The notes beneath the pieces are model-generated. The model saw only the letters and a program-made list of their open reading frames with translations, did no database searches and was not told the DNA's origin. Below are positions 1 through 64,000 of a stretch of 64,000 bases of DNA, one piece after another. Source of the DNA: an uncultured Pelagibacteraceae bacterium (GTDB taxonomy: Bacteria > Pseudomonadota > Alphaproteobacteria > Pelagibacterales > Pelagibacteraceae); contig CACJQQ010000001.1 in NCBI GenBank assembly GCA_902595625.1, positions 62,001-126,000 on the forward strand, given 5' to 3'. How positions within the stretch are numbered: position 1 is the first letter of the stretch; every line of letters starts with the position of its first letter. The translations under genes were made by a program, and so were the position numbers.

Positions 1-3000
1 TAGCAACTCCTGCTGCTATTGTTCCAATACCCGTTGATGCTACTAACTTAACTCCAACCCTTGCACCCGGATTAATTTGTTTTAAATCGTAAATTAATTG
101 TGCCAAATCTTCTATAGAATAAATGTCATGATGTGGTGGTGGTGATATTAATGTAACGCCAGGTGTAGAATGTCTTAGTCTCGCTATTTCTTTTGTTACT
201 TTAAAACCAGGAAGCTGTCCACCTTCACCAGGTTTAGCGCCTTGAGCAATTTTTATTTCTATTTCATTAGCATTATTAAGATAGTCAACAGTTACTCCAA
301 ATCTTGCGGATGCAATTTGTTTTACTCTTGAATTTGCACTATCCCCGTTGGGTAAAGTTTTAAATCTTTTGGCATCTTCGCCACCTTCTCCACTACATGA
401 GGCGCCCTTAATTCTATTCATTCCCATAGCTAAAGTTTCATGCGCCTCTGCTGATAATGCGCCATGTGACATGCTTCCGCTTCCAAAACGTTTTAAAATT
501 TCTTCAATGGGCTCTACTTCATCTATATCAATTGGTTTTCTTTGATTTTTAAACTCTAGCAAGTCCCTTATATTAATTGGTGGCAAGTTATGAATTCCTG
601 CTGAATACTTTTTATACAATTCATAAGAACCACTTCCAACAGCGCTTTGTAATAAATGAATAAGTTTCCCTTGATATTGATGATCTTCTCCACTTTTTCT
701 GTATCTATATAAACCACCGATGGGTAACGTGAATACATTTTTTGCATTAAATTTTTCATGAAGTTCTTTAATTTTTTTCTCAATTCCGATTATACCAATT
801 CCTGAAATTCTCGAAGACATACCAGGAAAATAATCTGAAACTATTGCTCTACTTAAACCTACTGCTTCAAAATTACACCCACCTCTATAAGAACTAATTA
901 CTGATATTCCCATCTTTGACATAATTTTTAAAAGACCGGCATCAATTGATTTTTTAAATTTAATCACACATGTTTCAAAATCTGATTTACCAAATAATTT
1001 CTTTTCAAATCTTTGATAAATACTATCTATAGCTAAATACGGATTTACTGTTGTAGCTCCTACACCTATTAAAATAGCAAATGAATGTGTATCCATCGCA
1101 TCAGAGCACTCAACATTCAGGGAGCAATAACCTCGTAAGCCATGTTTTACTAAGTGTGAATGAACTGCTCCAACGGTTAATATGCTTGGGATACTTGCTT
1201 TTTGATTTGTGATGTTTTTATCAGATAATACCAAACAGGTACTTCCCTCTCTAACAGCTGTTTCCGCCTCTTCTCTAATTATCTCAATTCTTTCTTTAAG
1301 GGATTTATCAATTTCAAAAGTGCAATCAATTACCTTAACTTTTTTTGAAAAAAATTTTTTAAATTTTTTGAATTGAACGTTAGTAAGTATAGGACTATCT
1401 AAAACATAAATATTTTCCTCTGTTAGATTATCAAAATCTAATATATTACCTAGATTTCCAAATCTTGTTTTTAGACTCATAACTTTATTTTCTCTTAGAG
1501 AATCTATTGGGGGATTAGTTACTTGACTGAAGTTTTGTCTAAAATAGTGTGAGACTGGCCTAAAATGACTAGATAAAACTGCAACGGGAGTGTCATCACC
1601 CATTGAGCCTGATGCTTCTTTCCCCTCTTCCGCCATTGGATGAAGTATCAGCTCTAAGTCCTCTATGCTTAGCCCTGACAAGTACTGTCTTTTTCTTAAT
1701 TCCTCATTTAAAAAATTTGGCTTTTCACTTTCAGATGAAATTTTTTTTTCTAAATCTATGATTTGTTTATTGTATTTTTTATAATCTTTTGCCAAAAGAT
1801 CTTTAATCTCTTTATCTTTAAATAATTTGCCTTTTTTTAAATCGATTGCGATTATTTGGCCTGGGCCAAGTTTTCCTTTCTCTATGATCTTTTCCTCAGG
1901 AATTTTAATCATACCAGTTTCCGAGCCCGCAAAAAATAAATCGTCAGAGGTTATTGAATATCTAAGAGGTCTCAGTCCATTTCTATCAGATGAAGCTAAA
2001 ACCCACTTAGCATCAGTTGCACAAATGGCTGCTGGACCGTCCCAAGGTTCTATTGTGCTATTAAGGAAATTAAATAAGTCTTGATGATTTTTTGGAACTG
2101 TTTTACTCCTCTTTGACCATGAGTCTGGGATCATCATTAACTTAATTAATGGTGCTAATTTTCCTGAGTGAGTCAAAAGCTCGAAAACATTATCTAACGC
2201 ACCTGAGTCGGAAGAACTTCTAATTACCGGTTTTAAATTTTTAACATCTTTAAATAATGGGCTGGACATGTCTTGTTCATGAATTTTCATCCAGTTTATA
2301 TTTCCTTTAACTGTATTAATCTCACCATTGTGTGCTAAAGTTCTAAAAGGTTGAGCTAAGTCCCAGCTAGGGAAAGTATTTGTGGAATATCTTTGATGAA
2401 ATATTGCAAATCTAGAGGTTAATTTTTTATCGTTTAGATCTGGATAAAATTCCGATAACATTTCAGCCAAAAACATGCCCTTATACACGATAGATCTTGA
2501 GCTAAAAGAACAAATATAAAAATCTTTTATTTGTTTATCTCTTGCAAGTTTTTCAATTTTTTTTCTAGTCTCAAATAAATCTCTTTCTAGATCATTGGTT
2601 AGTAATGTCTCATTTTTTTTAAACATCACTTGTGCAATTTCTGGACGATTTTGATCTGCTGTTTTGCCTAAGACGCTCGAATTAATAGGAACTTGTCTCC
2701 AACCATATATGTAATAGTTTTCAGCTAACAGCGCGGACTCAATAATCTCTCTGCATTTTTCTTGTTCGGAATAATCTGTTCTTGGAAGAAAAACCATTCC
2801 TACACAAATTCTTTTATTTTCATCAAGAGTATGTCCAGTTGATAAAATTTTTTCTTTAAAGAAGTCCGGTGCTATCTCAATTTGAATTCCTGCACCATCA
2901 CCGGATTTACCATCAGCGTCTACTGCACCTCTGTGCCAAATTGCTTTCAAAGCTTCAATACCATGCTCAACAATTTTTCTAGATTTTTTACCATTAGTAG

Positions 3001-3097
3001 ATGCAATTAATCCCACGCCACAAGCGTCATGTTCCATTTCTGGTTTGTAACTAAAATTTTTTTCTAAAATCTTTCTATTTTTTTCGTAATTTTTCAT
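1..3097 (-). CDS. gltB: Glutamate synthase (NADPH) large subunit, N-terminal part; runs off the window start
   Basis: Minus-strand reading from ATG at 3097 gives MKNYEKNRKILEKNFSYKPEMEHDACGVGLIASTNGKKSRKIVEHGIEALKAIWHRGAVDADGKSGDGAG..., and near the edge GGEDAKRFKTLPNGDSANSRVKQIASARFGVT; adjacent to gltD. Missing from the ORF track because it has no stop inside the window. Confidence 0.95.
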   Translation of the reverse strand, partial: MKNYEKNRKILEKNFSYKPEMEHDACGVGLIASTNGKKSRKIVEHGIEALKAIWHRGAVDADGKSGDGAGIQIEIAPDFFKEKILSTGHTLDENKRICVGMVFLPRTDYSEQEKCREIIESALLAENYYIYGWRQVPINSSVLGKTADQNRPEIAQVMFKKNETLLTNDLERDLFETRKKIEKLARDKQIKDFYICSFSSRSIVYKGMFLAEMLSEFYPDLNDKKLTSRFAIFHQRYSTNTFPSWDLAQPFRTLAHNGEINTVKGNINWMKIHEQDMSSPLFKDVKNLKPVIRSSSDSGALDNVFELLTHSGKLAPLIKLMMIPDSWSKRSKTVPKNHQDLFNFLNSTIEPWDGPAAICATDAKWVLASSDRNGLRPLRYSITSDDLFFAGSETGMIKIPEEKIIEKGKLGPGQIIAIDLKKGKLFKDKEIKDLLAKDYKKYNKQIIDLEKKISSESEKPNFLNEELRKRQYLSGLSIEDLELILHPMAEEGKEASGSMGDDTPVAVLSSHFRPVSHYFRQNFSQVTNPPIDSLRENKVMSLKTRFGNLGNILDFDNLTEENIYVLDSPILTNVQFKKFKKFFSKKVKVIDCTFEIDKSLKERIEIIREEAETAVREGSTCLVLSDKNITNQKASIPSILTVGAVHSHLVKHGLRGYCSLNVECSDAMDTHSFAILIGVGATTVNPYLAIDSIYQRFEKKLFGKSDFETCVIKFKKSIDAGLLKIMSKMGISVISSYRGGCNFEAVGLSRAIVSDYFPGMSSRISGIGIIGIEKKIKELHEKFNAKNVFTLPIGGLYRYRKSGEDHQYQGKLIHLLQSAVGSGSYELYKKYSAGIHNLPPINIRDLLEFKNQRKPIDIDEVEPIEEILKRFGSGSMSHGALSAEAHETLAMGMNRIKGASCSGEGGEDAKRFKTLPNGDSANSRVKQIASARFGVTVDYLNNANEIEIKIAQGAKPGEGGQLPGFKVTKEIARLRHSTPGVTLISPPPHHDIYSIEDLAQLIYDLKQINPGARVGVKLVASTGIGTIAAGVA

Positions 3098-3101
3098 TTA
3101 G

Positions 3102-4547
3102 TTAAGCTGCTTCCACAGATTTATTTTTGTCAGCCTTTAATTTTAAATATTTTTCTATTTGTACAGCTGCATCTCTTCCATCTCTTATCGCCCACACAAC
3201 AAGAGATGCCCCTCTTACAATATCTCCTGCAGCAAAGACACCATCAAGATTTGTTTGCATCGATTTTAAATCAATTTTAATAGTGCCCCATTGAGAAATT
3301 ACTAATTCTTCAGCATTAAATAATTTAGGTAAATTTTCTGGATCAAATCCTAAGGATTTAATCACAAGATCTGCAGGTATTTCATACTCTGATCCTTTTT
3401 CAATCTCAGGTCTTCTTCTTCCTGAGGAGTCAGGTTCTCCTAATTTCATTTTATTTACTTCCACAGCTTTGACGCTCCTATCACCAATAAAACTTTTAGG
3501 GCTAGTTAACCAAACAAATTCTACCCCTTCTTCGATGGCATTGCCTACTTCTCTGGCTGATCCTGGCATGTTTTCTCGATCACGTCTGTATAAACATTTT
3601 ACAGATTTAGCTTTTTGACGTACAGAAGTTCTGACACAGTCCATAGCTGTATCTCCTCCACCAATCACGACAACGTTTTTTCCTTCAGCGTTTAAAGTGC
3701 CATCGTCAAATAGTTTTACTTTGTCACCTAATCCTTTTCTATTAGACGCAGTTAAAAACTCCATTGCAGGAAAAATATTTCGAAGATTTTGGCCAGGAAT
3801 ATCAATTTCTCTAGCTTTATAAACTCCGGTTGCTATTAGTATCGCATCATGTTTTTCTTTAAGTTCATATAAAGTTTTGTCTTTTCCAACTTCAAAATTT
3901 TGTACAAATTTTATTCCTGTTTCTTTAAGAAGCTTTGTTCTTCTCTCAACAACAAATTTTTCTAATTTAAAGTTAGGAATACCATAAATTAAAAGACCGC
4001 CTGGTCTGTCGTATCTATCGTAAATAGTAACTTGGTAGCCTGATTTTCTCAATTCCTCAGCACATGCCATTCCCGCAGGTCCAGCACCAATTATTCCTAT
4101 CGACTGTTTTAATTCTTTTTTTACTTTAAAAGGTTTTACCCATCCTTTATCCCAAGCAGTATCGGTGATATATTTTTCTATTGATCCTATAGTGACAGTT
4201 CCATGTCCAGATTGTTCAATTACACAATTTCCCTCGCACAGCCTATCTTGAGGGCATATTCTTCCACAAACCTCTGGCATATTATTTGTGCTTTGTGAGA
4301 CTTCGTAGGCTTCTTTCAAACGACCTTCGGCAGTTAATTTTAGCCAGTCTGGAATATTATTATTTAGCGGACAATGTATTTGGCAAAAAGGAACTCCACA
4401 TTGTGAACATCGACTAGATTGTTCTGCTGCTTTATTAGTAATGTATTCTTTGTAAATTTCATTAAAATCACCTTTTCTTTTATCAATGTTTCTCTTTTCA
4501 GGTGTTTCCTGTTTAAGATCTACAAATTTAAGCATTTTTTTAGTCAT
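3102..4547 (-). CDS. gltD: Glutamate synthase small subunit (NADPH)
   Basis: 481 aa; CSQCGVPFCQIHCPL Fe-S motif, GAGPAGMACAEELRKSGYQVTIYD FAD motif; next to gltB. Confidence 0.95.
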   Translation of the reverse strand: MTKKMLKFVDLKQETPEKRNIDKRKGDFNEIYKEYITNKAAEQSSRCSQCGVPFCQIHCPLNNNIPDWLKLTAEGRLKEAYEVSQSTNNMPEVCGRICPQDRLCEGNCVIEQSGHGTVTIGSIEKYITDTAWDKGWVKPFKVKKELKQSIGIIGAGPAGMACAEELRKSGYQVTIYDRYDRPGGLLIYGIPNFKLEKFVVERRTKLLKETGIKFVQNFEVGKDKTLYELKEKHDAILIATGVYKAREIDIPGQNLRNIFPAMEFLTASNRKGLGDKVKLFDDGTLNAEGKNVVVIGGGDTAMDCVRTSVRQKAKSVKCLYRRDRENMPGSAREVGNAIEEGVEFVWLTSPKSFIGDRSVKAVEVNKMKLGEPDSSGRRRPEIEKGSEYEIPADLVIKSLGFDPENLPKLFNAEELVISQWGTIKIDLKSMQTNLDGVFAAGDIVRGASLVVWAIRDGRDAAVQIEKYLKLKADKNKSVEAA

Positions 4548-4712
4548 GAAGGTGTTAATTAAGTTAAGAAAGATAATATTGGTAGCTTTTAAAGGTCAAT
4601 ACTAATTACCTAAATAACGAAAACCTATAAAAAACTGATGTCATTTTATGCATACCTGTTATGCATTCAAAATTGCCAATAAAAAAACAACCTTTAATTT
4701 TATTTATATAAT

Positions 4713-5471
4713 GTGATTGAAATTTTTATTTTATCTATAATACAAGGAATTACAGAATTTCTACCAGTAAGTTCTTCTTCTCATCTTATCCTAATTTCAA
4801 AGTATTTTAATTTTAGCAATCAGGGTCTCTCAATAGATGTAAGTTTGCACATAGGTTCATTTATCGCGGTACTAGTCTACTTTCATAAAGACATTTTAAG
4901 TTTACTAGATAACAAAATTTTATTTTTAAAAATATTAATTTCCTCGATGCCTGTCATGATCGTAGGTTTTTACCTGGTTGAAACTGGGATTATTGACAAA
5001 ATTAGAGATATAAAAGTTATTGCTTTTACTACTATAATATTTGGCGTTTTATTATTCATCAGTGATAAATTTAATCTGGAAAAAAATATAAATGAAAATT
5101 TTACTTTTAAATCTGCTTTCTTTATAGGATTTTTTCAAGTCTTATCTTTAATTCCTGGTGTGAGTAGATCTGGAATAGCTATCACAGCAGCTAGGTTATT
5201 AAGTTTTAAAAGAATTGACTCTGGAAAAATTTCATTTCTAATTTCTATTCCAATTTTAGGAGCGGTATCAGTGTTTGGAATTAAAAATTTAATTTTATCT
5301 GATAATTTAAATTTTACTTATTTAAATTTATTATCAATAATCACGTCTTTCATCTTTTCATATTTGACAATAAAATACTTCTTAAAGTATATAAAAAAGT
5401 TCAATTTAAATATATTTGTTTATTACAGAATTTTTTTAGGTTTGCTGCTTATAATATTGGCTTACTTATAA
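4713..5471 (+). CDS. uppP: Undecaprenyl-diphosphatase (UppP/BacA)
   Basis: GITEFLPVSSSSHL and PGVSRSGIAITAARLL motifs; multi-TM; GTG start. Confidence 0.92.
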   Translation: MIEIFILSIIQGITEFLPVSSSSHLILISKYFNFSNQGLSIDVSLHIGSFIAVLVYFHKDILSLLDNKILFLKILISSMPVMIVGFYLVETGIIDKIRDIKVIAFTTIIFGVLLFISDKFNLEKNINENFTFKSAFFIGFFQVLSLIPGVSRSGIAITAARLLSFKRIDSGKISFLISIPILGAVSVFGIKNLILSDNLNFTYLNLLSIITSFIFSYLTIKYFLKYIKKFNLNIFVYYRIFLGLLLIILAYL

Positions 5472-5602
5472 AATGTAAGTGATAATTAAAAGTATGATCA
5501 GAACTATGATAAAAAATATAATTACAGATTTTTGCAAAGAAAGATTGAATAAAGATTTCATAAACATACTGTATAATTATTTTTTAATAATGCAATTATT
5601 TT

Positions 5603-5679
5603 TGGTGCGCCTGCTAGGATTTGAACCCAGAACCTCCTGGTCCGTAGCCAAGCGCTCTATCCAGTTGAGCTACAGGCGC
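5603..5679 (-). tRNA. tRNA-Arg(ACG)
   Basis: Reverse complement GCGCCTGTAGCTCAACTGGATAGAGCGCTTGGCTACGGACCAGGAGGTTCTGGGTTCAAATCCTAGCAGGCGCACCA folds as a cloverleaf; anticodon loop CTACGGA; encoded CCA. Confidence 0.95.
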
Positions 5680-5749
5680 AAATTTTACTTATACCACAAT
5701 TTACAAATTATTATTGAAGAAATTCTAAATAGAACTAAAATGTTACTAA

Positions 5750-7108
5750 ATGCTTCTACTTTCAAAAAAGATTATTAATAAACACTTTATAATAAACTTT
5801 CTTTTCTCCTTTCTAATTGTGAGCTTTATTTTAGGCAATCCAGCGATAAACCTTAATGTATTACTCATAATAATTACATCAATTTTTTTTTTTAAAAAAA
5901 AGATATTTCAAATTGAGCTAGACTATTTTGATAAAATTTTAATTGTTTTATTTTTATATATTTTTTTATCCGGTACAATTAATAGCATTATATATTATAT
6001 CAATGGTTCAGAAAAAAGTTTTATAGTTTTTTATAAATCAATTTTTTTTTTTAGATACATAATTTTTTATTTTGTGATTAAATTTCTTATTAAAGAAAAT
6101 TTAATTAATTTCAAAATTTTTTTTATAACTGCGTTCTCATGTGTAGTGTTTGTTTGCTTTGATTTAATTTATCAATTTATTTTTGGGTATGATATATTCG
6201 GTTACAAAGCAGAAGCTTTTGAAAGAAGATTATCTGGACCTTTCGGCGAAGAACTTATAGCTGGATCATATATTCAAAAATTTTCATTAATTTCGTTATT
6301 TACAATTCCTATTTTTTTTAAATTTAAAAAAAATTATATTAAATATATTTTAACAATGTTTTTTATATTTTTATTATTAATAGCTCTTATTCTGTCTGGA
6401 AATAGAATACCTCTTGTTTTTTTTATTTTTACAGTTGCGGGAATTACTATTTTTGAAAAAAATCTAAGAAAATTTTTAATACCTTTTTTAATTTTGGTTT
6501 TTTCAATTTTATTTCTAACCTATGCTACTAATGATAGTTATAGAGAGCACATGCACAATTTCGCCCAAAAAACAATCCAAATACTATCACCCTTTTCCAA
6601 AAATAACATTCTAATGCCAGAGGAAGAGGAAAAATTTAAGGAATTCCAATTCTTTACTTACGAATATAAAGGACAAAAGTACAAGATAACTAATTCACAT
6701 TTAAAAGAATTTAAAACCGGCTATGTAACATGGTTAGATAGAAAATTATTTGGTGGTGGAATAAAGTCATTTAAAATTAACTGTCCAAAAGCTACTAAAT
6801 CATTAAATTGCGCTAGTCATCCTCATAACTATTACTTGGAAATATTAGCAAATTTAGGAATTTTTGGTTTCTTTATAATCTTAATATTATTTTTTATAAC
6901 ATTTATAAAAACTTTTGTTACTAAATATTTAAAAGACTCCAATTTAAATAGCTTTCACTTAATTACTCCTTTTATTTTTTTACTTTTTGCAGAAATATTT
7001 CCAATTAAAAGTACAGGCAGTTTTTTTTCCACTGGAAATGCAACTTACATATTTTTATTATTAGCCATCAATATGCAGCTTTCAAAAGTTAAAAATTATA
7101 TTGAATAG
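5750..7108 (+). CDS. O-antigen ligase / Wzy-like polymerase membrane protein
   Basis: Multi-TM; C-terminal SHPHNYYLEILANLGIFGF motif typical of the Wzy_C/O-antigen ligase family. Confidence 0.75.
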   Translation: MLLLSKKIINKHFIINFLFSFLIVSFILGNPAINLNVLLIIITSIFFFKKKIFQIELDYFDKILIVLFLYIFLSGTINSIIYYINGSEKSFIVFYKSIFFFRYIIFYFVIKFLIKENLINFKIFFITAFSCVVFVCFDLIYQFIFGYDIFGYKAEAFERRLSGPFGEELIAGSYIQKFSLISLFTIPIFFKFKKNYIKYILTMFFIFLLLIALILSGNRIPLVFFIFTVAGITIFEKNLRKFLIPFLILVFSILFLTYATNDSYREHMHNFAQKTIQILSPFSKNNILMPEEEEKFKEFQFFTYEYKGQKYKITNSHLKEFKTGYVTWLDRKLFGGGIKSFKINCPKATKSLNCASHPHNYYLEILANLGIFGFFIILILFFITFIKTFVTKYLKDSNLNSFHLITPFIFLLFAEIFPIKSTGSFFSTGNATYIFLLLAINMQLSKVKNYIE

Positions 7109-7135
7109 AAAATTTTAAAATTATAAATTATATAA

Positions 7136-8311
7136 ATGAGCAATAAAATCGTAATTACATCAGCATGTAGAACAGCTGTCGGGTCTTTGGGCAAGACTCT
7201 AAAAAATATTTCAGCTCATGAACTTGGTTCATCAGTAATAACTCGGTCTATAAAAAAATCAAAAATTAATAATGAGGAAGTTGATGAAATAATTATGGGA
7301 CAAGTTCTTACTGGTGGCACAGGCCAAAATCCAGCGAGACAGGCAGCAATTAAATCAGGTATACCAAAAGAGAAACCTGCTTATCTTGTAAATCAAGTTT
7401 GCGGGTCAGGAATAAGATCTGTTGCGTCTGGATTTCAAAGTATAAGGTCTGGGGACTCTAAAATTGTTATAGCAGGCGGACAAGAAAACATGTCTTTAGC
7501 ACCACATGCAATTAATTTAAGAGAAGGAAAAAAATTAGGTGACGCCGAAATAATAGATACAATGATAAAAGATGGATTATGGGATGCTTTTCATGGTTAT
7601 CATATGGGTGTCACTGCAGAAAATGTCGCTGAGAAATTTCAAATTACCAGAGAAGAACAAGATAAATTTGCTATTAGATCTCAAGATAAAGCTCTTAAAG
7701 CCCAAAAGCAAAATAAATTTAAAGAGGAAATAATCAGTTATAAAATAAAATCAAAAAAAGCTGAAATAGATTTTGATAAAGATGAGCACCCTAGAGAGGG
7801 AATAAATCTTGATGCGCTGTCTAGATTGAAACCTGTTTTTAAAAAAAACGGTACGGTAACTGCTGGAAATGCTTCTGGAATTAATGATGGGGCTGCAGCA
7901 GTAACATTGATGTCCTCTGAAGAAGCAAATAAAAAAAATTTAGATAAATTAGTCTCAATCAAATCATGGGCTAGCTGTGGTGTAGATCCTGCTCTGATGG
8001 GGACCGGGCCTATTCCTTCGTCAAAAAAAGCTTTAGAATTAGCAGGATGGGATATTAAAGATGTAGATCTTTTTGAAATAAATGAAGCATTTGCAGCACA
8101 AAGCTTAGCAGTATTAAAAACACTCTCTATTCCAGAAGAAAAGGTAAATGTAAACGGAGGTGCAATTGCTTTAGGTCATCCTATAGGTGCATCAGGAACA
8201 AGAATACTTGTTACGCTTATACATGAAATGATTAAGCGTGATGTAAAAAAAGGTTTAGCAACTCTATGTATCGGTGGTGGTATGGGTATTGCAATGTGTG
8301 TTGAAAGATAA
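7136..8311 (+). CDS. Acetyl-CoA acetyltransferase (thiolase)
   Basis: [31 protein letters not shown] and [10 protein letters not shown] thiolase signatures. Confidence 0.95.
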
Positions 8312-8322
8312 ATTATTTTTCA

Positions 8323-9216
8323 ATGGAACTTCCTGTAGTAAATCACCCTGATTACGTTGCTAAAATTAACGATGATAACAAATTTCCTATTCAGAAATTT
8401 GGTGCTTTAGCAAAACATTTATTAAAAGTTGGTGTGGTTAAAAAATTTTTTATTCCTCAAGAATGTTCTACTGAAACAATGAAAACGTCACATTCATTAG
8501 AATATATAAATCATATTAGAAATAAGACTTTAGATATCAAACTTCAGAAAAGAATTGGCTTTCCAATCAATAATAGTGTTGTGAGAAGATCCTTTGTTGC
8601 AACTGGTGGAACCGTTCTAGCTAGTAAACTTGCTTTAGACTCGAAGCTGGCATGTAATACTGCAGGTGGTAGTCATCATGCTACATTCGATTGTGGTGCT
8701 GGTTATTGTGTCTTTAATGATGTCGCTGTGGCAGCAAATTATTTAAAAAATAAGAACTACGCTAAAAAAATACTTATTATCGATTTAGATGTGCACCAAG
8801 GAAATGGAAATTCAGAAATATTTAAAAATGATCCAAATATTTTAACATTTAGTATGCACTGTGCGTCCAATTACCCGGCAAAAAAATCAAAGAGCGATAT
8901 TGATATTGAACTTAAAGATCATATGGAAGATGAGGAGTACTTAAATATTCTTTATAAAAATTTGAAAGAACTTAATAAAAATAATTATGATTTTGTATTC
9001 TACGTAGCCGGTGTAGATATTCATCATGAAGACAGATTAGGAAAGCTCAAAATATCTGATGAAGGAATAAATAAAAGAGACAGAATTGTTGTTGAAAATT
9101 TTTACCTAAAAAATACTCCTTTATGTGGTGTTTTAGGCGGAGGTTATAATAAAAGTTTTGAAAAACTTATTGAGCTTCATTCTATGCTTCACAAAAATTG
9201 TGCTGAAATTATTTGA
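8323..9216 (+). CDS. Histone deacetylase / acetoin-utilization family protein
   Basis: GGSHHATFDCGAGYCVFNDVAVAANYL, DLDVHQGNG, GVDIHHEDRLG motifs. Confidence 0.9.
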   Translation: MELPVVNHPDYVAKINDDNKFPIQKFGALAKHLLKVGVVKKFFIPQECSTETMKTSHSLEYINHIRNKTLDIKLQKRIGFPINNSVVRRSFVATGGTVLASKLALDSKLACNTAGGSHHATFDCGAGYCVFNDVAVAANYLKNKNYAKKILIIDLDVHQGNGNSEIFKNDPNILTFSMHCASNYPAKKSKSDIDIELKDHMEDEEYLNILYKNLKELNKNNYDFVFYVAGVDIHHEDRLGKLKISDEGINKRDRIVVENFYLKNTPLCGVLGGGYNKSFEKLIELHSMLHKNCAEII

Positions 9217-9318
9217 AACTCAGTCCCAACTACCTTTAAAGGAGTTCCAGGGTTAGGACCGAGCTTAATTAAAATTTAGTTTAAATTAATGACAAGTTTA
9301 ATGATAGAAAATGACGCG

Positions 9319-11250
9319 CTACAATTTTAGCTGTGACAAGTTTTCAAAAAATTTTAAACTCTCTGGATTAGCTATTGCTTCTTTATTATTAATGGTTTCC
9401 CCATGAATTATTTTTCTTACTGCCAGTTCGACTATTTTACCGCTTTTTGTCCTAGGAATTTCTGGAACTTTAATGATTATTGAAGGGACATGTTTTGGAG
9501 AACAGTTTTTTCTTATTCTTGATTTAATTGATTTTATTTTTTCATCATCTAACTCTTCATTATTTTTTGTTGTTACAAATAAAATTACCCTTACATCATC
9601 ACTGTAATCTTGTCCGATAACTAAGCCCTCTGTGATAAAATCAATGTCTTCAACTTGCTGATAAATTTCTGCTGTTCCTATTCTTACGCCTCCAGGATTA
9701 AGAGTGGCATCAGACCTTCCGCGCATTATAAATCCATTATTATTAGTTCGCTCAATGAAATCTCCATGATGCCAGATATTTTCAAATCTATTGAAATAAG
9801 CTTTATGATATTTATGCCCATCATCATCTCCCCAAAATTTTACTGGCATGGATGGAAAAGGTTTTTTAACTACTAGCTCCCCCTTTTCTCCATATCTTAC
9901 ACTATTTCCATCATCTGCAAAAACATCCACATCAATACCTAGGCTCTGTCCCTGAATTTCTCCCATGTAGACATTTGAGTAAAGGTTTCCTAAAACTAAA
10001 CAACCAACTAAATCCGTTCCTCCAGCAATAGATGCGAGATGAACATCTTTCTTTATATTATCATAAACATACTTAAAACTTTCCTCGGCTAAGGGAGAGC
10101 CTGTTGAAGTTATAATTTTAATTGAACTTAAATCTAAATTTTTACTGTTATATTTTTCATTCTTTAAATGATCTAAATATTTGGCACTTACACCAAAAAG
10201 ATTAATTTTTTTCTTTTGACAATACTCTAAAAGAATATCTGTTTTCGGATAAACGGGCGCTCCATCAAATAAAAATATAGAAGAACCTGTTGCTAATCCT
10301 CCTACTAGCCAATTCCACATCATCCACCCTGTAGTAGTGTAATAAAACAATTTTTCATTATCTCTGATATCGCAGTGAAGCATGAATTCTTTGTTATGCT
10401 CAATTAAAACATTTCCAGCTCCATGTGTTATACATTTAGGTTTTCCAGTAGTACCACTTGAATAGAGAACGTAGATAGGATGATTAAATTCAAATCGTTC
10501 AAAAGTTTCATCCATTTTTGCTTTTTCTATAACTTGATCAAACTTTATATAATTTTGAAAATTCACCTCCGCTTTTTTATTGTACGCAAATACTAAAGTT
10601 TTTTTTATGGATGGAATTTCTTTTAAAATATCTTCCACTTTTTCAAGAATATTTATTTTCTTTCCATTATAAAAATAGTGATCGCTAGTAATTAAAATAC
10701 TTGGTTCAATTTGTTTAAATCTATCTACAACGCCCTGTGTTCCAAAATCTGGAGAGCATGATGACCAGATAATTCCATTTTTTGCACAAGCTAAAAAACT
10801 TATGATAGACTCAATTTTATTTGGAACATAAGCTGCAACACGGTCTCCTTTTTTTAAACCTATAGATTTCAAGTAGTTAGAAAATTTACATACTTTGTTG
10901 TAAAGCTGTTCCCATGAAATCTCCTCTTCAAATCCTTTCTCAGATAAAAAACTTATTGCAAGCTCTGATGACTTTTTTTTTAAAATATTTTCAGCATAAT
11001 TTAACTTTGAGTCTGGAAAAAATTTAGTTTTATTAAATATTTTATTATATTTAATTATTTCTTTTCCTTTATCTCCAATAATATTTGAATAGTCCCAAAA
11101 CTTTGACCAAAATTCCTCTGGATGATCTACAGACCATTTCCACAAATTTTTAAAATTGTAGTTAGATTTAAAATTTATAAATTTTGAGAAATCTTCAAGA
11201 AGAGATTCTTCTTTTCTTTTATTAGAGGGTTCCCACAAAAGTTTTTCCAT
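9319..11250 (-). CDS. Acetoacetyl-CoA synthetase
   Basis: 643 aa; MEKLLWEPS start, YSSGTTGKPKCITHG AMP-binding motif, GWMMWNW, PRTKSGKIVE. Confidence 0.93.
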   Translation of the reverse strand: MEKLLWEPSNKRKEESLLEDFSKFINFKSNYNFKNLWKWSVDHPEEFWSKFWDYSNIIGDKGKEIIKYNKIFNKTKFFPDSKLNYAENILKKKSSELAISFLSEKGFEEEISWEQLYNKVCKFSNYLKSIGLKKGDRVAAYVPNKIESIISFLACAKNGIIWSSCSPDFGTQGVVDRFKQIEPSILITSDHYFYNGKKINILEKVEDILKEIPSIKKTLVFAYNKKAEVNFQNYIKFDQVIEKAKMDETFERFEFNHPIYVLYSSGTTGKPKCITHGAGNVLIEHNKEFMLHCDIRDNEKLFYYTTTGWMMWNWLVGGLATGSSIFLFDGAPVYPKTDILLEYCQKKKINLFGVSAKYLDHLKNEKYNSKNLDLSSIKIITSTGSPLAEESFKYVYDNIKKDVHLASIAGGTDLVGCLVLGNLYSNVYMGEIQGQSLGIDVDVFADDGNSVRYGEKGELVVKKPFPSMPVKFWGDDDGHKYHKAYFNRFENIWHHGDFIERTNNNGFIMRGRSDATLNPGGVRIGTAEIYQQVEDIDFITEGLVIGQDYSDDVRVILFVTTKNNEELDDEKIKSIKSRIRKNCSPKHVPSIIIKVPEIPRTKSGKIVELAVRKIIHGETINNKEAIANPESLKFFENLSQLKL

Positions 11251-11519
11251 AAAAGCTAGCTTAGCTTTTATTTTTTTATCTTAATAGATATTTTTTAAGA
11301 ATAATTTTCTGAACTAAAACTGCTCTATTTGTTTTAATGTCTCTTTTTTTAAATAAAAAATTTATTAACCAACGCATGTCTCATATGAATAAAACTAATT
11401 GACGAAAAAAAGCAGAAAATGTGACAAAAATTGATCTTATCCGACTATTTGCCCTATTCTTTAATGTTTATTAATTATTTATTTTTTAATATGTTGCACC
11501 CAGTTTATAATAGCTAATT

Positions 11520-14500
11520 ATGGCTCAAAATATTTCAGTTCCAGATATAGGTGATTTTAAAGACGTTGAGGTCATTGAAGTTTTAGTCAAACCTGGGGAT
11601 CAAATAAACAAGAATGATCCCATCGTTACAATTGAAAGCGATAAGTCTAGCGTGGAAATACCTTCTCCTTCTGCCGGAGAAATTAAAGATTTAAAAGTTA
11701 AAATTGGTGATAAAGTTTCGGAGGGAAGCATATTAGCAACAATAGAAAATGGCCAAGCGGCCTCGGCTCCAAAAGAAAAAAAAACAGTTAAAGAAGTTCC
11801 TCAAGAAAAACCAAAAACTAATGGTGAAGTAAATCAGGTGAGACAGGTTAAAAAAGTCTTTGCTGAACCAGCTTCAAAAGATGATATTGATCCTATCGAA
11901 ACAAATGAATGGATAGATTCTCTAAATTCAGTTATTGAAAATGATGGTTCTTCACGAGCAAGTTACTTACTAAATAAAGTTATCGATCAAGCTTATAAAT
12001 CTGGTCTTGTTCTTCCGGATACTAGAACAACGCCTTACATTAATACAATTCCTCCAGAGGCTGAGATTAAGTCGCCTGGTGATCAAAATATTGAAAAAAA
12101 AATACGGGCATATGTAAGGTGGAACGCGGCAGCTATGGTTGTAAAGGCTAATAAAAAAAGTCCTGAACTGGGAGGTCACATCGGTACTTTTGCATCTGCT
12201 GCTACACTTTACGATGTTGGAATGAATCATTTTTGGAGAGCAAAGAATAACAAATTCGGTGGGGACTTAATTTATTTTCAAGGGCACTCGGCGCCAGGAA
12301 TGTACGCGAGAGCTTTCTTAGAAGGAAGACTTACTTCAAAACAACTAGACGGTTTTAGACAAGAAGTGAATAAAGGAGGTTTGTCCTCATATCCTCACCC
12401 TTGGTTGATGCCAAAGTTCTGGCAGTTTCCAACTGTATCTATGGGTCTTGGACCTATTATGGCTATCTATCAAGCCAGATTTTTAAAATATCTTATCAAT
12501 AGAGGATTAGTTAAAGATGAGGGAAGAAAAATTTGGGTATTTCTTGGTGATGGTGAAATGGATGAACCAGAGTCACTTGGTGCAATTGGTTTAGCTGCTC
12601 GTGAAAAATTAGATAATTTAATTTTTGTTGTAAATTGTAATTTGCAAAGACTGGACGGTCCTGTTCGAGGAAATAGTAAAATTATTCAGGAACTAGAGGG
12701 TAGCTTTAGAGGTTCGGGTTGGAATGTAATAAAAGTTATTTGGGGATCATACTGGGATCAATTATTAGCAAAAGATAAAACGGGCCTTCTTATAAAGAGG
12801 ATGAATGAATGTGTAGACGGAGAATACCAAGCGTTTAAGGCTAAAGGTGGTTCGTATGTTAGAGAAAAGTTTTTTGGAAAATATCCTGAGCTCACTGAGC
12901 TTGTTTCTTCTTTAACAGATAAAGATATTTGGAGATTAAATAGAGGGGGTCACGATCCTCATAAAGTTTATGCAGCTTACTCGGCTGCGATGCAGAATAC
13001 TGGATCACCTACAGTTATCCTAGCAAAAACTATTAAAGGATATGGTATGGGTAAAACAGGTGAGAGTGTAAATACAACTCACCAGCAAAAAAAATTAGAT
13101 GAAGAAGATCTATTGTATTATAGAGATAGATTTAAAGTTCCGCTTACTGATAAACAAGTCAAGAATATAGAATATTACAAACCAGACGAAAATTCTGAGG
13201 AGATAAAATATTTAAAAGAAAAGAGAATGAAACTTGGTGGATTTATTCCTGAGAGATCTTCTTTTGCTAAACAAGTTAAGGCCCCGCCAAAAGATATTTT
13301 TGATGCTTTTATGAAATCTACTGGAAAAAAAGAAATGTCTACTACAATGGCTTTAGTTAGAATGATGACAGCATTACTAAGGGATAAAAATGTTGCTCCA
13401 AGGTTAGTGCCAATCATTCCTGATGAAGCGAGAACTTTTGGAATGGAAGGTTTCTTTCAGAAAATTGGTATTTATGCTCATGAAGGCCAAAAATATGAAC
13501 CGGTCGACTCTGAACAGCTAAGTTCATATCGAGAGGATAAAAGTGGTCAGGTATTAGAGGAAGGTATAAATGAGTCCGGAGCAATGTCATCTTGGATTGC
13601 AGCTGGAACCTCTTACACTAATCACGATATAGAGATGATACCTGTTTATATTTTTTATTCTATGTTTGGATTCCAAAGAGTTGGGGATCTAGCATGGGCA
13701 GCTGGCGACTCGCAAGCTAGAGGGTTCTTAATAGGAGCAACAGCTGGAAGAACCACATTAGCTGGGGAAGGATTACAACACCAGGACGGGCACAGCCAAT
13801 TATTGGCATCAAATATTCCAAACTGCATTAGTTATGATCCAACATTTGCTTACGAGATGGCAACAATATTTAGAGAAGGCTTAAGAAGAATGCATGAAAA
13901 GAAAGAGAATGTCTTCTACTACATCACTGCGATGAATGAAAACTACTCTCATCCAGAAAAGCCTAAAGATTGTGATGATGGAATTTTAAAAGGTATGTAC
14001 TTATTTAAAGAGGGAAAAAATAAGGGAAAAACTAAAGTTCAATTATTAGGTTCAGGGACTATTTTAAGAGAAATTATAGCTGCATCTGAGATCTTATCAA
14101 AAGAATATAATATAGACGCTGATATTTGGAGTGTAACGAGTTTTAATGAATTAAGAAGAGATGGAATGGAAACTGAAAGATTAAATCTTTTAAATCCAAA
14201 TAAAAAACCAAAAAAATCTTATGTTCAGGAATGTTTATCAAAAAGAGATGGGCCAGTCATTGCAGCTTCAGATTATACAAGGGCATTCACTGATCAAATA
14301 AGACCTTACACAGACAAAAAGTTTTACTCATTCGGAACAGACGGTTACGGAAGAAGTGACACTAGAAAAAATCTAAGAAAATTTTTTGAGGTAGATAAAG
14401 AGCATATTGTAGCCTTTACCTTAAGCGCATTAGCAAAAGAACAACTTGTTGGTTCTGAAGAAGCAGAAAAAGCAATTAAAAAATATAAGATAGATAAAGA

Positions 14501-14525
14501 GAAAGATTTCCCAGCGAATTTATAA
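11520..14525 (+). CDS. aceE: Pyruvate dehydrogenase E1 (homodimeric type) with N-terminal lipoyl domain
   Basis: 1001 aa; N-terminal biotinyl/lipoyl domain with ESDKSSVE lipoyl-lysine motif, then AceE-type GDGEMDEPES ThDP motif and QHQDGHSQLLAS. Confidence 0.93.
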   Translation: MAQNISVPDIGDFKDVEVIEVLVKPGDQINKNDPIVTIESDKSSVEIPSPSAGEIKDLKVKIGDKVSEGSILATIENGQAASAPKEKKTVKEVPQEKPKTNGEVNQVRQVKKVFAEPASKDDIDPIETNEWIDSLNSVIENDGSSRASYLLNKVIDQAYKSGLVLPDTRTTPYINTIPPEAEIKSPGDQNIEKKIRAYVRWNAAAMVVKANKKSPELGGHIGTFASAATLYDVGMNHFWRAKNNKFGGDLIYFQGHSAPGMYARAFLEGRLTSKQLDGFRQEVNKGGLSSYPHPWLMPKFWQFPTVSMGLGPIMAIYQARFLKYLINRGLVKDEGRKIWVFLGDGEMDEPESLGAIGLAAREKLDNLIFVVNCNLQRLDGPVRGNSKIIQELEGSFRGSGWNVIKVIWGSYWDQLLAKDKTGLLIKRMNECVDGEYQAFKAKGGSYVREKFFGKYPELTELVSSLTDKDIWRLNRGGHDPHKVYAAYSAAMQNTGSPTVILAKTIKGYGMGKTGESVNTTHQQKKLDEEDLLYYRDRFKVPLTDKQVKNIEYYKPDENSEEIKYLKEKRMKLGGFIPERSSFAKQVKAPPKDIFDAFMKSTGKKEMSTTMALVRMMTALLRDKNVAPRLVPIIPDEARTFGMEGFFQKIGIYAHEGQKYEPVDSEQLSSYREDKSGQVLEEGINESGAMSSWIAAGTSYTNHDIEMIPVYIFYSMFGFQRVGDLAWAAGDSQARGFLIGATAGRTTLAGEGLQHQDGHSQLLASNIPNCISYDPTFAYEMATIFREGLRRMHEKKENVFYYITAMNENYSHPEKPKDCDDGILKGMYLFKEGKNKGKTKVQLLGSGTILREIIAASEILSKEYNIDADIWSVTSFNELRRDGMETERLNLLNPNKKPKKSYVQECLSKRDGPVIAASDYTRAFTDQIRPYTDKKFYSFGTDGYGRSDTRKNLRKFFEVDKEHIVAFTLSALAKEQLVGSEEAEKAIKKYKIDKEKDFPANL

Positions 14526-14526
14526 A

Positions 14527-15789
14527 ATGACAATTCAAAAAATTTTAGTTCCAGATATGGGTGACTTTAAAGATGTAGAAGTCATCGAGGTTCTTGTTAA
14601 AAAAGGTCAAGTCATTAAAAAAAACGACTCTTTAATTACTTTAGAAAGTGACAAATCAAGTGTTGAGGTGCCCTCAACTCACGAAGGTAAGATAGAAAAA
14701 ATTAATGTTTCTGTAGGTGATAAAATTAATAAAGGGGATTTAATTCTTACTTTGGAGTCAAAGCAAGAAACAAGTGAACCTGTAAAAGAAAAATCTAAAA
14801 AAGAACCTAAAATAGAAAAAAAACAAAACGAAGTAGTTCAGGTACAACAGCAACAACCAGCACCTAGTGTTCCTGCTTCAGGAAAAAGTTCTGCAAGTCC
14901 AAAAATAAGAAAGTTTGCAAGAGAGCTTGGAGCAGATATTTCTAAAATTTCTGGCACACAGCGAGCTGGGAGAGTTTCAGCCGAAGATGTAAAAAATTTT
15001 ATAAGATCTCAAGTTACAGTTTCTCAAGGTGAGGTGCAAAAAAAAGAGGTTACAAAATATGTAGAAGAATATTCTCACGAAGAATTTGGAGAAATAGCAA
15101 CAAAAGATCTGCCACGTGTTAAGAAACTTTCGGGACCACATTTAGTCAGATCTTGGACAGAAATCCCTCACGTTACTCAACATGATGAAATAGATGTTAC
15201 TGACATGGAACAGTTTAGAAATTCTTTATACGATTATTATACCGGTGAAAAAATTAAAGTAACTCCTCTTGCTTTTATTGCAAAAGCCCTAGTGAGCGCT
15301 CTAAAAGAATTTCCAAATTTTAACGCATCATTAAACCCTGAGAGTAATAAAATTATTTATAAAAAATATTTTCATATTGGTTTTGCCGTTGATACTCCTC
15401 ATGGCCTCATGGTTCCAAAATTAAGAAACGTTGATCAAATGAGTATTCAAAAAATTGGAGAGGAGCTAAAAAGTGTAAGTCAACTTTGTAGAGAACTAAA
15501 AATTGATAAAAAAGAATTTTTTGGTGGATCGATGACTATCTCAAGTTTAGGAGGAATTGGCGGAACACATTTTACACCTATAATTAATCCGCCAGAGGTA
15601 GCAATTTTAGGAGTTGGAAGAACTTTCGATCGACTTGTTAAAGAGAAAAATCAAATAGTTTCTAGAAAAATACTTCCGATATCATTATCTTATGATCACA
15701 GATTAATAGATGGCGCGGAAGGTGCTAGATTTTGTGTCTATCTTGGAAAATGTCTTGGAAAAGATTTTGCCTTTAAGCTTGCTGTTTAG
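14527..15789 (+). CDS. aceF: Dihydrolipoamide acetyltransferase (PDH E2)
   Basis: N-terminal lipoyl domain (ESDKSSVEVPS), peripheral subunit-binding domain (ASPKIRKFARELG), catalytic SLSYDHRLIDGA. Confidence 0.93.
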   Translation: MTIQKILVPDMGDFKDVEVIEVLVKKGQVIKKNDSLITLESDKSSVEVPSTHEGKIEKINVSVGDKINKGDLILTLESKQETSEPVKEKSKKEPKIEKKQNEVVQVQQQQPAPSVPASGKSSASPKIRKFARELGADISKISGTQRAGRVSAEDVKNFIRSQVTVSQGEVQKKEVTKYVEEYSHEEFGEIATKDLPRVKKLSGPHLVRSWTEIPHVTQHDEIDVTDMEQFRNSLYDYYTGEKIKVTPLAFIAKALVSALKEFPNFNASLNPESNKIIYKKYFHIGFAVDTPHGLMVPKLRNVDQMSIQKIGEELKSVSQLCRELKIDKKEFFGGSMTISSLGGIGGTHFTPIINPPEVAILGVGRTFDRLVKEKNQIVSRKILPISLSYDHRLIDGAEGARFCVYLGKCLGKDFAFKLAV

Positions 15790-15813
15790 ATCTTCTTAAA
15801 CTATTAACCCCTG

Positions 15814-16716
15814 ATGGATAAAAAATCGTTCTCACTGATTTGCGCTATTGTTACGTCTGTTCTTTGGGGCTCAGCTTTTGTGGCACAAGACATGGGCATG
15901 GATTTTATAGGGCCACATACTTTTAATGTAGGAAGATTTTTAATCGGGTTTTTAACTCTAGTTCCTTTCTTTTTCATTTTTGAATTTAAAAATATAAATG
16001 TAAAACAACTTGATAAAAGGAAAATAGCTTATTTTTTATTTTACTTAGGATTTGTTTTAGCCATTGGCCAAGAACTACAACAGATTTCTTTAATCTATAC
16101 TGATGTAGCTAACACAGGGGTTTTCACCGTTTTTTATGTTTTGGTCGTTCCGGTAATTTCTTATTTTATCTTTTCAAAAAAAATACATTGGTCAATTTGG
16201 CCATCAGTTTTTATCTGTATTCTTGGCGGCTTGCTCCTAAGCGAACTTAATAATTATTCGGTAAGATTAGGTGACAGTCTCGGGATACTTAGTGCCTTTT
16301 GTTGGGGAGTTCATATTTTGCTAATTAGAAAAACAATTGAAATATTTAACTTTCCCATAACTATAGCAATGTCTCAATGTTTAGTAGCATGTTTAGTTTT
16401 GATAGGTCCAATGTTCTACTTTGAAGACCCAACGTTCAACAATTTTTTAAAAGACTCGTACGAAGTTTTATACGTCGGTATTTTATCAAGTGGGCTCGCC
16501 TTTCTATTACAAACATATAGTTTGCAAAATATATCTCCAGCGCCTGCTGCAATAGTTTTTTCACTGGAGGGGGTTTTTGCGGCTATATTAGCTTGGTTAA
16601 TACTTGATCAATTTTTAAACGAAATTAAAATTTTAGGAATATTTTTAATACTAGCTGCTGTAATTTTCTCACAACTAATGCCAATATATGATAAGAAAAA
16701 TTATGGACGAGACTAA
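15814..16716 (+). CDS. DMT-family (EamA) transporter
   Basis: About 10 TM; SVLWGSAFVAQDMGMDFIGPHTFNVGRF and SLEGVFAAILAWLIL motifs. Confidence 0.85.
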   Translation: MDKKSFSLICAIVTSVLWGSAFVAQDMGMDFIGPHTFNVGRFLIGFLTLVPFFFIFEFKNINVKQLDKRKIAYFLFYLGFVLAIGQELQQISLIYTDVANTGVFTVFYVLVVPVISYFIFSKKIHWSIWPSVFICILGGLLLSELNNYSVRLGDSLGILSAFCWGVHILLIRKTIEIFNFPITIAMSQCLVACLVLIGPMFYFEDPTFNNFLKDSYEVLYVGILSSGLAFLLQTYSLQNISPAPAAIVFSLEGVFAAILAWLILDQFLNEIKILGIFLILAAVIFSQLMPIYDKKNYGRD

Positions 16717-17080
16717 TAAAGGTTTTATGAAGCATTTAGGTGGTCTGGAATTAAAACAGATCAGCGATACTCAATACGAATTTATAGTTGAAGTAAAAGA
16801 AATGCATCTTAATACCGGAAAAATTGCTCATGGTGGTTTCCTTGCTTCCATTGCAGACACAGGAATGGGCACAGCTGCCCATAGAGTAGCAGGAGATAAA
16901 AGATGTGTAACAATAAATTTAGATATGAAATTCATTTCTGCAGGGTTGTTAGGTGATAAATTAAAAGGAAAAGTTAAAATATTAAAAAAAACAAATACTC
17001 TTCTCTTTATCTATTGTGAAATTGCAAATTCTAGCGACATAGTTGCCTCTGCAAGTGGTACTTGGAAAATACTAAAATAG
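16688..17080 (+). CDS. PaaI-like hotdog thioesterase
   Basis: NTGKIAHGGFLASIADTGMGTAA hotdog active-site region. Confidence 0.82.
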   Translation: MIRKIMDETNKGFMKHLGGLELKQISDTQYEFIVEVKEMHLNTGKIAHGGFLASIADTGMGTAAHRVAGDKRCVTINLDMKFISAGLLGDKLKGKVKILKKTNTLLFIYCEIANSSDIVASASGTWKILK

Positions 17081-17086
17081 TTAATA

Positions 17087-18538
17087 ATGCATACAAAATC
17101 TGTTTTAGTTTCTGCTCTACTCTCTCTTTTTATATTTAATAACGCATCAGCAAATTTTTTTAAGAACATAACTAACTTAATTGATGGAAATTATGAAAGC
17201 CTTAGATACGGAATATCGGTTGCTGATGTGGACAACAATGGAACATATGAATTTATAGTTGCGGGTTTTGGAAGTGAAAATTTAGCTCTTTCGTATAAAG
17301 ATAATAAATTAAAAAATATTATTGATGATGAAAAATTTACTGATAAAAAAAGTTTTACTATTGGAGTTGCGGCGTGCGATATTGACTCTGATGGGTATGA
17401 AGAAATTTATTTTCTTAATACAGACACATATAGTGGTGAAAAAAGATATTCTGATAGATTAATAGATCTAAAAAACAAAAAATTTTTTGATATTTTCGAA
17501 CAGAAGAAAAATCAATCAGATTTAAACTTTACGGCTGGTCGTTCGGTGGTCTGTGTAGACAGAAAAGGAAATGGAAAATTTGGGATTTATGTTGCTAATT
17601 ATGGTGGCCCTACAAGATTCTATGAAAAATTTAAAGGTAGAATTGCTGATAAAGCAACAGAGTTTGGGTTGGACAAAATAACTGGAGGACGAGCAGTTGT
17701 TGCGGGCCACATTCTATCCGGCAATATTGATATTTTCGCTGCAAACGAAAGAGGAGTTAATTTTTTGTATAAAAATGTTAATGGTACTTTCTATGATGTT
17801 GCTTCAAGCTACAACGTTTTAGACCCCTATGAAAATGGAAGAGGAACAACCTTAAGTGATGTCTTGTACAGAGGACAATTAGATATAGTGAGTGGTAATT
17901 GGGACGGGGAACATCGAATTTTTGTAAAAAAAGAAAATACATTTAAAGACATTGCTGAAGGTGAATTTAAGATACCATCCAAAATAAGAACAGTAATATC
18001 TGCAGATTTTGATAACGACGGTTACGATGAAATCTTTTTAAATAACATTGGAGAACCAAATAAATTATTTAAAATTAAAGAAAACGGGGAGCTAATAGAA
18101 ATTGATTTAGCAATTAATTCTGAACCTAATGGACTTGGTACTGGCGCAGCTGTTGCAGATATCGATAAAGATGGTATTTTAGAATTATTAATCTCACACG
18201 GAGAAACTGGGAACCAAATACTTACTCTTTATAAAGCTGATATTAAAAGAAATAATAATTATTTAAGAATAAAACCTTTAAATAAGAATGGTGCGCCCGC
18301 AAGAGGTGCCACGGTAACACTTACTTCTAATTTAAGAGAGCACTCTAAAACAATCGATGCAGGATCAGGATATTTATGTCAAATGGAGCCTGTTGCTCAT
18401 TACGGAATTCGGGAAGGTGAAAAAGATTTTAAAGTTTCAATTAAGTGGACAAATGGAAAGACTAATAATTATAAAATAACAAAAACTGGTAAGACTTATA
18501 TTTTCAAACAAAGTAAGATAGCTATCTCGCCATCTTAA
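17087..18538 (+). CDS. Secreted FG-GAP/VCBS repeat protein with C-terminal ASPIC/UnbV-like domain (CRTAC1-like)
   Basis: Signal peptide; repeated VADVDNNGTYEF/ACDIDSDGYEEI/SADFDNDGYDEIF/VADIDKDGILELL; GATVTL...GYLCQMEPVAHYGI region. Confidence 0.8.
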   Translation: MHTKSVLVSALLSLFIFNNASANFFKNITNLIDGNYESLRYGISVADVDNNGTYEFIVAGFGSENLALSYKDNKLKNIIDDEKFTDKKSFTIGVAACDIDSDGYEEIYFLNTDTYSGEKRYSDRLIDLKNKKFFDIFEQKKNQSDLNFTAGRSVVCVDRKGNGKFGIYVANYGGPTRFYEKFKGRIADKATEFGLDKITGGRAVVAGHILSGNIDIFAANERGVNFLYKNVNGTFYDVASSYNVLDPYENGRGTTLSDVLYRGQLDIVSGNWDGEHRIFVKKENTFKDIAEGEFKIPSKIRTVISADFDNDGYDEIFLNNIGEPNKLFKIKENGELIEIDLAINSEPNGLGTGAAVADIDKDGILELLISHGETGNQILTLYKADIKRNNNYLRIKPLNKNGAPARGATVTLTSNLREHSKTIDAGSGYLCQMEPVAHYGIREGEKDFKVSIKWTNGKTNNYKITKTGKTYIFKQSKIAISPS

Positions 18539-19220
18539 TAAATATATCACCCATTCCAATATTCACTTCCTCTAAAGGAATATCGTTTTTGAAAGCACAG
18601 AATTTTCCCGTGATTTCATTAGACTCTATTTTTTTAATATCTATTTTTTGACATTTCCTTGCTTCGTATAAAATTCCTATTACTAACTTACTATCAACCA
18701 CATGAACTTCTTCTTTATTTAACTTTTGACCATTACAGAAATAATTTCTGTTTACTTCCTTTGGAAAATCTTTTTTTGTGCATGGATTATCTATCAAGAG
18801 GACATCAATCGTTTTTGGGCCATCCTTAAATTTATGTTTGATTTTTTTAACCTTAGTGTAATTCATGAGGTCACAAGAACATGGCCAACAACATCTGTAA
18901 AGTTCACCGCAAATATTTTTTTGAGTTCTTAATTCTTTGACGAAAATAAAATCTGGTTTTTCTCCCGGGTTAATCAATGAACCTGATACGGGACAATATA
19001 ATTTATTATACTCAATAAATTCTTCATATGTTAAATCTTGGTCAATTAAATATTTAAAAAATCTTGGTCCAGCTGCATTTCTATTACTGTCTGGAAAGAT
19101 TTTGGTCCAGTTTTTAACAAGATTTTCATAGTAAAATTTTTTTTGCTGCAAGTTAGTTTCAGAAAAGCTTAATGACACCAATAAAAAATAAGTTAGAAAA
19201 ATTTTTAAAATGAATTTCAT
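18522..19220 (-). CDS. Hypothetical secreted Cys-rich protein
   Basis: 232 aa; N-terminal signal-like segment MKFILKIFLTYFLLVSLSFSE; CGELYRCCWPCSCDL; tail-to-tail overlap with the upstream plus-strand gene. Confidence 0.65.
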   Translation of the reverse strand: MKFILKIFLTYFLLVSLSFSETNLQQKKFYYENLVKNWTKIFPDSNRNAAGPRFFKYLIDQDLTYEEFIEYNKLYCPVSGSLINPGEKPDFIFVKELRTQKNICGELYRCCWPCSCDLMNYTKVKKIKHKFKDGPKTIDVLLIDNPCTKKDFPKEVNRNYFCNGQKLNKEEVHVVDSKLVIGILYEARKCQKIDIKKIESNEITGKFCAFKNDIPLEEVNIGMGDIFIKMAR

Positions 19221-19261
19221 TTGATTATTTAATTAAATTTCCGAAAAAAAGCACTGCGCTT

Positions 19262-19335
19262 TTATGATGCTCTTAAGAATTTATTTCTTTCTCTATATTC
19301 AGTAACCCTTGTATCTTTAATATGAACTTTTTTGT
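19262..19335 (-). pseudogene. Fragment homologous to TRAP permease C-terminal (DUF3394-like) domain
   Basis: Minus-strand translation KKVHIKDTRVTEYRERNKFLRAS* aligns with KEVHIKVTRVTEYGERYKLF of the intact permease (21298..23631). Confidence 0.75.
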
Positions 19336-19337
19336 CC

Positions 19338-20678
19338 CTAGATGAATTTTAAAACTCCTAATGCTGGAATGTTTTCAAACATTATTAAAAATAAATCTTT
19401 TTCTTTATCATATTTAATATCTCGAATACGGCTATCAAATTTTATTCTTTTTTGATCTTTAAGTTTAAAATCTTCTGATAGTTCAAGAATATAGATTGAC
19501 TGGGCTCTTAATGAAGAAACATATAAATTATTTTTATTGTAAGAAATTTCACTAATGCCGATTGACGGAGTGAAGAATTTTAATGGCTCTATAAAACCAT
19601 TTTTTGAATGGGATTTTTTTAAATAACCTTTATCTTCAAAAAAAGACTTATCCTGTTGCGGATAAGGAACTCCATATGAGGCTATTGGCCAACCATAATT
19701 TGGTAATTCTTTTATATCTTTTTTTAAAAAATTAACATTAACTTCATCACCGCCTTTTGGACCATGTTCCGAATTTATAATTAAATTTTTCTCTTTTAGA
19801 AAAAATAATCCTTGTGGATTTCTGTGTCCCTTGGATTGAATTGAATATTCTCTTGTCTCTTTGTTAATTGATATAATTTTACCAAATAATGATTTTTCAT
19901 CTTGCGCAGACTCATATCGACTAAAAAATCCAATACTCAATAAAATTTCATCGTCGTTGAATTTCTCTAATCTTCCTCCTGTTTGTAAAGTATACTCATC
20001 ATAAAATGTTTTAGTTTCAAAAAATTTTTCAAAAATTAAGTATTTAAAGTTTTTCTTAGCTCTGTAAATGTTAAGTGTGCTTTTGTTGTCTTGTAATTCT
20101 ACAACGCTTATATAAATAAAATCATCTTCATAATATAAATCTCTAATTGCAGCTAATACAGTTCCTTGATTTGAAAATAGTTCTTCTAAATTATTTTTTA
20201 TATAACTTTGAGATAATTTTTTTTTATTGATATTTTCTTTGCTAAAATAAATTGTTTCACCTTCGCCCGATATTACTAATACTTTATCATCAATTAGCTC
20301 GAGATAATGAGCCCTCTTTGAATTTTTTTTAGCCTGCCAACCAACTGCTAAATCTAGACTAGGAAAGGGTAAAAAAAATTTTTTTAAGTAATAATTGTGA
20401 GTTTTTTTATCTGATATTTTTTTTTCAAAAAACAGATTTCCATTTAATCCTTGTTCGTATTTAGAGAGTTGAATTTCTAAAAATTTATTTCTATCTTGTA
20501 GTCTGGGTATAAAAAAGATTGAATCTCTTACTTTTTTAGCGAGAGATATAGGTATAATTTCCTTAAGAAACAGTATCGTTTTATTTTGCTTGTCGTATCC
20601 ACCACTAACGATTATCCAAAAACTTACAAACAAAATTGAAACTAAAATTAAAAATATGTAAATAATTTTTTTTTTCAT
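19338..20678 (-). CDS. Membrane-anchored glucose/sorbosone-dehydrogenase-like beta-propeller protein
   Basis: N-terminal TM; GHRNPQGLFF, NSEHGPKGGDEVN, NYGWPIASYGVPY as in PQQ-type sugar dehydrogenases. Confidence 0.78.
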   Translation of the reverse strand: MKKKIIYIFLILVSILFVSFWIIVSGGYDKQNKTILFLKEIIPISLAKKVRDSIFFIPRLQDRNKFLEIQLSKYEQGLNGNLFFEKKISDKKTHNYYLKKFFLPFPSLDLAVGWQAKKNSKRAHYLELIDDKVLVISGEGETIYFSKENINKKKLSQSYIKNNLEELFSNQGTVLAAIRDLYYEDDFIYISVVELQDNKSTLNIYRAKKNFKYLIFEKFFETKTFYDEYTLQTGGRLEKFNDDEILLSIGFFSRYESAQDEKSLFGKIISINKETREYSIQSKGHRNPQGLFFLKEKNLIINSEHGPKGGDEVNVNFLKKDIKELPNYGWPIASYGVPYPQQDKSFFEDKGYLKKSHSKNGFIEPLKFFTPSIGISEISYNKNNLYVSSLRAQSIYILELSEDFKLKDQKRIKFDSRIRDIKYDKEKDLFLIMFENIPALGVLKFI

Positions 20679-20854
20679 TGAATGGGTCTTTTAATATTTA
20701 AATATTCAAAGATAAATAAATAAATAAAGGAAAAAGGAAAAACAATATGTTTATTTAGTCTTTCTGGATTTTTAATTTTAAAACTGCTTATAATGTTTCC
20801 AATTTGTATATCTAGTTTATTTGTCTCACCTCTCCTGCTTAGTTTATCAACTTT
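20675..20854 (-). pseudogene. Fragment homologous to the extreme C-terminus of the TRAP permease
   Basis: Minus-strand translation KVDKLSRRGETNKLDIQIGNIISSFKIKNPERLNKHIVFPFSFIYLFIFEYLNIKRPIQ* aligns with TVDKLNWKGEAKKSGIQMGDIISNFKIENPDRPNKIIVYPAALLLLFFFGFLNYKRNPKFT. Confidence 0.82.
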
Positions 20855-20863
20855 TTAATAATA

Positions 20864-21013
20864 TCAATTCTTTCTTCTAATTTTTTTAATTCCACAATCT
20901 TTACATTTTATCGTTTCAGTTGAACCTCCCGGCCCAAAACTATAGCTAATATCCACTTTTTCGTATCTGTGAATTCCAATCTTACAAAATAGTAAATACA
21001 ACCGCCTAATCAT
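20864..21013 (-). CDS. Small 49-aa putative zinc-ribbon-like protein
   Basis: MIRRLYLLFCKIGIHRYEKVDISYSFGPGGSTETIKCKDCGIKKIRRKN*; CxxxxH plus CxxC spacing. Below the length cutoff of the ORF track. Confidence 0.5.
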   Translation of the reverse strand: MIRRLYLLFCKIGIHRYEKVDISYSFGPGGSTETIKCKDCGIKKIRRKN

Positions 21014-21059
21014 AATTTTAACAAAAAAAAAAATTAACGTTAATTATGGAGGTAATTTA

Positions 21060-21116
21060 ATGTCTGGCTGGGAAATACTTGCAGTTGTAGTTATTTTATA
21101 CGCTTTAATAAATTAG
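21060..21116 (+). CDS. 18-aa hydrophobic micro-ORF
   Basis: GGAGG (21048..21052), 7-nt spacer, then ATG: MSGWEILAVVVILYALIN*. Confidence 0.5.
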   Translation: MSGWEILAVVVILYALIN

Positions 21117-21241
21117 TAAATAAAATTAAAGTTTAATAAGAAATCTTTTTTCTAAATCTTAATTAACAGAAGATTTACACAATAATCCTTTACACTTTTT
21201 AGGTTAATATAATTATGTTATATATTTTTAAAGGAGATTCG

Positions 21242-21292
21242 ATGGCAATAATAATAATCGGGATAATTGTATTATACACCGCAACTACTTAA
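21242..21292 (+). CDS. 16-aa hydrophobic micro-ORF
   Basis: AAAGGAGATTCG upstream of ATG: MAIIIIGIIVLYTATT*. Confidence 0.48.
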   Translation: MAIIIIGIIVLYTATT

Positions 21293-21297
21293 TTTAA

Positions 21298-23631
21298 TTA
21301 AGTAAATTTCGGGTTTCTTTTATAATTGAGAAACCCGAAAAAAAACAACAGTAGAAGAGCAGCTGGATAAACAATTATCTTATTGGGTCTATCAGGGTTT
21401 TCTATTTTAAAATTACTAATGATATCTCCCATTTGTATTCCAGATTTTTTTGCCTCCCCTTTCCAATTTAATTTATCTACAGTGAGTTGGTCATTCTGAT
21501 CTACTAATGACACTCCATATTCTTCTAGGTTGAACTTATTTTCAAATTTTCCTTTTTCAATAACAAATAGTTTGTATCTTTCTCCGTATTCTGTAACTCG
21601 TGTGACCTTTATGTGAACTTCTTTTGAAGGGTCAAAAGATAAATTTTGAATACTTTCTGCTGAAAGTTTTTGTTCGTTAAATTTTGGATAGAATTTACCC
21701 AAAACAAAGTCTGGTGCTAAAAAAGATAAAGAAATAATTAAAAATGCTATGGTCTCATACCATCTTAATTTGTTGATGAACCATTGTTGTGTAGCTGCCG
21801 TAAAAACTAATATTCCAATTAATGAAGTGGCTATAACTAATAAAGCTTGCCAGATACTATCTACGCCAATTAATAAAAGTTCATGATTAAATAGAAAAAC
21901 AATGGGTAAAATGCCTGTTCTTAAACTGTACCAAATAGCTTGAAGTCCTGTTCTTAATGGATCGCCACCTGAAATTGCAGCCGCTGCATAAGATGCTAAA
22001 CCCACAGGCGGTGTTACATCGGCCATTAAACCAAAGTAAAATACAAATAAGTGCACAGCTATCAAAGGGAAAATAAAGCCCGAGGCATTTCCAACATCAA
22101 CTAAAACTGTCGCCATTAGTGAAGCCACTACTACATAGTTAGCAGTTGTAGGTAGACCCATTCCAAGTAGTAAACATAAAATAATAGTTAATAAAATTAA
22201 TATGATTACATTATCTCGTGCTATCGTCTCTATAACTATAATCAAATTAGTGCTAAGCCCCGTAGATCCTACCGCTCCTACTATTATACCTGCGGTGGCA
22301 ATCGCTATTCCTACTCCAACCATATTTATTGCACCTTTTTGAAGACCTACAATTGTCTGATTCCACCATTCGATAAGACCAATTTTATAATCTGAGTTTT
22401 TAATAATACGATTTATCAAATTCACTAAGATCAAAGAAATCGTTGCATAAAAAATTGAAAAACCTGCCGTATATCTCATATAAACAAGTAGAAAAATTAA
22501 AACAAAAATTGGTATCAAAAAATGTAATCCAGACAAAAAAGTTCTCTTTAAGTGAGGAACGTCTGCATCGTCCATTCCTTTGAGCCCTAATTTAAGAGCT
22601 TCCAAATGAGATATATAAAATAAAGCAATATATGAAATAATAGCTGGTAAAAAAGCATGTTTAACAACTTCAAAATAGGTAACACCGATAAAACTCGCCA
22701 TAACAAAAGCAGCAGCTCCCATTACCGGCGGCATAATTTGTCCGTTTACAGATGATGAAACTTCAATTGCTCCAGCTTTCTCTTGAGAGAAACCAGTTTT
22801 TTTCATTATAGGAATTGTAAAAGTTCCTGTTGTAACTGTATTAGCTATTGAAGAGCCTGAAATCATACCTGTCATTCCGGATCCTAAAATAGCAGCTTTA
22901 GCTGGCCCTCCTCGCATCTTACCAACCATTGCAAAAGCTAAATCTAAAAAATATTTTCCCCCACCTGCAGTTTCTAATAATGCTCCAAAAAGAACAAATA
23001 AAAATATAAAATCAACAGAAACACCTATTGGTATTCCAAAAATAGCTTCTTGATCAAACCATTGAAATCCTACTAATCTTTTTACAGAGAGGCCCCCGTG
23101 GGAAATAATATCTGGAGCGTATTTTCCAAAATAAGAAAATAAAAGGAAGCAAATTGCAATTATGACCAAAGGCAATCCGATTGCTCTTCTTGTTGCCTCT
23201 AAAAGGATTAAAATACCTGTTGCCCCAATAATGAGCTCTACTGGAACTTTAAATCCAAATATCTCTTTAACTAAAAGTATTCCGCCCCGATTAACAAGAT
23301 CATCGTAAAAAAAATAAATATATAAACAGCAAAAAGCAGCAACTAAACTTATAAGAATATCAAAAACTGATATTTTCTTTCCTCTGACAACAGGAAATAT
23401 TAAAAATGTTAGTGTTAATGCAAAACCTAAATGTATAGCTCTAGCAGGTAGACCTTTGAACATTCCAAAGTTAAACCAAAAAGGAAAAGGAGAAGCATAC
23501 CAAAGTTGAAATAATGTCCAAAGAATAGCTATCCCAAAAACTATTTTTAAATGTACACCTGATAAATTTCGAGTAGGAGAAATATCTTCTTGAATTTTGT
23601 CTTTAATCTTGCTTTGAATAGTTTGATTCAT
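21298..23631 (-). CDS. TRAP transporter fused permease (TAXI type) with C-terminal DUF3394-like domain
   Basis: 777 aa, multi-TM; GSGMTGMISGSSIANTVTTGTFTIP, NGQIMPPVMGAAAFVMA, GMGLPTTANYVV motifs. Confidence 0.93.
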   Translation of the reverse strand: MNQTIQSKIKDKIQEDISPTRNLSGVHLKIVFGIAILWTLFQLWYASPFPFWFNFGMFKGLPARAIHLGFALTLTFLIFPVVRGKKISVFDILISLVAAFCCLYIYFFYDDLVNRGGILLVKEIFGFKVPVELIIGATGILILLEATRRAIGLPLVIIAICFLLFSYFGKYAPDIISHGGLSVKRLVGFQWFDQEAIFGIPIGVSVDFIFLFVLFGALLETAGGGKYFLDLAFAMVGKMRGGPAKAAILGSGMTGMISGSSIANTVTTGTFTIPIMKKTGFSQEKAGAIEVSSSVNGQIMPPVMGAAAFVMASFIGVTYFEVVKHAFLPAIISYIALFYISHLEALKLGLKGMDDADVPHLKRTFLSGLHFLIPIFVLIFLLVYMRYTAGFSIFYATISLILVNLINRIIKNSDYKIGLIEWWNQTIVGLQKGAINMVGVGIAIATAGIIVGAVGSTGLSTNLIIVIETIARDNVIILILLTIILCLLLGMGLPTTANYVVVASLMATVLVDVGNASGFIFPLIAVHLFVFYFGLMADVTPPVGLASYAAAAISGGDPLRTGLQAIWYSLRTGILPIVFLFNHELLLIGVDSIWQALLVIATSLIGILVFTAATQQWFINKLRWYETIAFLIISLSFLAPDFVLGKFYPKFNEQKLSAESIQNLSFDPSKEVHIKVTRVTEYGERYKLFVIEKGKFENKFNLEEYGVSLVDQNDQLTVDKLNWKGEAKKSGIQMGDIISNFKIENPDRPNKIIVYPAALLLLFFFGFLNYKRNPKFT

Positions 23632-23654
23632 TTCACTTAAGATACATTATTCTA

Positions 23655-23690
23655 AAAAAAAAGGCCCAAGAAATATTGGGCCTTTTTTAA
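23655..23690 (-). terminator. Intrinsic terminator/attenuator between TRAP binding protein and permease genes
   Basis: GGCCCAA (23663-23669) / TTGGGCC (23676-23682) hairpin with A-run on one side and T-run on the other. Confidence 0.8.
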
Positions 23691-23708
23691 TTAAACTAAA
23701 AAGTTGAA

Positions 23709-24713
23709 TTACATTAATCCAGCTTCTTTGTAGTACTTAATAGCACCTGGATGTAATGGAGCCGATAAGCCATCAGCTATCATATTTTTCTTTTCCAGAG
23801 GTCCAAAAGCAGGGTGTTGAGCTCTGAAGTCATCAAAGTTCTCCATTACCGCTTTTGTTACTAAATATACAAGTTCTTCAGAAACATCTGCGCTTGTAAC
23901 AACTGTAGCTTTTACACCAAACGTTGTAGCGTCTTTTTTCTGATTAGAATAAGTTCCTTTTGGAATTACAGCTTTTGCATAGTAGTCAGCTCCGTCAATT
24001 AAACCTTGAACTGGCGCACCAGTTAAATTAATTGGACTAGCTTTTGCTTTACAAGTAGCTGCTTGTTCCATAGCACCATTAGGAAATCCAACTGAATATC
24101 CGAATGCATCTATTTTTCCATCACAAAGAGCTTTTACTTGTTCAGAAGAAGTTAACTCAGTAGTAGCTTTAAACATACTCATGTCTGCTCCCATAGCTTT
24201 CATTAGTTCTTCCATAGTTCCTCTTTGACCAGAACCAGGGTTACCAATGTTTACTGTTTTTCCTTTTAGGCCTTTAAAATCTTTTATTTTAGATTTTTTA
24301 CTTGCCCAAATTTGGAAAGGTTCATTGTGAACAGAAAATACAGCTCTTAAATTACTAAACTGTTTTCCTTCCCATTTGCTTGAACCATTGTAAGCATGAT
24401 ACTGCCAGTCTGACTGAGCAACACCAAATTGAAACTCACCATCTTTGATTTGTCCAATATTGTAGTTAGAACCACCTGTTGAAGGTGCAGTACATCTATA
24501 TGCTTTAGCTGTACCTTTTTTTCTACCGTGATCAGCACTTATTGCTGACTTGTGTAACATTTTACATATAGCGTTACCTGTTTGGAAATATACTCCAGTA
24601 GGTCCACCAGTTCCTATAGTAAAGAACTCTGCTGATTTTGCGATTGAAGTTAATGGGCTTGAAAAAGCTATCATTACTAAAAAAGCTGAAATCATTGATA
24701 TCATTTTTTTCAT
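23709..24713 (-). CDS. TAXI-family TRAP transporter solute-binding protein
   Basis: Signal peptide; FFTIGTGGPTGVYFQTGNAIC and GNPGSGQRGTMEELMKAMG motifs. Confidence 0.93.
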   Translation of the reverse strand: MKKMISMISAFLVMIAFSSPLTSIAKSAEFFTIGTGGPTGVYFQTGNAICKMLHKSAISADHGRKKGTAKAYRCTAPSTGGSNYNIGQIKDGEFQFGVAQSDWQYHAYNGSSKWEGKQFSNLRAVFSVHNEPFQIWASKKSKIKDFKGLKGKTVNIGNPGSGQRGTMEELMKAMGADMSMFKATTELTSSEQVKALCDGKIDAFGYSVGFPNGAMEQAATCKAKASPINLTGAPVQGLIDGADYYAKAVIPKGTYSNQKKDATTFGVKATVVTSADVSEELVYLVTKAVMENFDDFRAQHPAFGPLEKKNMIADGLSAPLHPGAIKYYKEAGLM

Positions 24714-24776
24714 GTGTACATCCTTTTGTTAGTTGGTTAATTTAACTACGTAATTGAATTAAGGTCAAAGAGATTC

Positions 24777-26015
24777 TTATAAATTTTTAACCCAATTTGA
24801 CAATTTTGAAACACCTTCAACTACATTTGGGGCATAATTTTTAATCATTTCATCATCTATCATCTTACAGTTTGTAACATTTTTAAAAAAATCTATTCCA
24901 TCAAAATCAGTGTAACTTAATCTTGTAAGCAGTTTTTTGGGTTTAAAACCAAAATCTGAACCAGGTAACATAGCTACTCCTGTTTCGTTTAAAATGGCTT
25001 CACATAGTTTTGATGACGTTTTGAATTTTTTAATTTTGAATTCTGGCATTAAATAAAATGCCCCTTGAGGAGGTGCTATTAATATCTTGTTTGATTTAAG
25101 GTTATTATAAACATATTCTCCAACTGCTTTTAATATAGCTCTTACTTTTAATTTGTATAGATCATGTTCTTGGGCATAAGCCTCTACAGATGCAAATTGT
25201 GTAGGCGTATTAACTGTTGAATATGACTCACTTGCAAGAGACTTTAGACTTTTTAAAAATTCTGTTAATTTTTTTGGGACTGCTAAAAATCCTAATCTCC
25301 AACCTCCAGCACCACACCATTTACTTAATCCACCAGTTATAAAACTTAATTCAGGATAAAATTTGGAAATTGAATTATATTCACCATTAAAAGTAAGATC
25401 GGTGTAGATTTCATCTGATAAAATCATAATCTTATATTTTTTTGCTACTTTAGCCAACTCTTCTAAATTTTTACAGACAGCTCCAGATGGATTGTTTGGT
25501 GAATTTAGAATCAAAATTAAATTTTTATTTTTCCCAATCAATTTAATTTTTTTCTCCAGCTCTTTACCAGTCGGAAACCAGTTATTAGCTCTAGAAGTTT
25601 CTAACCAATGAACTTTATTAGAACCAATTTCTGCTTGGGGTTCATATGATACCCAGCCAGGTGCGGGAATTATAATTTCACCATCAAAAGCGATATGTAT
25701 TAATAACATTGCCTCTTTTGAGCCAGGCGTAATTAATATATTTTCTTTAGGGTAATTATTCCCTGTTCTTTTGAATAAATATTTTGAAATATTTTCTCTT
25801 AATTCAGGCAACCCTTGAATTGGTAGATATTCTTTTCTATGGGCATTTTTTTTTAATGCCTCTACAATTTTTTCTGGGACCGGGAATGGAGATTGACCAA
25901 AACCAAATTGATAGACTTTCTTTCCCTTTGAAATAAGTTCTTTGGATTTTTCATTAATTACTAATGTAGAAGATTCTTTAAGTTTAAGAATTTTTTTTTT
26001 TACTTTAGAAGACAT
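24777..26015 (-). CDS. Class I/II pyridoxal-phosphate aminotransferase
   Basis: NSPNNPSGAVC, SDEIYTDLTF, FITGGLSKWCGAGGWRLGF motifs. Confidence 0.88.
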   Translation of the reverse strand: MSSKVKKKILKLKESSTLVINEKSKELISKGKKVYQFGFGQSPFPVPEKIVEALKKNAHRKEYLPIQGLPELRENISKYLFKRTGNNYPKENILITPGSKEAMLLIHIAFDGEIIIPAPGWVSYEPQAEIGSNKVHWLETSRANNWFPTGKELEKKIKLIGKNKNLILILNSPNNPSGAVCKNLEELAKVAKKYKIMILSDEIYTDLTFNGEYNSISKFYPELSFITGGLSKWCGAGGWRLGFLAVPKKLTEFLKSLKSLASESYSTVNTPTQFASVEAYAQEHDLYKLKVRAILKAVGEYVYNNLKSNKILIAPPQGAFYLMPEFKIKKFKTSSKLCEAILNETGVAMLPGSDFGFKPKKLLTRLSYTDFDGIDFFKNVTNCKMIDDEMIKNYAPNVVEGVSKLSNWVKNL

Positions 26016-26170
26016 TTTAACTTTAGATTACCTATACGGGGACTGCTTATTAGAAGTCAAATCAATTATGAAATTGGAACATTTGACAAAACGATTCGGT
26101 CATGTTTTAATCTTATTTTGTTCTCTAATTTGATCTACATATAGTATAAAAATAAATATCTAACACAAAT

Positions 26171-28636
26171 ATGAATACTAGGCCCTCAAAAATTATTGCT
26201 CTATTAGGACCGACTAACACTGGGAAAACTTATGTGGCAATTGAAAAAATGTTGGAATTCGAAACAGGAATATTTGGTTTACCTTTGAGACTTCTAGCTA
26301 GAGAGGTTTATGATAAATGTGTAAATAAAGTTGGTTTAGAAAAAGTTGCTCTAATTACAGGTGAAGAAAAAATTATTCCAAGTTCAGCCTGTTATTTTAT
26401 TTGCACTGTAGAGTCTATGCCAAAAAATAAAGAAGTAGATTTTATTGCAATCGATGAAATCCAGATGTGCGCTGATCGAGAGAGAGGTCATATTTTTACT
26501 GAAAGGTTGCTAGAGTCTCGAGGGACTAAGCTTACGATGTTTTTAGGTTCACAGGTCATGGCAAAAATTATTGAAGAGTTGGTCAATGACGTAGTTTTTG
26601 AAAAGAAAGAAAGATATTCAAAATTAAGTTATTCTGGAATAAAAAAAATATCTAGATTAGATAGAAAAGTCGCGATAATTGCTTTTTCAATCGAAGAAGT
26701 TTATGCAATAGCAGAGCTCGTAAGACGTCAAAAGGGGGGCGCTGCAGTAATAATGGGTTCATTAAGTCCAAAAACTAGAAATTCACAAGTAGGCTTGTAT
26801 CAATCAGGTGATGTAGATTATTTGATTGCCACAGATGCAATTGGGATGGGTCTGAATATGGATATTAATGAGATTTATTTTTCTAATCTGAAAAAATTTG
26901 ATGGAAAGAAAACTAGAAGATTAAATATAATTGAAATGTCTCAGATAGCTGGGCGTGCAGGTCGGTATAAAAATGACGGTGGATTTGGAACCACTGGTGA
27001 GTGTGAAACATTAAATTCAGATGAAATAGAAAAAATTGAAAAACATCAACTACCAGATACAAAAACAATTTATTGGAGAAACTCTAAATTAGATTTTAGA
27101 AATCCAGATAAATTGATAAGAAGTTTAGAGCTCAAGCCAGATCAAAAAAACCTTTTAAGAACTAATGACTCGCTTGATGAAAGTGTCTTAAGATTTTTTC
27201 TTAAAAAAGGAACTAACAATATTATTTATCATAAAAATTTAGAATTATTGTGGGAATGTTGCCAAATACCAGATTTTGAAAAAAAAGCATATGGTCAACA
27301 TATAAATATAGTCGATAAGGTCTTTCTGTTTTTATCGACAAAAAAAAATAGAATACCAAGCACTTTTATGAAGGAACAGCTAAAAGGCTTAGAAAAAGAT
27401 CACGGTAATGTTGATCTACTTTCACATAGGCTATCAAATGTAAGAACCTGGTCTTATGTAGCTAATAAGAAAAATTGGGTTGAAAATTCAGATTATTGGG
27501 TTCAACTTACAAAGAGTATTGAAGATAAATTGTCAGATAAACTACACGACGAATTAACTAAAAGTTTTATTGATAAAAAAATAAGTATTCTATCAAGAAA
27601 CCTAAAGCAAGACCTTGTTTTAAATACAGAGATAAATGAGGAAAATAAAATATATATTGATGGTCAACTTGTTGGTGAACTAAAGGGACTCAAATTTTTA
27701 ATAGAGGCAACATCTAAGACGCTAGATACTGACATAAAGTCAATTAAAAAAGCAGCTAGAAAAGGTATGGAAAAAGAGTTAGTGAAAAGAGTTGATGAGA
27801 TTTTAACGAAATCTGAAATTGAAATCGATAACGAGGGTAAAATTACATGGAAACAAAACCCAATAGCTCGATTGAAAAAAGGCAACGATTATTTAACTCC
27901 AGAAATTGATATTATCGCGGATGATTCTTTAAGTGAGTTGTCAAAAACTAAATTAAGTCAATTCTTAAACAAATGGTTAGAAAATATTATAAATGATGTT
28001 TTGGGTGATTTAGTAAAGCTAACGAGATATCAAATTAAAAATCAATATTTACGAGGTTTAGTCTTTCAACTTTATGAAAACAATGGGGTTATCAAGAGAA
28101 CAGAGGTTGATAAAATTGTTAAATCTATTCCAGCTGAAGAGAGAAAAAAATTATGGGGGATGGGAATTAAACTAGGGAGATATCATATCTACCTTCCTAA
28201 AATGTTAAAACCAAAAGCAGTTGAATTTAGAATAAGTTTATGGAAAATATATCACAACCTTTCCAATGATAATAAGATACCACAATCTGGGTTAAATTTC
28301 TTAATTAGTGATAAATTAAATAAAAATTTCTTGTTATTATGTGGATTTGAAAAGTTCAAAGAATTTTTTGTGAGAATAGATATTCTTGAGAAATTATTTT
28401 TGAAAATTATAGAAAATACTAAAGATAGAAAGTTTAAGATAAATGCTGAGATGATGAATTTATTAGGATGTTCTAAAGAAAATTTTTATAAATTAATGGG
28501 TTACATGCATTATAAAAAGGATAAAATGGCTGATACTTACGTTTTTAAAGGTGAAAAAAAGAAAAAAGAGAAAATAATACGGTTTGACAAAAAAGAAAAT
28601 CCCTTTAAAAAACTTCTTTCTTTAAATATAAAATGA
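26171..28636 (+). CDS. Suv3-like ATP-dependent RNA helicase
   Basis: LLGPTNTGKTYVAIEKML Walker A; DEIQM; IATDAIGMGLNM; QIAGRAGRY. Confidence 0.9.
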   Translation: MNTRPSKIIALLGPTNTGKTYVAIEKMLEFETGIFGLPLRLLAREVYDKCVNKVGLEKVALITGEEKIIPSSACYFICTVESMPKNKEVDFIAIDEIQMCADRERGHIFTERLLESRGTKLTMFLGSQVMAKIIEELVNDVVFEKKERYSKLSYSGIKKISRLDRKVAIIAFSIEEVYAIAELVRRQKGGAAVIMGSLSPKTRNSQVGLYQSGDVDYLIATDAIGMGLNMDINEIYFSNLKKFDGKKTRRLNIIEMSQIAGRAGRYKNDGGFGTTGECETLNSDEIEKIEKHQLPDTKTIYWRNSKLDFRNPDKLIRSLELKPDQKNLLRTNDSLDESVLRFFLKKGTNNIIYHKNLELLWECCQIPDFEKKAYGQHINIVDKVFLFLSTKKNRIPSTFMKEQLKGLEKDHGNVDLLSHRLSNVRTWSYVANKKNWVENSDYWVQLTKSIEDKLSDKLHDELTKSFIDKKISILSRNLKQDLVLNTEINEENKIYIDGQLVGELKGLKFLIEATSKTLDTDIKSIKKAARKGMEKELVKRVDEILTKSEIEIDNEGKITWKQNPIARLKKGNDYLTPEIDIIADDSLSELSKTKLSQFLNKWLENIINDVLGDLVKLTRYQIKNQYLRGLVFQLYENNGVIKRTEVDKIVKSIPAEERKKLWGMGIKLGRYHIYLPKMLKPKAVEFRISLWKIYHNLSNDNKIPQSGLNFLISDKLNKNFLLLCGFEKFKEFFVRIDILEKLFLKIIENTKDRKFKINAEMMNLLGCSKENFYKLMGYMHYKKDKMADTYVFKGEKKKKEKIIRFDKKENPFKKLLSLNIK

Positions 28637-29022
28637 ATAAATTAGATAAAGAGAGTGTCCTCGGCATTTCTGCATTACTTGTACATGCGGCTAATATAGA
28701 TGAGATTTATTCAGACCATGAAAAAGATTTAATTAAAAGTTTTATTAATTCTTATCTTAAAGATGACGATGCAAATAAGATTTTAGAAAAAGCTGAAATT
28801 ATTGAGAATAATTCAAATCAACTATTAAGTTATACGAATATTATAAAAAAGAATTCAATGGATGTTAAAAAAGATATTATTGAACATCTCTGGAAAGTAA
28901 TTATTTCAGATAATACAGTAGATCAATATGAATCAAATTTAATGAGAAGAGTTTGTGGCCTAATATATTTTTCTGATAAAGAAAGTGCCGAAATAAAACT
29001 TAAATTAATGAAATCCACATGA
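28633..29022 (+). CDS. TerB-like protein
   Basis: 129 aa alpha-helical; [16 protein letters not shown] and [31 protein letters not shown] resemble the TerB fold. Confidence 0.65.
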
Positions 29023-29360
29023 CCTATATTGTAAAAGATGAGTGTATAAAATGTAAATTGACAGATTGCGTAGAAGTTTGTCCAGTCGATTGCTTTTATG
29101 AAGGCGAAAACTTTTTAGCTATTAATCCGGATGAGTGTATTGACTGTGGAGTGTGTGAACCTGAGTGTCCATTAGATGCGATAAAGTCAGATACTGACGA
29201 AAGTGTTAAAGATATAGATAAATGGTTATTGATAAATAAAAAGTTTTCTGCAATATGGCCTAATATCTCAAAGAAAAAGGAGCCAATGAAAAATCATGAA
29301 AAATTTAGAGATATTAAAAATAAGTATGATAAACACTTCTCTGAAAAACCTGGAAAATAA
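29019..29360 (+). CDS. fdxA: Ferredoxin FdxA (7Fe-8S type)
   Basis: [51 protein letters not shown]. Confidence 0.93.
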
Positions 29361-29363
29361 TAT

Positions 29364-30035
29364 ATGCCAAAAAAAAAAGTTAAAAAGGTTAAAAAAGTTA
29401 AAAAAGTAAAAAAAACAAAATCACTTAGCAAAGTGAAATTATCTTCAAAACCAGTTGATAAAAAAAACCTAGCTCCAGGAGCAGATGAAAAGCCAGAAAT
29501 AAAAAAGATTAAAAAACAACCAACTGAGAAAAGAGTATACAATTTAAAAGACTACGTAGTGTATCCAAAACATGGAGTGGGAAAAATTACTGCTATCGAA
29601 AAAGCAAAAATTGGTGAAATTGATATTCAGTTTTACAAAATATTGGTTGAAAAAGAAAAATTAACTTTGACTGTTCCAATTAATCAACAGTCAAAATTGA
29701 GACCCATTGCTTCAATAAATCAAATTAATAAATGTGTATCAATTTTAAAAACGAAACCAAAAATAAAAAGAACTATGTGGAGTAGAAGAGCTCAAGAATA
29801 CGATCAAAAAATTAATTCGGGTAAGATTTATGAACTTGCTGAGGTTGTAAAAGATCTTAACAAAAATACTGATATAATTGCAGATCAATCATATTCTGAA
29901 AGACAGTTATTCGAGAAAGCTTATGAGCGACTAAAATCGGAGTTTGAAGCAGTACTTAAAGTAAGCCCTGAGGAAGTTCAGAAAAAAATGGACAAAGCTT
30001 TAGGTAGAGTGAATATTTCTGAAAGTGCGGAATAA
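29364..30035 (+). CDS. CarD-family transcriptional regulator with Lys-rich N-terminal extension
   Basis: DYVVYPKHGVGKI RID-like domain; N-terminal MPKKKVKKVKKVKKVKKTK. Confidence 0.88.
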   Translation: MPKKKVKKVKKVKKVKKTKSLSKVKLSSKPVDKKNLAPGADEKPEIKKIKKQPTEKRVYNLKDYVVYPKHGVGKITAIEKAKIGEIDIQFYKILVEKEKLTLTVPINQQSKLRPIASINQINKCVSILKTKPKIKRTMWSRRAQEYDQKINSGKIYELAEVVKDLNKNTDIIADQSYSERQLFEKAYERLKSEFEAVLKVSPEEVQKKMDKALGRVNISESAE

Positions 30036-30072
30036 AAAAACGCCCTCTTTAAAAAATTAAAAAGGGCGTTTA
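30036..30072 (+). terminator. Intrinsic terminator after carD-like gene
   Basis: AAACGCCCTCTTT...AAAAAGGGCGTTT hairpin (CGCCCT 30041-30046 / AGGGCG 30063-30068). Confidence 0.75.
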
Positions 30073-30085
30073 GTTAAAGAGAAAA

Positions 30086-30163
30086 CTATCTTCTTTTTCT
30101 TCTTCTTTTTTTTGCTTTTTTCTTTTTAGTTTTCTTTTTAGCTTTTTTTCTTCTTTTAGCCAT
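30086..30163 (-). CDS. 25-aa highly basic Lys/Arg ORF
   Basis: ATG (30161-30163, minus) preceded by AAGGGAGAAAAG; MAKRRKKAKKKTKKKKAKKRRRKRR*. Confidence 0.6.
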   Translation of the reverse strand: MAKRRKKAKKKTKKKKAKKRRRKRR

Positions 30164-30372
30164 CTTTTCTCCCTTGTTATTAAACAAATCTTAATGATTC
30201 GTTTGTTAATTAAACATTAGTTATTAAAAGATTCATGTCAAACATAAATTAATTTGCAAAATTGATTCAAAATTTAAATTTTTTATTAATTTTTTTTAAT
30301 TTTAATAAACTTTTAAAAAAGTTAGTAATATCAATGTTTTTTTAAGCAAATTATTAAACTTTTTTTGTAAAA

Positions 30373-32049
30373 TTAATAAAGATTTTCTAATTGTTGTTTA
30401 TAATTTTTAATTATTTCTTTTCTTTTTAACTTTAAAGTTGGTGTTAACATTCCGTTTTCAATTGTAAATTCTTTATGAATTAAAACAAATTTTTTAATTT
30501 TTTCTATTAAAGTTAAACTTTTATTTATATTTTCAATTATAAGTTTAATTTTATCTTTATTAATTTCTTTTTCTGTAACTAATATTGCAACTAAATAATT
30601 TTTTTTGTCTCCATAAACAAAAGATTGTTTAATGTTTTCATCTAAACACAAAATATTTTCAATTTTACTTGGCGAAATGTTATCACCACCTAAATTAACT
30701 ATAATATCTTTTTTTCTGTCTGTTATTTTTAGATAATTATTTTGATCAAACTCACCAATATCTCCGGTATATAACCATCCATCTTTAATTACTTTTTCAG
30801 TTTCTTCTTTAAGATTCCAATAACCCAACATCACATTTTCACCCTTTATTAAAATTTCACCATCCCCTGCTATTTTAACTTTATTTGTTCTAAATGGAGG
30901 ACCGACTGATTCGACTTTGACTAAATCTGGTAAATTGCAGCTTACAACAGGAGAGGCTTCTGTAAGACCGTAACCTTGCAAAGTAGGTAATCCTATAGCA
31001 TTTAAAAATTCACCAATATTTTGATCTAAAGCTCCACCCCCAGAAACGAAGGCTTGAAGATTTCCGCCAAATTGATTTCTTATTTTTTTTCGCACTAATT
31101 TTTCACATAAAAAATTTACTATTTTTTCACTAAGACTTAATTGCTCTTTTTTAAGTATTTTTTTTCCTAATTCTAAAGTTCGATTAATTAATTTTTTTTT
31201 AAGACCTATTTGTTTATCAAAATTCATATTTATTTTAGTAAAAAGGTTTTGATAAAACCTTGGAACAGCTGTCATGATGGTGGGTTTAGCGACACCCATA
31301 TTTGAAATTAATTTTTCTAAACTTTCAGCGTAGAAAACTTTTGCACCTACAATTATTTGTATAAATTGAACTGTGTGTTCATATGAATGTGATAGTGGCA
31401 ACCAAGTTAAAAACACAGGTTCTTTTTTTTTAGTTAAAGTTTCAAGCAATTCTACTGCTCCTTCGCAGTTCGATAAAATACCACCATGACTTAAAATAAC
31501 ACCTTTAGGATTTCCTGATGTTCCCGATGTATAAATAATACAAGCAGGCATATTTCTTTTTAACTTGTTATTAATCTCTTTTTTAAAATTTTCTTCATCT
31601 AGGATATTTTGAATTAATAAACTGTCAGTATCTATCTCTTCAAAAGATATTATTTTTTGCTCGTTTGTATTTATATGATTTTTAATCTTTTTAAATTGAT
31701 CATTATTTGAAACTATAATTAAAGATGGCTTACAATCATTTAAAATATATTCGTAATCATTTGATGAGTATGTTGTAAAAATAGGAACCGATATTCCTCC
31801 AGCATTCATCACGGCAATATCTGCCATTAACCAGTATGGTCTATTTTCAGATAATATTAAACAACGATCTCCTTCTTGAATTAATGTTTGTATTTTTGAT
31901 GAAAGTTTTAAAATCTTTTCTTTTATTTCACCCCAACTATAAGATGGTTTTCCTGGTTTTAACCATTTTAAAAAAGGTCTGTTAGGATCTACTTCCTCAC
32001 ACTTTTTAAAATATAATTCTACAAGACTATTAAGTTTATCTATTTCCAT
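30373..32049 (-). CDS. Long-chain acyl-CoA synthetase (AMP-forming)
   Basis: IYTSGTSGNPKGVILSHGG, LQGYGLTEASPVVS, GWLYTGDIGEFD, ITDRKKDIIV. Confidence 0.92.
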   Translation of the reverse strand: MEIDKLNSLVELYFKKCEEVDPNRPFLKWLKPGKPSYSWGEIKEKILKLSSKIQTLIQEGDRCLILSENRPYWLMADIAVMNAGGISVPIFTTYSSNDYEYILNDCKPSLIIVSNNDQFKKIKNHINTNEQKIISFEEIDTDSLLIQNILDEENFKKEINNKLKRNMPACIIYTSGTSGNPKGVILSHGGILSNCEGAVELLETLTKKKEPVFLTWLPLSHSYEHTVQFIQIIVGAKVFYAESLEKLISNMGVAKPTIMTAVPRFYQNLFTKINMNFDKQIGLKKKLINRTLELGKKILKKEQLSLSEKIVNFLCEKLVRKKIRNQFGGNLQAFVSGGGALDQNIGEFLNAIGLPTLQGYGLTEASPVVSCNLPDLVKVESVGPPFRTNKVKIAGDGEILIKGENVMLGYWNLKEETEKVIKDGWLYTGDIGEFDQNNYLKITDRKKDIIVNLGGDNISPSKIENILCLDENIKQSFVYGDKKNYLVAILVTEKEINKDKIKLIIENINKSLTLIEKIKKFVLIHKEFTIENGMLTPTLKLKRKEIIKNYKQQLENLY

Positions 32050-32053
32050 AACT

Positions 32054-32140
32054 TGGTGGGCGAAGAGAGACTCGAACTCTCAAGGTATTGCTACCACCGG
32101 ATTTTGAGTCCGGCGCGTCTACCAGTTCCACCATTCACCC
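32054..32140 (-). tRNA. tRNA-Leu(CAA)
   Basis: GGGTGAATGGTGGAACTGGTAGACGCGCCGGACTCAAAATCCGGTGGTAGCAATACCTTGAGAGTTCGAGTCTCTCTTCGCCCACCA; anticodon loop CTCAAAA; long variable arm. Confidence 0.95.
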
Positions 32141-32155
32141 ATTTTTCGAAATAAT

Positions 32156-33001
32156 CTAATTTATTTTTCTTACTATGAGAACAAAAATAATTGATGTGAC
32201 GAACATAATTAGTGCATATGCAGCAGTTGGCACCATAAACACAATATCGTCCCATAATTGAGTGGCTACGAAAACAGCTAAAGTTCCATTTTGTAATCCG
32301 CATTCAAGTGAAATACATTTTCTTTGTTCTATTCCTGAGGCTAAAAATTTAGCCATGTAGTAGCCTATAAAAATCATTGTGATGTTTAAAATGAAAGCTA
32401 CTAAACCTGCTCTTGTAATAAAGCTAATAATTCTATCCCACTCTTCAACCCAAATAGAAATAAAGACAATTAGGAATAATATTACTGACAATCTCTGAAC
32501 TAACAGAGTTTTAGATACAATAAAATCCGTCATTAAACTTCTTACAATCATGCCAAAAATAACAGGAACTGTTACTACAAAAAACATTTTAGCAGCAATA
32601 TTAATCATGGATATTTCTTTAGTTATTTCAAAACCAAGAAAGCTTGCTGAATTGTAGACAATTAAAGGAACCGTTATCACAGAAATTAAACTTACTATTG
32701 CAGTTAAAGTTACAGAAAGCGCAACATCACCATTTGCAAATTTAGTTAATATATTTGAAGTAACTCCACCAGGAGCCGCTGCAATGACCATTACACCAAG
32801 CGCTATTTCTGGTGGCACTGAAATAATATGAATTAAGATAAAAGCGATAATTGGAAGTATGATAACTTGACCAAAAAAACCTATAAAAAAATCTCTAGGT
32901 ATCGTAATTATTCTTTTAAAGTCTGCTACAGTTAAGCCAAGACCTAATCCGAACATTATTATGGCTAAACACACCGGAGCTATTGTTTTTGCTATTTCCA
33001 T
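32156..33001 (-). CDS. Bile acid:sodium symporter (BASS) family protein
   Basis: Multi-TM; AAAPGGVTSNILTKFANGDVALSVTLTA and LECGLQNGTLAVFVA motifs. Confidence 0.88.
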   Translation of the reverse strand: MEIAKTIAPVCLAIIMFGLGLGLTVADFKRIITIPRDFFIGFFGQVIILPIIAFILIHIISVPPEIALGVMVIAAAPGGVTSNILTKFANGDVALSVTLTAIVSLISVITVPLIVYNSASFLGFEITKEISMINIAAKMFFVVTVPVIFGMIVRSLMTDFIVSKTLLVQRLSVILFLIVFISIWVEEWDRIISFITRAGLVAFILNITMIFIGYYMAKFLASGIEQRKCISLECGLQNGTLAVFVATQLWDDIVFMVPTAAYALIMFVTSIIFVLIVRKIN

Positions 33002-33018
33002 AATATTTTTGAATAAGT

Positions 33019-34041
33019 TTAGATACTAAATTTTGAAAACTTCATCAAGTTAAACATTGTTGAAGCATAATCACTGAATGCTCTTTGACTTATAAGATAA
33101 TTTTTTTCTATCATTTTCATATCTTCTCGTCTTGTCCCTAAAGAATATTCTAGTTTTTTATTCCTTAAAATAAGCTTCCTTTTTTCAAGTGTTTTAAGTT
33201 TCCGAATTACGGTTGCTCTTGGAATAGATGAGATATCCGCAATTGATGAAGCGTTAATTCCTCTTTTTGCCTTATGTTTTAAATTCATTAAAAATAAGTC
33301 TCCATAGGTTTTAGGTTTTTTCGTTATATCATTCTCTATTTCTTCAAATAAGCTTCTCATTTGAACTAGGCCGATAGATCCATATACATTCCAAGATTCT
33401 AGATCACCAAAAAATGATCTGTGTCTTGTTAAATAAGGTATTTGAAATCTGTACCAGTATTCCCAGCTTACTGTGAAATGCTCTGTAATAAACTTTTTAA
33501 TATCCTCTTTTTGTAGGGCTTTACCAAACCAGTCTTCAACTGATAAGTAAATTGAAATTTTTGCTAGCAAACTTGCCATGTTTTCTATCGTGGTCATGGG
33601 TTTTTGAATTGCTAATCCTTTTGAGTTTAAAAAGATTGTTTTACCTGTTCTAATAATAATATCATGTTTTTGTAAATAATTTATCTTTCGTCTAACTGTT
33701 TCTTTTGGAATATTTAGATCTTTTGAAATCTCAATTAAATTTAATTTTTCAATACCTACTTTGTCCTGACTATAGAAAGCATCTAAGGACATGTAATGAA
33801 ATCGATCCGAATAGTTAATATAAACTTTGTTCATTAGATACATTAAGATTAAATATGTATCGAAGTCGTTAAAATTTAAATAAGAACGATTAACCCAGTC
33901 TTGCTGTAGTCTGTATAGACCTTTTAATACGTCGTTTATATTTCTTTGAAAAACTTCAAATACTTTGTCTTTATCTAAGCTGCCTTTATTTTGATCTTGA
34001 TTATTTATACGAGCAATTTTGATGTCTACGGGATTGCTCAT
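33019..34041 (-). CDS. Putative transcriptional regulator with two winged-helix-like segments
   Basis: DLNIPKETVRRKINYLQKHDIIIRTGK and DISSIPRATVIRKLKTLEKRKLILR HTH-like segments in one chain. Confidence 0.7.
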   Translation of the reverse strand: MSNPVDIKIARINNQDQNKGSLDKDKVFEVFQRNINDVLKGLYRLQQDWVNRSYLNFNDFDTYLILMYLMNKVYINYSDRFHYMSLDAFYSQDKVGIEKLNLIEISKDLNIPKETVRRKINYLQKHDIIIRTGKTIFLNSKGLAIQKPMTTIENMASLLAKISIYLSVEDWFGKALQKEDIKKFITEHFTVSWEYWYRFQIPYLTRHRSFFGDLESWNVYGSIGLVQMRSLFEEIENDITKKPKTYGDLFLMNLKHKAKRGINASSIADISSIPRATVIRKLKTLEKRKLILRNKKLEYSLGTRREDMKMIEKNYLISQRAFSDYASTMFNLMKFSKFSI

Positions 34042-34046
34042 GAAGA

Positions 34047-34232
34047 TTATTTATTCCAAGTAACACTTTGATTAATAAGAATGGCCATTAAAATCCAAAT
34101 AATAAATGTATCACCTGGAGAAAAACCGTAATCTGCACCAAACATTCCCGCAACTATTACGATAGCGTAGATCACAACTGTCGATAAAATTAAACTTGCG
34201 AGGTATCTAAGAATTGTGCATTTTAAATTCAT
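34047..34232 (-). CDS. Small membrane protein, hypothetical
   Basis: 61 aa with two hydrophobic segments; tightly upstream of the regulator; overlaps the 5' end of the divergent plus-strand gene. Confidence 0.5.
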   Translation of the reverse strand: MNLKCTILRYLASLILSTVVIYAIVIVAGMFGADYGFSPGDTFIIWILMAILINQSVTWNK

Positions 34233-34830
34233 GTTGAAAAAATTATACGACAGATGTGTTGAACTTGCTAGGCATAAATTTTCTAAGCCTTTACTTGGCT
34301 TTGTGGCTTTTATTGAAAGTTTCTTTTTTCCTGTTCCACCAGATTTGATGATCGTGCCTATGGTCGTGGCTAAAAGAGAAGATTATTTAAAAATATTTCT
34401 TATAGCTACTGTGGGATCGGTTTTAGGTGGATTATTTGGTTACATGTTAGGTGTGTTTTTCTTAGATGCTTCAATGGTCATTATTGAGTTTTACGGCTAT
34501 GAAGAAAAAGTTTTTCAAATTCAAGATAAGATGTCTACAAGGGGTGGTTTTTTAGCTTGGCTAGGTATCATGTTCTTGGCTGGCTTTACGCCTTTACCTT
34601 TTAAAGTGTTTACTATTACGAGCGGTGTAATTGGTTTTAATCTTACGGTTTTCTTTTTTATATGTCTTTTTACAAGAGGTTTGAGATTTTTTTTAGTTTC
34701 TTACCTTACTTATATTTTTGGTAAAAAATTTGGTGAATTTATCGAAAAGAAAGGTGCGTTATGGTTTACTTTGACTGGAATATTTATTGTAATATTAGCA
34801 GCCGTCTTATACATAATTTTCGTTAAATGA
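34216..34830 (+). CDS. YqaA/DedA-like VTT-domain membrane protein
   Basis: GFVAFIESFFFPVPPDLMIVPMVVA and WLGIMFLAGFTPLPFKVFTITSGVIG. Confidence 0.85.
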   Translation: MHFKFMLKKLYDRCVELARHKFSKPLLGFVAFIESFFFPVPPDLMIVPMVVAKREDYLKIFLIATVGSVLGGLFGYMLGVFFLDASMVIIEFYGYEEKVFQIQDKMSTRGGFLAWLGIMFLAGFTPLPFKVFTITSGVIGFNLTVFFFICLFTRGLRFFLVSYLTYIFGKKFGEFIEKKGALWFTLTGIFIVILAAVLYIIFVK

Positions 34831-35303
34831 ATTCAAACAAATTATTATTAAATGGTATTTTAGCCTTTAGTATTCTCTCGCTTTCAATAGCTTACTTCAT
34901 ACAATATGTACTTGGTCACAAACCTTGCAATTTATGTATAATTGAAAGAATTCCTTATATTGCTGCGATAATACTTATTTCACTTATCTTTATTTTAAAC
35001 AGATATCAAAAAATAATTTCTAGCCTTATTTTAATATTCTTTATTTTTGGTGCTGTAGTTTCGTTTTATCATTTTGGAATAGAGCAAGGTTTTTTTAGCG
35101 AATCTTTAGTTTGTGATTTAGGCAATAGCCAGCCCATAAATAAAGAAGAGCTTCTAAATCAGCTTAAAAAAGCAGAGATAGTAAGCTGTAAAGATGTAAC
35201 TTTTAGATTTTTAGGACTTTCACTTGCTACAATAAATACAATTATCTCAATAATACTTAGTGGTATTATGATTAAAGTTATTAAAAATTATGGAAAAAAC
35301 TAA
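34827..35303 (+). CDS. Disulfide bond formation protein B family
   Basis: YFIQYVLGHKPCNLCIIERIPYIAA (CxxC) and periplasmic Cys pair; four TM. Confidence 0.85.
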   Translation: MNSNKLLLNGILAFSILSLSIAYFIQYVLGHKPCNLCIIERIPYIAAIILISLIFILNRYQKIISSLILIFFIFGAVVSFYHFGIEQGFFSESLVCDLGNSQPINKEELLNQLKKAEIVSCKDVTFRFLGLSLATINTIISIILSGIMIKVIKNYGKN

Positions 35304-35823
35304 CAAAAAAACTTTAGAAGAAATTATAAGAGTTGACCATGCAGGTGAGCGTGGTGCTATTAAAATATATGAAGGACAACTTCTAGCCCTTAAAACGTTC
35401 AAACAAGATGAATTTTTGAAAAAGAAAATTGAAGAGATGAAAGAACATGAAAAAGAACACTATGAGTTTTTCGATAAAGAAATTAAGAAAAGAAATATTA
35501 AACCCACAAAACTATTGCCTCTCTGGGATATAATGGGCGTAACGCTTGGATTTGGAACTGCAATGCTCGGTGAAAAAGCAGCTATGCTTTGCACAGCATC
35601 AGTTGAGGAAGTAATTGATGGACATTACAAAGATCAAACTTACAAATTAGGTGATGACGAAAAAGAATTAAAAGAAAAAATAAAAAAGTTTAGAGATGAT
35701 GAGTTACATCATAAAGATATCGCTTATGACAATGGTGCCACTAAAAAAGGTTTATTTGGAGTTTTAGATAAAGTGATTAAGACTTCGTCTAGAATAGCAA
35801 TAACAATTTCAGAAAAGATTTAA
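35290..35823 (+). CDS. coq7: Ubiquinone biosynthesis hydroxylase COQ7 family
   Basis: IIRVDHAGERGAIKIYEGQL, EKEHYEFFDKEI, CTASVEEVIDGHY, DDELHHKDIA di-iron motifs. Confidence 0.92.
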   Translation: MEKTNKKTLEEIIRVDHAGERGAIKIYEGQLLALKTFKQDEFLKKKIEEMKEHEKEHYEFFDKEIKKRNIKPTKLLPLWDIMGVTLGFGTAMLGEKAAMLCTASVEEVIDGHYKDQTYKLGDDEKELKEKIKKFRDDELHHKDIAYDNGATKKGLFGVLDKVIKTSSRIAITISEKI

Positions 35824-36393
35824 TTAAGGTTCTAGTTCGATATCCCAGTATAAATAGTCCATCCAGCTCTCATGTAAAAAATTCGGAGGAAAGTTTCTTC
35901 CATTTCTGTGCAGGTCTTCTACAGTCGGTGCGTAAGGTTTGTTTGCTAGTTTAAGATCACAATCTTTATAAAGTTTTCCACCTTTTTTTACGTTGCAGCT
36001 CGAGCAAGCTGTTACTACATTGTTCCAATCAGTTAGTCCACCTCTTGATTTTGGTAATAGATGATCAAATGTTAAATCTTTTTTATCTCCACAATACTGA
36101 CATGCAAACTTATCCCGTAAAAAAACATTGAACCTTGTAAAGTTAGGATTTTTTGAAGGCTGTATAAAATTTTTAAGCGCAATCACACTTGGTAAGTTCA
36201 TTTCAAATGAAGGACTTCTAATTTTTCTTTTGTAATTTGAAACTATGCTTACTCTATCTAAAAAAACCGATTTAACTGCATCTTGCCAACACCAAATTGA
36301 AAGCGGGTAATAACTTAAAGGTCTAAAGTCAGCATTCAAGACAAGCGCTGGGCATTTTTCAAGAGGCACTTTATCGACAGAAGATATAATCAT
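35824..36393 (-). CDS. HNH endonuclease
   Basis: FACQYCGDKKDLTFDHLLPKSRGGLTDWNNVVTACSSCNVKKG. Confidence 0.9.
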   Translation of the reverse strand: MIISSVDKVPLEKCPALVLNADFRPLSYYPLSIWCWQDAVKSVFLDRVSIVSNYKRKIRSPSFEMNLPSVIALKNFIQPSKNPNFTRFNVFLRDKFACQYCGDKKDLTFDHLLPKSRGGLTDWNNVVTACSSCNVKKGGKLYKDCDLKLANKPYAPTVEDLHRNGRNFPPNFLHESWMDYLYWDIELEP

Positions 36394-36455
36394 TCCTTAA
36401 AGCTAACTGATACAAAAAATTATATCAAGTTATAATTATGTATCACTATAAATAA

Positions 36456-37112
36456 TTAAGAATTAAATTGTTTTTTAATAAATTGTAGGCCCAAACTTGA
36501 CCCTTCGGTTGGTATACGATGTTCACAATTTTTGAAAATATGTGTTTCAATTTCGTAATTATTTTTACTAAAAAAGTCTTTAGCCTCTAATAATGAGTCG
36601 ATAGAAACAACTTGATCTATGTCCCCATGCATTAAACTAATCTTTGGTCTAGAATTAATATTTTTTGAAAGATGTTCGGTGTCAATAATTCTACCTGAGT
36701 AGCCAATTACAGAATTCACAGAGTCTTTTCTTTTTAAACCTGTCTGTAAAGTAATCATACAGCCTTGACTAAATCCCCCAATGATAATTTGATCAGTCTT
36801 TAAATTATTTTTTGTTTTTACCTCATCAATAAGCCTATTTAATTTATTCTCTGCGACCAATGATTTAGCTAAAACTTGTTCAGGGGTTTGATCCATTAAA
36901 TCAAACCATTGAAAACCTGAAGGGCTTGCCGCACATTTCTCAGGAGCATCAGGACATATGAATATTGTGTCTGGTAAATGAGCACGCCAGTAATTTGCAA
37001 GGATTGAGATATCGTTACCATCTCCTCCGTAACCGTGGCAAAGTATTACGGCGTTTTTGGGTTTATTTTTAGAAAGTGGTTCTAAAACAATTGTATTTAA
37101 TGAATAGGTCAT
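36456..37112 (-). CDS. Carboxylesterase/phospholipase-like alpha/beta hydrolase
   Basis: ILCHGYGGDGND, IGGFSQGCMI (GxSxG), HGDIDQVV, HRIPTEG. Confidence 0.85.
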   Translation of the reverse strand: MTYSLNTIVLEPLSKNKPKNAVILCHGYGGDGNDISILANYWRAHLPDTIFICPDAPEKCAASPSGFQWFDLMDQTPEQVLAKSLVAENKLNRLIDEVKTKNNLKTDQIIIGGFSQGCMITLQTGLKRKDSVNSVIGYSGRIIDTEHLSKNINSRPKISLMHGDIDQVVSIDSLLEAKDFFSKNNYEIETHIFKNCEHRIPTEGSSLGLQFIKKQFNS

Positions 37113-37128
37113 GATAGTAGATTATTAA

Positions 37129-37329
37129 ATGTCTGAATTTTTTTTTAATTTTATAGGTTTTACTTTATTGGGTGCTGTGGCCATAGTTTTAATAATGGGT
37201 ATATATACTTTATTTAAGGGTGGAAGTACTAGTAAAAAATATTCAAACAAATTAATGCAATTACGTGTTCTTCTTCAGTTTATTGCAATCATAGTTTTGG
37301 TTTTAATGGCTTATTTTTTAAAAAACTAA
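37129..37329 (+). CDS. HIG1-domain / twin transmembrane small protein
   Basis: 66 aa; two TM flanking KGGSTSKKYSNKLMQLRVLLQ. Confidence 0.75.
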   Translation: MSEFFFNFIGFTLLGAVAIVLIMGIYTLFKGGSTSKKYSNKLMQLRVLLQFIAIIVLVLMAYFLKN

Positions 37330-37853
37330 ATATATTCTTTTATTAAGCTTATAAAATCATCGCTCACAAAATCAATTTCGCCGATGACTCTACCAAATTC
37401 ATCGCCATTTTTATCGATCAAAATACTTGTGGGAAGTCCTCGCATTTTAAATTGCTTTACTAATTTTAACTTTGGATCATAGTAAGTGTCTAGACTAGCA
37501 ACACCAATGCTTCTGAAAAAATCTCTTACTTTCAGCTTATTAGGTTGTTCCATGTTAATGGCATAAACTTTGACTTGCGGGAATTGATTAGTTAATTTTT
37601 CAAGTGAGGGCATTTCTCTTTTACAAGGAGCACACCAAGTTGCCCAAAAATTCAAGATCATGATGTTGCCTTTTTTGTTAGTTAAATCCACTTCATTAAG
37701 ATCTGAATCTTTGAATTTTAATTCTTTAATTTGAGTCGGTTTTTCGTGAATTACTATATTTTTTGAAAAATCTTCCGCTCCATAAAGATTGTGGCTAATC
37801 AAATATAGAAGGATTATGTGAATATAGATTTTAAAAGATTTACTAATTTTCAT
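37326..37853 (-). CDS. TlpA-like thioredoxin-fold protein
   Basis: LNFWATWCAPCKREMPSLEKL CxxC; MRGLPTSILIDKNG. Confidence 0.9.
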   Translation of the reverse strand: MKISKSFKIYIHIILLYLISHNLYGAEDFSKNIVIHEKPTQIKELKFKDSDLNEVDLTNKKGNIMILNFWATWCAPCKREMPSLEKLTNQFPQVKVYAINMEQPNKLKVRDFFRSIGVASLDTYYDPKLKLVKQFKMRGLPTSILIDKNGDEFGRVIGEIDFVSDDFISLIKEYI

Positions 37854-37883
37854 ATTAATTTAAATTAGAAATAACACAGTAAA

Positions 37884-39266
37884 ATGAAAAATAAAACAAT
37901 TTGGTCTAATAGATTTAAAAACAAAACGTCTCAATCATTTCAAAAGATTGGGTCTTCAATTCATATTGATAAAAGACTTTATGAACAAGATATAGCTGCA
38001 TCTGTTGTACACACGCAAATGTTAATAAAACAAAAGATCATTAAAAGTGAGGACGGTAATAAAATTATAAATGGTCTTAAAAAAATTAAAATCCAAATAG
38101 ATAAGGGAAATTTTGAGTTTAAAGAAAAATACGAAGATATTCACTTAAATATAGAAAAAGCATTATTTGAGATCATTGGTTCCTCAGCTGGATACTTGCA
38201 CACTGCAAGATCAAGAAATGATCAAGTGGTAACTGATTTTAAACTATGGGTTAAAGAAGCATCAAACGAAATTATAAAAAACATTTCAGTTGTCATGAAA
38301 AATCTAATTAAAAAAGCTGAAAAAAATACTGATACGGTTATGCCTGGATTGACACATTTGAAAAATGCGCAACCTATTTCATTTGCTCATTACCTGTTGT
38401 CATACTATGAGATGCTAAAAAGAGATAAAAAAAGATTTGAAAATAATCTTGAACTTTTAGATGAGTGTCCACTTGGATCTGCGGCTCTCTCAGGAACATC
38501 TTATAAAATAGATAGAACCTATACTGCAAAAAAACTTGGTTTTAAAAAACCTACAGATAATTCTATTGACTCAGTAGCAGATAGAGATTTTGCGATCGAT
38601 TTTTTATATGCTTCTGCTGTTTGTGCAATGCATTTATCGAGATTAGCCGAAGATTTTATTATTTATAATTCTGATGCTTTTAATTTAATTTCATTTAATG
38701 ACAGCATGCTTACAGGATCTTCAATTATGCCACAAAAAAAGAATCCTGATCCTGCAGAACTAATTAGAGGTAAAGTTGGAATAAATTATGGAAAGTTAAA
38801 TGCAATGCTAACAATAATGAAAGGTCTTCCCATGTCATATTTTAAAGATATGCAGGATGATAAAGAGTTAGTTTTTAGTGGTTATGATACTTTAAAGGAT
38901 ACACTAACTATGAGTGCTGAATTAATCAGTGCTGTGAATGCTAATAAAATAAATATGCTTTTTACGGCTAATCAAGGTTACACAACAGCAACTGATTTTG
39001 CAGATTATCTTGTTAAAAATAAAAATTTATCGTTTAGAGAGTCTTACGCTATTTCAACAAAACTTGTTAATTACGCAGAAAAAAATAAAAAAATGTTATC
39101 TGAATTAAGTTTGGAAGAAATTAAAAAATTTTATAAAGATTTAGATAAAAATACTTTAAAAGTGTTTGATGTTAAAAATTCTATGAATGCGAAAAAATCT
39201 CATGGAGGAACAGCTGTAATTAATGTTAAATCAATGATAAAAAAATATAAGAGGGAAATAAAATGA
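37884..39266 (+). CDS. argH: Argininosuccinate lyase
   Basis: TARSRNDQVVTDFKLW, TGSSIMPQKKNPDPAELIRGK. Confidence 0.95.
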   Translation: MKNKTIWSNRFKNKTSQSFQKIGSSIHIDKRLYEQDIAASVVHTQMLIKQKIIKSEDGNKIINGLKKIKIQIDKGNFEFKEKYEDIHLNIEKALFEIIGSSAGYLHTARSRNDQVVTDFKLWVKEASNEIIKNISVVMKNLIKKAEKNTDTVMPGLTHLKNAQPISFAHYLLSYYEMLKRDKKRFENNLELLDECPLGSAALSGTSYKIDRTYTAKKLGFKKPTDNSIDSVADRDFAIDFLYASAVCAMHLSRLAEDFIIYNSDAFNLISFNDSMLTGSSIMPQKKNPDPAELIRGKVGINYGKLNAMLTIMKGLPMSYFKDMQDDKELVFSGYDTLKDTLTMSAELISAVNANKINMLFTANQGYTTATDFADYLVKNKNLSFRESYAISTKLVNYAEKNKKMLSELSLEEIKKFYKDLDKNTLKVFDVKNSMNAKKSHGGTAVINVKSMIKKYKREIK

Positions 39267-39373
39267 GAATAATAACTGCTTTTTTCTTGATGATTTTTAT
39301 TTTAACAAGTTGCGGAAAAAAATCTGAGCCTAAATACCAAGGTAAAATAGATCAGGTCAATATAATTTCATAA
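39263..39373 (+). CDS. LptM/YifL-like small lipoprotein
   Basis: MRIITAFFLMIFILTSCGKKSEPKYQGKIDQVNIIS*; lipobox LTSCG; ATGA overlap with argH; between argH and lysA. Not in the ORF track. Confidence 0.75.
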   Translation: MRIITAFFLMIFILTSCGKKSEPKYQGKIDQVNIIS

Positions 39374-39377
39374 TCTT

Positions 39378-40607
39378 ATGCAAAATTTAAGATATGTAGG
39401 TAAAAATTTATTTGTTGAGAAACTATCAATTAAAAATATTTTAAAAAAAAATAAAACACCCTTTTATATTTATTCAGAAAATCAAATTGCTTTCAATTTT
39501 TTAAAATTTGCCAATACTTTTAAAAAAACTAATCCTTTAATTTGTTTTGCTGCAAAATCTAATAGTAACTTAAATATACTTCGTGTACTTGGCAAACTAG
39601 GTGCTGGGGCTGATGTGGTTTCTGGTGGTGAATTGTTAAAAGCTTTAAAAGCAGGCATTAGGCCTAATAAAATTGTTTTTTCTGGAGTGGGTAAAACCGA
39701 AGAGGAGCTTAAAATTGCAATCAATAAAAAAATATTATTAATCAATTGCGAGTCTGAAAGCGAAGCCAAATTAGTTAATAATTTATCAAAAAAATTAAGA
39801 AAGAAAGTTTCAATAGGCTTTAGATTAAATCCAAATGTTGATGCCAAAACGCATAAAAATATATCAACTGGTAAAGCTGAAAATAAATTCGGCTTATCGA
39901 TAAAAAATTTTAAAAATTTTCTTAAAACAGTAAAATCTTTTAAAAACGTACAATTGGATGCATTGAGTGTGCATATTGGTAGTCAAATTTTAAACGATGC
40001 ACCTTTTAGAAAAACTCTAAATGTAATGAGTAAATTAATAAAAGAATTAAAACTGAATTTAAAATATGTAGATTTGGGCGGTGGTTTTGGAATTAATTAT
40101 ACCGATAAAGAAAAACCAATCAATTTAAGTAAATATTCTAAACTGGTACATAATTTTTCTAGAAAGTTAAATTGTAAAATAATTTTTGAACCAGGTAGAT
40201 CTATTATTGGTAATACTGGACTACTAATTAGTAAAATACAATTTATTAAAAAGGGCACTAATAAAAATTTTATTATATTAGATGCTGGTATGAATGATTT
40301 TATGCGTCCAGCTTTGTATGAAGCTTTTCATAAAATTATCCCTATTTCAAAAAAGTCATCAAGAATGAGAGGTAAAATAGAATTTGTAGGGCCAATATGT
40401 GAGAGCACTTGTAAATTTGGAGTTTATAAAAACTATCCTAAAATAAATGAAAATGAGTTTGTGGCTATAACTAATGTTGGAGCATACGGATCTTCGTTGT
40501 CTTCAAATTATAATACTAGACCTTTAGTAGCTGAAATTTTAATCAATAAAAATAAACTTAGATATATAAGAAAAAAACAAAATTTACTTAAATTGATTAA
40601 TTCTTAA
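39378..40607 (+). CDS. lysA: Diaminopimelate decarboxylase
   Basis: FAAKSNSNLNILRVL PLP lysine region, GADVVSGGEL, SVHIGSQI, EPGRSIIGNTG, GPICEST. Confidence 0.94.
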   Translation: MQNLRYVGKNLFVEKLSIKNILKKNKTPFYIYSENQIAFNFLKFANTFKKTNPLICFAAKSNSNLNILRVLGKLGAGADVVSGGELLKALKAGIRPNKIVFSGVGKTEEELKIAINKKILLINCESESEAKLVNNLSKKLRKKVSIGFRLNPNVDAKTHKNISTGKAENKFGLSIKNFKNFLKTVKSFKNVQLDALSVHIGSQILNDAPFRKTLNVMSKLIKELKLNLKYVDLGGGFGINYTDKEKPINLSKYSKLVHNFSRKLNCKIIFEPGRSIIGNTGLLISKIQFIKKGTNKNFIILDAGMNDFMRPALYEAFHKIIPISKKSSRMRGKIEFVGPICESTCKFGVYKNYPKINENEFVAITNVGAYGSSLSSNYNTRPLVAEILINKNKLRYIRKKQNLLKLINS

Positions 40608-41314
40608 TGCAATTTATTAGATCATTAATTTTTAATATTTTTTTATACGTTGGTCTCATAACAATTTTTATTTTAGCAATTCCAACCTTAGTTTTACCTA
40701 GTAAGTTTACAATTTTTTTTGGAAGGTTATCTGCAAAATATATAGTGCTGATTTTGAGAATTATCTTAAATACAAAAGTAATTTTTCATGGTGAAGAAAA
40801 TCTCAAAAAAGTAGAAAATTATTTTGTAGCTTCTGCACATCAATCTATGTTTGAAACTTTTGCTCTACAGATACCCTTAGATGGTCCAATTTTTATTTTA
40901 AAAAAAGAACTCCTTAATATTCCATTATTTGGGTGGTACTTGAGAAAAATAGGTTCAATAGCAATAGTAAGAGAGACAACAACAAAAGAAAATTTAAATT
41001 TTTTTGATAAAGTGAAAGAAAGAATTGAGAAAAATAAAAGACCACTTTTAATATTTCCACAAGGAACAAGAGTAAAAATTGATGAAAATCCACCTTTTAA
41101 AAAGGGAGTTGGTAGAATTTACAAAGCTCTAAATTTACCTTGTATTCCTGTAGCTCTTAATACTGGTAAAATCTGGCCAAAGAGTAGTTTTATGAAATAC
41201 CCAGGTGATATTCATATTTCATTTTTAGAGCCAATCATGTCGGGTAAAGATAATGAAGAATTTGTTAAAGATATAGAAAATAAAATCTATACTGAAATTA
41301 AAAGATTTAATTAA
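40607..41314 (+). CDS. plsC: 1-acyl-sn-glycerol-3-phosphate acyltransferase
   Basis: SAHQSMFETFAL (HxxxxE/D-like motif) and LLIFPQGTRV. Confidence 0.87.
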   Translation: MQFIRSLIFNIFLYVGLITIFILAIPTLVLPSKFTIFFGRLSAKYIVLILRIILNTKVIFHGEENLKKVENYFVASAHQSMFETFALQIPLDGPIFILKKELLNIPLFGWYLRKIGSIAIVRETTTKENLNFFDKVKERIEKNKRPLLIFPQGTRVKIDENPPFKKGVGRIYKALNLPCIPVALNTGKIWPKSSFMKYPGDIHISFLEPIMSGKDNEEFVKDIENKIYTEIKRFN

Positions 41315-41326
41315 ACTACTTAATAC

Positions 41327-42217
41327 TTATTTTTTAATATTGCGTGCAAAAAAATCAGACATACGTTTGGCTATGTCATCTGGAATTTCTTCAGCCATAT
41401 AATGACCTGATTGAAGAGCTTCACCTTCAACTTGATTGGCACGTAAACGCCACAGTTTAAGTGCATCGAAACAAGTCTCGATTACACCTCGCTTTGCCCA
41501 AAGAGCCAAGATAGGCATTAAAAGTTTTTTTTCTTTGTCTGCATTGTCGTGCTCGATATCAATAGTTGCTGCCGCGCGATAATCTTCACAACTTGAATGA
41601 ATTGTATCAGGATGTCTGAAAGCTTCTAAATACTCCTCTAATGCTTCTTTAGAAAAAGGATTTTCACCACGTGTTTGGTTGAAACACTTCAGTTTCCAAA
41701 AAGCTTCAGGATCTTTTGATATAATTTGTTCTGGTAGAGGATGGGGTTGAATTAAAAAAAACCAGTGCCAGTAAGCACGCGCGAACTTCATGGTAGTTCC
41801 ATCATACATCTCTCGGGTAGGTGCAATATCTAGTAGAACCATTGAGTCAACACTATCAGGATGATCAAGCCCTAGTCTATGTGCCACCCGTGCTCCACGA
41901 TCATGAGCTCCAACAAAAAATTTATTATGTCCTAAATTTTTCATCACTTTGATTATATCCTGAGCCATTGCACGCTTAGAAAAAGTAAGGTGTGATGTGT
42001 CAGAAGCTGGTTTCTCAGATTTTCCATAACCACGTAAATCGGGACACACAACTTGATATGATTTTGCAAGAATTGGGGCTACAAGGTGCCACATAGCTGA
42101 TGTCTGCGGGTAGCCGTGAAGAAGTACAATAGGTGGGGCTTCTTGAGGTCCTGCACGGCGGACAAATAAATTTACTCCATCTCCTTTAATATGTTCCTCA
42201 GTAAATTTCTTAAAAAT
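41327..42217 (-). CDS. Alpha/beta hydrolase, haloacetate dehalogenase-like; probable AUU start
   Basis: The track ORF (41327..42094) extends in frame upstream as [ATT]FKKFTEEHIKGDGVNLFVRRAGPQEAPPIVLLHGYPQTSAMWHLVAP; SD AAAGGAG at 42224-42230 is 6 nt from ATT at 42217; no in-frame ATG/GTG/TTG between. Confidence 0.78.
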   Translation of the reverse strand: MFKKFTEEHIKGDGVNLFVRRAGPQEAPPIVLLHGYPQTSAMWHLVAPILAKSYQVVCPDLRGYGKSEKPASDTSHLTFSKRAMAQDIIKVMKNLGHNKFFVGAHDRGARVAHRLGLDHPDSVDSMVLLDIAPTREMYDGTTMKFARAYWHWFFLIQPHPLPEQIISKDPEAFWKLKCFNQTRGENPFSKEALEEYLEAFRHPDTIHSSCEDYRAAATIDIEHDNADKEKKLLMPILALWAKRGVIETCFDALKLWRLRANQVEGEALQSGHYMAEEIPDDIAKRMSDFFARNIKK

Positions 42218-42233
42218 TTTGAACTCCTTTTAA

Positions 42234-43130
42234 TTATTTTCTTCCAAATCCTGGTTTGTCAGTGTCTTGACCGGCTTCTATAATTTCTTTTCTTACTTTT
42301 TTAGTTGATGAAAAAATCTCTAAAAGTTTTTTACTATCCTTATTTTTTATAGCCTCTTTTATTTCATTTAGATTCTTTGAGTAATTGTCTAAAACCTTTA
42401 AAATGTTATCACTATTATCAATAAATATATCTTTCCACATTAGAGGATCTGATGCTGCTATTCTAGTAAAATCCCTCAATCCGCCTGCACTATATTGAAT
42501 CACATCGTCCTTAAATTTATCTTCATTGTTAATTGCAGTTTTTACAATACTGTAAGCTGCAGCATGTGGTAAATGGCTTGTTAATGATAAAACATAGTCA
42601 TGATCTTCAAATGTCATAAATTTAGTTTTACTTCCAAGCTTTGACCAAAATTGTTCTAAAAATTTTATCTTATCTTCGGAAACTTTTTTGTCTGCTGATA
42701 TTATGCACCATCTATTTTTAAATAAACTTGCAAAACCAGCTTCTGGACCACTGTATTCTGTTCCAGCTATAGGGTGTGAAGCAATCCAATTAACATTTTT
42801 AAGATTTAAGTTGTTTATAATTTTATTCACTTCTTTTTTTGCAGATCCTGTATCGGTTAAAATTGTATTTTCTTTCAAATTAGATTGAATTGAGAGAAGT
42901 ATTTCCTTGTAACTGCTTAAGGGAGAAGCAATTATTACTAAATCAGAATCCTTAACTACATCTGAAACGTTGTTGCAAATTTCTACTGAAAAGTTCTTTT
43001 TTAAATAATCAGTTACTTTTGATGATTTATCATAAGCACTTATTTTTGATGCCAATTTTTTTTCTTCCACTGCTCTCAAAATAGAAGATCCAATTAAACC
43101 ACACCCAATTATACTTATCTTATTAAACAT
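42234..43130 (-). CDS. Prephenate/arogenate dehydrogenase family
   Basis: ISIIGCGLIGSSILRA NAD motif; ASHPIAGTEYSGPEAGFASLF; SHLPHAAAYSI. Confidence 0.9.
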   Translation of the reverse strand: MFNKISIIGCGLIGSSILRAVEEKKLASKISAYDKSSKVTDYLKKNFSVEICNNVSDVVKDSDLVIIASPLSSYKEILLSIQSNLKENTILTDTGSAKKEVNKIINNLNLKNVNWIASHPIAGTEYSGPEAGFASLFKNRWCIISADKKVSEDKIKFLEQFWSKLGSKTKFMTFEDHDYVLSLTSHLPHAAAYSIVKTAINNEDKFKDDVIQYSAGGLRDFTRIAASDPLMWKDIFIDNSDNILKVLDNYSKNLNEIKEAIKNKDSKKLLEIFSSTKKVRKEIIEAGQDTDKPGFGRK

Positions 43131-44205
43131 TCAATATTCTTTTCATTTTGGAAATTAATTTTCTATTTTCCTCACTTTTTCCAATCGTGATTCTTAATGA
43201 ATTCTTAATACCATAAACATCCATTTTACGAACTAAAATTCCTGCCTTAGCTAATAATTTAAAAACTTTTGATGAATTGATTTTCACTTTATTAAAATTA
43301 ACTAGTAAAAAATTACTATAGCTCTTATTAGTAGCTATTTTCATTTTTTTAAATTCATTAAACATTTTTTTATTCCAGTTATTAACGTGATTGATTTCTT
43401 TACTTAGCCAAGCACTGTCTTTAACTGCAGCTGATGCAGAAAATAAAGCTGCTTTATTTACATTAAATGGTGGCTTAATATTATTTAATACATTAATAAT
43501 TTCTTTTGGCCCGTATCCCCAACCTACTCTTAGTCCAGCTAAACCATAAATTTTTGAAAACGTTCTTGTCACTACTACGTTTTTAAAATTTGAAAATAGT
43601 TTTAAGGCTGAAGCGTAATCTTTTTGTTTTACATATTCAAAATATGCATCATCAACTACTAGTAAAATATTGCTTCTTAATTTTTTTCGTAAAAATAATA
43701 AATCTTTTTTTGAAACATAAGTTCCAGTTGGATTATTGGGATTAGCCAAAAAAACAATTTTTGTCTTACTAGTCACTTTTTTTAAAATATCTTTTACTGA
43801 AACTATGAAGTTATTCTCTTTCGAGTAAATAACTTTCGCTCCATTCATTTTGCTGTAAATTCTGTAAATAATGAAACTATACTTAGGTACAATTGCCTCA
43901 TCTCCTTTTTTTAGATACGCTTTACAAATTAATTCAAAAATCTGGTCAGATCCTGCTCCCAAAATAATTCTATTTTTATCTAGTTTAAACTTTTTTGATA
44001 AAGTTTCTCTTAAGAAAGTACCATTGGAATCAGGATATCTTGCAAAACTTTTTGATACTTTTATATATTCTTTTTTTGCTTTAGGACTAGGCCCAAGAGC
44101 GGACTCATTTGCAGATAATTTTATTTTAGCCAGCCTATTTTTAAATACGCTCATTCCAGCTACGTATTTTTCGGCTTGTATATTATTTGGTTTAGGTAAC
44201 CTCAT
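43123..44205 (-). CDS. hisC: Histidinol-phosphate aminotransferase
   Basis: KLSANESALGPSP, FLANPNNPTGTYV, VTRTFSKIYGLAGLRVGWGY. Confidence 0.9.
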   Translation of the reverse strand: MRLPKPNNIQAEKYVAGMSVFKNRLAKIKLSANESALGPSPKAKKEYIKVSKSFARYPDSNGTFLRETLSKKFKLDKNRIILGAGSDQIFELICKAYLKKGDEAIVPKYSFIIYRIYSKMNGAKVIYSKENNFIVSVKDILKKVTSKTKIVFLANPNNPTGTYVSKKDLLFLRKKLRSNILLVVDDAYFEYVKQKDYASALKLFSNFKNVVVTRTFSKIYGLAGLRVGWGYGPKEIINVLNNIKPPFNVNKAALFSASAAVKDSAWLSKEINHVNNWNKKMFNEFKKMKIATNKSYSNFLLVNFNKVKINSSKVFKLLAKAGILVRKMDVYGIKNSLRITIGKSEENRKLISKMKRILNV

Positions 44206-44264
44206 TTATTAATGTAATATCCAAATTGTTAGAGTTTTTCTAGAAGTCTTTATCTTATATAAAA

Positions 44265-44293
44265 TTGACAAGTTTGTGATGATCTAGTAAATA
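44265..44293 (+). promoter_or_regulatory. Sigma-70-like promoter upstream of the SAM-II riboswitch
   Basis: TTGACA (44265-44270), 17-nt spacer, TAAATA (44288-44293), about 5 nt before the aptamer. Confidence 0.6.
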
Positions 44294-44297
44294 GATA

Positions 44298-44349
44298 TCG
44301 CGCTGATTTAACCATATTGCAAGCGCATAATAAATTTAGCTAAAAAGGG
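44298..44349 (+). ncRNA. SAM-II riboswitch aptamer
   Basis: TCGCGCTGATTTAACCATATTGCAAGCGCATAATAAATTTAGCTAAAAAGGG matches the SAM-II consensus (CGCUGAUUU...GCAAGCG...UAAA...GCUAAA), directly upstream of metX. Confidence 0.93.
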
Positions 44350-44351
44350 AG

Positions 44352-44380
44352 ATGCCCAGTTTAGCTGGGCTTTTTTTTTG
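44352..44380 (+). terminator. Intrinsic terminator between SAM-II aptamer and metX
   Basis: GCCCAG (44354-44359) TTTAG CTGGGC (44365-44370) followed by T9. Confidence 0.85.
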
Positions 44381-44381
44381 G

Positions 44382-45509
44382 ATGAATAGAAAAATTGAGA
44401 ATATAAATAAGATTACTATTGCTAAACCACTAAAGCTTGATTGTGGTAAAACCATCAAGGATTTTCCCTTAGCTTATGAAACTTATGGAAAACTTAATGA
44501 GAATAAAAACAATGCTATTTTAGTATTCCACGCTTTAACGGGCGACCAATTTGTAGCTGGAACTAATCCTGTAACTAAAAAAGATGGATGGTGGGTCACA
44601 GCAGTTGGCCCAGGTAAAGCTATTGATACAAATAAGTATTTTGTAATATGCGCAAATGTAATTGGTGGCTGCATGGGTTCTTTAGGACCAAGTGATATAA
44701 ATAAAGAGACTAATCAACCTTATGGTTTAGATTTTCCTGTGATAACAATTAAAGATATTGTTAGAGCACAAGAATCTCTTCTAGATCACCTTGGTATTAA
44801 AAAACTTTTGTGTGCAACAGGTGGTTCAATGGGTGGTATGCAGCTATTACAATTTTGTGCAACTTTTCCTGATAAAACTTTTTCTGCAATTCCTATAGCA
44901 TGTAGCTCTAGCCATAGCGCTCAAAATATTGCATTAAATGAGTTGGCAAGACAAGCGATAATGGCTGATCCAGTTTGGGATAATGGAAAATATTTTTTAA
45001 AAAATACACAACCTAAGAATGGTTTAGCTGTAGCAAGAATGGTTGGTCACATAAGTTATTTATCAGAGCAGGGTATGCAAGAAAAATTTGGAAGAAAACT
45101 GCAAGAAAAAGCAGATTATGAATTTAGCTTTAATGCAGATTTTCAAGTTGAAAGTTATTTAAGACATCAGGGCAGTTCTTTTGTTGAAAGATTTGATGCT
45201 AATTCAGTCTTATATATCACCAGGGCGATGGATTATTTTGATTTATCAAAGCAATACAAAGGTGGTTTAGTAGAAGCCTTCAAAAATCAATTGACAAAAT
45301 TTTTGGTAATTTCATTCTCATCAGATTGGCTTTACACAACTAAAGAAAATAAAGATATTGTTATTGCTTTAAACGCATCTGGAGCTGATGTTTCTTACTC
45401 CGAAATAGAAACGGATAAAGGACACGACTCTTTTTTACTAAATGAACCAGAATTTTTAAAAACATTAAAAGGTTTTATTGATTCTATGTATGAAAAATTT
45501 AAAAAATGA
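44382..45509 (+). CDS. metX: Homoserine O-acetyltransferase
   Basis: [34 protein letters not shown]; start at 44382 preferred because the track start 44352 lies in the terminator hairpin. Confidence 0.9.
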
Positions 45510-46099
45510 AACAAGAATTTAAAGTAATTGCAGATTTGTTGCCAAATAATTCAAGAGTGCTTGATGTGGGTTGTGGTGATGGTTCTTTAATGAACTTTCT
45601 TGTTAAAGAAAAAAATATTGAAACAAGGGGTCTGGAACTTGATCAAAATAATGTACAAGAATGTATCTACAAAGGATTAACCGTTATTCAAGGAAATGCA
45701 GAAACTGAACTTTATCAATTTCCTAATCAGTCATTTGACTATGTAGTTCTGAGTCAAACTCTACAAGCGTTTTACAAACCAGATAAAGTTTTAAATGAAT
45801 TATTACGTATTGGAAAATCTGTAATAGTATCTATTCCAAATTTTGGATATTGGAAAGTTAGAACAAGTTTATTATTTTTTGGAAAAATGCCCATAACAAA
45901 AACATTACCAAATACATGGTTTAATACTCCGAATTTGCATATGTGCACAATTAAAGACTTATACAATTATTGTGAAGATCAAAATATAAATATTAAAAAG
46001 GTAATTGGTGTTAATGAAAATAATACTTCATTAATTAAAAGAAAAAATCTGGAGATTAAAAATTTATTCTCTAAACTTGGAATTTTTTTAATAGGATAA
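45506..46099 (+). CDS. metW: Methionine biosynthesis protein MetW
   Basis: [17 protein letters not shown]; follows metX with ATGA overlap. Confidence 0.92.
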
Positions 46100-46100
46100 A

Positions 46101-46862
46101 ATGCAGTTAGAAATCATACCTTGTCTTAACGATAATTACAGTTATTTAATTAAGGATGATCAAACCAGTACAGTAGCAATTATTGATCCATCAGAATTTG
46201 ATCCATGTGACAAAAAAATAAATCAAAAATATAAAAAACTAGACTTTATTCTTAACACCCATCATCATTTTGATCACGTTGGGGGTAACGCCGAACTTAA
46301 AAAAAAATATGGTTCGAAAATATTGGGTTTTGAGCAAGACAAAAAACGTATTCCAGAAATTGATGTTCAATTAAAAGATGGTCAAGAATTTAAAGTCGGA
46401 AATCTTAATTTTAAGGTTATATATATTCCAGGCCATACTTTAGGTCACATCGCTTTTTATCTCGAAAAAGAAAAAATCGTATTTACTGGAGATACTTTAT
46501 TTTCCTTAGGATGCGGCAGAATATTTGAAGGAACATACCAACAAATGTTCAACTCTTTAAACAAAATCAAAAATCTTCCTGGAGAAACAAAAATTTACTG
46601 TGGTCATGAGTATACAAAAAATAATTTGGGATTTTGCCTAAAATTCAACCCTAATAACAATCACTTAAGAGATAAAGAAAAACTAATAGATGCAAAAATA
46701 AAAACCGGAAAACCTACGATCCCATCTACAATAAAAGATGAAATTCAAACAAATATATTCTTAAGATATGACGATCTTGATGTTAAAGATGCATTAAATT
46801 TAAAAAATGCTTCGGATCTAGAAATATTTACTAAATTACGTGATCTTAAAGACAATTTTTAA
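46101..46862 (+). CDS. gloB: Hydroxyacylglutathione hydrolase
   Basis: NTHHHFDHVGGN, PGHTLGHIAFY, FTGDTLFSLGCGRIFEG, CGHEYTKNN. Confidence 0.93.
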   Translation: MQLEIIPCLNDNYSYLIKDDQTSTVAIIDPSEFDPCDKKINQKYKKLDFILNTHHHFDHVGGNAELKKKYGSKILGFEQDKKRIPEIDVQLKDGQEFKVGNLNFKVIYIPGHTLGHIAFYLEKEKIVFTGDTLFSLGCGRIFEGTYQQMFNSLNKIKNLPGETKIYCGHEYTKNNLGFCLKFNPNNNHLRDKEKLIDAKIKTGKPTIPSTIKDEIQTNIFLRYDDLDVKDALNLKNASDLEIFTKLRDLKDNF

Positions 46863-46872
46863 GCTTAAAATC

Positions 46873-46900
46873 TTGACTTGGTAATATTGCGGGCTATATT
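46873..46900 (+). promoter_or_regulatory. Sigma-70-like promoter for rplU
   Basis: TTGACT (46873-46878), 16-nt spacer, TATATT (46895-46900). Confidence 0.5.
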
Positions 46901-46926
46901 GCCTAAAAACTTAAAAGTGAGAATTT

Positions 46927-47361
46927 ATGTCATTTGCAATTATTGAAACAGGTGGAAAACAATACAAAGTATCCGCAAGTAAGATACTAGAGATAGAAAA
47001 ACTTAACGCAAAAGTAGGCGAAACGATTAAGTTTAAAAACGTATTACTTTTAAATGATGATAAGACTACCGAAATTGGAAGTCCAAGTGTTAGTGGAGCA
47101 ACCGTTGAGGCTAAATTGCTCGATAATGTAAAAGATAGGACAGTTTTAATTTTTCACAAAAGAAGAAGAAAACATTCAAGAAAAAAGAATGGACACAGAC
47201 AAAAACATTCAAAAATACAAATTACAAAGATTTTGTCTAAAGATGGTAAAGTAATTGATGAGGCTAAAGCCATTGTCGCAAAGAAAGCTTCAAAAGAAGT
47301 ACCGTCAAAGAAGATGACCACTAAAGAAACGGTTTCAAAAAAGAAAGTAGTAAAAAAATAG
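46927..47361 (+). CDS. rplU: 50S ribosomal protein L21 with Lys-rich C-terminal tail
   Basis: FAIIETGGKQYKVSASKILEIEKL; KRRRKHSRKKNGHRQKHSKIQITKI. Confidence 0.95.
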   Translation: MSFAIIETGGKQYKVSASKILEIEKLNAKVGETIKFKNVLLLNDDKTTEIGSPSVSGATVEAKLLDNVKDRTVLIFHKRRRKHSRKKNGHRQKHSKIQITKILSKDGKVIDEAKAIVAKKASKEVPSKKMTTKETVSKKKVVKK

Positions 47362-47370
47362 GATATCAAA

Positions 47371-47625
47371 ATGGCAACAAAAAAAGCAGGTGGATCATCG
47401 AAGAACGGCCGAGATAGCAAAGGTAGACGTCTTGGTGTAAAAAAATATGGAGATCAACTAGTAATACCTGGTAATATCATTGTAAGACAAAGAGGAACTA
47501 AAATCCACCCAGGCGATAACGTCGGTATGGGTAAAGACCACTCAATTTTTTCTTTAATCAAAGGAAAAGTAAAATTTAAAAAATCTAAATTAAACAGAAC
47601 TTTTGTTTCTGTAATCCCCAATTAA
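47371..47625 (+). CDS. rpmA: 50S ribosomal protein L27
   Basis: [27 protein letters not shown]. Confidence 0.96.
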
Positions 47626-47665
47626 ATCTATATAAATAACCTCAGTTATTTATATTATATTAAAA

Positions 47666-48649
47666 ATGAAATTTTTAGATCAAGCAAAGATTTATATTAA
47701 AGCTGGAAACGGCGGTTCAGGTTCTGCGAGTTTTAGAAGAGAAAAATTTGTAGAGTATGGAGGGCCAGATGGTGGAGATGGTGGAGATGGCGGATCTATA
47801 ATTGTACAATCAGACAGAAATTTAAATACGTTAATTGATTTTAGGTATGCTCAACATTTTAAAGCTCAACATGGAAAACCTGGAAGCAAAAGAAATAAAA
47901 CTGGAGCCAACGGAGAAGATTTGATTTTAAAGGTCCCAATGGGTACTCAAATCTATGAAGAGGATAATAATACTTTAATTTATGACTTTACAAAAAACAA
48001 AGAAAAATACCTAGTAGCATCTGGTGGTAAAGGTGGTCTTGGAAATGTAAGATTTAAGAGCTCAACAAATAGAGCACCACGAAAAAAAACAAATGGAAAA
48101 TTAGGAGAAGAATTTTGGATTTGGTTTCAATTGAAAGTTATTGCTGATATTGGAATAATAGGAAAACCAAATGCTGGTAAATCTAGTTTGCTAGCAGCAC
48201 TGACAAGGGCCAAACCAAAGATAGCAAATTATCCTTTTACAACAATAAATCCAAATTTAGGAGTGTCTTACTACGGAGGTAAAGAAATTACTTTAGCTGA
48301 TATTCCAGGTTTAGTAGAAGGTGCACATAAAGGTGTTGGACTAGGAGATAAATTTTTAAGACACATAGAAAGATGTAAAATTTTACTTCACGTAGTAGAT
48401 TTATCGGAAGATGATTTATTAAATTCATATAATAAAATAAAATTAGAATTATCTAATTATGATAAAAGCTTAATAAGAAAAAAAGAAATTATTTTTTTTA
48501 ATAAATCGGACCTATTACAAGATCATGAATTGAACGAAAAACTAAAGGATTTTAAAAAAAAAATTAAGACAAAATATGAGATCGTTTCTGTTTATTCTAA
48601 TAAAGATATTCAAAAAATTAAAAAATTATTGATTAAATATGTTAATTAA
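47666..48649 (+). CDS. obgE: Obg-family GTPase
   Basis: AGNGGSGSASFRREKFVEYGGPDGGDGG; GKPNAGKSSLL; ADIPGLVEGA. Confidence 0.96.
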   Translation: MKFLDQAKIYIKAGNGGSGSASFRREKFVEYGGPDGGDGGDGGSIIVQSDRNLNTLIDFRYAQHFKAQHGKPGSKRNKTGANGEDLILKVPMGTQIYEEDNNTLIYDFTKNKEKYLVASGGKGGLGNVRFKSSTNRAPRKKTNGKLGEEFWIWFQLKVIADIGIIGKPNAGKSSLLAALTRAKPKIANYPFTTINPNLGVSYYGGKEITLADIPGLVEGAHKGVGLGDKFLRHIERCKILLHVVDLSEDDLLNSYNKIKLELSNYDKSLIRKKEIIFFNKSDLLQDHELNEKLKDFKKKIKTKYEIVSVYSNKDIQKIKKLLIKYVN

Positions 48650-49730
48650 AAGTGCAAATAAAATTGTTTTAAAACTTGGTTCTACAACTGTCGTTGATAG
48701 TAAGGGTCTATTCAAAAAAAAGTGGGTAACATCTCTTATTAAAGATATAAAAAAATATGGAAAAGGAAAAAGCTTCGTTATTGTTTCTTCTGGTGCTATT
48801 GCTTTAGGCCAAAAGTATTTGAAAGTAAAAAAAGGGAAAATTAAACTTGAAATGAGTCAAGCTATTGCTGCAGTAGGTCAAATTCATTTAGCAGGTGAAT
48901 TTCAGAAACTGTTTGATAAATATAAAATTAAAACTGGTCAAATTTTAATTAGTCCAGATGACACTGAGCAAAGAAGAAGGGCTATTAATGTGAGAAGAAC
49001 TTTTGATAATTTATTTAAACTTAAAGCTATCCCAGTGGTAAATGAAAATGACTCAACAGCAACTAGCGAGATTAAATATGGAGATAATGATAGATTGGCA
49101 GCGAGAGTAGCTCAAATTATTGGGGCTGATATGCTGATTTTGTTTTCTGATGTTGACGGACTATATGATAAGTCAAAAGGTAAAAAGATTGTAAGTGAAG
49201 TGACTTCAATTAATGAAAAAATTAAATCCCTAGTAGATAATAAAAAAAATAAATTTGGCTCAGGGGGGATTGCTACGAAGTTAGACGCTGCAAAGATTTG
49301 CATGAATTCAGGTAGTCATATGTTTATTGCAAATGGTAAAATAAATAATCCGATTTCAAATATGATTAAAAATAAAAAGTATACACATTTTTTGCCAAAA
49401 ATTTCTTCATTAGATGCTAGAAAAAAATGGATTATCGGTTCTCTTAATTATAATGGGACAATTTATATTGATAATGGAGCAGCCAAAGCTTTATCAAATG
49501 GTAAAAGTTTGCTTGCGGCTGGCATAACTAGGATTAATGGAAATTTCAAAAAAGGAGAAAACGTAATTATTTTAGATCAGAATAATAATCAGCTTGCTAG
49601 AGGATTATCGTCTTTTAGCTCTACTGAAATAGATAAAATTAAAGGTAAACAAAGTAAAGAAATCGAAGCAATTCTTGGTTATCTAAGCAAAACTGAGGTC
49701 ATTCATAAAGATGATATGGTATTATTGTAA
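48639..49730 (+). CDS. proB: Glutamate 5-kinase
   Basis: IVLKLGSTTV, VSSGAIALG, PVVNENDSTATSEIKYGDND; C-terminal PUA-like region. Confidence 0.94.
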   Translation: MLIKSANKIVLKLGSTTVVDSKGLFKKKWVTSLIKDIKKYGKGKSFVIVSSGAIALGQKYLKVKKGKIKLEMSQAIAAVGQIHLAGEFQKLFDKYKIKTGQILISPDDTEQRRRAINVRRTFDNLFKLKAIPVVNENDSTATSEIKYGDNDRLAARVAQIIGADMLILFSDVDGLYDKSKGKKIVSEVTSINEKIKSLVDNKKNKFGSGGIATKLDAAKICMNSGSHMFIANGKINNPISNMIKNKKYTHFLPKISSLDARKKWIIGSLNYNGTIYIDNGAAKALSNGKSLLAAGITRINGNFKKGENVIILDQNNNQLARGLSSFSSTEIDKIKGKQSKEIEAILGYLSKTEVIHKDDMVLL

Positions 49731-50972
49731 ATGAATTATTTAAAACAAATAGGAAGAAATGCAAAAAAGGCTTTTGAAGACCTAAAGGGTGTTAAACATA
49801 AAAAAGTTAAAAAAGTTTTAGATAATTACAATCAATCACTTAAAAAAAATATAAATAAAATAATCAGAGAAAATTTAAAAGATGTAAAAAACGTTAAAAG
49901 AAAACATTTAGTAGACAGACTAATTTTAAATAAAAAGAGAATAGAGGGTATTAGACATTCAATAAATGAAATAGCAAAGTTTAAAGATCCAATTGGAAGA
50001 GTTTTGGAAACATGGCGAAGACCTAATAATTTAAATATAAAAAAAGTAACAACTCCAATTGGTGTTATTGGTGTAATATATGAAAGCAGGCCTAATGTAA
50101 CTGCTGACGTTGCAGCATTATGTTTAAAATCAGGAAACTGCTCTATTTTGAGGGGCGGATCTGAAGCTTTTAATTCAAATAGATTATTAGCTAATTTATT
50201 CAGAGAAAATTTAAGAAAAAATAACGTAAATCAAAACTGTGTTCAGTTTATTGAAAATAAAAATAGAAAAATAGTAGATCAATTATTATCAAAAATGGGT
50301 GCATACATTGATGTAATTGTGCCAAGAGGAGGGAAAGGACTAGTAGCGAAAGTACAAAAATTTTCCAATATACATGTTATTGGTCACCTTGAAGGATTGT
50401 GCCACATTTATGTTGATAAAACTGCAAATATAAAAATGGCGAAAGATTTAATTATTAATGCAAAAATGAGAAGGACAAGTATTTGCGGCGCAGTAGAAAG
50501 TCTTTTGATTGAAGAAAAAGCTTTAAAGTCACATGCTAAAGAAATAATTAACGCACTTTTAAATTCAGGCTGCGAAGTTAGAGCTGATAAAAAAATAAAC
50601 AAGATTTTTAAAGGAAAATTAAAAAAAACCACTGAGAGGGATTGGAAAACAGAATATCTCGATGCAATTATTTCAATTAAAGCAGTTAAAAATGTAAAAG
50701 ATGCTGTCGAACATATTTTAAAATATGGCACTATGCATACCGATAGTATTATTACTAATAACAAAAAAAATGCCGAAATTTTTTTAAATGGGGTTAACAG
50801 CTCGATAGCTATGCATAATGTTTCAACTCAATTTGCTGACGGTGGTGAATTTGGTTTCGGTGGTGAAATAGGTATCTCTACAAACAAACTTCCACCTAGA
50901 GGCCCTGTAGGGATAAATCAATTAACTTCATATAAATATCTTGTTTCTGGAAAAGGAATTGTTAGACCATAA
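49731..50972 (+). CDS. proA: Gamma-glutamyl phosphate reductase
   Basis: PIGVIGVIYESRPNVTADVAALCLKSGN; FADGGEFGFGGEIGISTNKLPPRGP. Confidence 0.95.
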   Translation: MNYLKQIGRNAKKAFEDLKGVKHKKVKKVLDNYNQSLKKNINKIIRENLKDVKNVKRKHLVDRLILNKKRIEGIRHSINEIAKFKDPIGRVLETWRRPNNLNIKKVTTPIGVIGVIYESRPNVTADVAALCLKSGNCSILRGGSEAFNSNRLLANLFRENLRKNNVNQNCVQFIENKNRKIVDQLLSKMGAYIDVIVPRGGKGLVAKVQKFSNIHVIGHLEGLCHIYVDKTANIKMAKDLIINAKMRRTSICGAVESLLIEEKALKSHAKEIINALLNSGCEVRADKKINKIFKGKLKKTTERDWKTEYLDAIISIKAVKNVKDAVEHILKYGTMHTDSIITNNKKNAEIFLNGVNSSIAMHNVSTQFADGGEFGFGGEIGISTNKLPPRGPVGINQLTSYKYLVSGKGIVRP

Positions 50973-50975
50973 TTA

Positions 50976-51515
50976 ATGGCAAGTATTCAAAACAAGCACA
51001 TCGGATTATTGGGCGGCAGTTTTGATCCAGCACATAAAGGACATTTGGGTATATCAAAAATTGCTATTAAAAAATTAAGATTGAAAAAAGTTTATTGGGT
51101 TATAACTAGAAAAAACCCCTTCAAAAATAAAACTTTTTATTCTTTAGATGAAAGAATTAAGTATGCAAAAAAAATTTCTAGGGTACAAAAAAAAATTCAA
51201 ATAATACATTTAGATAATATTGTAAAATCTTCCAGAACCATTGATGTAGTAAATTATTTTATAAAAAAAAAGAATATTAAGAATATCTATTTTATTATTG
51301 GTTCTGATAATTTAATCAAATTTCACAAGTGGAAAAGCTGGAAAAAGATTGTAAAATTAGTAAAATTAATTGTTTTTTCTAGAAGAGGATATGATAGAAA
51401 GGGAATGAAATCAATTGTGGTTAAAAATTTTAAAAATAAAATCATATTCATCAAAAATAAGTATATTTCGATTTCGTCTACACAGTTAAAAGATCAAACA
51501 AAATTAAATAATTAA
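50976..51515 (+). CDS. nadD: Nicotinate-nucleotide adenylyltransferase
   Basis: IGLLGGSFDPAHKGHLGISK; IIGSDNLIKFHKWKSW; ISSTQ. Confidence 0.9.
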   Translation: MASIQNKHIGLLGGSFDPAHKGHLGISKIAIKKLRLKKVYWVITRKNPFKNKTFYSLDERIKYAKKISRVQKKIQIIHLDNIVKSSRTIDVVNYFIKKKNIKNIYFIIGSDNLIKFHKWKSWKKIVKLVKLIVFSRRGYDRKGMKSIVVKNFKNKIIFIKNKYISISSTQLKDQTKLNN

Positions 51516-51862
51516 TGGAAGTTTATAAAATTAAAAAAAATATTGAAAAAATATTAGATGATAATAAAGCTCAAAGTATCACTTCAATAAATCTTAAGAA
51601 TAAATCCTATATAGCTGACTACATGATAATTGCTTCAGGTACATCTTCAAGACATCTTCAATCACTTTCTGAAATTCTTGTTAATGAGCTTAAAAAACAA
51701 GGAATTGAAAACTGCCGGATAGAAGGAAAAGATAGTAAAGATTGGAAATTAGTAGATGCTCATGATGTAATAGTTCATATTTTTCATCCTGAAAAAAGAG
51801 AGTTTTACGACCTTGAAAAAATGTGGTCTGAAGAGATACCTAAGGAAAGAGCTACATTATGA
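51515..51862 (+). CDS. rsfS: Ribosomal silencing factor RsfS
   Basis: DYMIIASGTSSRHLQSL; DSKDWKLVDAHDVIVHIFHPEKREFYDLEKMW. Confidence 0.93.
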   Translation: MEVYKIKKNIEKILDDNKAQSITSINLKNKSYIADYMIIASGTSSRHLQSLSEILVNELKKQGIENCRIEGKDSKDWKLVDAHDVIVHIFHPEKREFYDLEKMWSEEIPKERATL

Positions 51863-52992
51863 GAAAAATTTTAGTTTTCTTAATACTCATATTTAATTTA
51901 AACACTGCCGTATTCTCAAAAAATGAACTTTATGAAAAAATCGATCTGTTTGGTGAAGTCTTAGAAAATATTAAAAAAGATTATGTAGATGAAGTAGATC
52001 AAGCTGAAATAATGGACTCAGCAATTAATGGTGTTTTGCAATCTTTAGACCCTTATTCTGCTTACATGTCTCCTGAGCTTTTTAAAGAAATGCAAACTGA
52101 TACAAGAGGTGAGTTTGGCGGTCTAGGAATAGAAATTGGAATGGAAGCTGGAGTTGTAAAAGTTATTTCACCTATTGATGATACACCGGCGGCAGAGGCA
52201 GGCATAAAGGCTGGGGATTACATTGTAAAAATTGGCAAAGATCAAGTTCAAGGTAAAACTTTAATGGAGGCTGTAAAATTAATGCGTGGACCAGTTGGAT
52301 CTTCGATAAATCTTACAGTTAAGAGAAAAAATGTAAAAAAACCTCTAGAATTTAAAATAACTAGAAAGATTATAGAAGTAAGATCTGTTAATTCCGAAAT
52401 AATAAGCAAAGAAAAAAATATTGGATACATAAGACTAAAATCTTTTAATGAAAATAGTGATAAACAATTTTTAAAAACAATTAAAAATTTTGAAAAAAAT
52501 AAAAAGGTTAAAGGTTATGTTCTTGATTTAAGGAATAATCCTGGTGGACTACTAACGCAAGCTATTAACATAACTGATTTTTTCTTAGATGATGGAGAAA
52601 TAGTCTCCACAAAAGGCCGAAATGTTTCGGAAACAAGAAAATTTTTCGCTAGAAGGGGTGATGAAGTTAAGGGAAAACCAATAATTGTACTAATAAATAA
52701 TGGTTCAGCATCTGCGGCTGAAATATTCGCTGGTGCATTAAAAGACCATAAAAGAGCGATAATTTTAGGTGAAAGCTCTTACGGTAAAGGATCGGTGCAA
52801 TCTATAATACCATTAAAAAATGGTGGCGGTATAAGATTAACAATTTCAAAATACTACCTTCCATCTGGTAAATCTATTTCTGAAGTAGGAGTCACACCTG
52901 ATATCTTGGTAGAGGAAATCGGTGATGATTTTAAAATTAAATCAGAAAAAGACAATCAATTAAATTACGCTATTAAACTCTTCAATTCATAA
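51859..52992 (+). CDS. Carboxy-terminal processing protease (S41 peptidase)
   Basis: PDZ domain GEFGGLGIEIG; LDLRNNPGGLL; NNGSASAAEIFAGAL; YGKGSVQ. Confidence 0.93.
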   Translation: MRKILVFLILIFNLNTAVFSKNELYEKIDLFGEVLENIKKDYVDEVDQAEIMDSAINGVLQSLDPYSAYMSPELFKEMQTDTRGEFGGLGIEIGMEAGVVKVISPIDDTPAAEAGIKAGDYIVKIGKDQVQGKTLMEAVKLMRGPVGSSINLTVKRKNVKKPLEFKITRKIIEVRSVNSEIISKEKNIGYIRLKSFNENSDKQFLKTIKNFEKNKKVKGYVLDLRNNPGGLLTQAINITDFFLDDGEIVSTKGRNVSETRKFFARRGDEVKGKPIIVLINNGSASAAEIFAGALKDHKRAIILGESSYGKGSVQSIIPLKNGGGIRLTISKYYLPSGKSISEVGVTPDILVEEIGDDFKIKSEKDNQLNYAIKLFNS

Positions 52993-52993
52993 A

Positions 52994-53464
52994 ATGGTAA
53001 AGCAAAAACTCCCTTTAAGAATAGGAGTTGGTATAATAGTTTTAAATTATCAAAACAAAATTTTTGTAGGAAAAAGAAAAGATAATCCAGGAGATAAATG
53101 GCAAATGCCACAAGGTGGTGTAGATGAAGGAGAAGACTATATTACAGCAATGAAAAGAGAGCTATTGGAAGAAACTAGTATTAAAAATATTAAAATTATT
53201 AAAGAAATTGACAAAATTTACCAATATCAATTACCAGAAAATTTAGTTGGTATTATTTGGAAAGGTAAATACAGAGGACAAAAACAAAAGTGGTTTATTA
53301 CAAGATTTTTGGGTGAAGAAAAAGAGATAAATTTAAATACTAAACATGCCGAATTTGTAGATTGGAAATGGATTGAACCTAAATTGTTGCCTGAAGTAGT
53401 AGTAAATTTTAAAAAAGATTTATATCTTAATCTTCTAAAAGAAATTAGTCTTGTAATTAACTAA
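52994..53464 (+). CDS. rppH: RNA pyrophosphohydrolase (Nudix)
   Basis: KWQMPQGGVDEGEDYITAMKRELLEETSI Nudix box. Confidence 0.92.
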   Translation: MVKQKLPLRIGVGIIVLNYQNKIFVGKRKDNPGDKWQMPQGGVDEGEDYITAMKRELLEETSIKNIKIIKEIDKIYQYQLPENLVGIIWKGKYRGQKQKWFITRFLGEEKEINLNTKHAEFVDWKWIEPKLLPEVVVNFKKDLYLNLLKEISLVIN

Positions 53465-53839
53465 TTTCTTTCAAAGTTTCAAATTTGTAAGATGCAACAT
53501 ATCTATCTTTATCAGTAGACGCAGTATTTAAGCTTGTTTCTGCTTTTTGAAGCATTTCATTAATTTTGTTTTTATCAAAATTAGCTAAATTTTTTGAAGA
53601 TGAAGTTAAAATTAATAAGTTATTATTTGAAAACTCAACTGTTCCCTCTTCCACATAGAATTTTTTTTCACTCTCAGCTTTTATTGTGATAATTCCAGGT
53701 CTCAAGAATGTAATTAGGGGAATATGGTTGTTTAAAATCCCCATTTGACCTTCAAAAGAAGGAATTATTACTTCGTTTGTCTCTTGTTTTAGAATTGTTT
53801 GATCTGGACTAATTATTTCAACTGTGAATTTATCTGACA

Positions 53840-53840
<1 letters not shown>
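53457..53840 (-). CDS. atpC: ATP synthase epsilon subunit
   Basis: KFTVEIISPDQTIL; IPSFEGQMGILNNHIPLITFLRPG; end of atp cluster. Confidence 0.94.
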
Positions 53841-56138
<2,298 letters not shown>

Positions 56139-56139
<1 letters not shown>

Positions 56140-57662
56140 TATTTTTTCTTATATTCCTCTATAACTTGTTTTAATTGATTTTCTGTATCTTCATCTAATT
56201 TTCCTGAGGATTGAATAGCTTCAATAATTTCTGGTTTATCATTTTTTATTTTTTCGATTATATCTTTCTCAAATCCTTTAATTTTTCCTAAATCAATGTC
56301 ATCCAAATATCCTTTTACTCCAGCGAAAACTGAAATTACTTGTTCTGCGACAGTCATTGGAGAGTATTGGTCTTGTTTTAATAATTCTGTTAATTTTGCT
56401 CCTCGATTTAATAATTGCTGAGTAGAAGCATCTAAATCTGATCCAAATTGAGCGAAGGCTGCCATTTCTCTATATTGAGCAAGTTCTAACTTAATTGAGC
56501 CAGCTACTTTTTTCATCGCTTTTGTTTGCGCTGCAGATCCTACTCGCGATACTGACAAACCAACGTTAACAGCTGGTCTTATTCCTTGGTTAAATAATTC
56601 AGTTTCTAAAAATATTTGTCCATCAGTAATAGAAATTACATTTGTAGGAATATAAGCAGAAACATCACCTGCTTGTGTCTCAATAATTGGTAGTGCAGTT
56701 AATGATCCGCCTCCATTAGCGTCACTTAATTTTGCAGATCTTTCTAAAAGTCTACTGTGAAGATAAAAAACATCACCAGGGTAAGCTTCCCTTCCTGGAG
56801 GCCGTCTAAGTAAAAGTGACATTTGTCTATATGCTACCGCTTGTTTTGATAGGTCGTCATAAACTATTAAAGCATGCATTCCGTTATCTCTAAAATATTC
56901 ACCAATGGTACAACCAGTATAAGGAGCTAAAAACTGAAGTGGTGCAGAGTCTGATGCTGTTGCAGCGACTATTGTTGTGTATTTAAGTGCGCCTGCTTCC
57001 TCTAAAGTTTTCGTTATTTGAGCCACAGTTGAACGTTTTTGTCCAATTGCTACATAAACACAATAAAGTTTTTTCTTTTCATCAGAGGACTCATTTATTT
57101 TTTTTTGGTTAATGATAGCATCGATTGCAACTGCAGTTTTACCTGTTTGTCTGTCACCAATAATTAATTCTCTTTGACCTCTTCCTACAGGTATAAGCGA
57201 GTCGATAGATTTTAAACCAGTCTGCATTGGCTCGCTAACAGATTGTCTTGGAATTATACCCGGAGCTTTTACTTCAACCCTTTTTCTTTCTTTAGAAGAT
57301 ATATTTCCTTTTCCATCTATTGGATTTCCTAGACCATCAACAACTCTTCCTAATAATTCTTTTCCAACTGGAACATCAACAATTGCATTGGTTCTTTTAA
57401 TTGTATCGCCTTCTTTTATTTTTCTATCATCTCCAAAAATTACAACTCCAACATTGTCATTTTCTAAATTTAATGCCATACCTTTTGAACCATCTTCAAA
57501 CTCAACCATTTCTCCAGCCTGAACATTATCCAAACCATAAACTCGTGCAATTCCATCACCAACTGATAAAACTTTTCCAATTTCTGAAACTTCAGCTTTC
57601 TCACCAAAATTTTTAATTTGATCTTTAAGCAATTTAGTTACTTCTGAAGGATTTATAGACAT
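56139..57662 (-). CDS. atpA: ATP synthase alpha subunit
   Basis: [54 protein letters not shown]. Confidence 0.97.
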
Positions 57663-57663
57663 A

Positions 57664-58221
57664 TTAACTTTCCAACATTTTCTGTTTGTATTTATTTAAT
57701 TTATTTTTAATTGAGGTATCAATCATAAAGCTTCCAAGTTGAAGTTTTAATCCTCCAATAAGTTCTTTATCAACCTTGTAGTTAAATTTTATAGTTGAGC
57801 TCGTTGAAGAAGATAGTTCTTTACTTATATTCTCAAGTTCAGTTTCTGATAATTCTTTAGAAGATATTAAAGAAGCTTTAACTTCTCCTCTTTTTTGTGC
57901 ACATAGTTTTAAAAAACTATCAATGATTTTTTCAACAAAAAATATTCTTCTTTTTTCAATTAATAAAAACATAAAGTTTTTTAAATTTTTTGAAAAGTTT
58001 AGCTTTTCAGCTAATAGGTTTAATACGTTGTTTTGATTATCTTTGCTTTGAGTTGGATTGTGTATGAAATTTTTTATCTCTAGGCTATTGATCAATAGAG
58101 AGGCGAAGTTTTTGATGTCATTTTCTATTTTCTCTAATTCACTGGCTTCTTGCGCCACTTCAAAAAGCGCGCGCGAGTATCTTTCTGAAGTTTCTGTTGA
58201 GAAAGATTTATTTGTGCTCAT
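57664..58221 (-). CDS. atpH: ATP synthase delta subunit
   Basis: [42 protein letters not shown]. Confidence 0.94.
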
Positions 58222-58299
58222 TTTTTATTGAAATTATTATGAAATAATGAGCGTGTCGTACCATAAGAGTTTACCTTGATCAAGTTTCCAAATAATCGA

Positions 58300-60249
58300 T
58301 TAACCAAAATTAACGGGATCGACATCAACCGTAAGTTTAATTTTGCTTGATATTTTCAATGAATTTAGAAGGTTAGAAACCATTTTTTGCTTTAAGCTTT
58401 TCTCATTAAACCTAATTAATAATCTTGATCTAAATTTTTTTTTTATCTTCAGTAAAGGGGAGTCTACAGGGCCCATGATTTCTAAATCATTTATTTTACT
58501 AAGACGAGTTTTAATTTCTCTAGCTCCTTCAATACTTAAAGATTGATTATTAGCTGATACGATTATTGCAATAAGTCTACAAAAAGGAGGTAGGGAATTT
58601 TCTTTTCTCAAAATAAGCTCTTTTTTTAAAATTTCATCAGGATTATTTTTTATCAACTCATTTAAAGTAATGTTCTCAGGAGATAATGTTTGGTAAACAA
58701 TCAAAGACTCAGCGCTAAATCTACCAGCTCTTCCGCTTAATTGATTATATAATTGAATATTTTTTTCAGTAGTTCTTAAGTCGTAACCTCTTCCTGAAAA
58801 ATCTGCATCAATTACAACTATGCAATTCAATTTAGGAAAGTTAAAACCTTTTGAAATCATCTGAGTGCCAACTAAAATGTCTACCTGATTATTTCTGATT
58901 CTGTTAAATAAGGAATTCGTGTGATCCTTTTTTTTCATATAATCACTTGAAAAAATTTCTATTTTGCTAGTTGGAAATAATTTACTTACTTCCTCATAAA
59001 TTTTTTCAACACCTGGTCCATACATTATAAAATCACAATTTTTTCCATCTTTACATTTATTAAATATTTTTTTTTCAGAAGAACAATGGTGACAGACAGC
59101 TTTGTTTTTGCTTTTGTGAAATGTTAAATACATCGAACAATTATTGCAGATCTGTTTATATCCGCAATTTTTACAAATTAAATATGGAGCATAACCTCTT
59201 CTATTTAAAAAAAATAAAACTTGTTCCCCTTTCTTAAGAAATTTTTTAGCAATTTCAATGCTTTCATCAGAAACAAAGCTATTTTTTATTTTTTTTAAAT
59301 TTAAATTGACAATTTTTGTTTTTGGTAAAGGATAGTCGGCATATCTCTTATTAATTTTAAAATGTCTAAATTTTTTATTTTGAATATTATTAAAAGTTTC
59401 TAGTGATGGTATGGAACTGACTAAATGGATTGGTATTTTTTCAAAAGAAGCTCTTACTATTGCCATATCTCTTGCATGATATATTACACCTTCATCTTGC
59501 TTGTAAGAGGAATCATGTTCTTCATCAACAATTATAAGTCCAAGTTTTTTAAAAGGTAAAAGTAAAGAGGATCTTGCTCCAATTACTAATTTAATATTAT
59601 TACTAATTATACCATTCCAAATGATTCTTTTATTTTTTGGTGTTATTTTTGAATGCCAAATTGCTGGTTCGAAACCAAAGAAATCATAGAACCTCTTCTT
59701 AAATTCATTAGTTAAAAAAATTTCAGGAAGCAAAACTAAAGCTTGTTTATTTTCAGCAATAATTTTTTTTATTCTCTCAAAATATACAAGTGTTTTACCT
59801 GAACCAGTTGTTCCTTGAAGGACAGAAACATCAAATCTATTATTTTTTGAATTTAAAAATTTTAAAGCATCATTTTGCTCTTGATTTAATTTGAATTTTT
59901 TTGCTTTGATTTCTCTTAGGTCAAAATTTTTATCATTTTTAATAAATAAATTTTTATTACCTCCAATAACCATTTTAAGAACGAGCCCTACGGGTGTTAC
60001 GTTGTACATCGCAAACCATTTCATAAAATTAATGAAATTTTTATTTAAAGAAATTTTCCCAATTTTTTTATGTATATTTTTAATTTTTATATCTTTTGGC
60101 GCAAATCTTTCGCTTGGCCACACAACACCAATCGCCTTTTCTTTTCCAAAAGGAACTTCAACGATATCGCCTGGGGTTAATTTTTCTTTTTTTGTTTTGT
60201 ATGTAAATGAAAAATTAAATATTTTAGGCAGCAATACTTGCGCTTTCAT
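58300..60249 (-). CDS. priA: Primosomal protein N' (PriA helicase)
   Basis: LQGTTGSGKTLVYFE; VDEEHDSSYKQDEGVIYHARDMAIVRA; zinc-binding Cys clusters. Start at MKAQVLLPKIF avoids overlap with lpd. Confidence 0.92.
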   Translation of the reverse strand: MKAQVLLPKIFNFSFTYKTKKEKLTPGDIVEVPFGKEKAIGVVWPSERFAPKDIKIKNIHKKIGKISLNKNFINFMKWFAMYNVTPVGLVLKMVIGGNKNLFIKNDKNFDLREIKAKKFKLNQEQNDALKFLNSKNNRFDVSVLQGTTGSGKTLVYFERIKKIIAENKQALVLLPEIFLTNEFKKRFYDFFGFEPAIWHSKITPKNKRIIWNGIISNNIKLVIGARSSLLLPFKKLGLIIVDEEHDSSYKQDEGVIYHARDMAIVRASFEKIPIHLVSSIPSLETFNNIQNKKFRHFKINKRYADYPLPKTKIVNLNLKKIKNSFVSDESIEIAKKFLKKGEQVLFFLNRRGYAPYLICKNCGYKQICNNCSMYLTFHKSKNKAVCHHCSSEKKIFNKCKDGKNCDFIMYGPGVEKIYEEVSKLFPTSKIEIFSSDYMKKKDHTNSLFNRIRNNQVDILVGTQMISKGFNFPKLNCIVVIDADFSGRGYDLRTTEKNIQLYNQLSGRAGRFSAESLIVYQTLSPENITLNELIKNNPDEILKKELILRKENSLPPFCRLIAIIVSANNQSLSIEGAREIKTRLSKINDLEIMGPVDSPLLKIKKKFRSRLLIRFNEKSLKQKMVSNLLNSLKISSKIKLTVDVDPVNFG

Positions 60250-60277
60250 ATTTTGATAGTAGTTGAAATTTTTTTTT

Positions 60278-61690
60278 TTAAAAATGAATTGGTCTTTTAT
60301 CAACAGCTAAAGCTGCCTCTTTTATTGCTTCCGTGTGCGTTGGGTGAGCATGGCAAGTTCTAGCAATATCTTCAGCACTAGCACCAAACTCCATTGCTAA
60401 TGCCATTTCTGCAATCATATCTCCACAATGTGGTCCAATGATATGCACGCCTAACACTTTATCTGTTTTACTATCAGCAAGTATTTTAACGAATCCATCA
60501 GTTTCATTATTAACTTTCGCTCTTGAATTCGCAAGAAAAGGAAATTTTCCTTTTTTGTAAGATTTATTTTCTTCTTTTAATTGTTCCTCTGTTTTACCAA
60601 CAGTGGCTACTTCTGGTGAAGTATAAATAACTCCAGGAATTACATCATAATTAACGTGACCAGCTTGTCCAGCTAGTATTTCTGCTACTGCAATACCTTC
60701 CTCTTCTGCCTTATGAGCTAGCATTGGTCCTTTGATTACATCTCCTATAGCGTAGATATTGCTTACCGAAGTTTGCAATTTATTATTTACTTCTATTCTT
60801 CCTTTATTGTCTTTTTTAACTCCAACTTTTGAAAGATTTAATCCTTCAGTATAAGGCTTTCTTCCAACAGACACTAAAACCTTATCAACTTCTAAAACTT
60901 CTTTTTTTGAATTTTTAACGTTAGTGTAAGAAATTAAAACAGACTTTCCTTTATCTTCTACGGATTCAACCTTTGATCCCATTTTGAATTTAATCCCTTG
61001 CTTGGATAATATTTTTTGAAATTCATTTGAAATTTCTCTATCCATCCCAGGAGTGATAAAATCTAAGTATTCTATAACAGTTACATCGGCTCCTAATCTT
61101 GACCAAACTGAACCCATTTCTAAACCAATGTACCCTCCTCCAATTACAGCTAACTTAGTGGGTACTTTATCAAAAGATAATGCACCAGTAGAGGAAACGA
61201 TATTTTTTTCATTGATCTCAATGCTGGGTAATGAAGACACTGTTGAGCCAGTAGCAATAACAATATTTTTAGATTTTACATTAAGTCTTTTATTGTTACT
61301 TTCATAAACAACAATGTCATTTTTAGATAAAAGAACTCCTTTCCCTTTTAAATATGTTACCTTGTTTTTTTTAAATAAAAATTCTACTCCTTTTGTAAGA
61401 ACCTGAATAGATTTGTTTTTATTTGACATCATTTTTTCAATATTTAATTTAATTCCATCAATTTCTATACCTTGCTGATTGAAATCTTTTTTTGCTTTGT
61501 GAAAATTTTCTGACAAATTCAGTAAGCTTTTAGATGGAATACATCCTACATTTAGACAAGTTCCTCCAAGTGCACCTCTTGACTCGACACATGCAGTTTT
61601 TAAACCTAGTTGCGCAGCTCTGATCGCACAAACATAGCCTCCTGGCCCTCCACCTATTACCACTAAATCAAAATTATTTTCCATTTTCAC
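60278..61690 (-). CDS. lpd: Dihydrolipoamide dehydrogenase (E3)
   Basis: [50 protein letters not shown]. Confidence 0.96.
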
Positions 61691-62994
61691 ATATTTAAAA
61701 AAAGTCTTTTTGGTTGTTCTAAGGACTCTTTTACTATTTTTAAAAAAGATACAGCTTCTTTGCCATCGATGATTCTATGGTCATATGATAGCGCCAAGTA
61801 CATCACAGGTCTTATTTCTATTTTTCCATCAATTGCGATCGGTCTTTGTATTATGTTATGCATTCCTAAGACTGCTGATTGAGGAGGGTTCAATATTGGA
61901 GTTGAAAGCATTGACCCATAAATTCCACCATTGGTAATTGTAAAAGTTCCACCTTGTAAATCCTCTATTGTAATTTTACCATCTCTAGCTTTTTGACCTA
62001 ATTCTCCTATATTTTTTTCAATATCAGCAAATGACATTTCATCGGTTTCTCTTAGAACCGGAACAACTAGACCTCTATCAGTGCCAACTGCAATACTAAT
62101 ATTATAATAATTTTTATAAACGATTTCCTCATTTTGAATTTCTGCATTAATTGCTGGATAATTTTTTAAACCAATCACACATGCTTTAACAAAAAAAGAC
62201 ATAAAACCTAGTTTCACTCCATATTTATTTTGAAATTCCTCCTTAAATTGATTTCTCATTTCTATTATTTCACTCATATCAACTTCATTAAAAGTTGTGA
62301 GCATTGCAGCATTTTCTTGTGCCTCTTTTAATCTTTTAGCAATTGTTAGCCTCAATCTGGTCATTTTAACTCTCTCTTCTGGACCATAATTTATTTTTCT
62401 CTGAGAAGGAGCGGGCTTGGAACCCATTAAATCCATTATATCTTCTTTTAAAATTAATCCATTTTTTCCCGATCCATCTATTTTTCTTAAATCAACTTTA
62501 GCTTCGTTAGCCATCTTTCTCGCTGCTGGGGAAGCTTTTGTTTCAATTTTTTGCTGTTTTTTCTCTTCATGTACTTGATCTAGAATTAATGGCTCTTCTT
62601 CCTCTAATTTTAGCGCAGGTTCTATTTTTTTTGATTTTGTTTTTTTTGGTTTTTGAATATTTTTATCATCAAATAATTTTGGTTTTGTAAGATTAATTTC
62701 CTTTTCTGGAGGATTATAATCATTAACTTCGTTCAAATTATTTTCTTTATTAGATGAAGAACCATCAACAGTTCCTAACAAAGATCCTACATTTACAGTT
62801 TCGCCTTCCTGAACTGAAATACTTCCCAAAATTCCTGTTACAGGTGATGGGACTTCTACATTAACCTTATCTGTTTCTAATTCTACAAGTGGTTCGTCAG
62901 CTGAAACTCTTTCGCCTTTTGATTTCAGCCATTTAGAAACAGTAGCCTCTGTGACTGATTCACCTAATGTAGGAACTGTAATTTTTTCTGACAT
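61687..62994 (-). CDS. sucB: 2-oxoglutarate dehydrogenase E2 (dihydrolipoamide succinyltransferase)
   Basis: Lipoyl domain [51 protein letters not shown]. Confidence 0.95.
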
Positions 62995-64000
62995 TTAATC
63001 TTTAAGTATCTTTTCTAATATTTCTTTTTGTTGTGCAAGATGTTTGTTTAAATTTCCGGTCGCAGTTGACGAAGATGCATTTCTACCAACATATTTCACA
63101 GATTTATCACCAAAATTTACCATCTCTAAAGTTCTATCTATATAGTTCCTCACTGTATTCCATGCGCCCATATTCTTAGGTTCTTCCTGGCACCAAATAA
63201 ATTCCGCTTTATTATATCTTTTTAAAATATTCGCTAATGTTTTTGCTGGAAATGGATAAAGTTGTTCTATTCTTATGAAAGTCACCCTATCATTTTTATA
63301 TTTTTCTCTAGTTTCAATTAAATCATAATAAATTTTACCTGAACACATCACTACTTTTTCTATTTTATCATCTCTCCTTTTAAGTTCTAGTAAGTTACTC
63401 ACTTTTGAATATGCGTCATCTTCCAAAACTCGGTGAAATGTACTTTTCTTTGAAAATTCTGAAATGTTTGAAACACACTTTTTATGTCTTAATAATGATT
63501 TTGGGGTCATTACTACTAAAGGTTTTCGAAATTCTCTGTGCATTTGACGTCTTAATACATGAAAATAATTTGAGGGTGTTGTGCAGTTCACTACTTGAAT
63601 ATTTTCTCCGGCGCAAAGTTGCAAAAATCTCTCTAGTCTTGCTGATGAATGTTCCGGTCCTTGCCCTTCATAGCCATGTGGCAATAACATCACTATTCCA
63701 CTAGCTCTTCCCCATTTTGACTCACCTGAAGAAATAAATTGATCTATAATTATTTGTGCTCCATTAGCAAAATCTCCAAATTGAGCTTCCCATAAAACTA
63801 AAGTCTCTGGTTCCGATAGTGAATATCCAAATTCAAAACCTAACACCGCTAGTTCAGATAATAAGCTATCGATAATTTCAAAATTTTTTTGATTAGTTGA
63901 GATATTGTTCAAAGGAACGTATCTCTGGTGATTTTCTTGATTTCTTAACACTGCATGTCTTTGACTAAAAGTTCCTCTACCTGAGTCTTGTCCTGATAAT
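62995..64000 (-). CDS. sucA: 2-oxoglutarate dehydrogenase E1, C-terminal part; runs off the window end
   Basis: Continuous frame to the window edge (LSGQDSGRGTFSQRHAVLRNQENHQRYVPLNN...); LPHGYEGQGPEHSSARLERFLQL; EEPKNMGAW. The track start at 63951 is an internal GTG. Confidence 0.95.
   Translation of the reverse strand, partial: LSGQDSGRGTFSQRHAVLRNQENHQRYVPLNNISTNQKNFEIIDSLLSELAVLGFEFGYSLSEPETLVLWEAQFGDFANGAQIIIDQFISSGESKWGRASGIVMLLPHGYEGQGPEHSSARLERFLQLCAGENIQVVNCTTPSNYFHVLRRQMHREFRKPLVVMTPKSLLRHKKCVSNISEFSKKSTFHRVLEDDAYSKVSNLLELKRRDDKIEKVVMCSGKIYYDLIETREKYKNDRVTFIRIEQLYPFPAKTLANILKRYNKAEFIWCQEEPKNMGAWNTVRNYIDRTLEMVNFGDKSVKYVGRNASSSTATGNLNKHLAQQKEILEKILKD

Follow-up and report, generated by a model that had tools for sequence, protein, structure and literature searches.

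The window, as the whole 64,000-nucleotide stretch of uncultured Pelagibacteraceae DNA analysed here is called, harbours a gene of 18 codons (ORF1) which, judged from the comparison of related genomes, is a genuine member of a conserved protein-coding micro-gene family found across SAR11. The same comparison establishes its coding selection, its accessory status, its mobility and its presence as one copy per genome. With about even confidence, ORF1 may be regarded as a translated, selected and self-contained micro-gene, whose product would be a single-pass membrane microprotein of the mobile accessory genome that acts via an N-terminal motif on a membrane partner. The wider picture, proposed with middling confidence, is that of a SAR11 gene for an 18-residue membrane peptide, equipped with a promoter and a Shine-Dalgarno (SD) sequence of its own. 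It would be kept as a single copy in each genome, relocate in the form of a ∼135-bp cassette among sites that include ssrA and tRNA-Ser, and occasionally give rise to tandem series of hydrophobic micro-ORFs that then diverge, ORF2 being one example. The features concerned are the following:

20864..21013, minus strand: 49-aa Zn-ribbon-like gene (CxxC pair plus an upstream C/H), divergent from ORF1 and kept in 14 relatives
21048..21052, plus strand: SD sequence GGAGG of ORF1, 7 nt before the ATG at 21060
21060..21116 (stop included), plus strand: ORF1, 18-aa micro-gene MSGWEILAVVVILYALIN of the MSG-x-EI family, TRAP-locus class, assigned from its sequence, homologues and in-frame pN/pS
21208..21213, plus strand: exact TATAAT, putative -10 element of ORF2, which would give a leader of ∼22 nt; spacing similar to that of the TATAAT of ssrA-class ORF1 genes
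21230..21236, plus strand: SD sequence AAAGGAG of ORF2, 5 nt before the ATG at 21242; resembles AAAGGAGTCGAA-ATG of the ssrA-cassette class
21242..21292 (stop included), plus strand: ORF2, 16-aa hydrophobic micro-ORF MAIIIIGIIVLYTATT, putative tandem partner of ORF1
21298..23631, minus strand: TAXI-TRAP fused permease gene (DctM + DUF3394; TIGR02123), convergent to ORF2
21307..21340, minus strand: very stable 12-bp hairpin (z = -5.0) within the last codons (3' end) of the TRAP permease gene, a possible minus-strand terminator

The initial annotation had described two tandem, SD-led hydrophobic micro-ORFs at this place, and both were found where it had put them: tiny, single-TM and preceded by real ribosome-binding sites. 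The 7-nt spacing of ORF1 and the distance of 125 nt between the two plus-strand ORFs were given correctly, whereas the spacer of ORF2 is 5 nt and not 6. The contrast of strands also holds, as all gene-sized ORFs between 18522 and 26015 lie on the minus strand. When hydrophobic micro-ORFs were defined by a mean Kyte-Doolittle value of at least 1.8, an ATG start and an upstream SD, ORF1 and ORF2 proved to be the only ones in 140 kb of the contig, and first-order Markov simulation with the regional composition led to a chance expectation of 0.005 such ORFs per kb, or 0.003 in the 620-bp region. The occurrence of the pair is therefore not incidental, as had been suspected from its strong SD sites. 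The search of the intergenic region against Rfam gave no credible match.

As for the neighbouring genes, the Zn-ribbon-like gene has no match in Pfam or NCBIfam, and the hairpin at 21307-21340 was not scored as a standard terminator by a terminator scan. The segment 20736-20851 matches positions 21365-21480, in the 3' part of the permease gene, at 73% identity and in the same orientation, and is probably a decayed partial duplication.

Alignment of orthologous gaps revealed that ORF1 and the stretch 5' of it are conserved between the Zn-ribbon-like and TRAP genes, with ORF1 changing at third positions and keeping a constant length. Of 169 genus genomes, 34 showed this arrangement when searched with an exact degenerate pattern (GGRGGTAAT before ATGTC); the peptides encoded at the TRAP locus are MSGWEILIVVAILYAIVN and near variants, with 18 codons in each of the 30 loci read (30/30). 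The Zn-ribbon gene abuts the TRAP gene in G025, G027, G007 and G001, the micro-gene being absent from that gap, and in G007 and G027 a copy of the family is present at another locus instead. With an 18-column profile, homologues were identified in 76 of 396 Pelagibacteraceae genomes and in 4 of 14 genera, exactly one per genome; since the assemblies are for the most part incomplete, and many derive from single cells, the absence counts only bound presence from below.

Members of the family are near-constant in length (17-20 residues) and are preceded by an SD at every locus inspected. The count of 104/104 obtained by the locus-collecting script arises by construction, as the script demanded an SD; three loci that it had missed, found with the profile, carry an SD as well. 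The family consensus reads MSG(W/L)EILxVVAIIYAIxN. Among 55 distinct peptides, M1, S2, G3 and E5 are invariant, I6 is found in 53 and V9 in 54, although the invariance of the strongest positions is partly a matter of ascertainment because the first matches of the profile went into building it. Position 4 is occupied by W, L, F, V or I, Y14 is common, and the C-terminal half is freely hydrophobic, with positions 15-18 variable.

The initial annotation had proposed to check the micro-ORFs by, among other things, their conservation in relatives and a bias towards synonymous substitutions. For ORF1, the ATG, the SD, the frame and the length are strongly kept, and the substitutions in aligned relatives bear the mark of frame-specific purifying selection: pN/pS is 0.24 in frame, compared with 0.92 and 1.68 in the other plus-strand frames and 1.16, 0.54 and 1.66 on the minus strand, where the frames over ORF1 are interrupted by stops in most or all sequences. 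The codon-position entropies are 0.76, 0.52 and 1.19. Ser2 is encoded by TCN in 31 and by AGY in 21 of 52 sequences, and, since a switch between these codon types requires two base changes while the residue is retained, this speaks for selection on the residue. A stop at codon 4 was found in one of the 76 family copies (G167).

These data leave little room for ORF1 being a leader peptide, or a non-coding RNA with an accidental ORF, as a very short ORF close to conserved non-coding DNA might suggest. Both frame-specific selection and the serine codon switch speak against it. Moreover, the role of a leader peptide, which had been considered at the outset, is unsupported because the gene downstream of the pair is convergent and no downstream gene is constant across loci. 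This reading of ORF1 is thus largely refuted and seems extremely improbable.

Members of 20 residues, the length taken in the profile-library searches (the window peptide has 18 aa), gave no match over the cut-off in Pfam, NCBIfam, PADLOC or PHROG, and a pattern search of the viral collection IMG/VR yielded no real phage copy of ORF1. Among the matches listed for a broad pattern search of GTDB, the convincing 17-20-aa ORFs all belong to Pelagibacteraceae/Pelagibacterales, including G411; those in other taxa were rejected as unrelated or out-of-context frames.

The ORF1 family occupies more than 20 genomic contexts, as determined by neighbour clustering. Class a is the Zn-ribbon/TRAP gap, including the copy in the window, for which a promoter scan of this class identified no plus-strand promoter. 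Some class-a relatives (L045, L062 and others) have, around ORF1 position -30, minus-strand elements resembling CTGACA/TATAAT that extend over the SD and the ORF1 start codon and are a possible promoter of the Zn-ribbon gene. Class b comprises the ssrA-associated genes, with an exact TATAAT at ∼-29 in 12 of 12 and a leader of ∼16 nt, ACGAAAGGAGTCGAA-ATGAGC. A conserved hairpin downstream of the class-b ORF1 was considered as a terminator or a new RNA motif, and both were rejected: it is the 3' end of ssrA, the permuted alphaproteobacterial tmRNA gene. Class c lies directly 3' of tRNA-Ser or adjoins a C40-peptidase gene.

Among the 169 genus genomes, 142 have copies of the ssrA 3' end, for the most part grouped on a single strand; the cassettes in between contain accessory genes, among them genes for small secreted proteins and DNA-methylase-like genes. 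At three loci (L099/G095, L110/G153, L112/G472), a pair of directly repeated ssrA 3' ends encloses a ∼135-bp cassette that has ORF1 as its sole gene and holds just a TATAAT box, an SD and ORF1, while in G130 a different micro-ORF, MEFILIILILVAANS, fills a cassette of 124 bp; such micro-ORF-only cassettes between two ssrA 3' ends measure 124-136 bp. The window copy of ORF1 is not flanked by ssrA repeats and resides in the Zn-ribbon/TRAP gap. Integron-like arrays were also observed downstream of ssrA at G098:C1:138944-144550 (L184) and at many other places (e.g. L185-L203), with up to 8 one-strand direct repeats of the tmRNA 3' end (GGGGCACCTGGCAACAGAACGCCCC) and cassettes of 0.1-5 kb between them. 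Repeated tRNA 3' ends separate cassettes in the additive flexible islands of streamlined aquatic bacteria, as at the tRNA-Lys of Methylopumilus (PMC10872708), and ssrA islands are known from Dehalococcoides (PMC3146451). The SAR11 loci resemble both in having direct repeats of tRNA/tmRNA 3' ends between inserted cassettes, but differ in that the cassettes go down to 124-136 bp with a single gene of 15-18 residues.

The case of ORF2 is different. The search with its DNA in 168 genus genomes detected no relative at the locus or elsewhere, matches outside its own genome being just AT-rich chance ones. Hence, of the two micro-ORFs proposed as real, ORF1 is strongly backed by conservation, whereas ORF2 leans on tandem cases in other genomes. 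Its SD context (AAAGGAG-ATTCG-ATG) resembles that of class b. Tandem hydrophobic micro-ORFs accompany ORF1 in G009, G173, G183, G168 and G394, and G411 (L135, reverse strand, 1490-2320) carries five SD-led micro-ORFs of 17-20 residues in tandem after tRNA-Ser, two of which, ∼132 bp apart, are identical in protein sequence. This recurrence supports ORF2, which is probably a fast-diverging tandem partner of the ORF1 type. In 1.14 Mb of SAR11 DNA, a redundant sample largely chosen around ORF1-type loci, SD-led hydrophobic micro-ORFs outside larger ORFs fall in four settings only: the ORF1 family, its tandem neighbours, ssrA cassettes, and a 22-residue family after the C40 gene. The last is a separate conserved micro-ORF, MHWILLGIAIGLIFYLGDKYLF, at the 3' end of the C40/NlpC-P60 peptidase gene in genus g9 (L075, L103, L106, L117, L123, L127 and others), with a putative longer relative near L191:1000.

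A toxin or a phage-related peptide would likewise agree with the tandem neighbours and the mobility. The initial annotation had proposed Ibs/TisB-like toxins, and ORF1 could accordingly be an Ibs/ShoB/TisB-style type I toxin-like membrane peptide which, together with an RNA antitoxin, stabilises a mobile cassette. ORF1 is indeed a small hydrophobic single-TM peptide, matching IbsC in size and hydrophobicity, and its family is tandemly duplicated, mobile and patchy in occurrence. Like ORF1, the Ibs/ShoB peptides of E. coli are intergenic single-TM hydrophobic peptides of 15-26 residues with tandem copies. IbsC has 19 aa, 10 hydrophobic residues suffice for it, and its N terminus is dispensable while the C terminus is needed (PMC8309996); ORF1 is the opposite, being conserved at the N terminus (SG-x-E invariant), and is also acidic. 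An antisense TATAAT is conserved at no offset in classes b and c, in a test that covers sigma-70-like -10 elements only and counts exact matches, 5/6 matches with jitter being uninformative in AT-rich DNA. The leader of ORF1, put at ∼16-22 nt from the TATAAT position, is unstructured (folding z ∼-0.6; -0.18 for ORF1 of the window), so that with ∼16 nt there would be no room for the usual translational control, and the strong SD is exposed. The single copy per genome departs from Ibs/ShoB too. A classical toxin of this type is therefore distinctly unlikely.

Alternatively, ORF1 might be an island-borne phage-resistance peptide, blocking the entry or lysis of SAR11 phages at the membrane in the manner of superinfection exclusion. 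Its residence beside tRNA-Ser and in variable ssrA arrays with DNA-methylase-like and accessory genes, its patchy distribution and the tandem diversification agree with such a role. On the other hand, the PADLOC, PHROG and IMG/VR searches described above were negative, and a constant N-terminal sequence is unlike an arms race, making this explanation rather unlikely. The possibility that ORF1 acts at the Tat translocase as a mimic of the TatB/TatA N-terminal TM helix is suggested by the likeness of SAR11 TatB, MPQIGWLEILAIVIVAILVLGPK, to the family peptides MSGLEILAVVAVIYLLVK or MSGWEILIVVAILYAIVN; in the genomes of family f2, the best matches to the ORF1 profile are TatA N termini. These matches, however, have E values of ∼0.01-0.1 per genome, as a hydrophobic profile may yield by chance; TatC occurs in genomes with and without ORF1, Tat being near-universal; and ORF1 ends after the TM segment, lacking the FG/GP hinge and the amphipathic helix of TatA/B. 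Such mimicry seems very unlikely. Membership of ORF1 in the TatA/TatB family (PF02416) itself was rejected, as the hinge and amphipathic helix are absent and the genome's own members lie elsewhere.

The preferred reading is the accessory membrane microprotein. Of what the initial annotation had envisaged, an accessory role in a membrane complex is retained in it. The adjacent TRAP transporter is not a constant partner, because ORF1 lies elsewhere in other genomes. The peptide would be made at a substantial level from a very short leader, and the initiator methionine would be lost to leave the serine of position 2 at the N terminus. The 13-residue hydrophobic stretch may then insert in the inner membrane, the freely varying C-terminal half serving as an anchor, while the invariant N-terminal SG-x-E-I would attach to a resident protein or complex of the membrane, modulating its activity. 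ORF2 would most likely be a peptide of like kind placed in tandem, comparable to the rows of two to five such ORFs in other genomes. Against the membrane reading it must be said that a stretch of ∼13 residues is short for a bilayer, and against a docking partner, that ORF1 has no constant gene neighbour across loci.

KdpF, CydX, AcrZ and MgtS are single-TM accessory microproteins that occur together with, or are otherwise linked to, a known complex. The proposed mechanism would have ORF1, like them, dock through one specific face of a short TM helix, but it is shorter and without a constant neighbour. The intergenic hydrophobic microproteins of Enterobacteriaceae likewise are encoded by tiny ORFs under purifying selection, though hydrophobicity alone follows from AT content (PMC11188072). 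ORF1 shares with them its small size, hydrophobicity, intergenic position and purifying selection; unlike that set, it represents one 18-aa family traceable over genera, loci and mobile cassettes.

SAR11 is among the most abundant bacterial groups of the ocean, and its genomes are very streamlined. A gene of 18 codons that persists, relocates and is under protein-level selection in such genomes should therefore do something useful. ORFs of this size are skipped by standard gene callers, and no curated family of Pfam, NCBIfam, PADLOC or PHROGs matched those ORF1 members long enough for search. The cassettes of additive islands can, as seen here, carry a micro-protein alone, and the ORF1 family makes a clear-cut test case of how small a functional mobile gene can be. 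If the proposed reading is true, ORF1 would rank among the smallest protein genes known to be selected independently.
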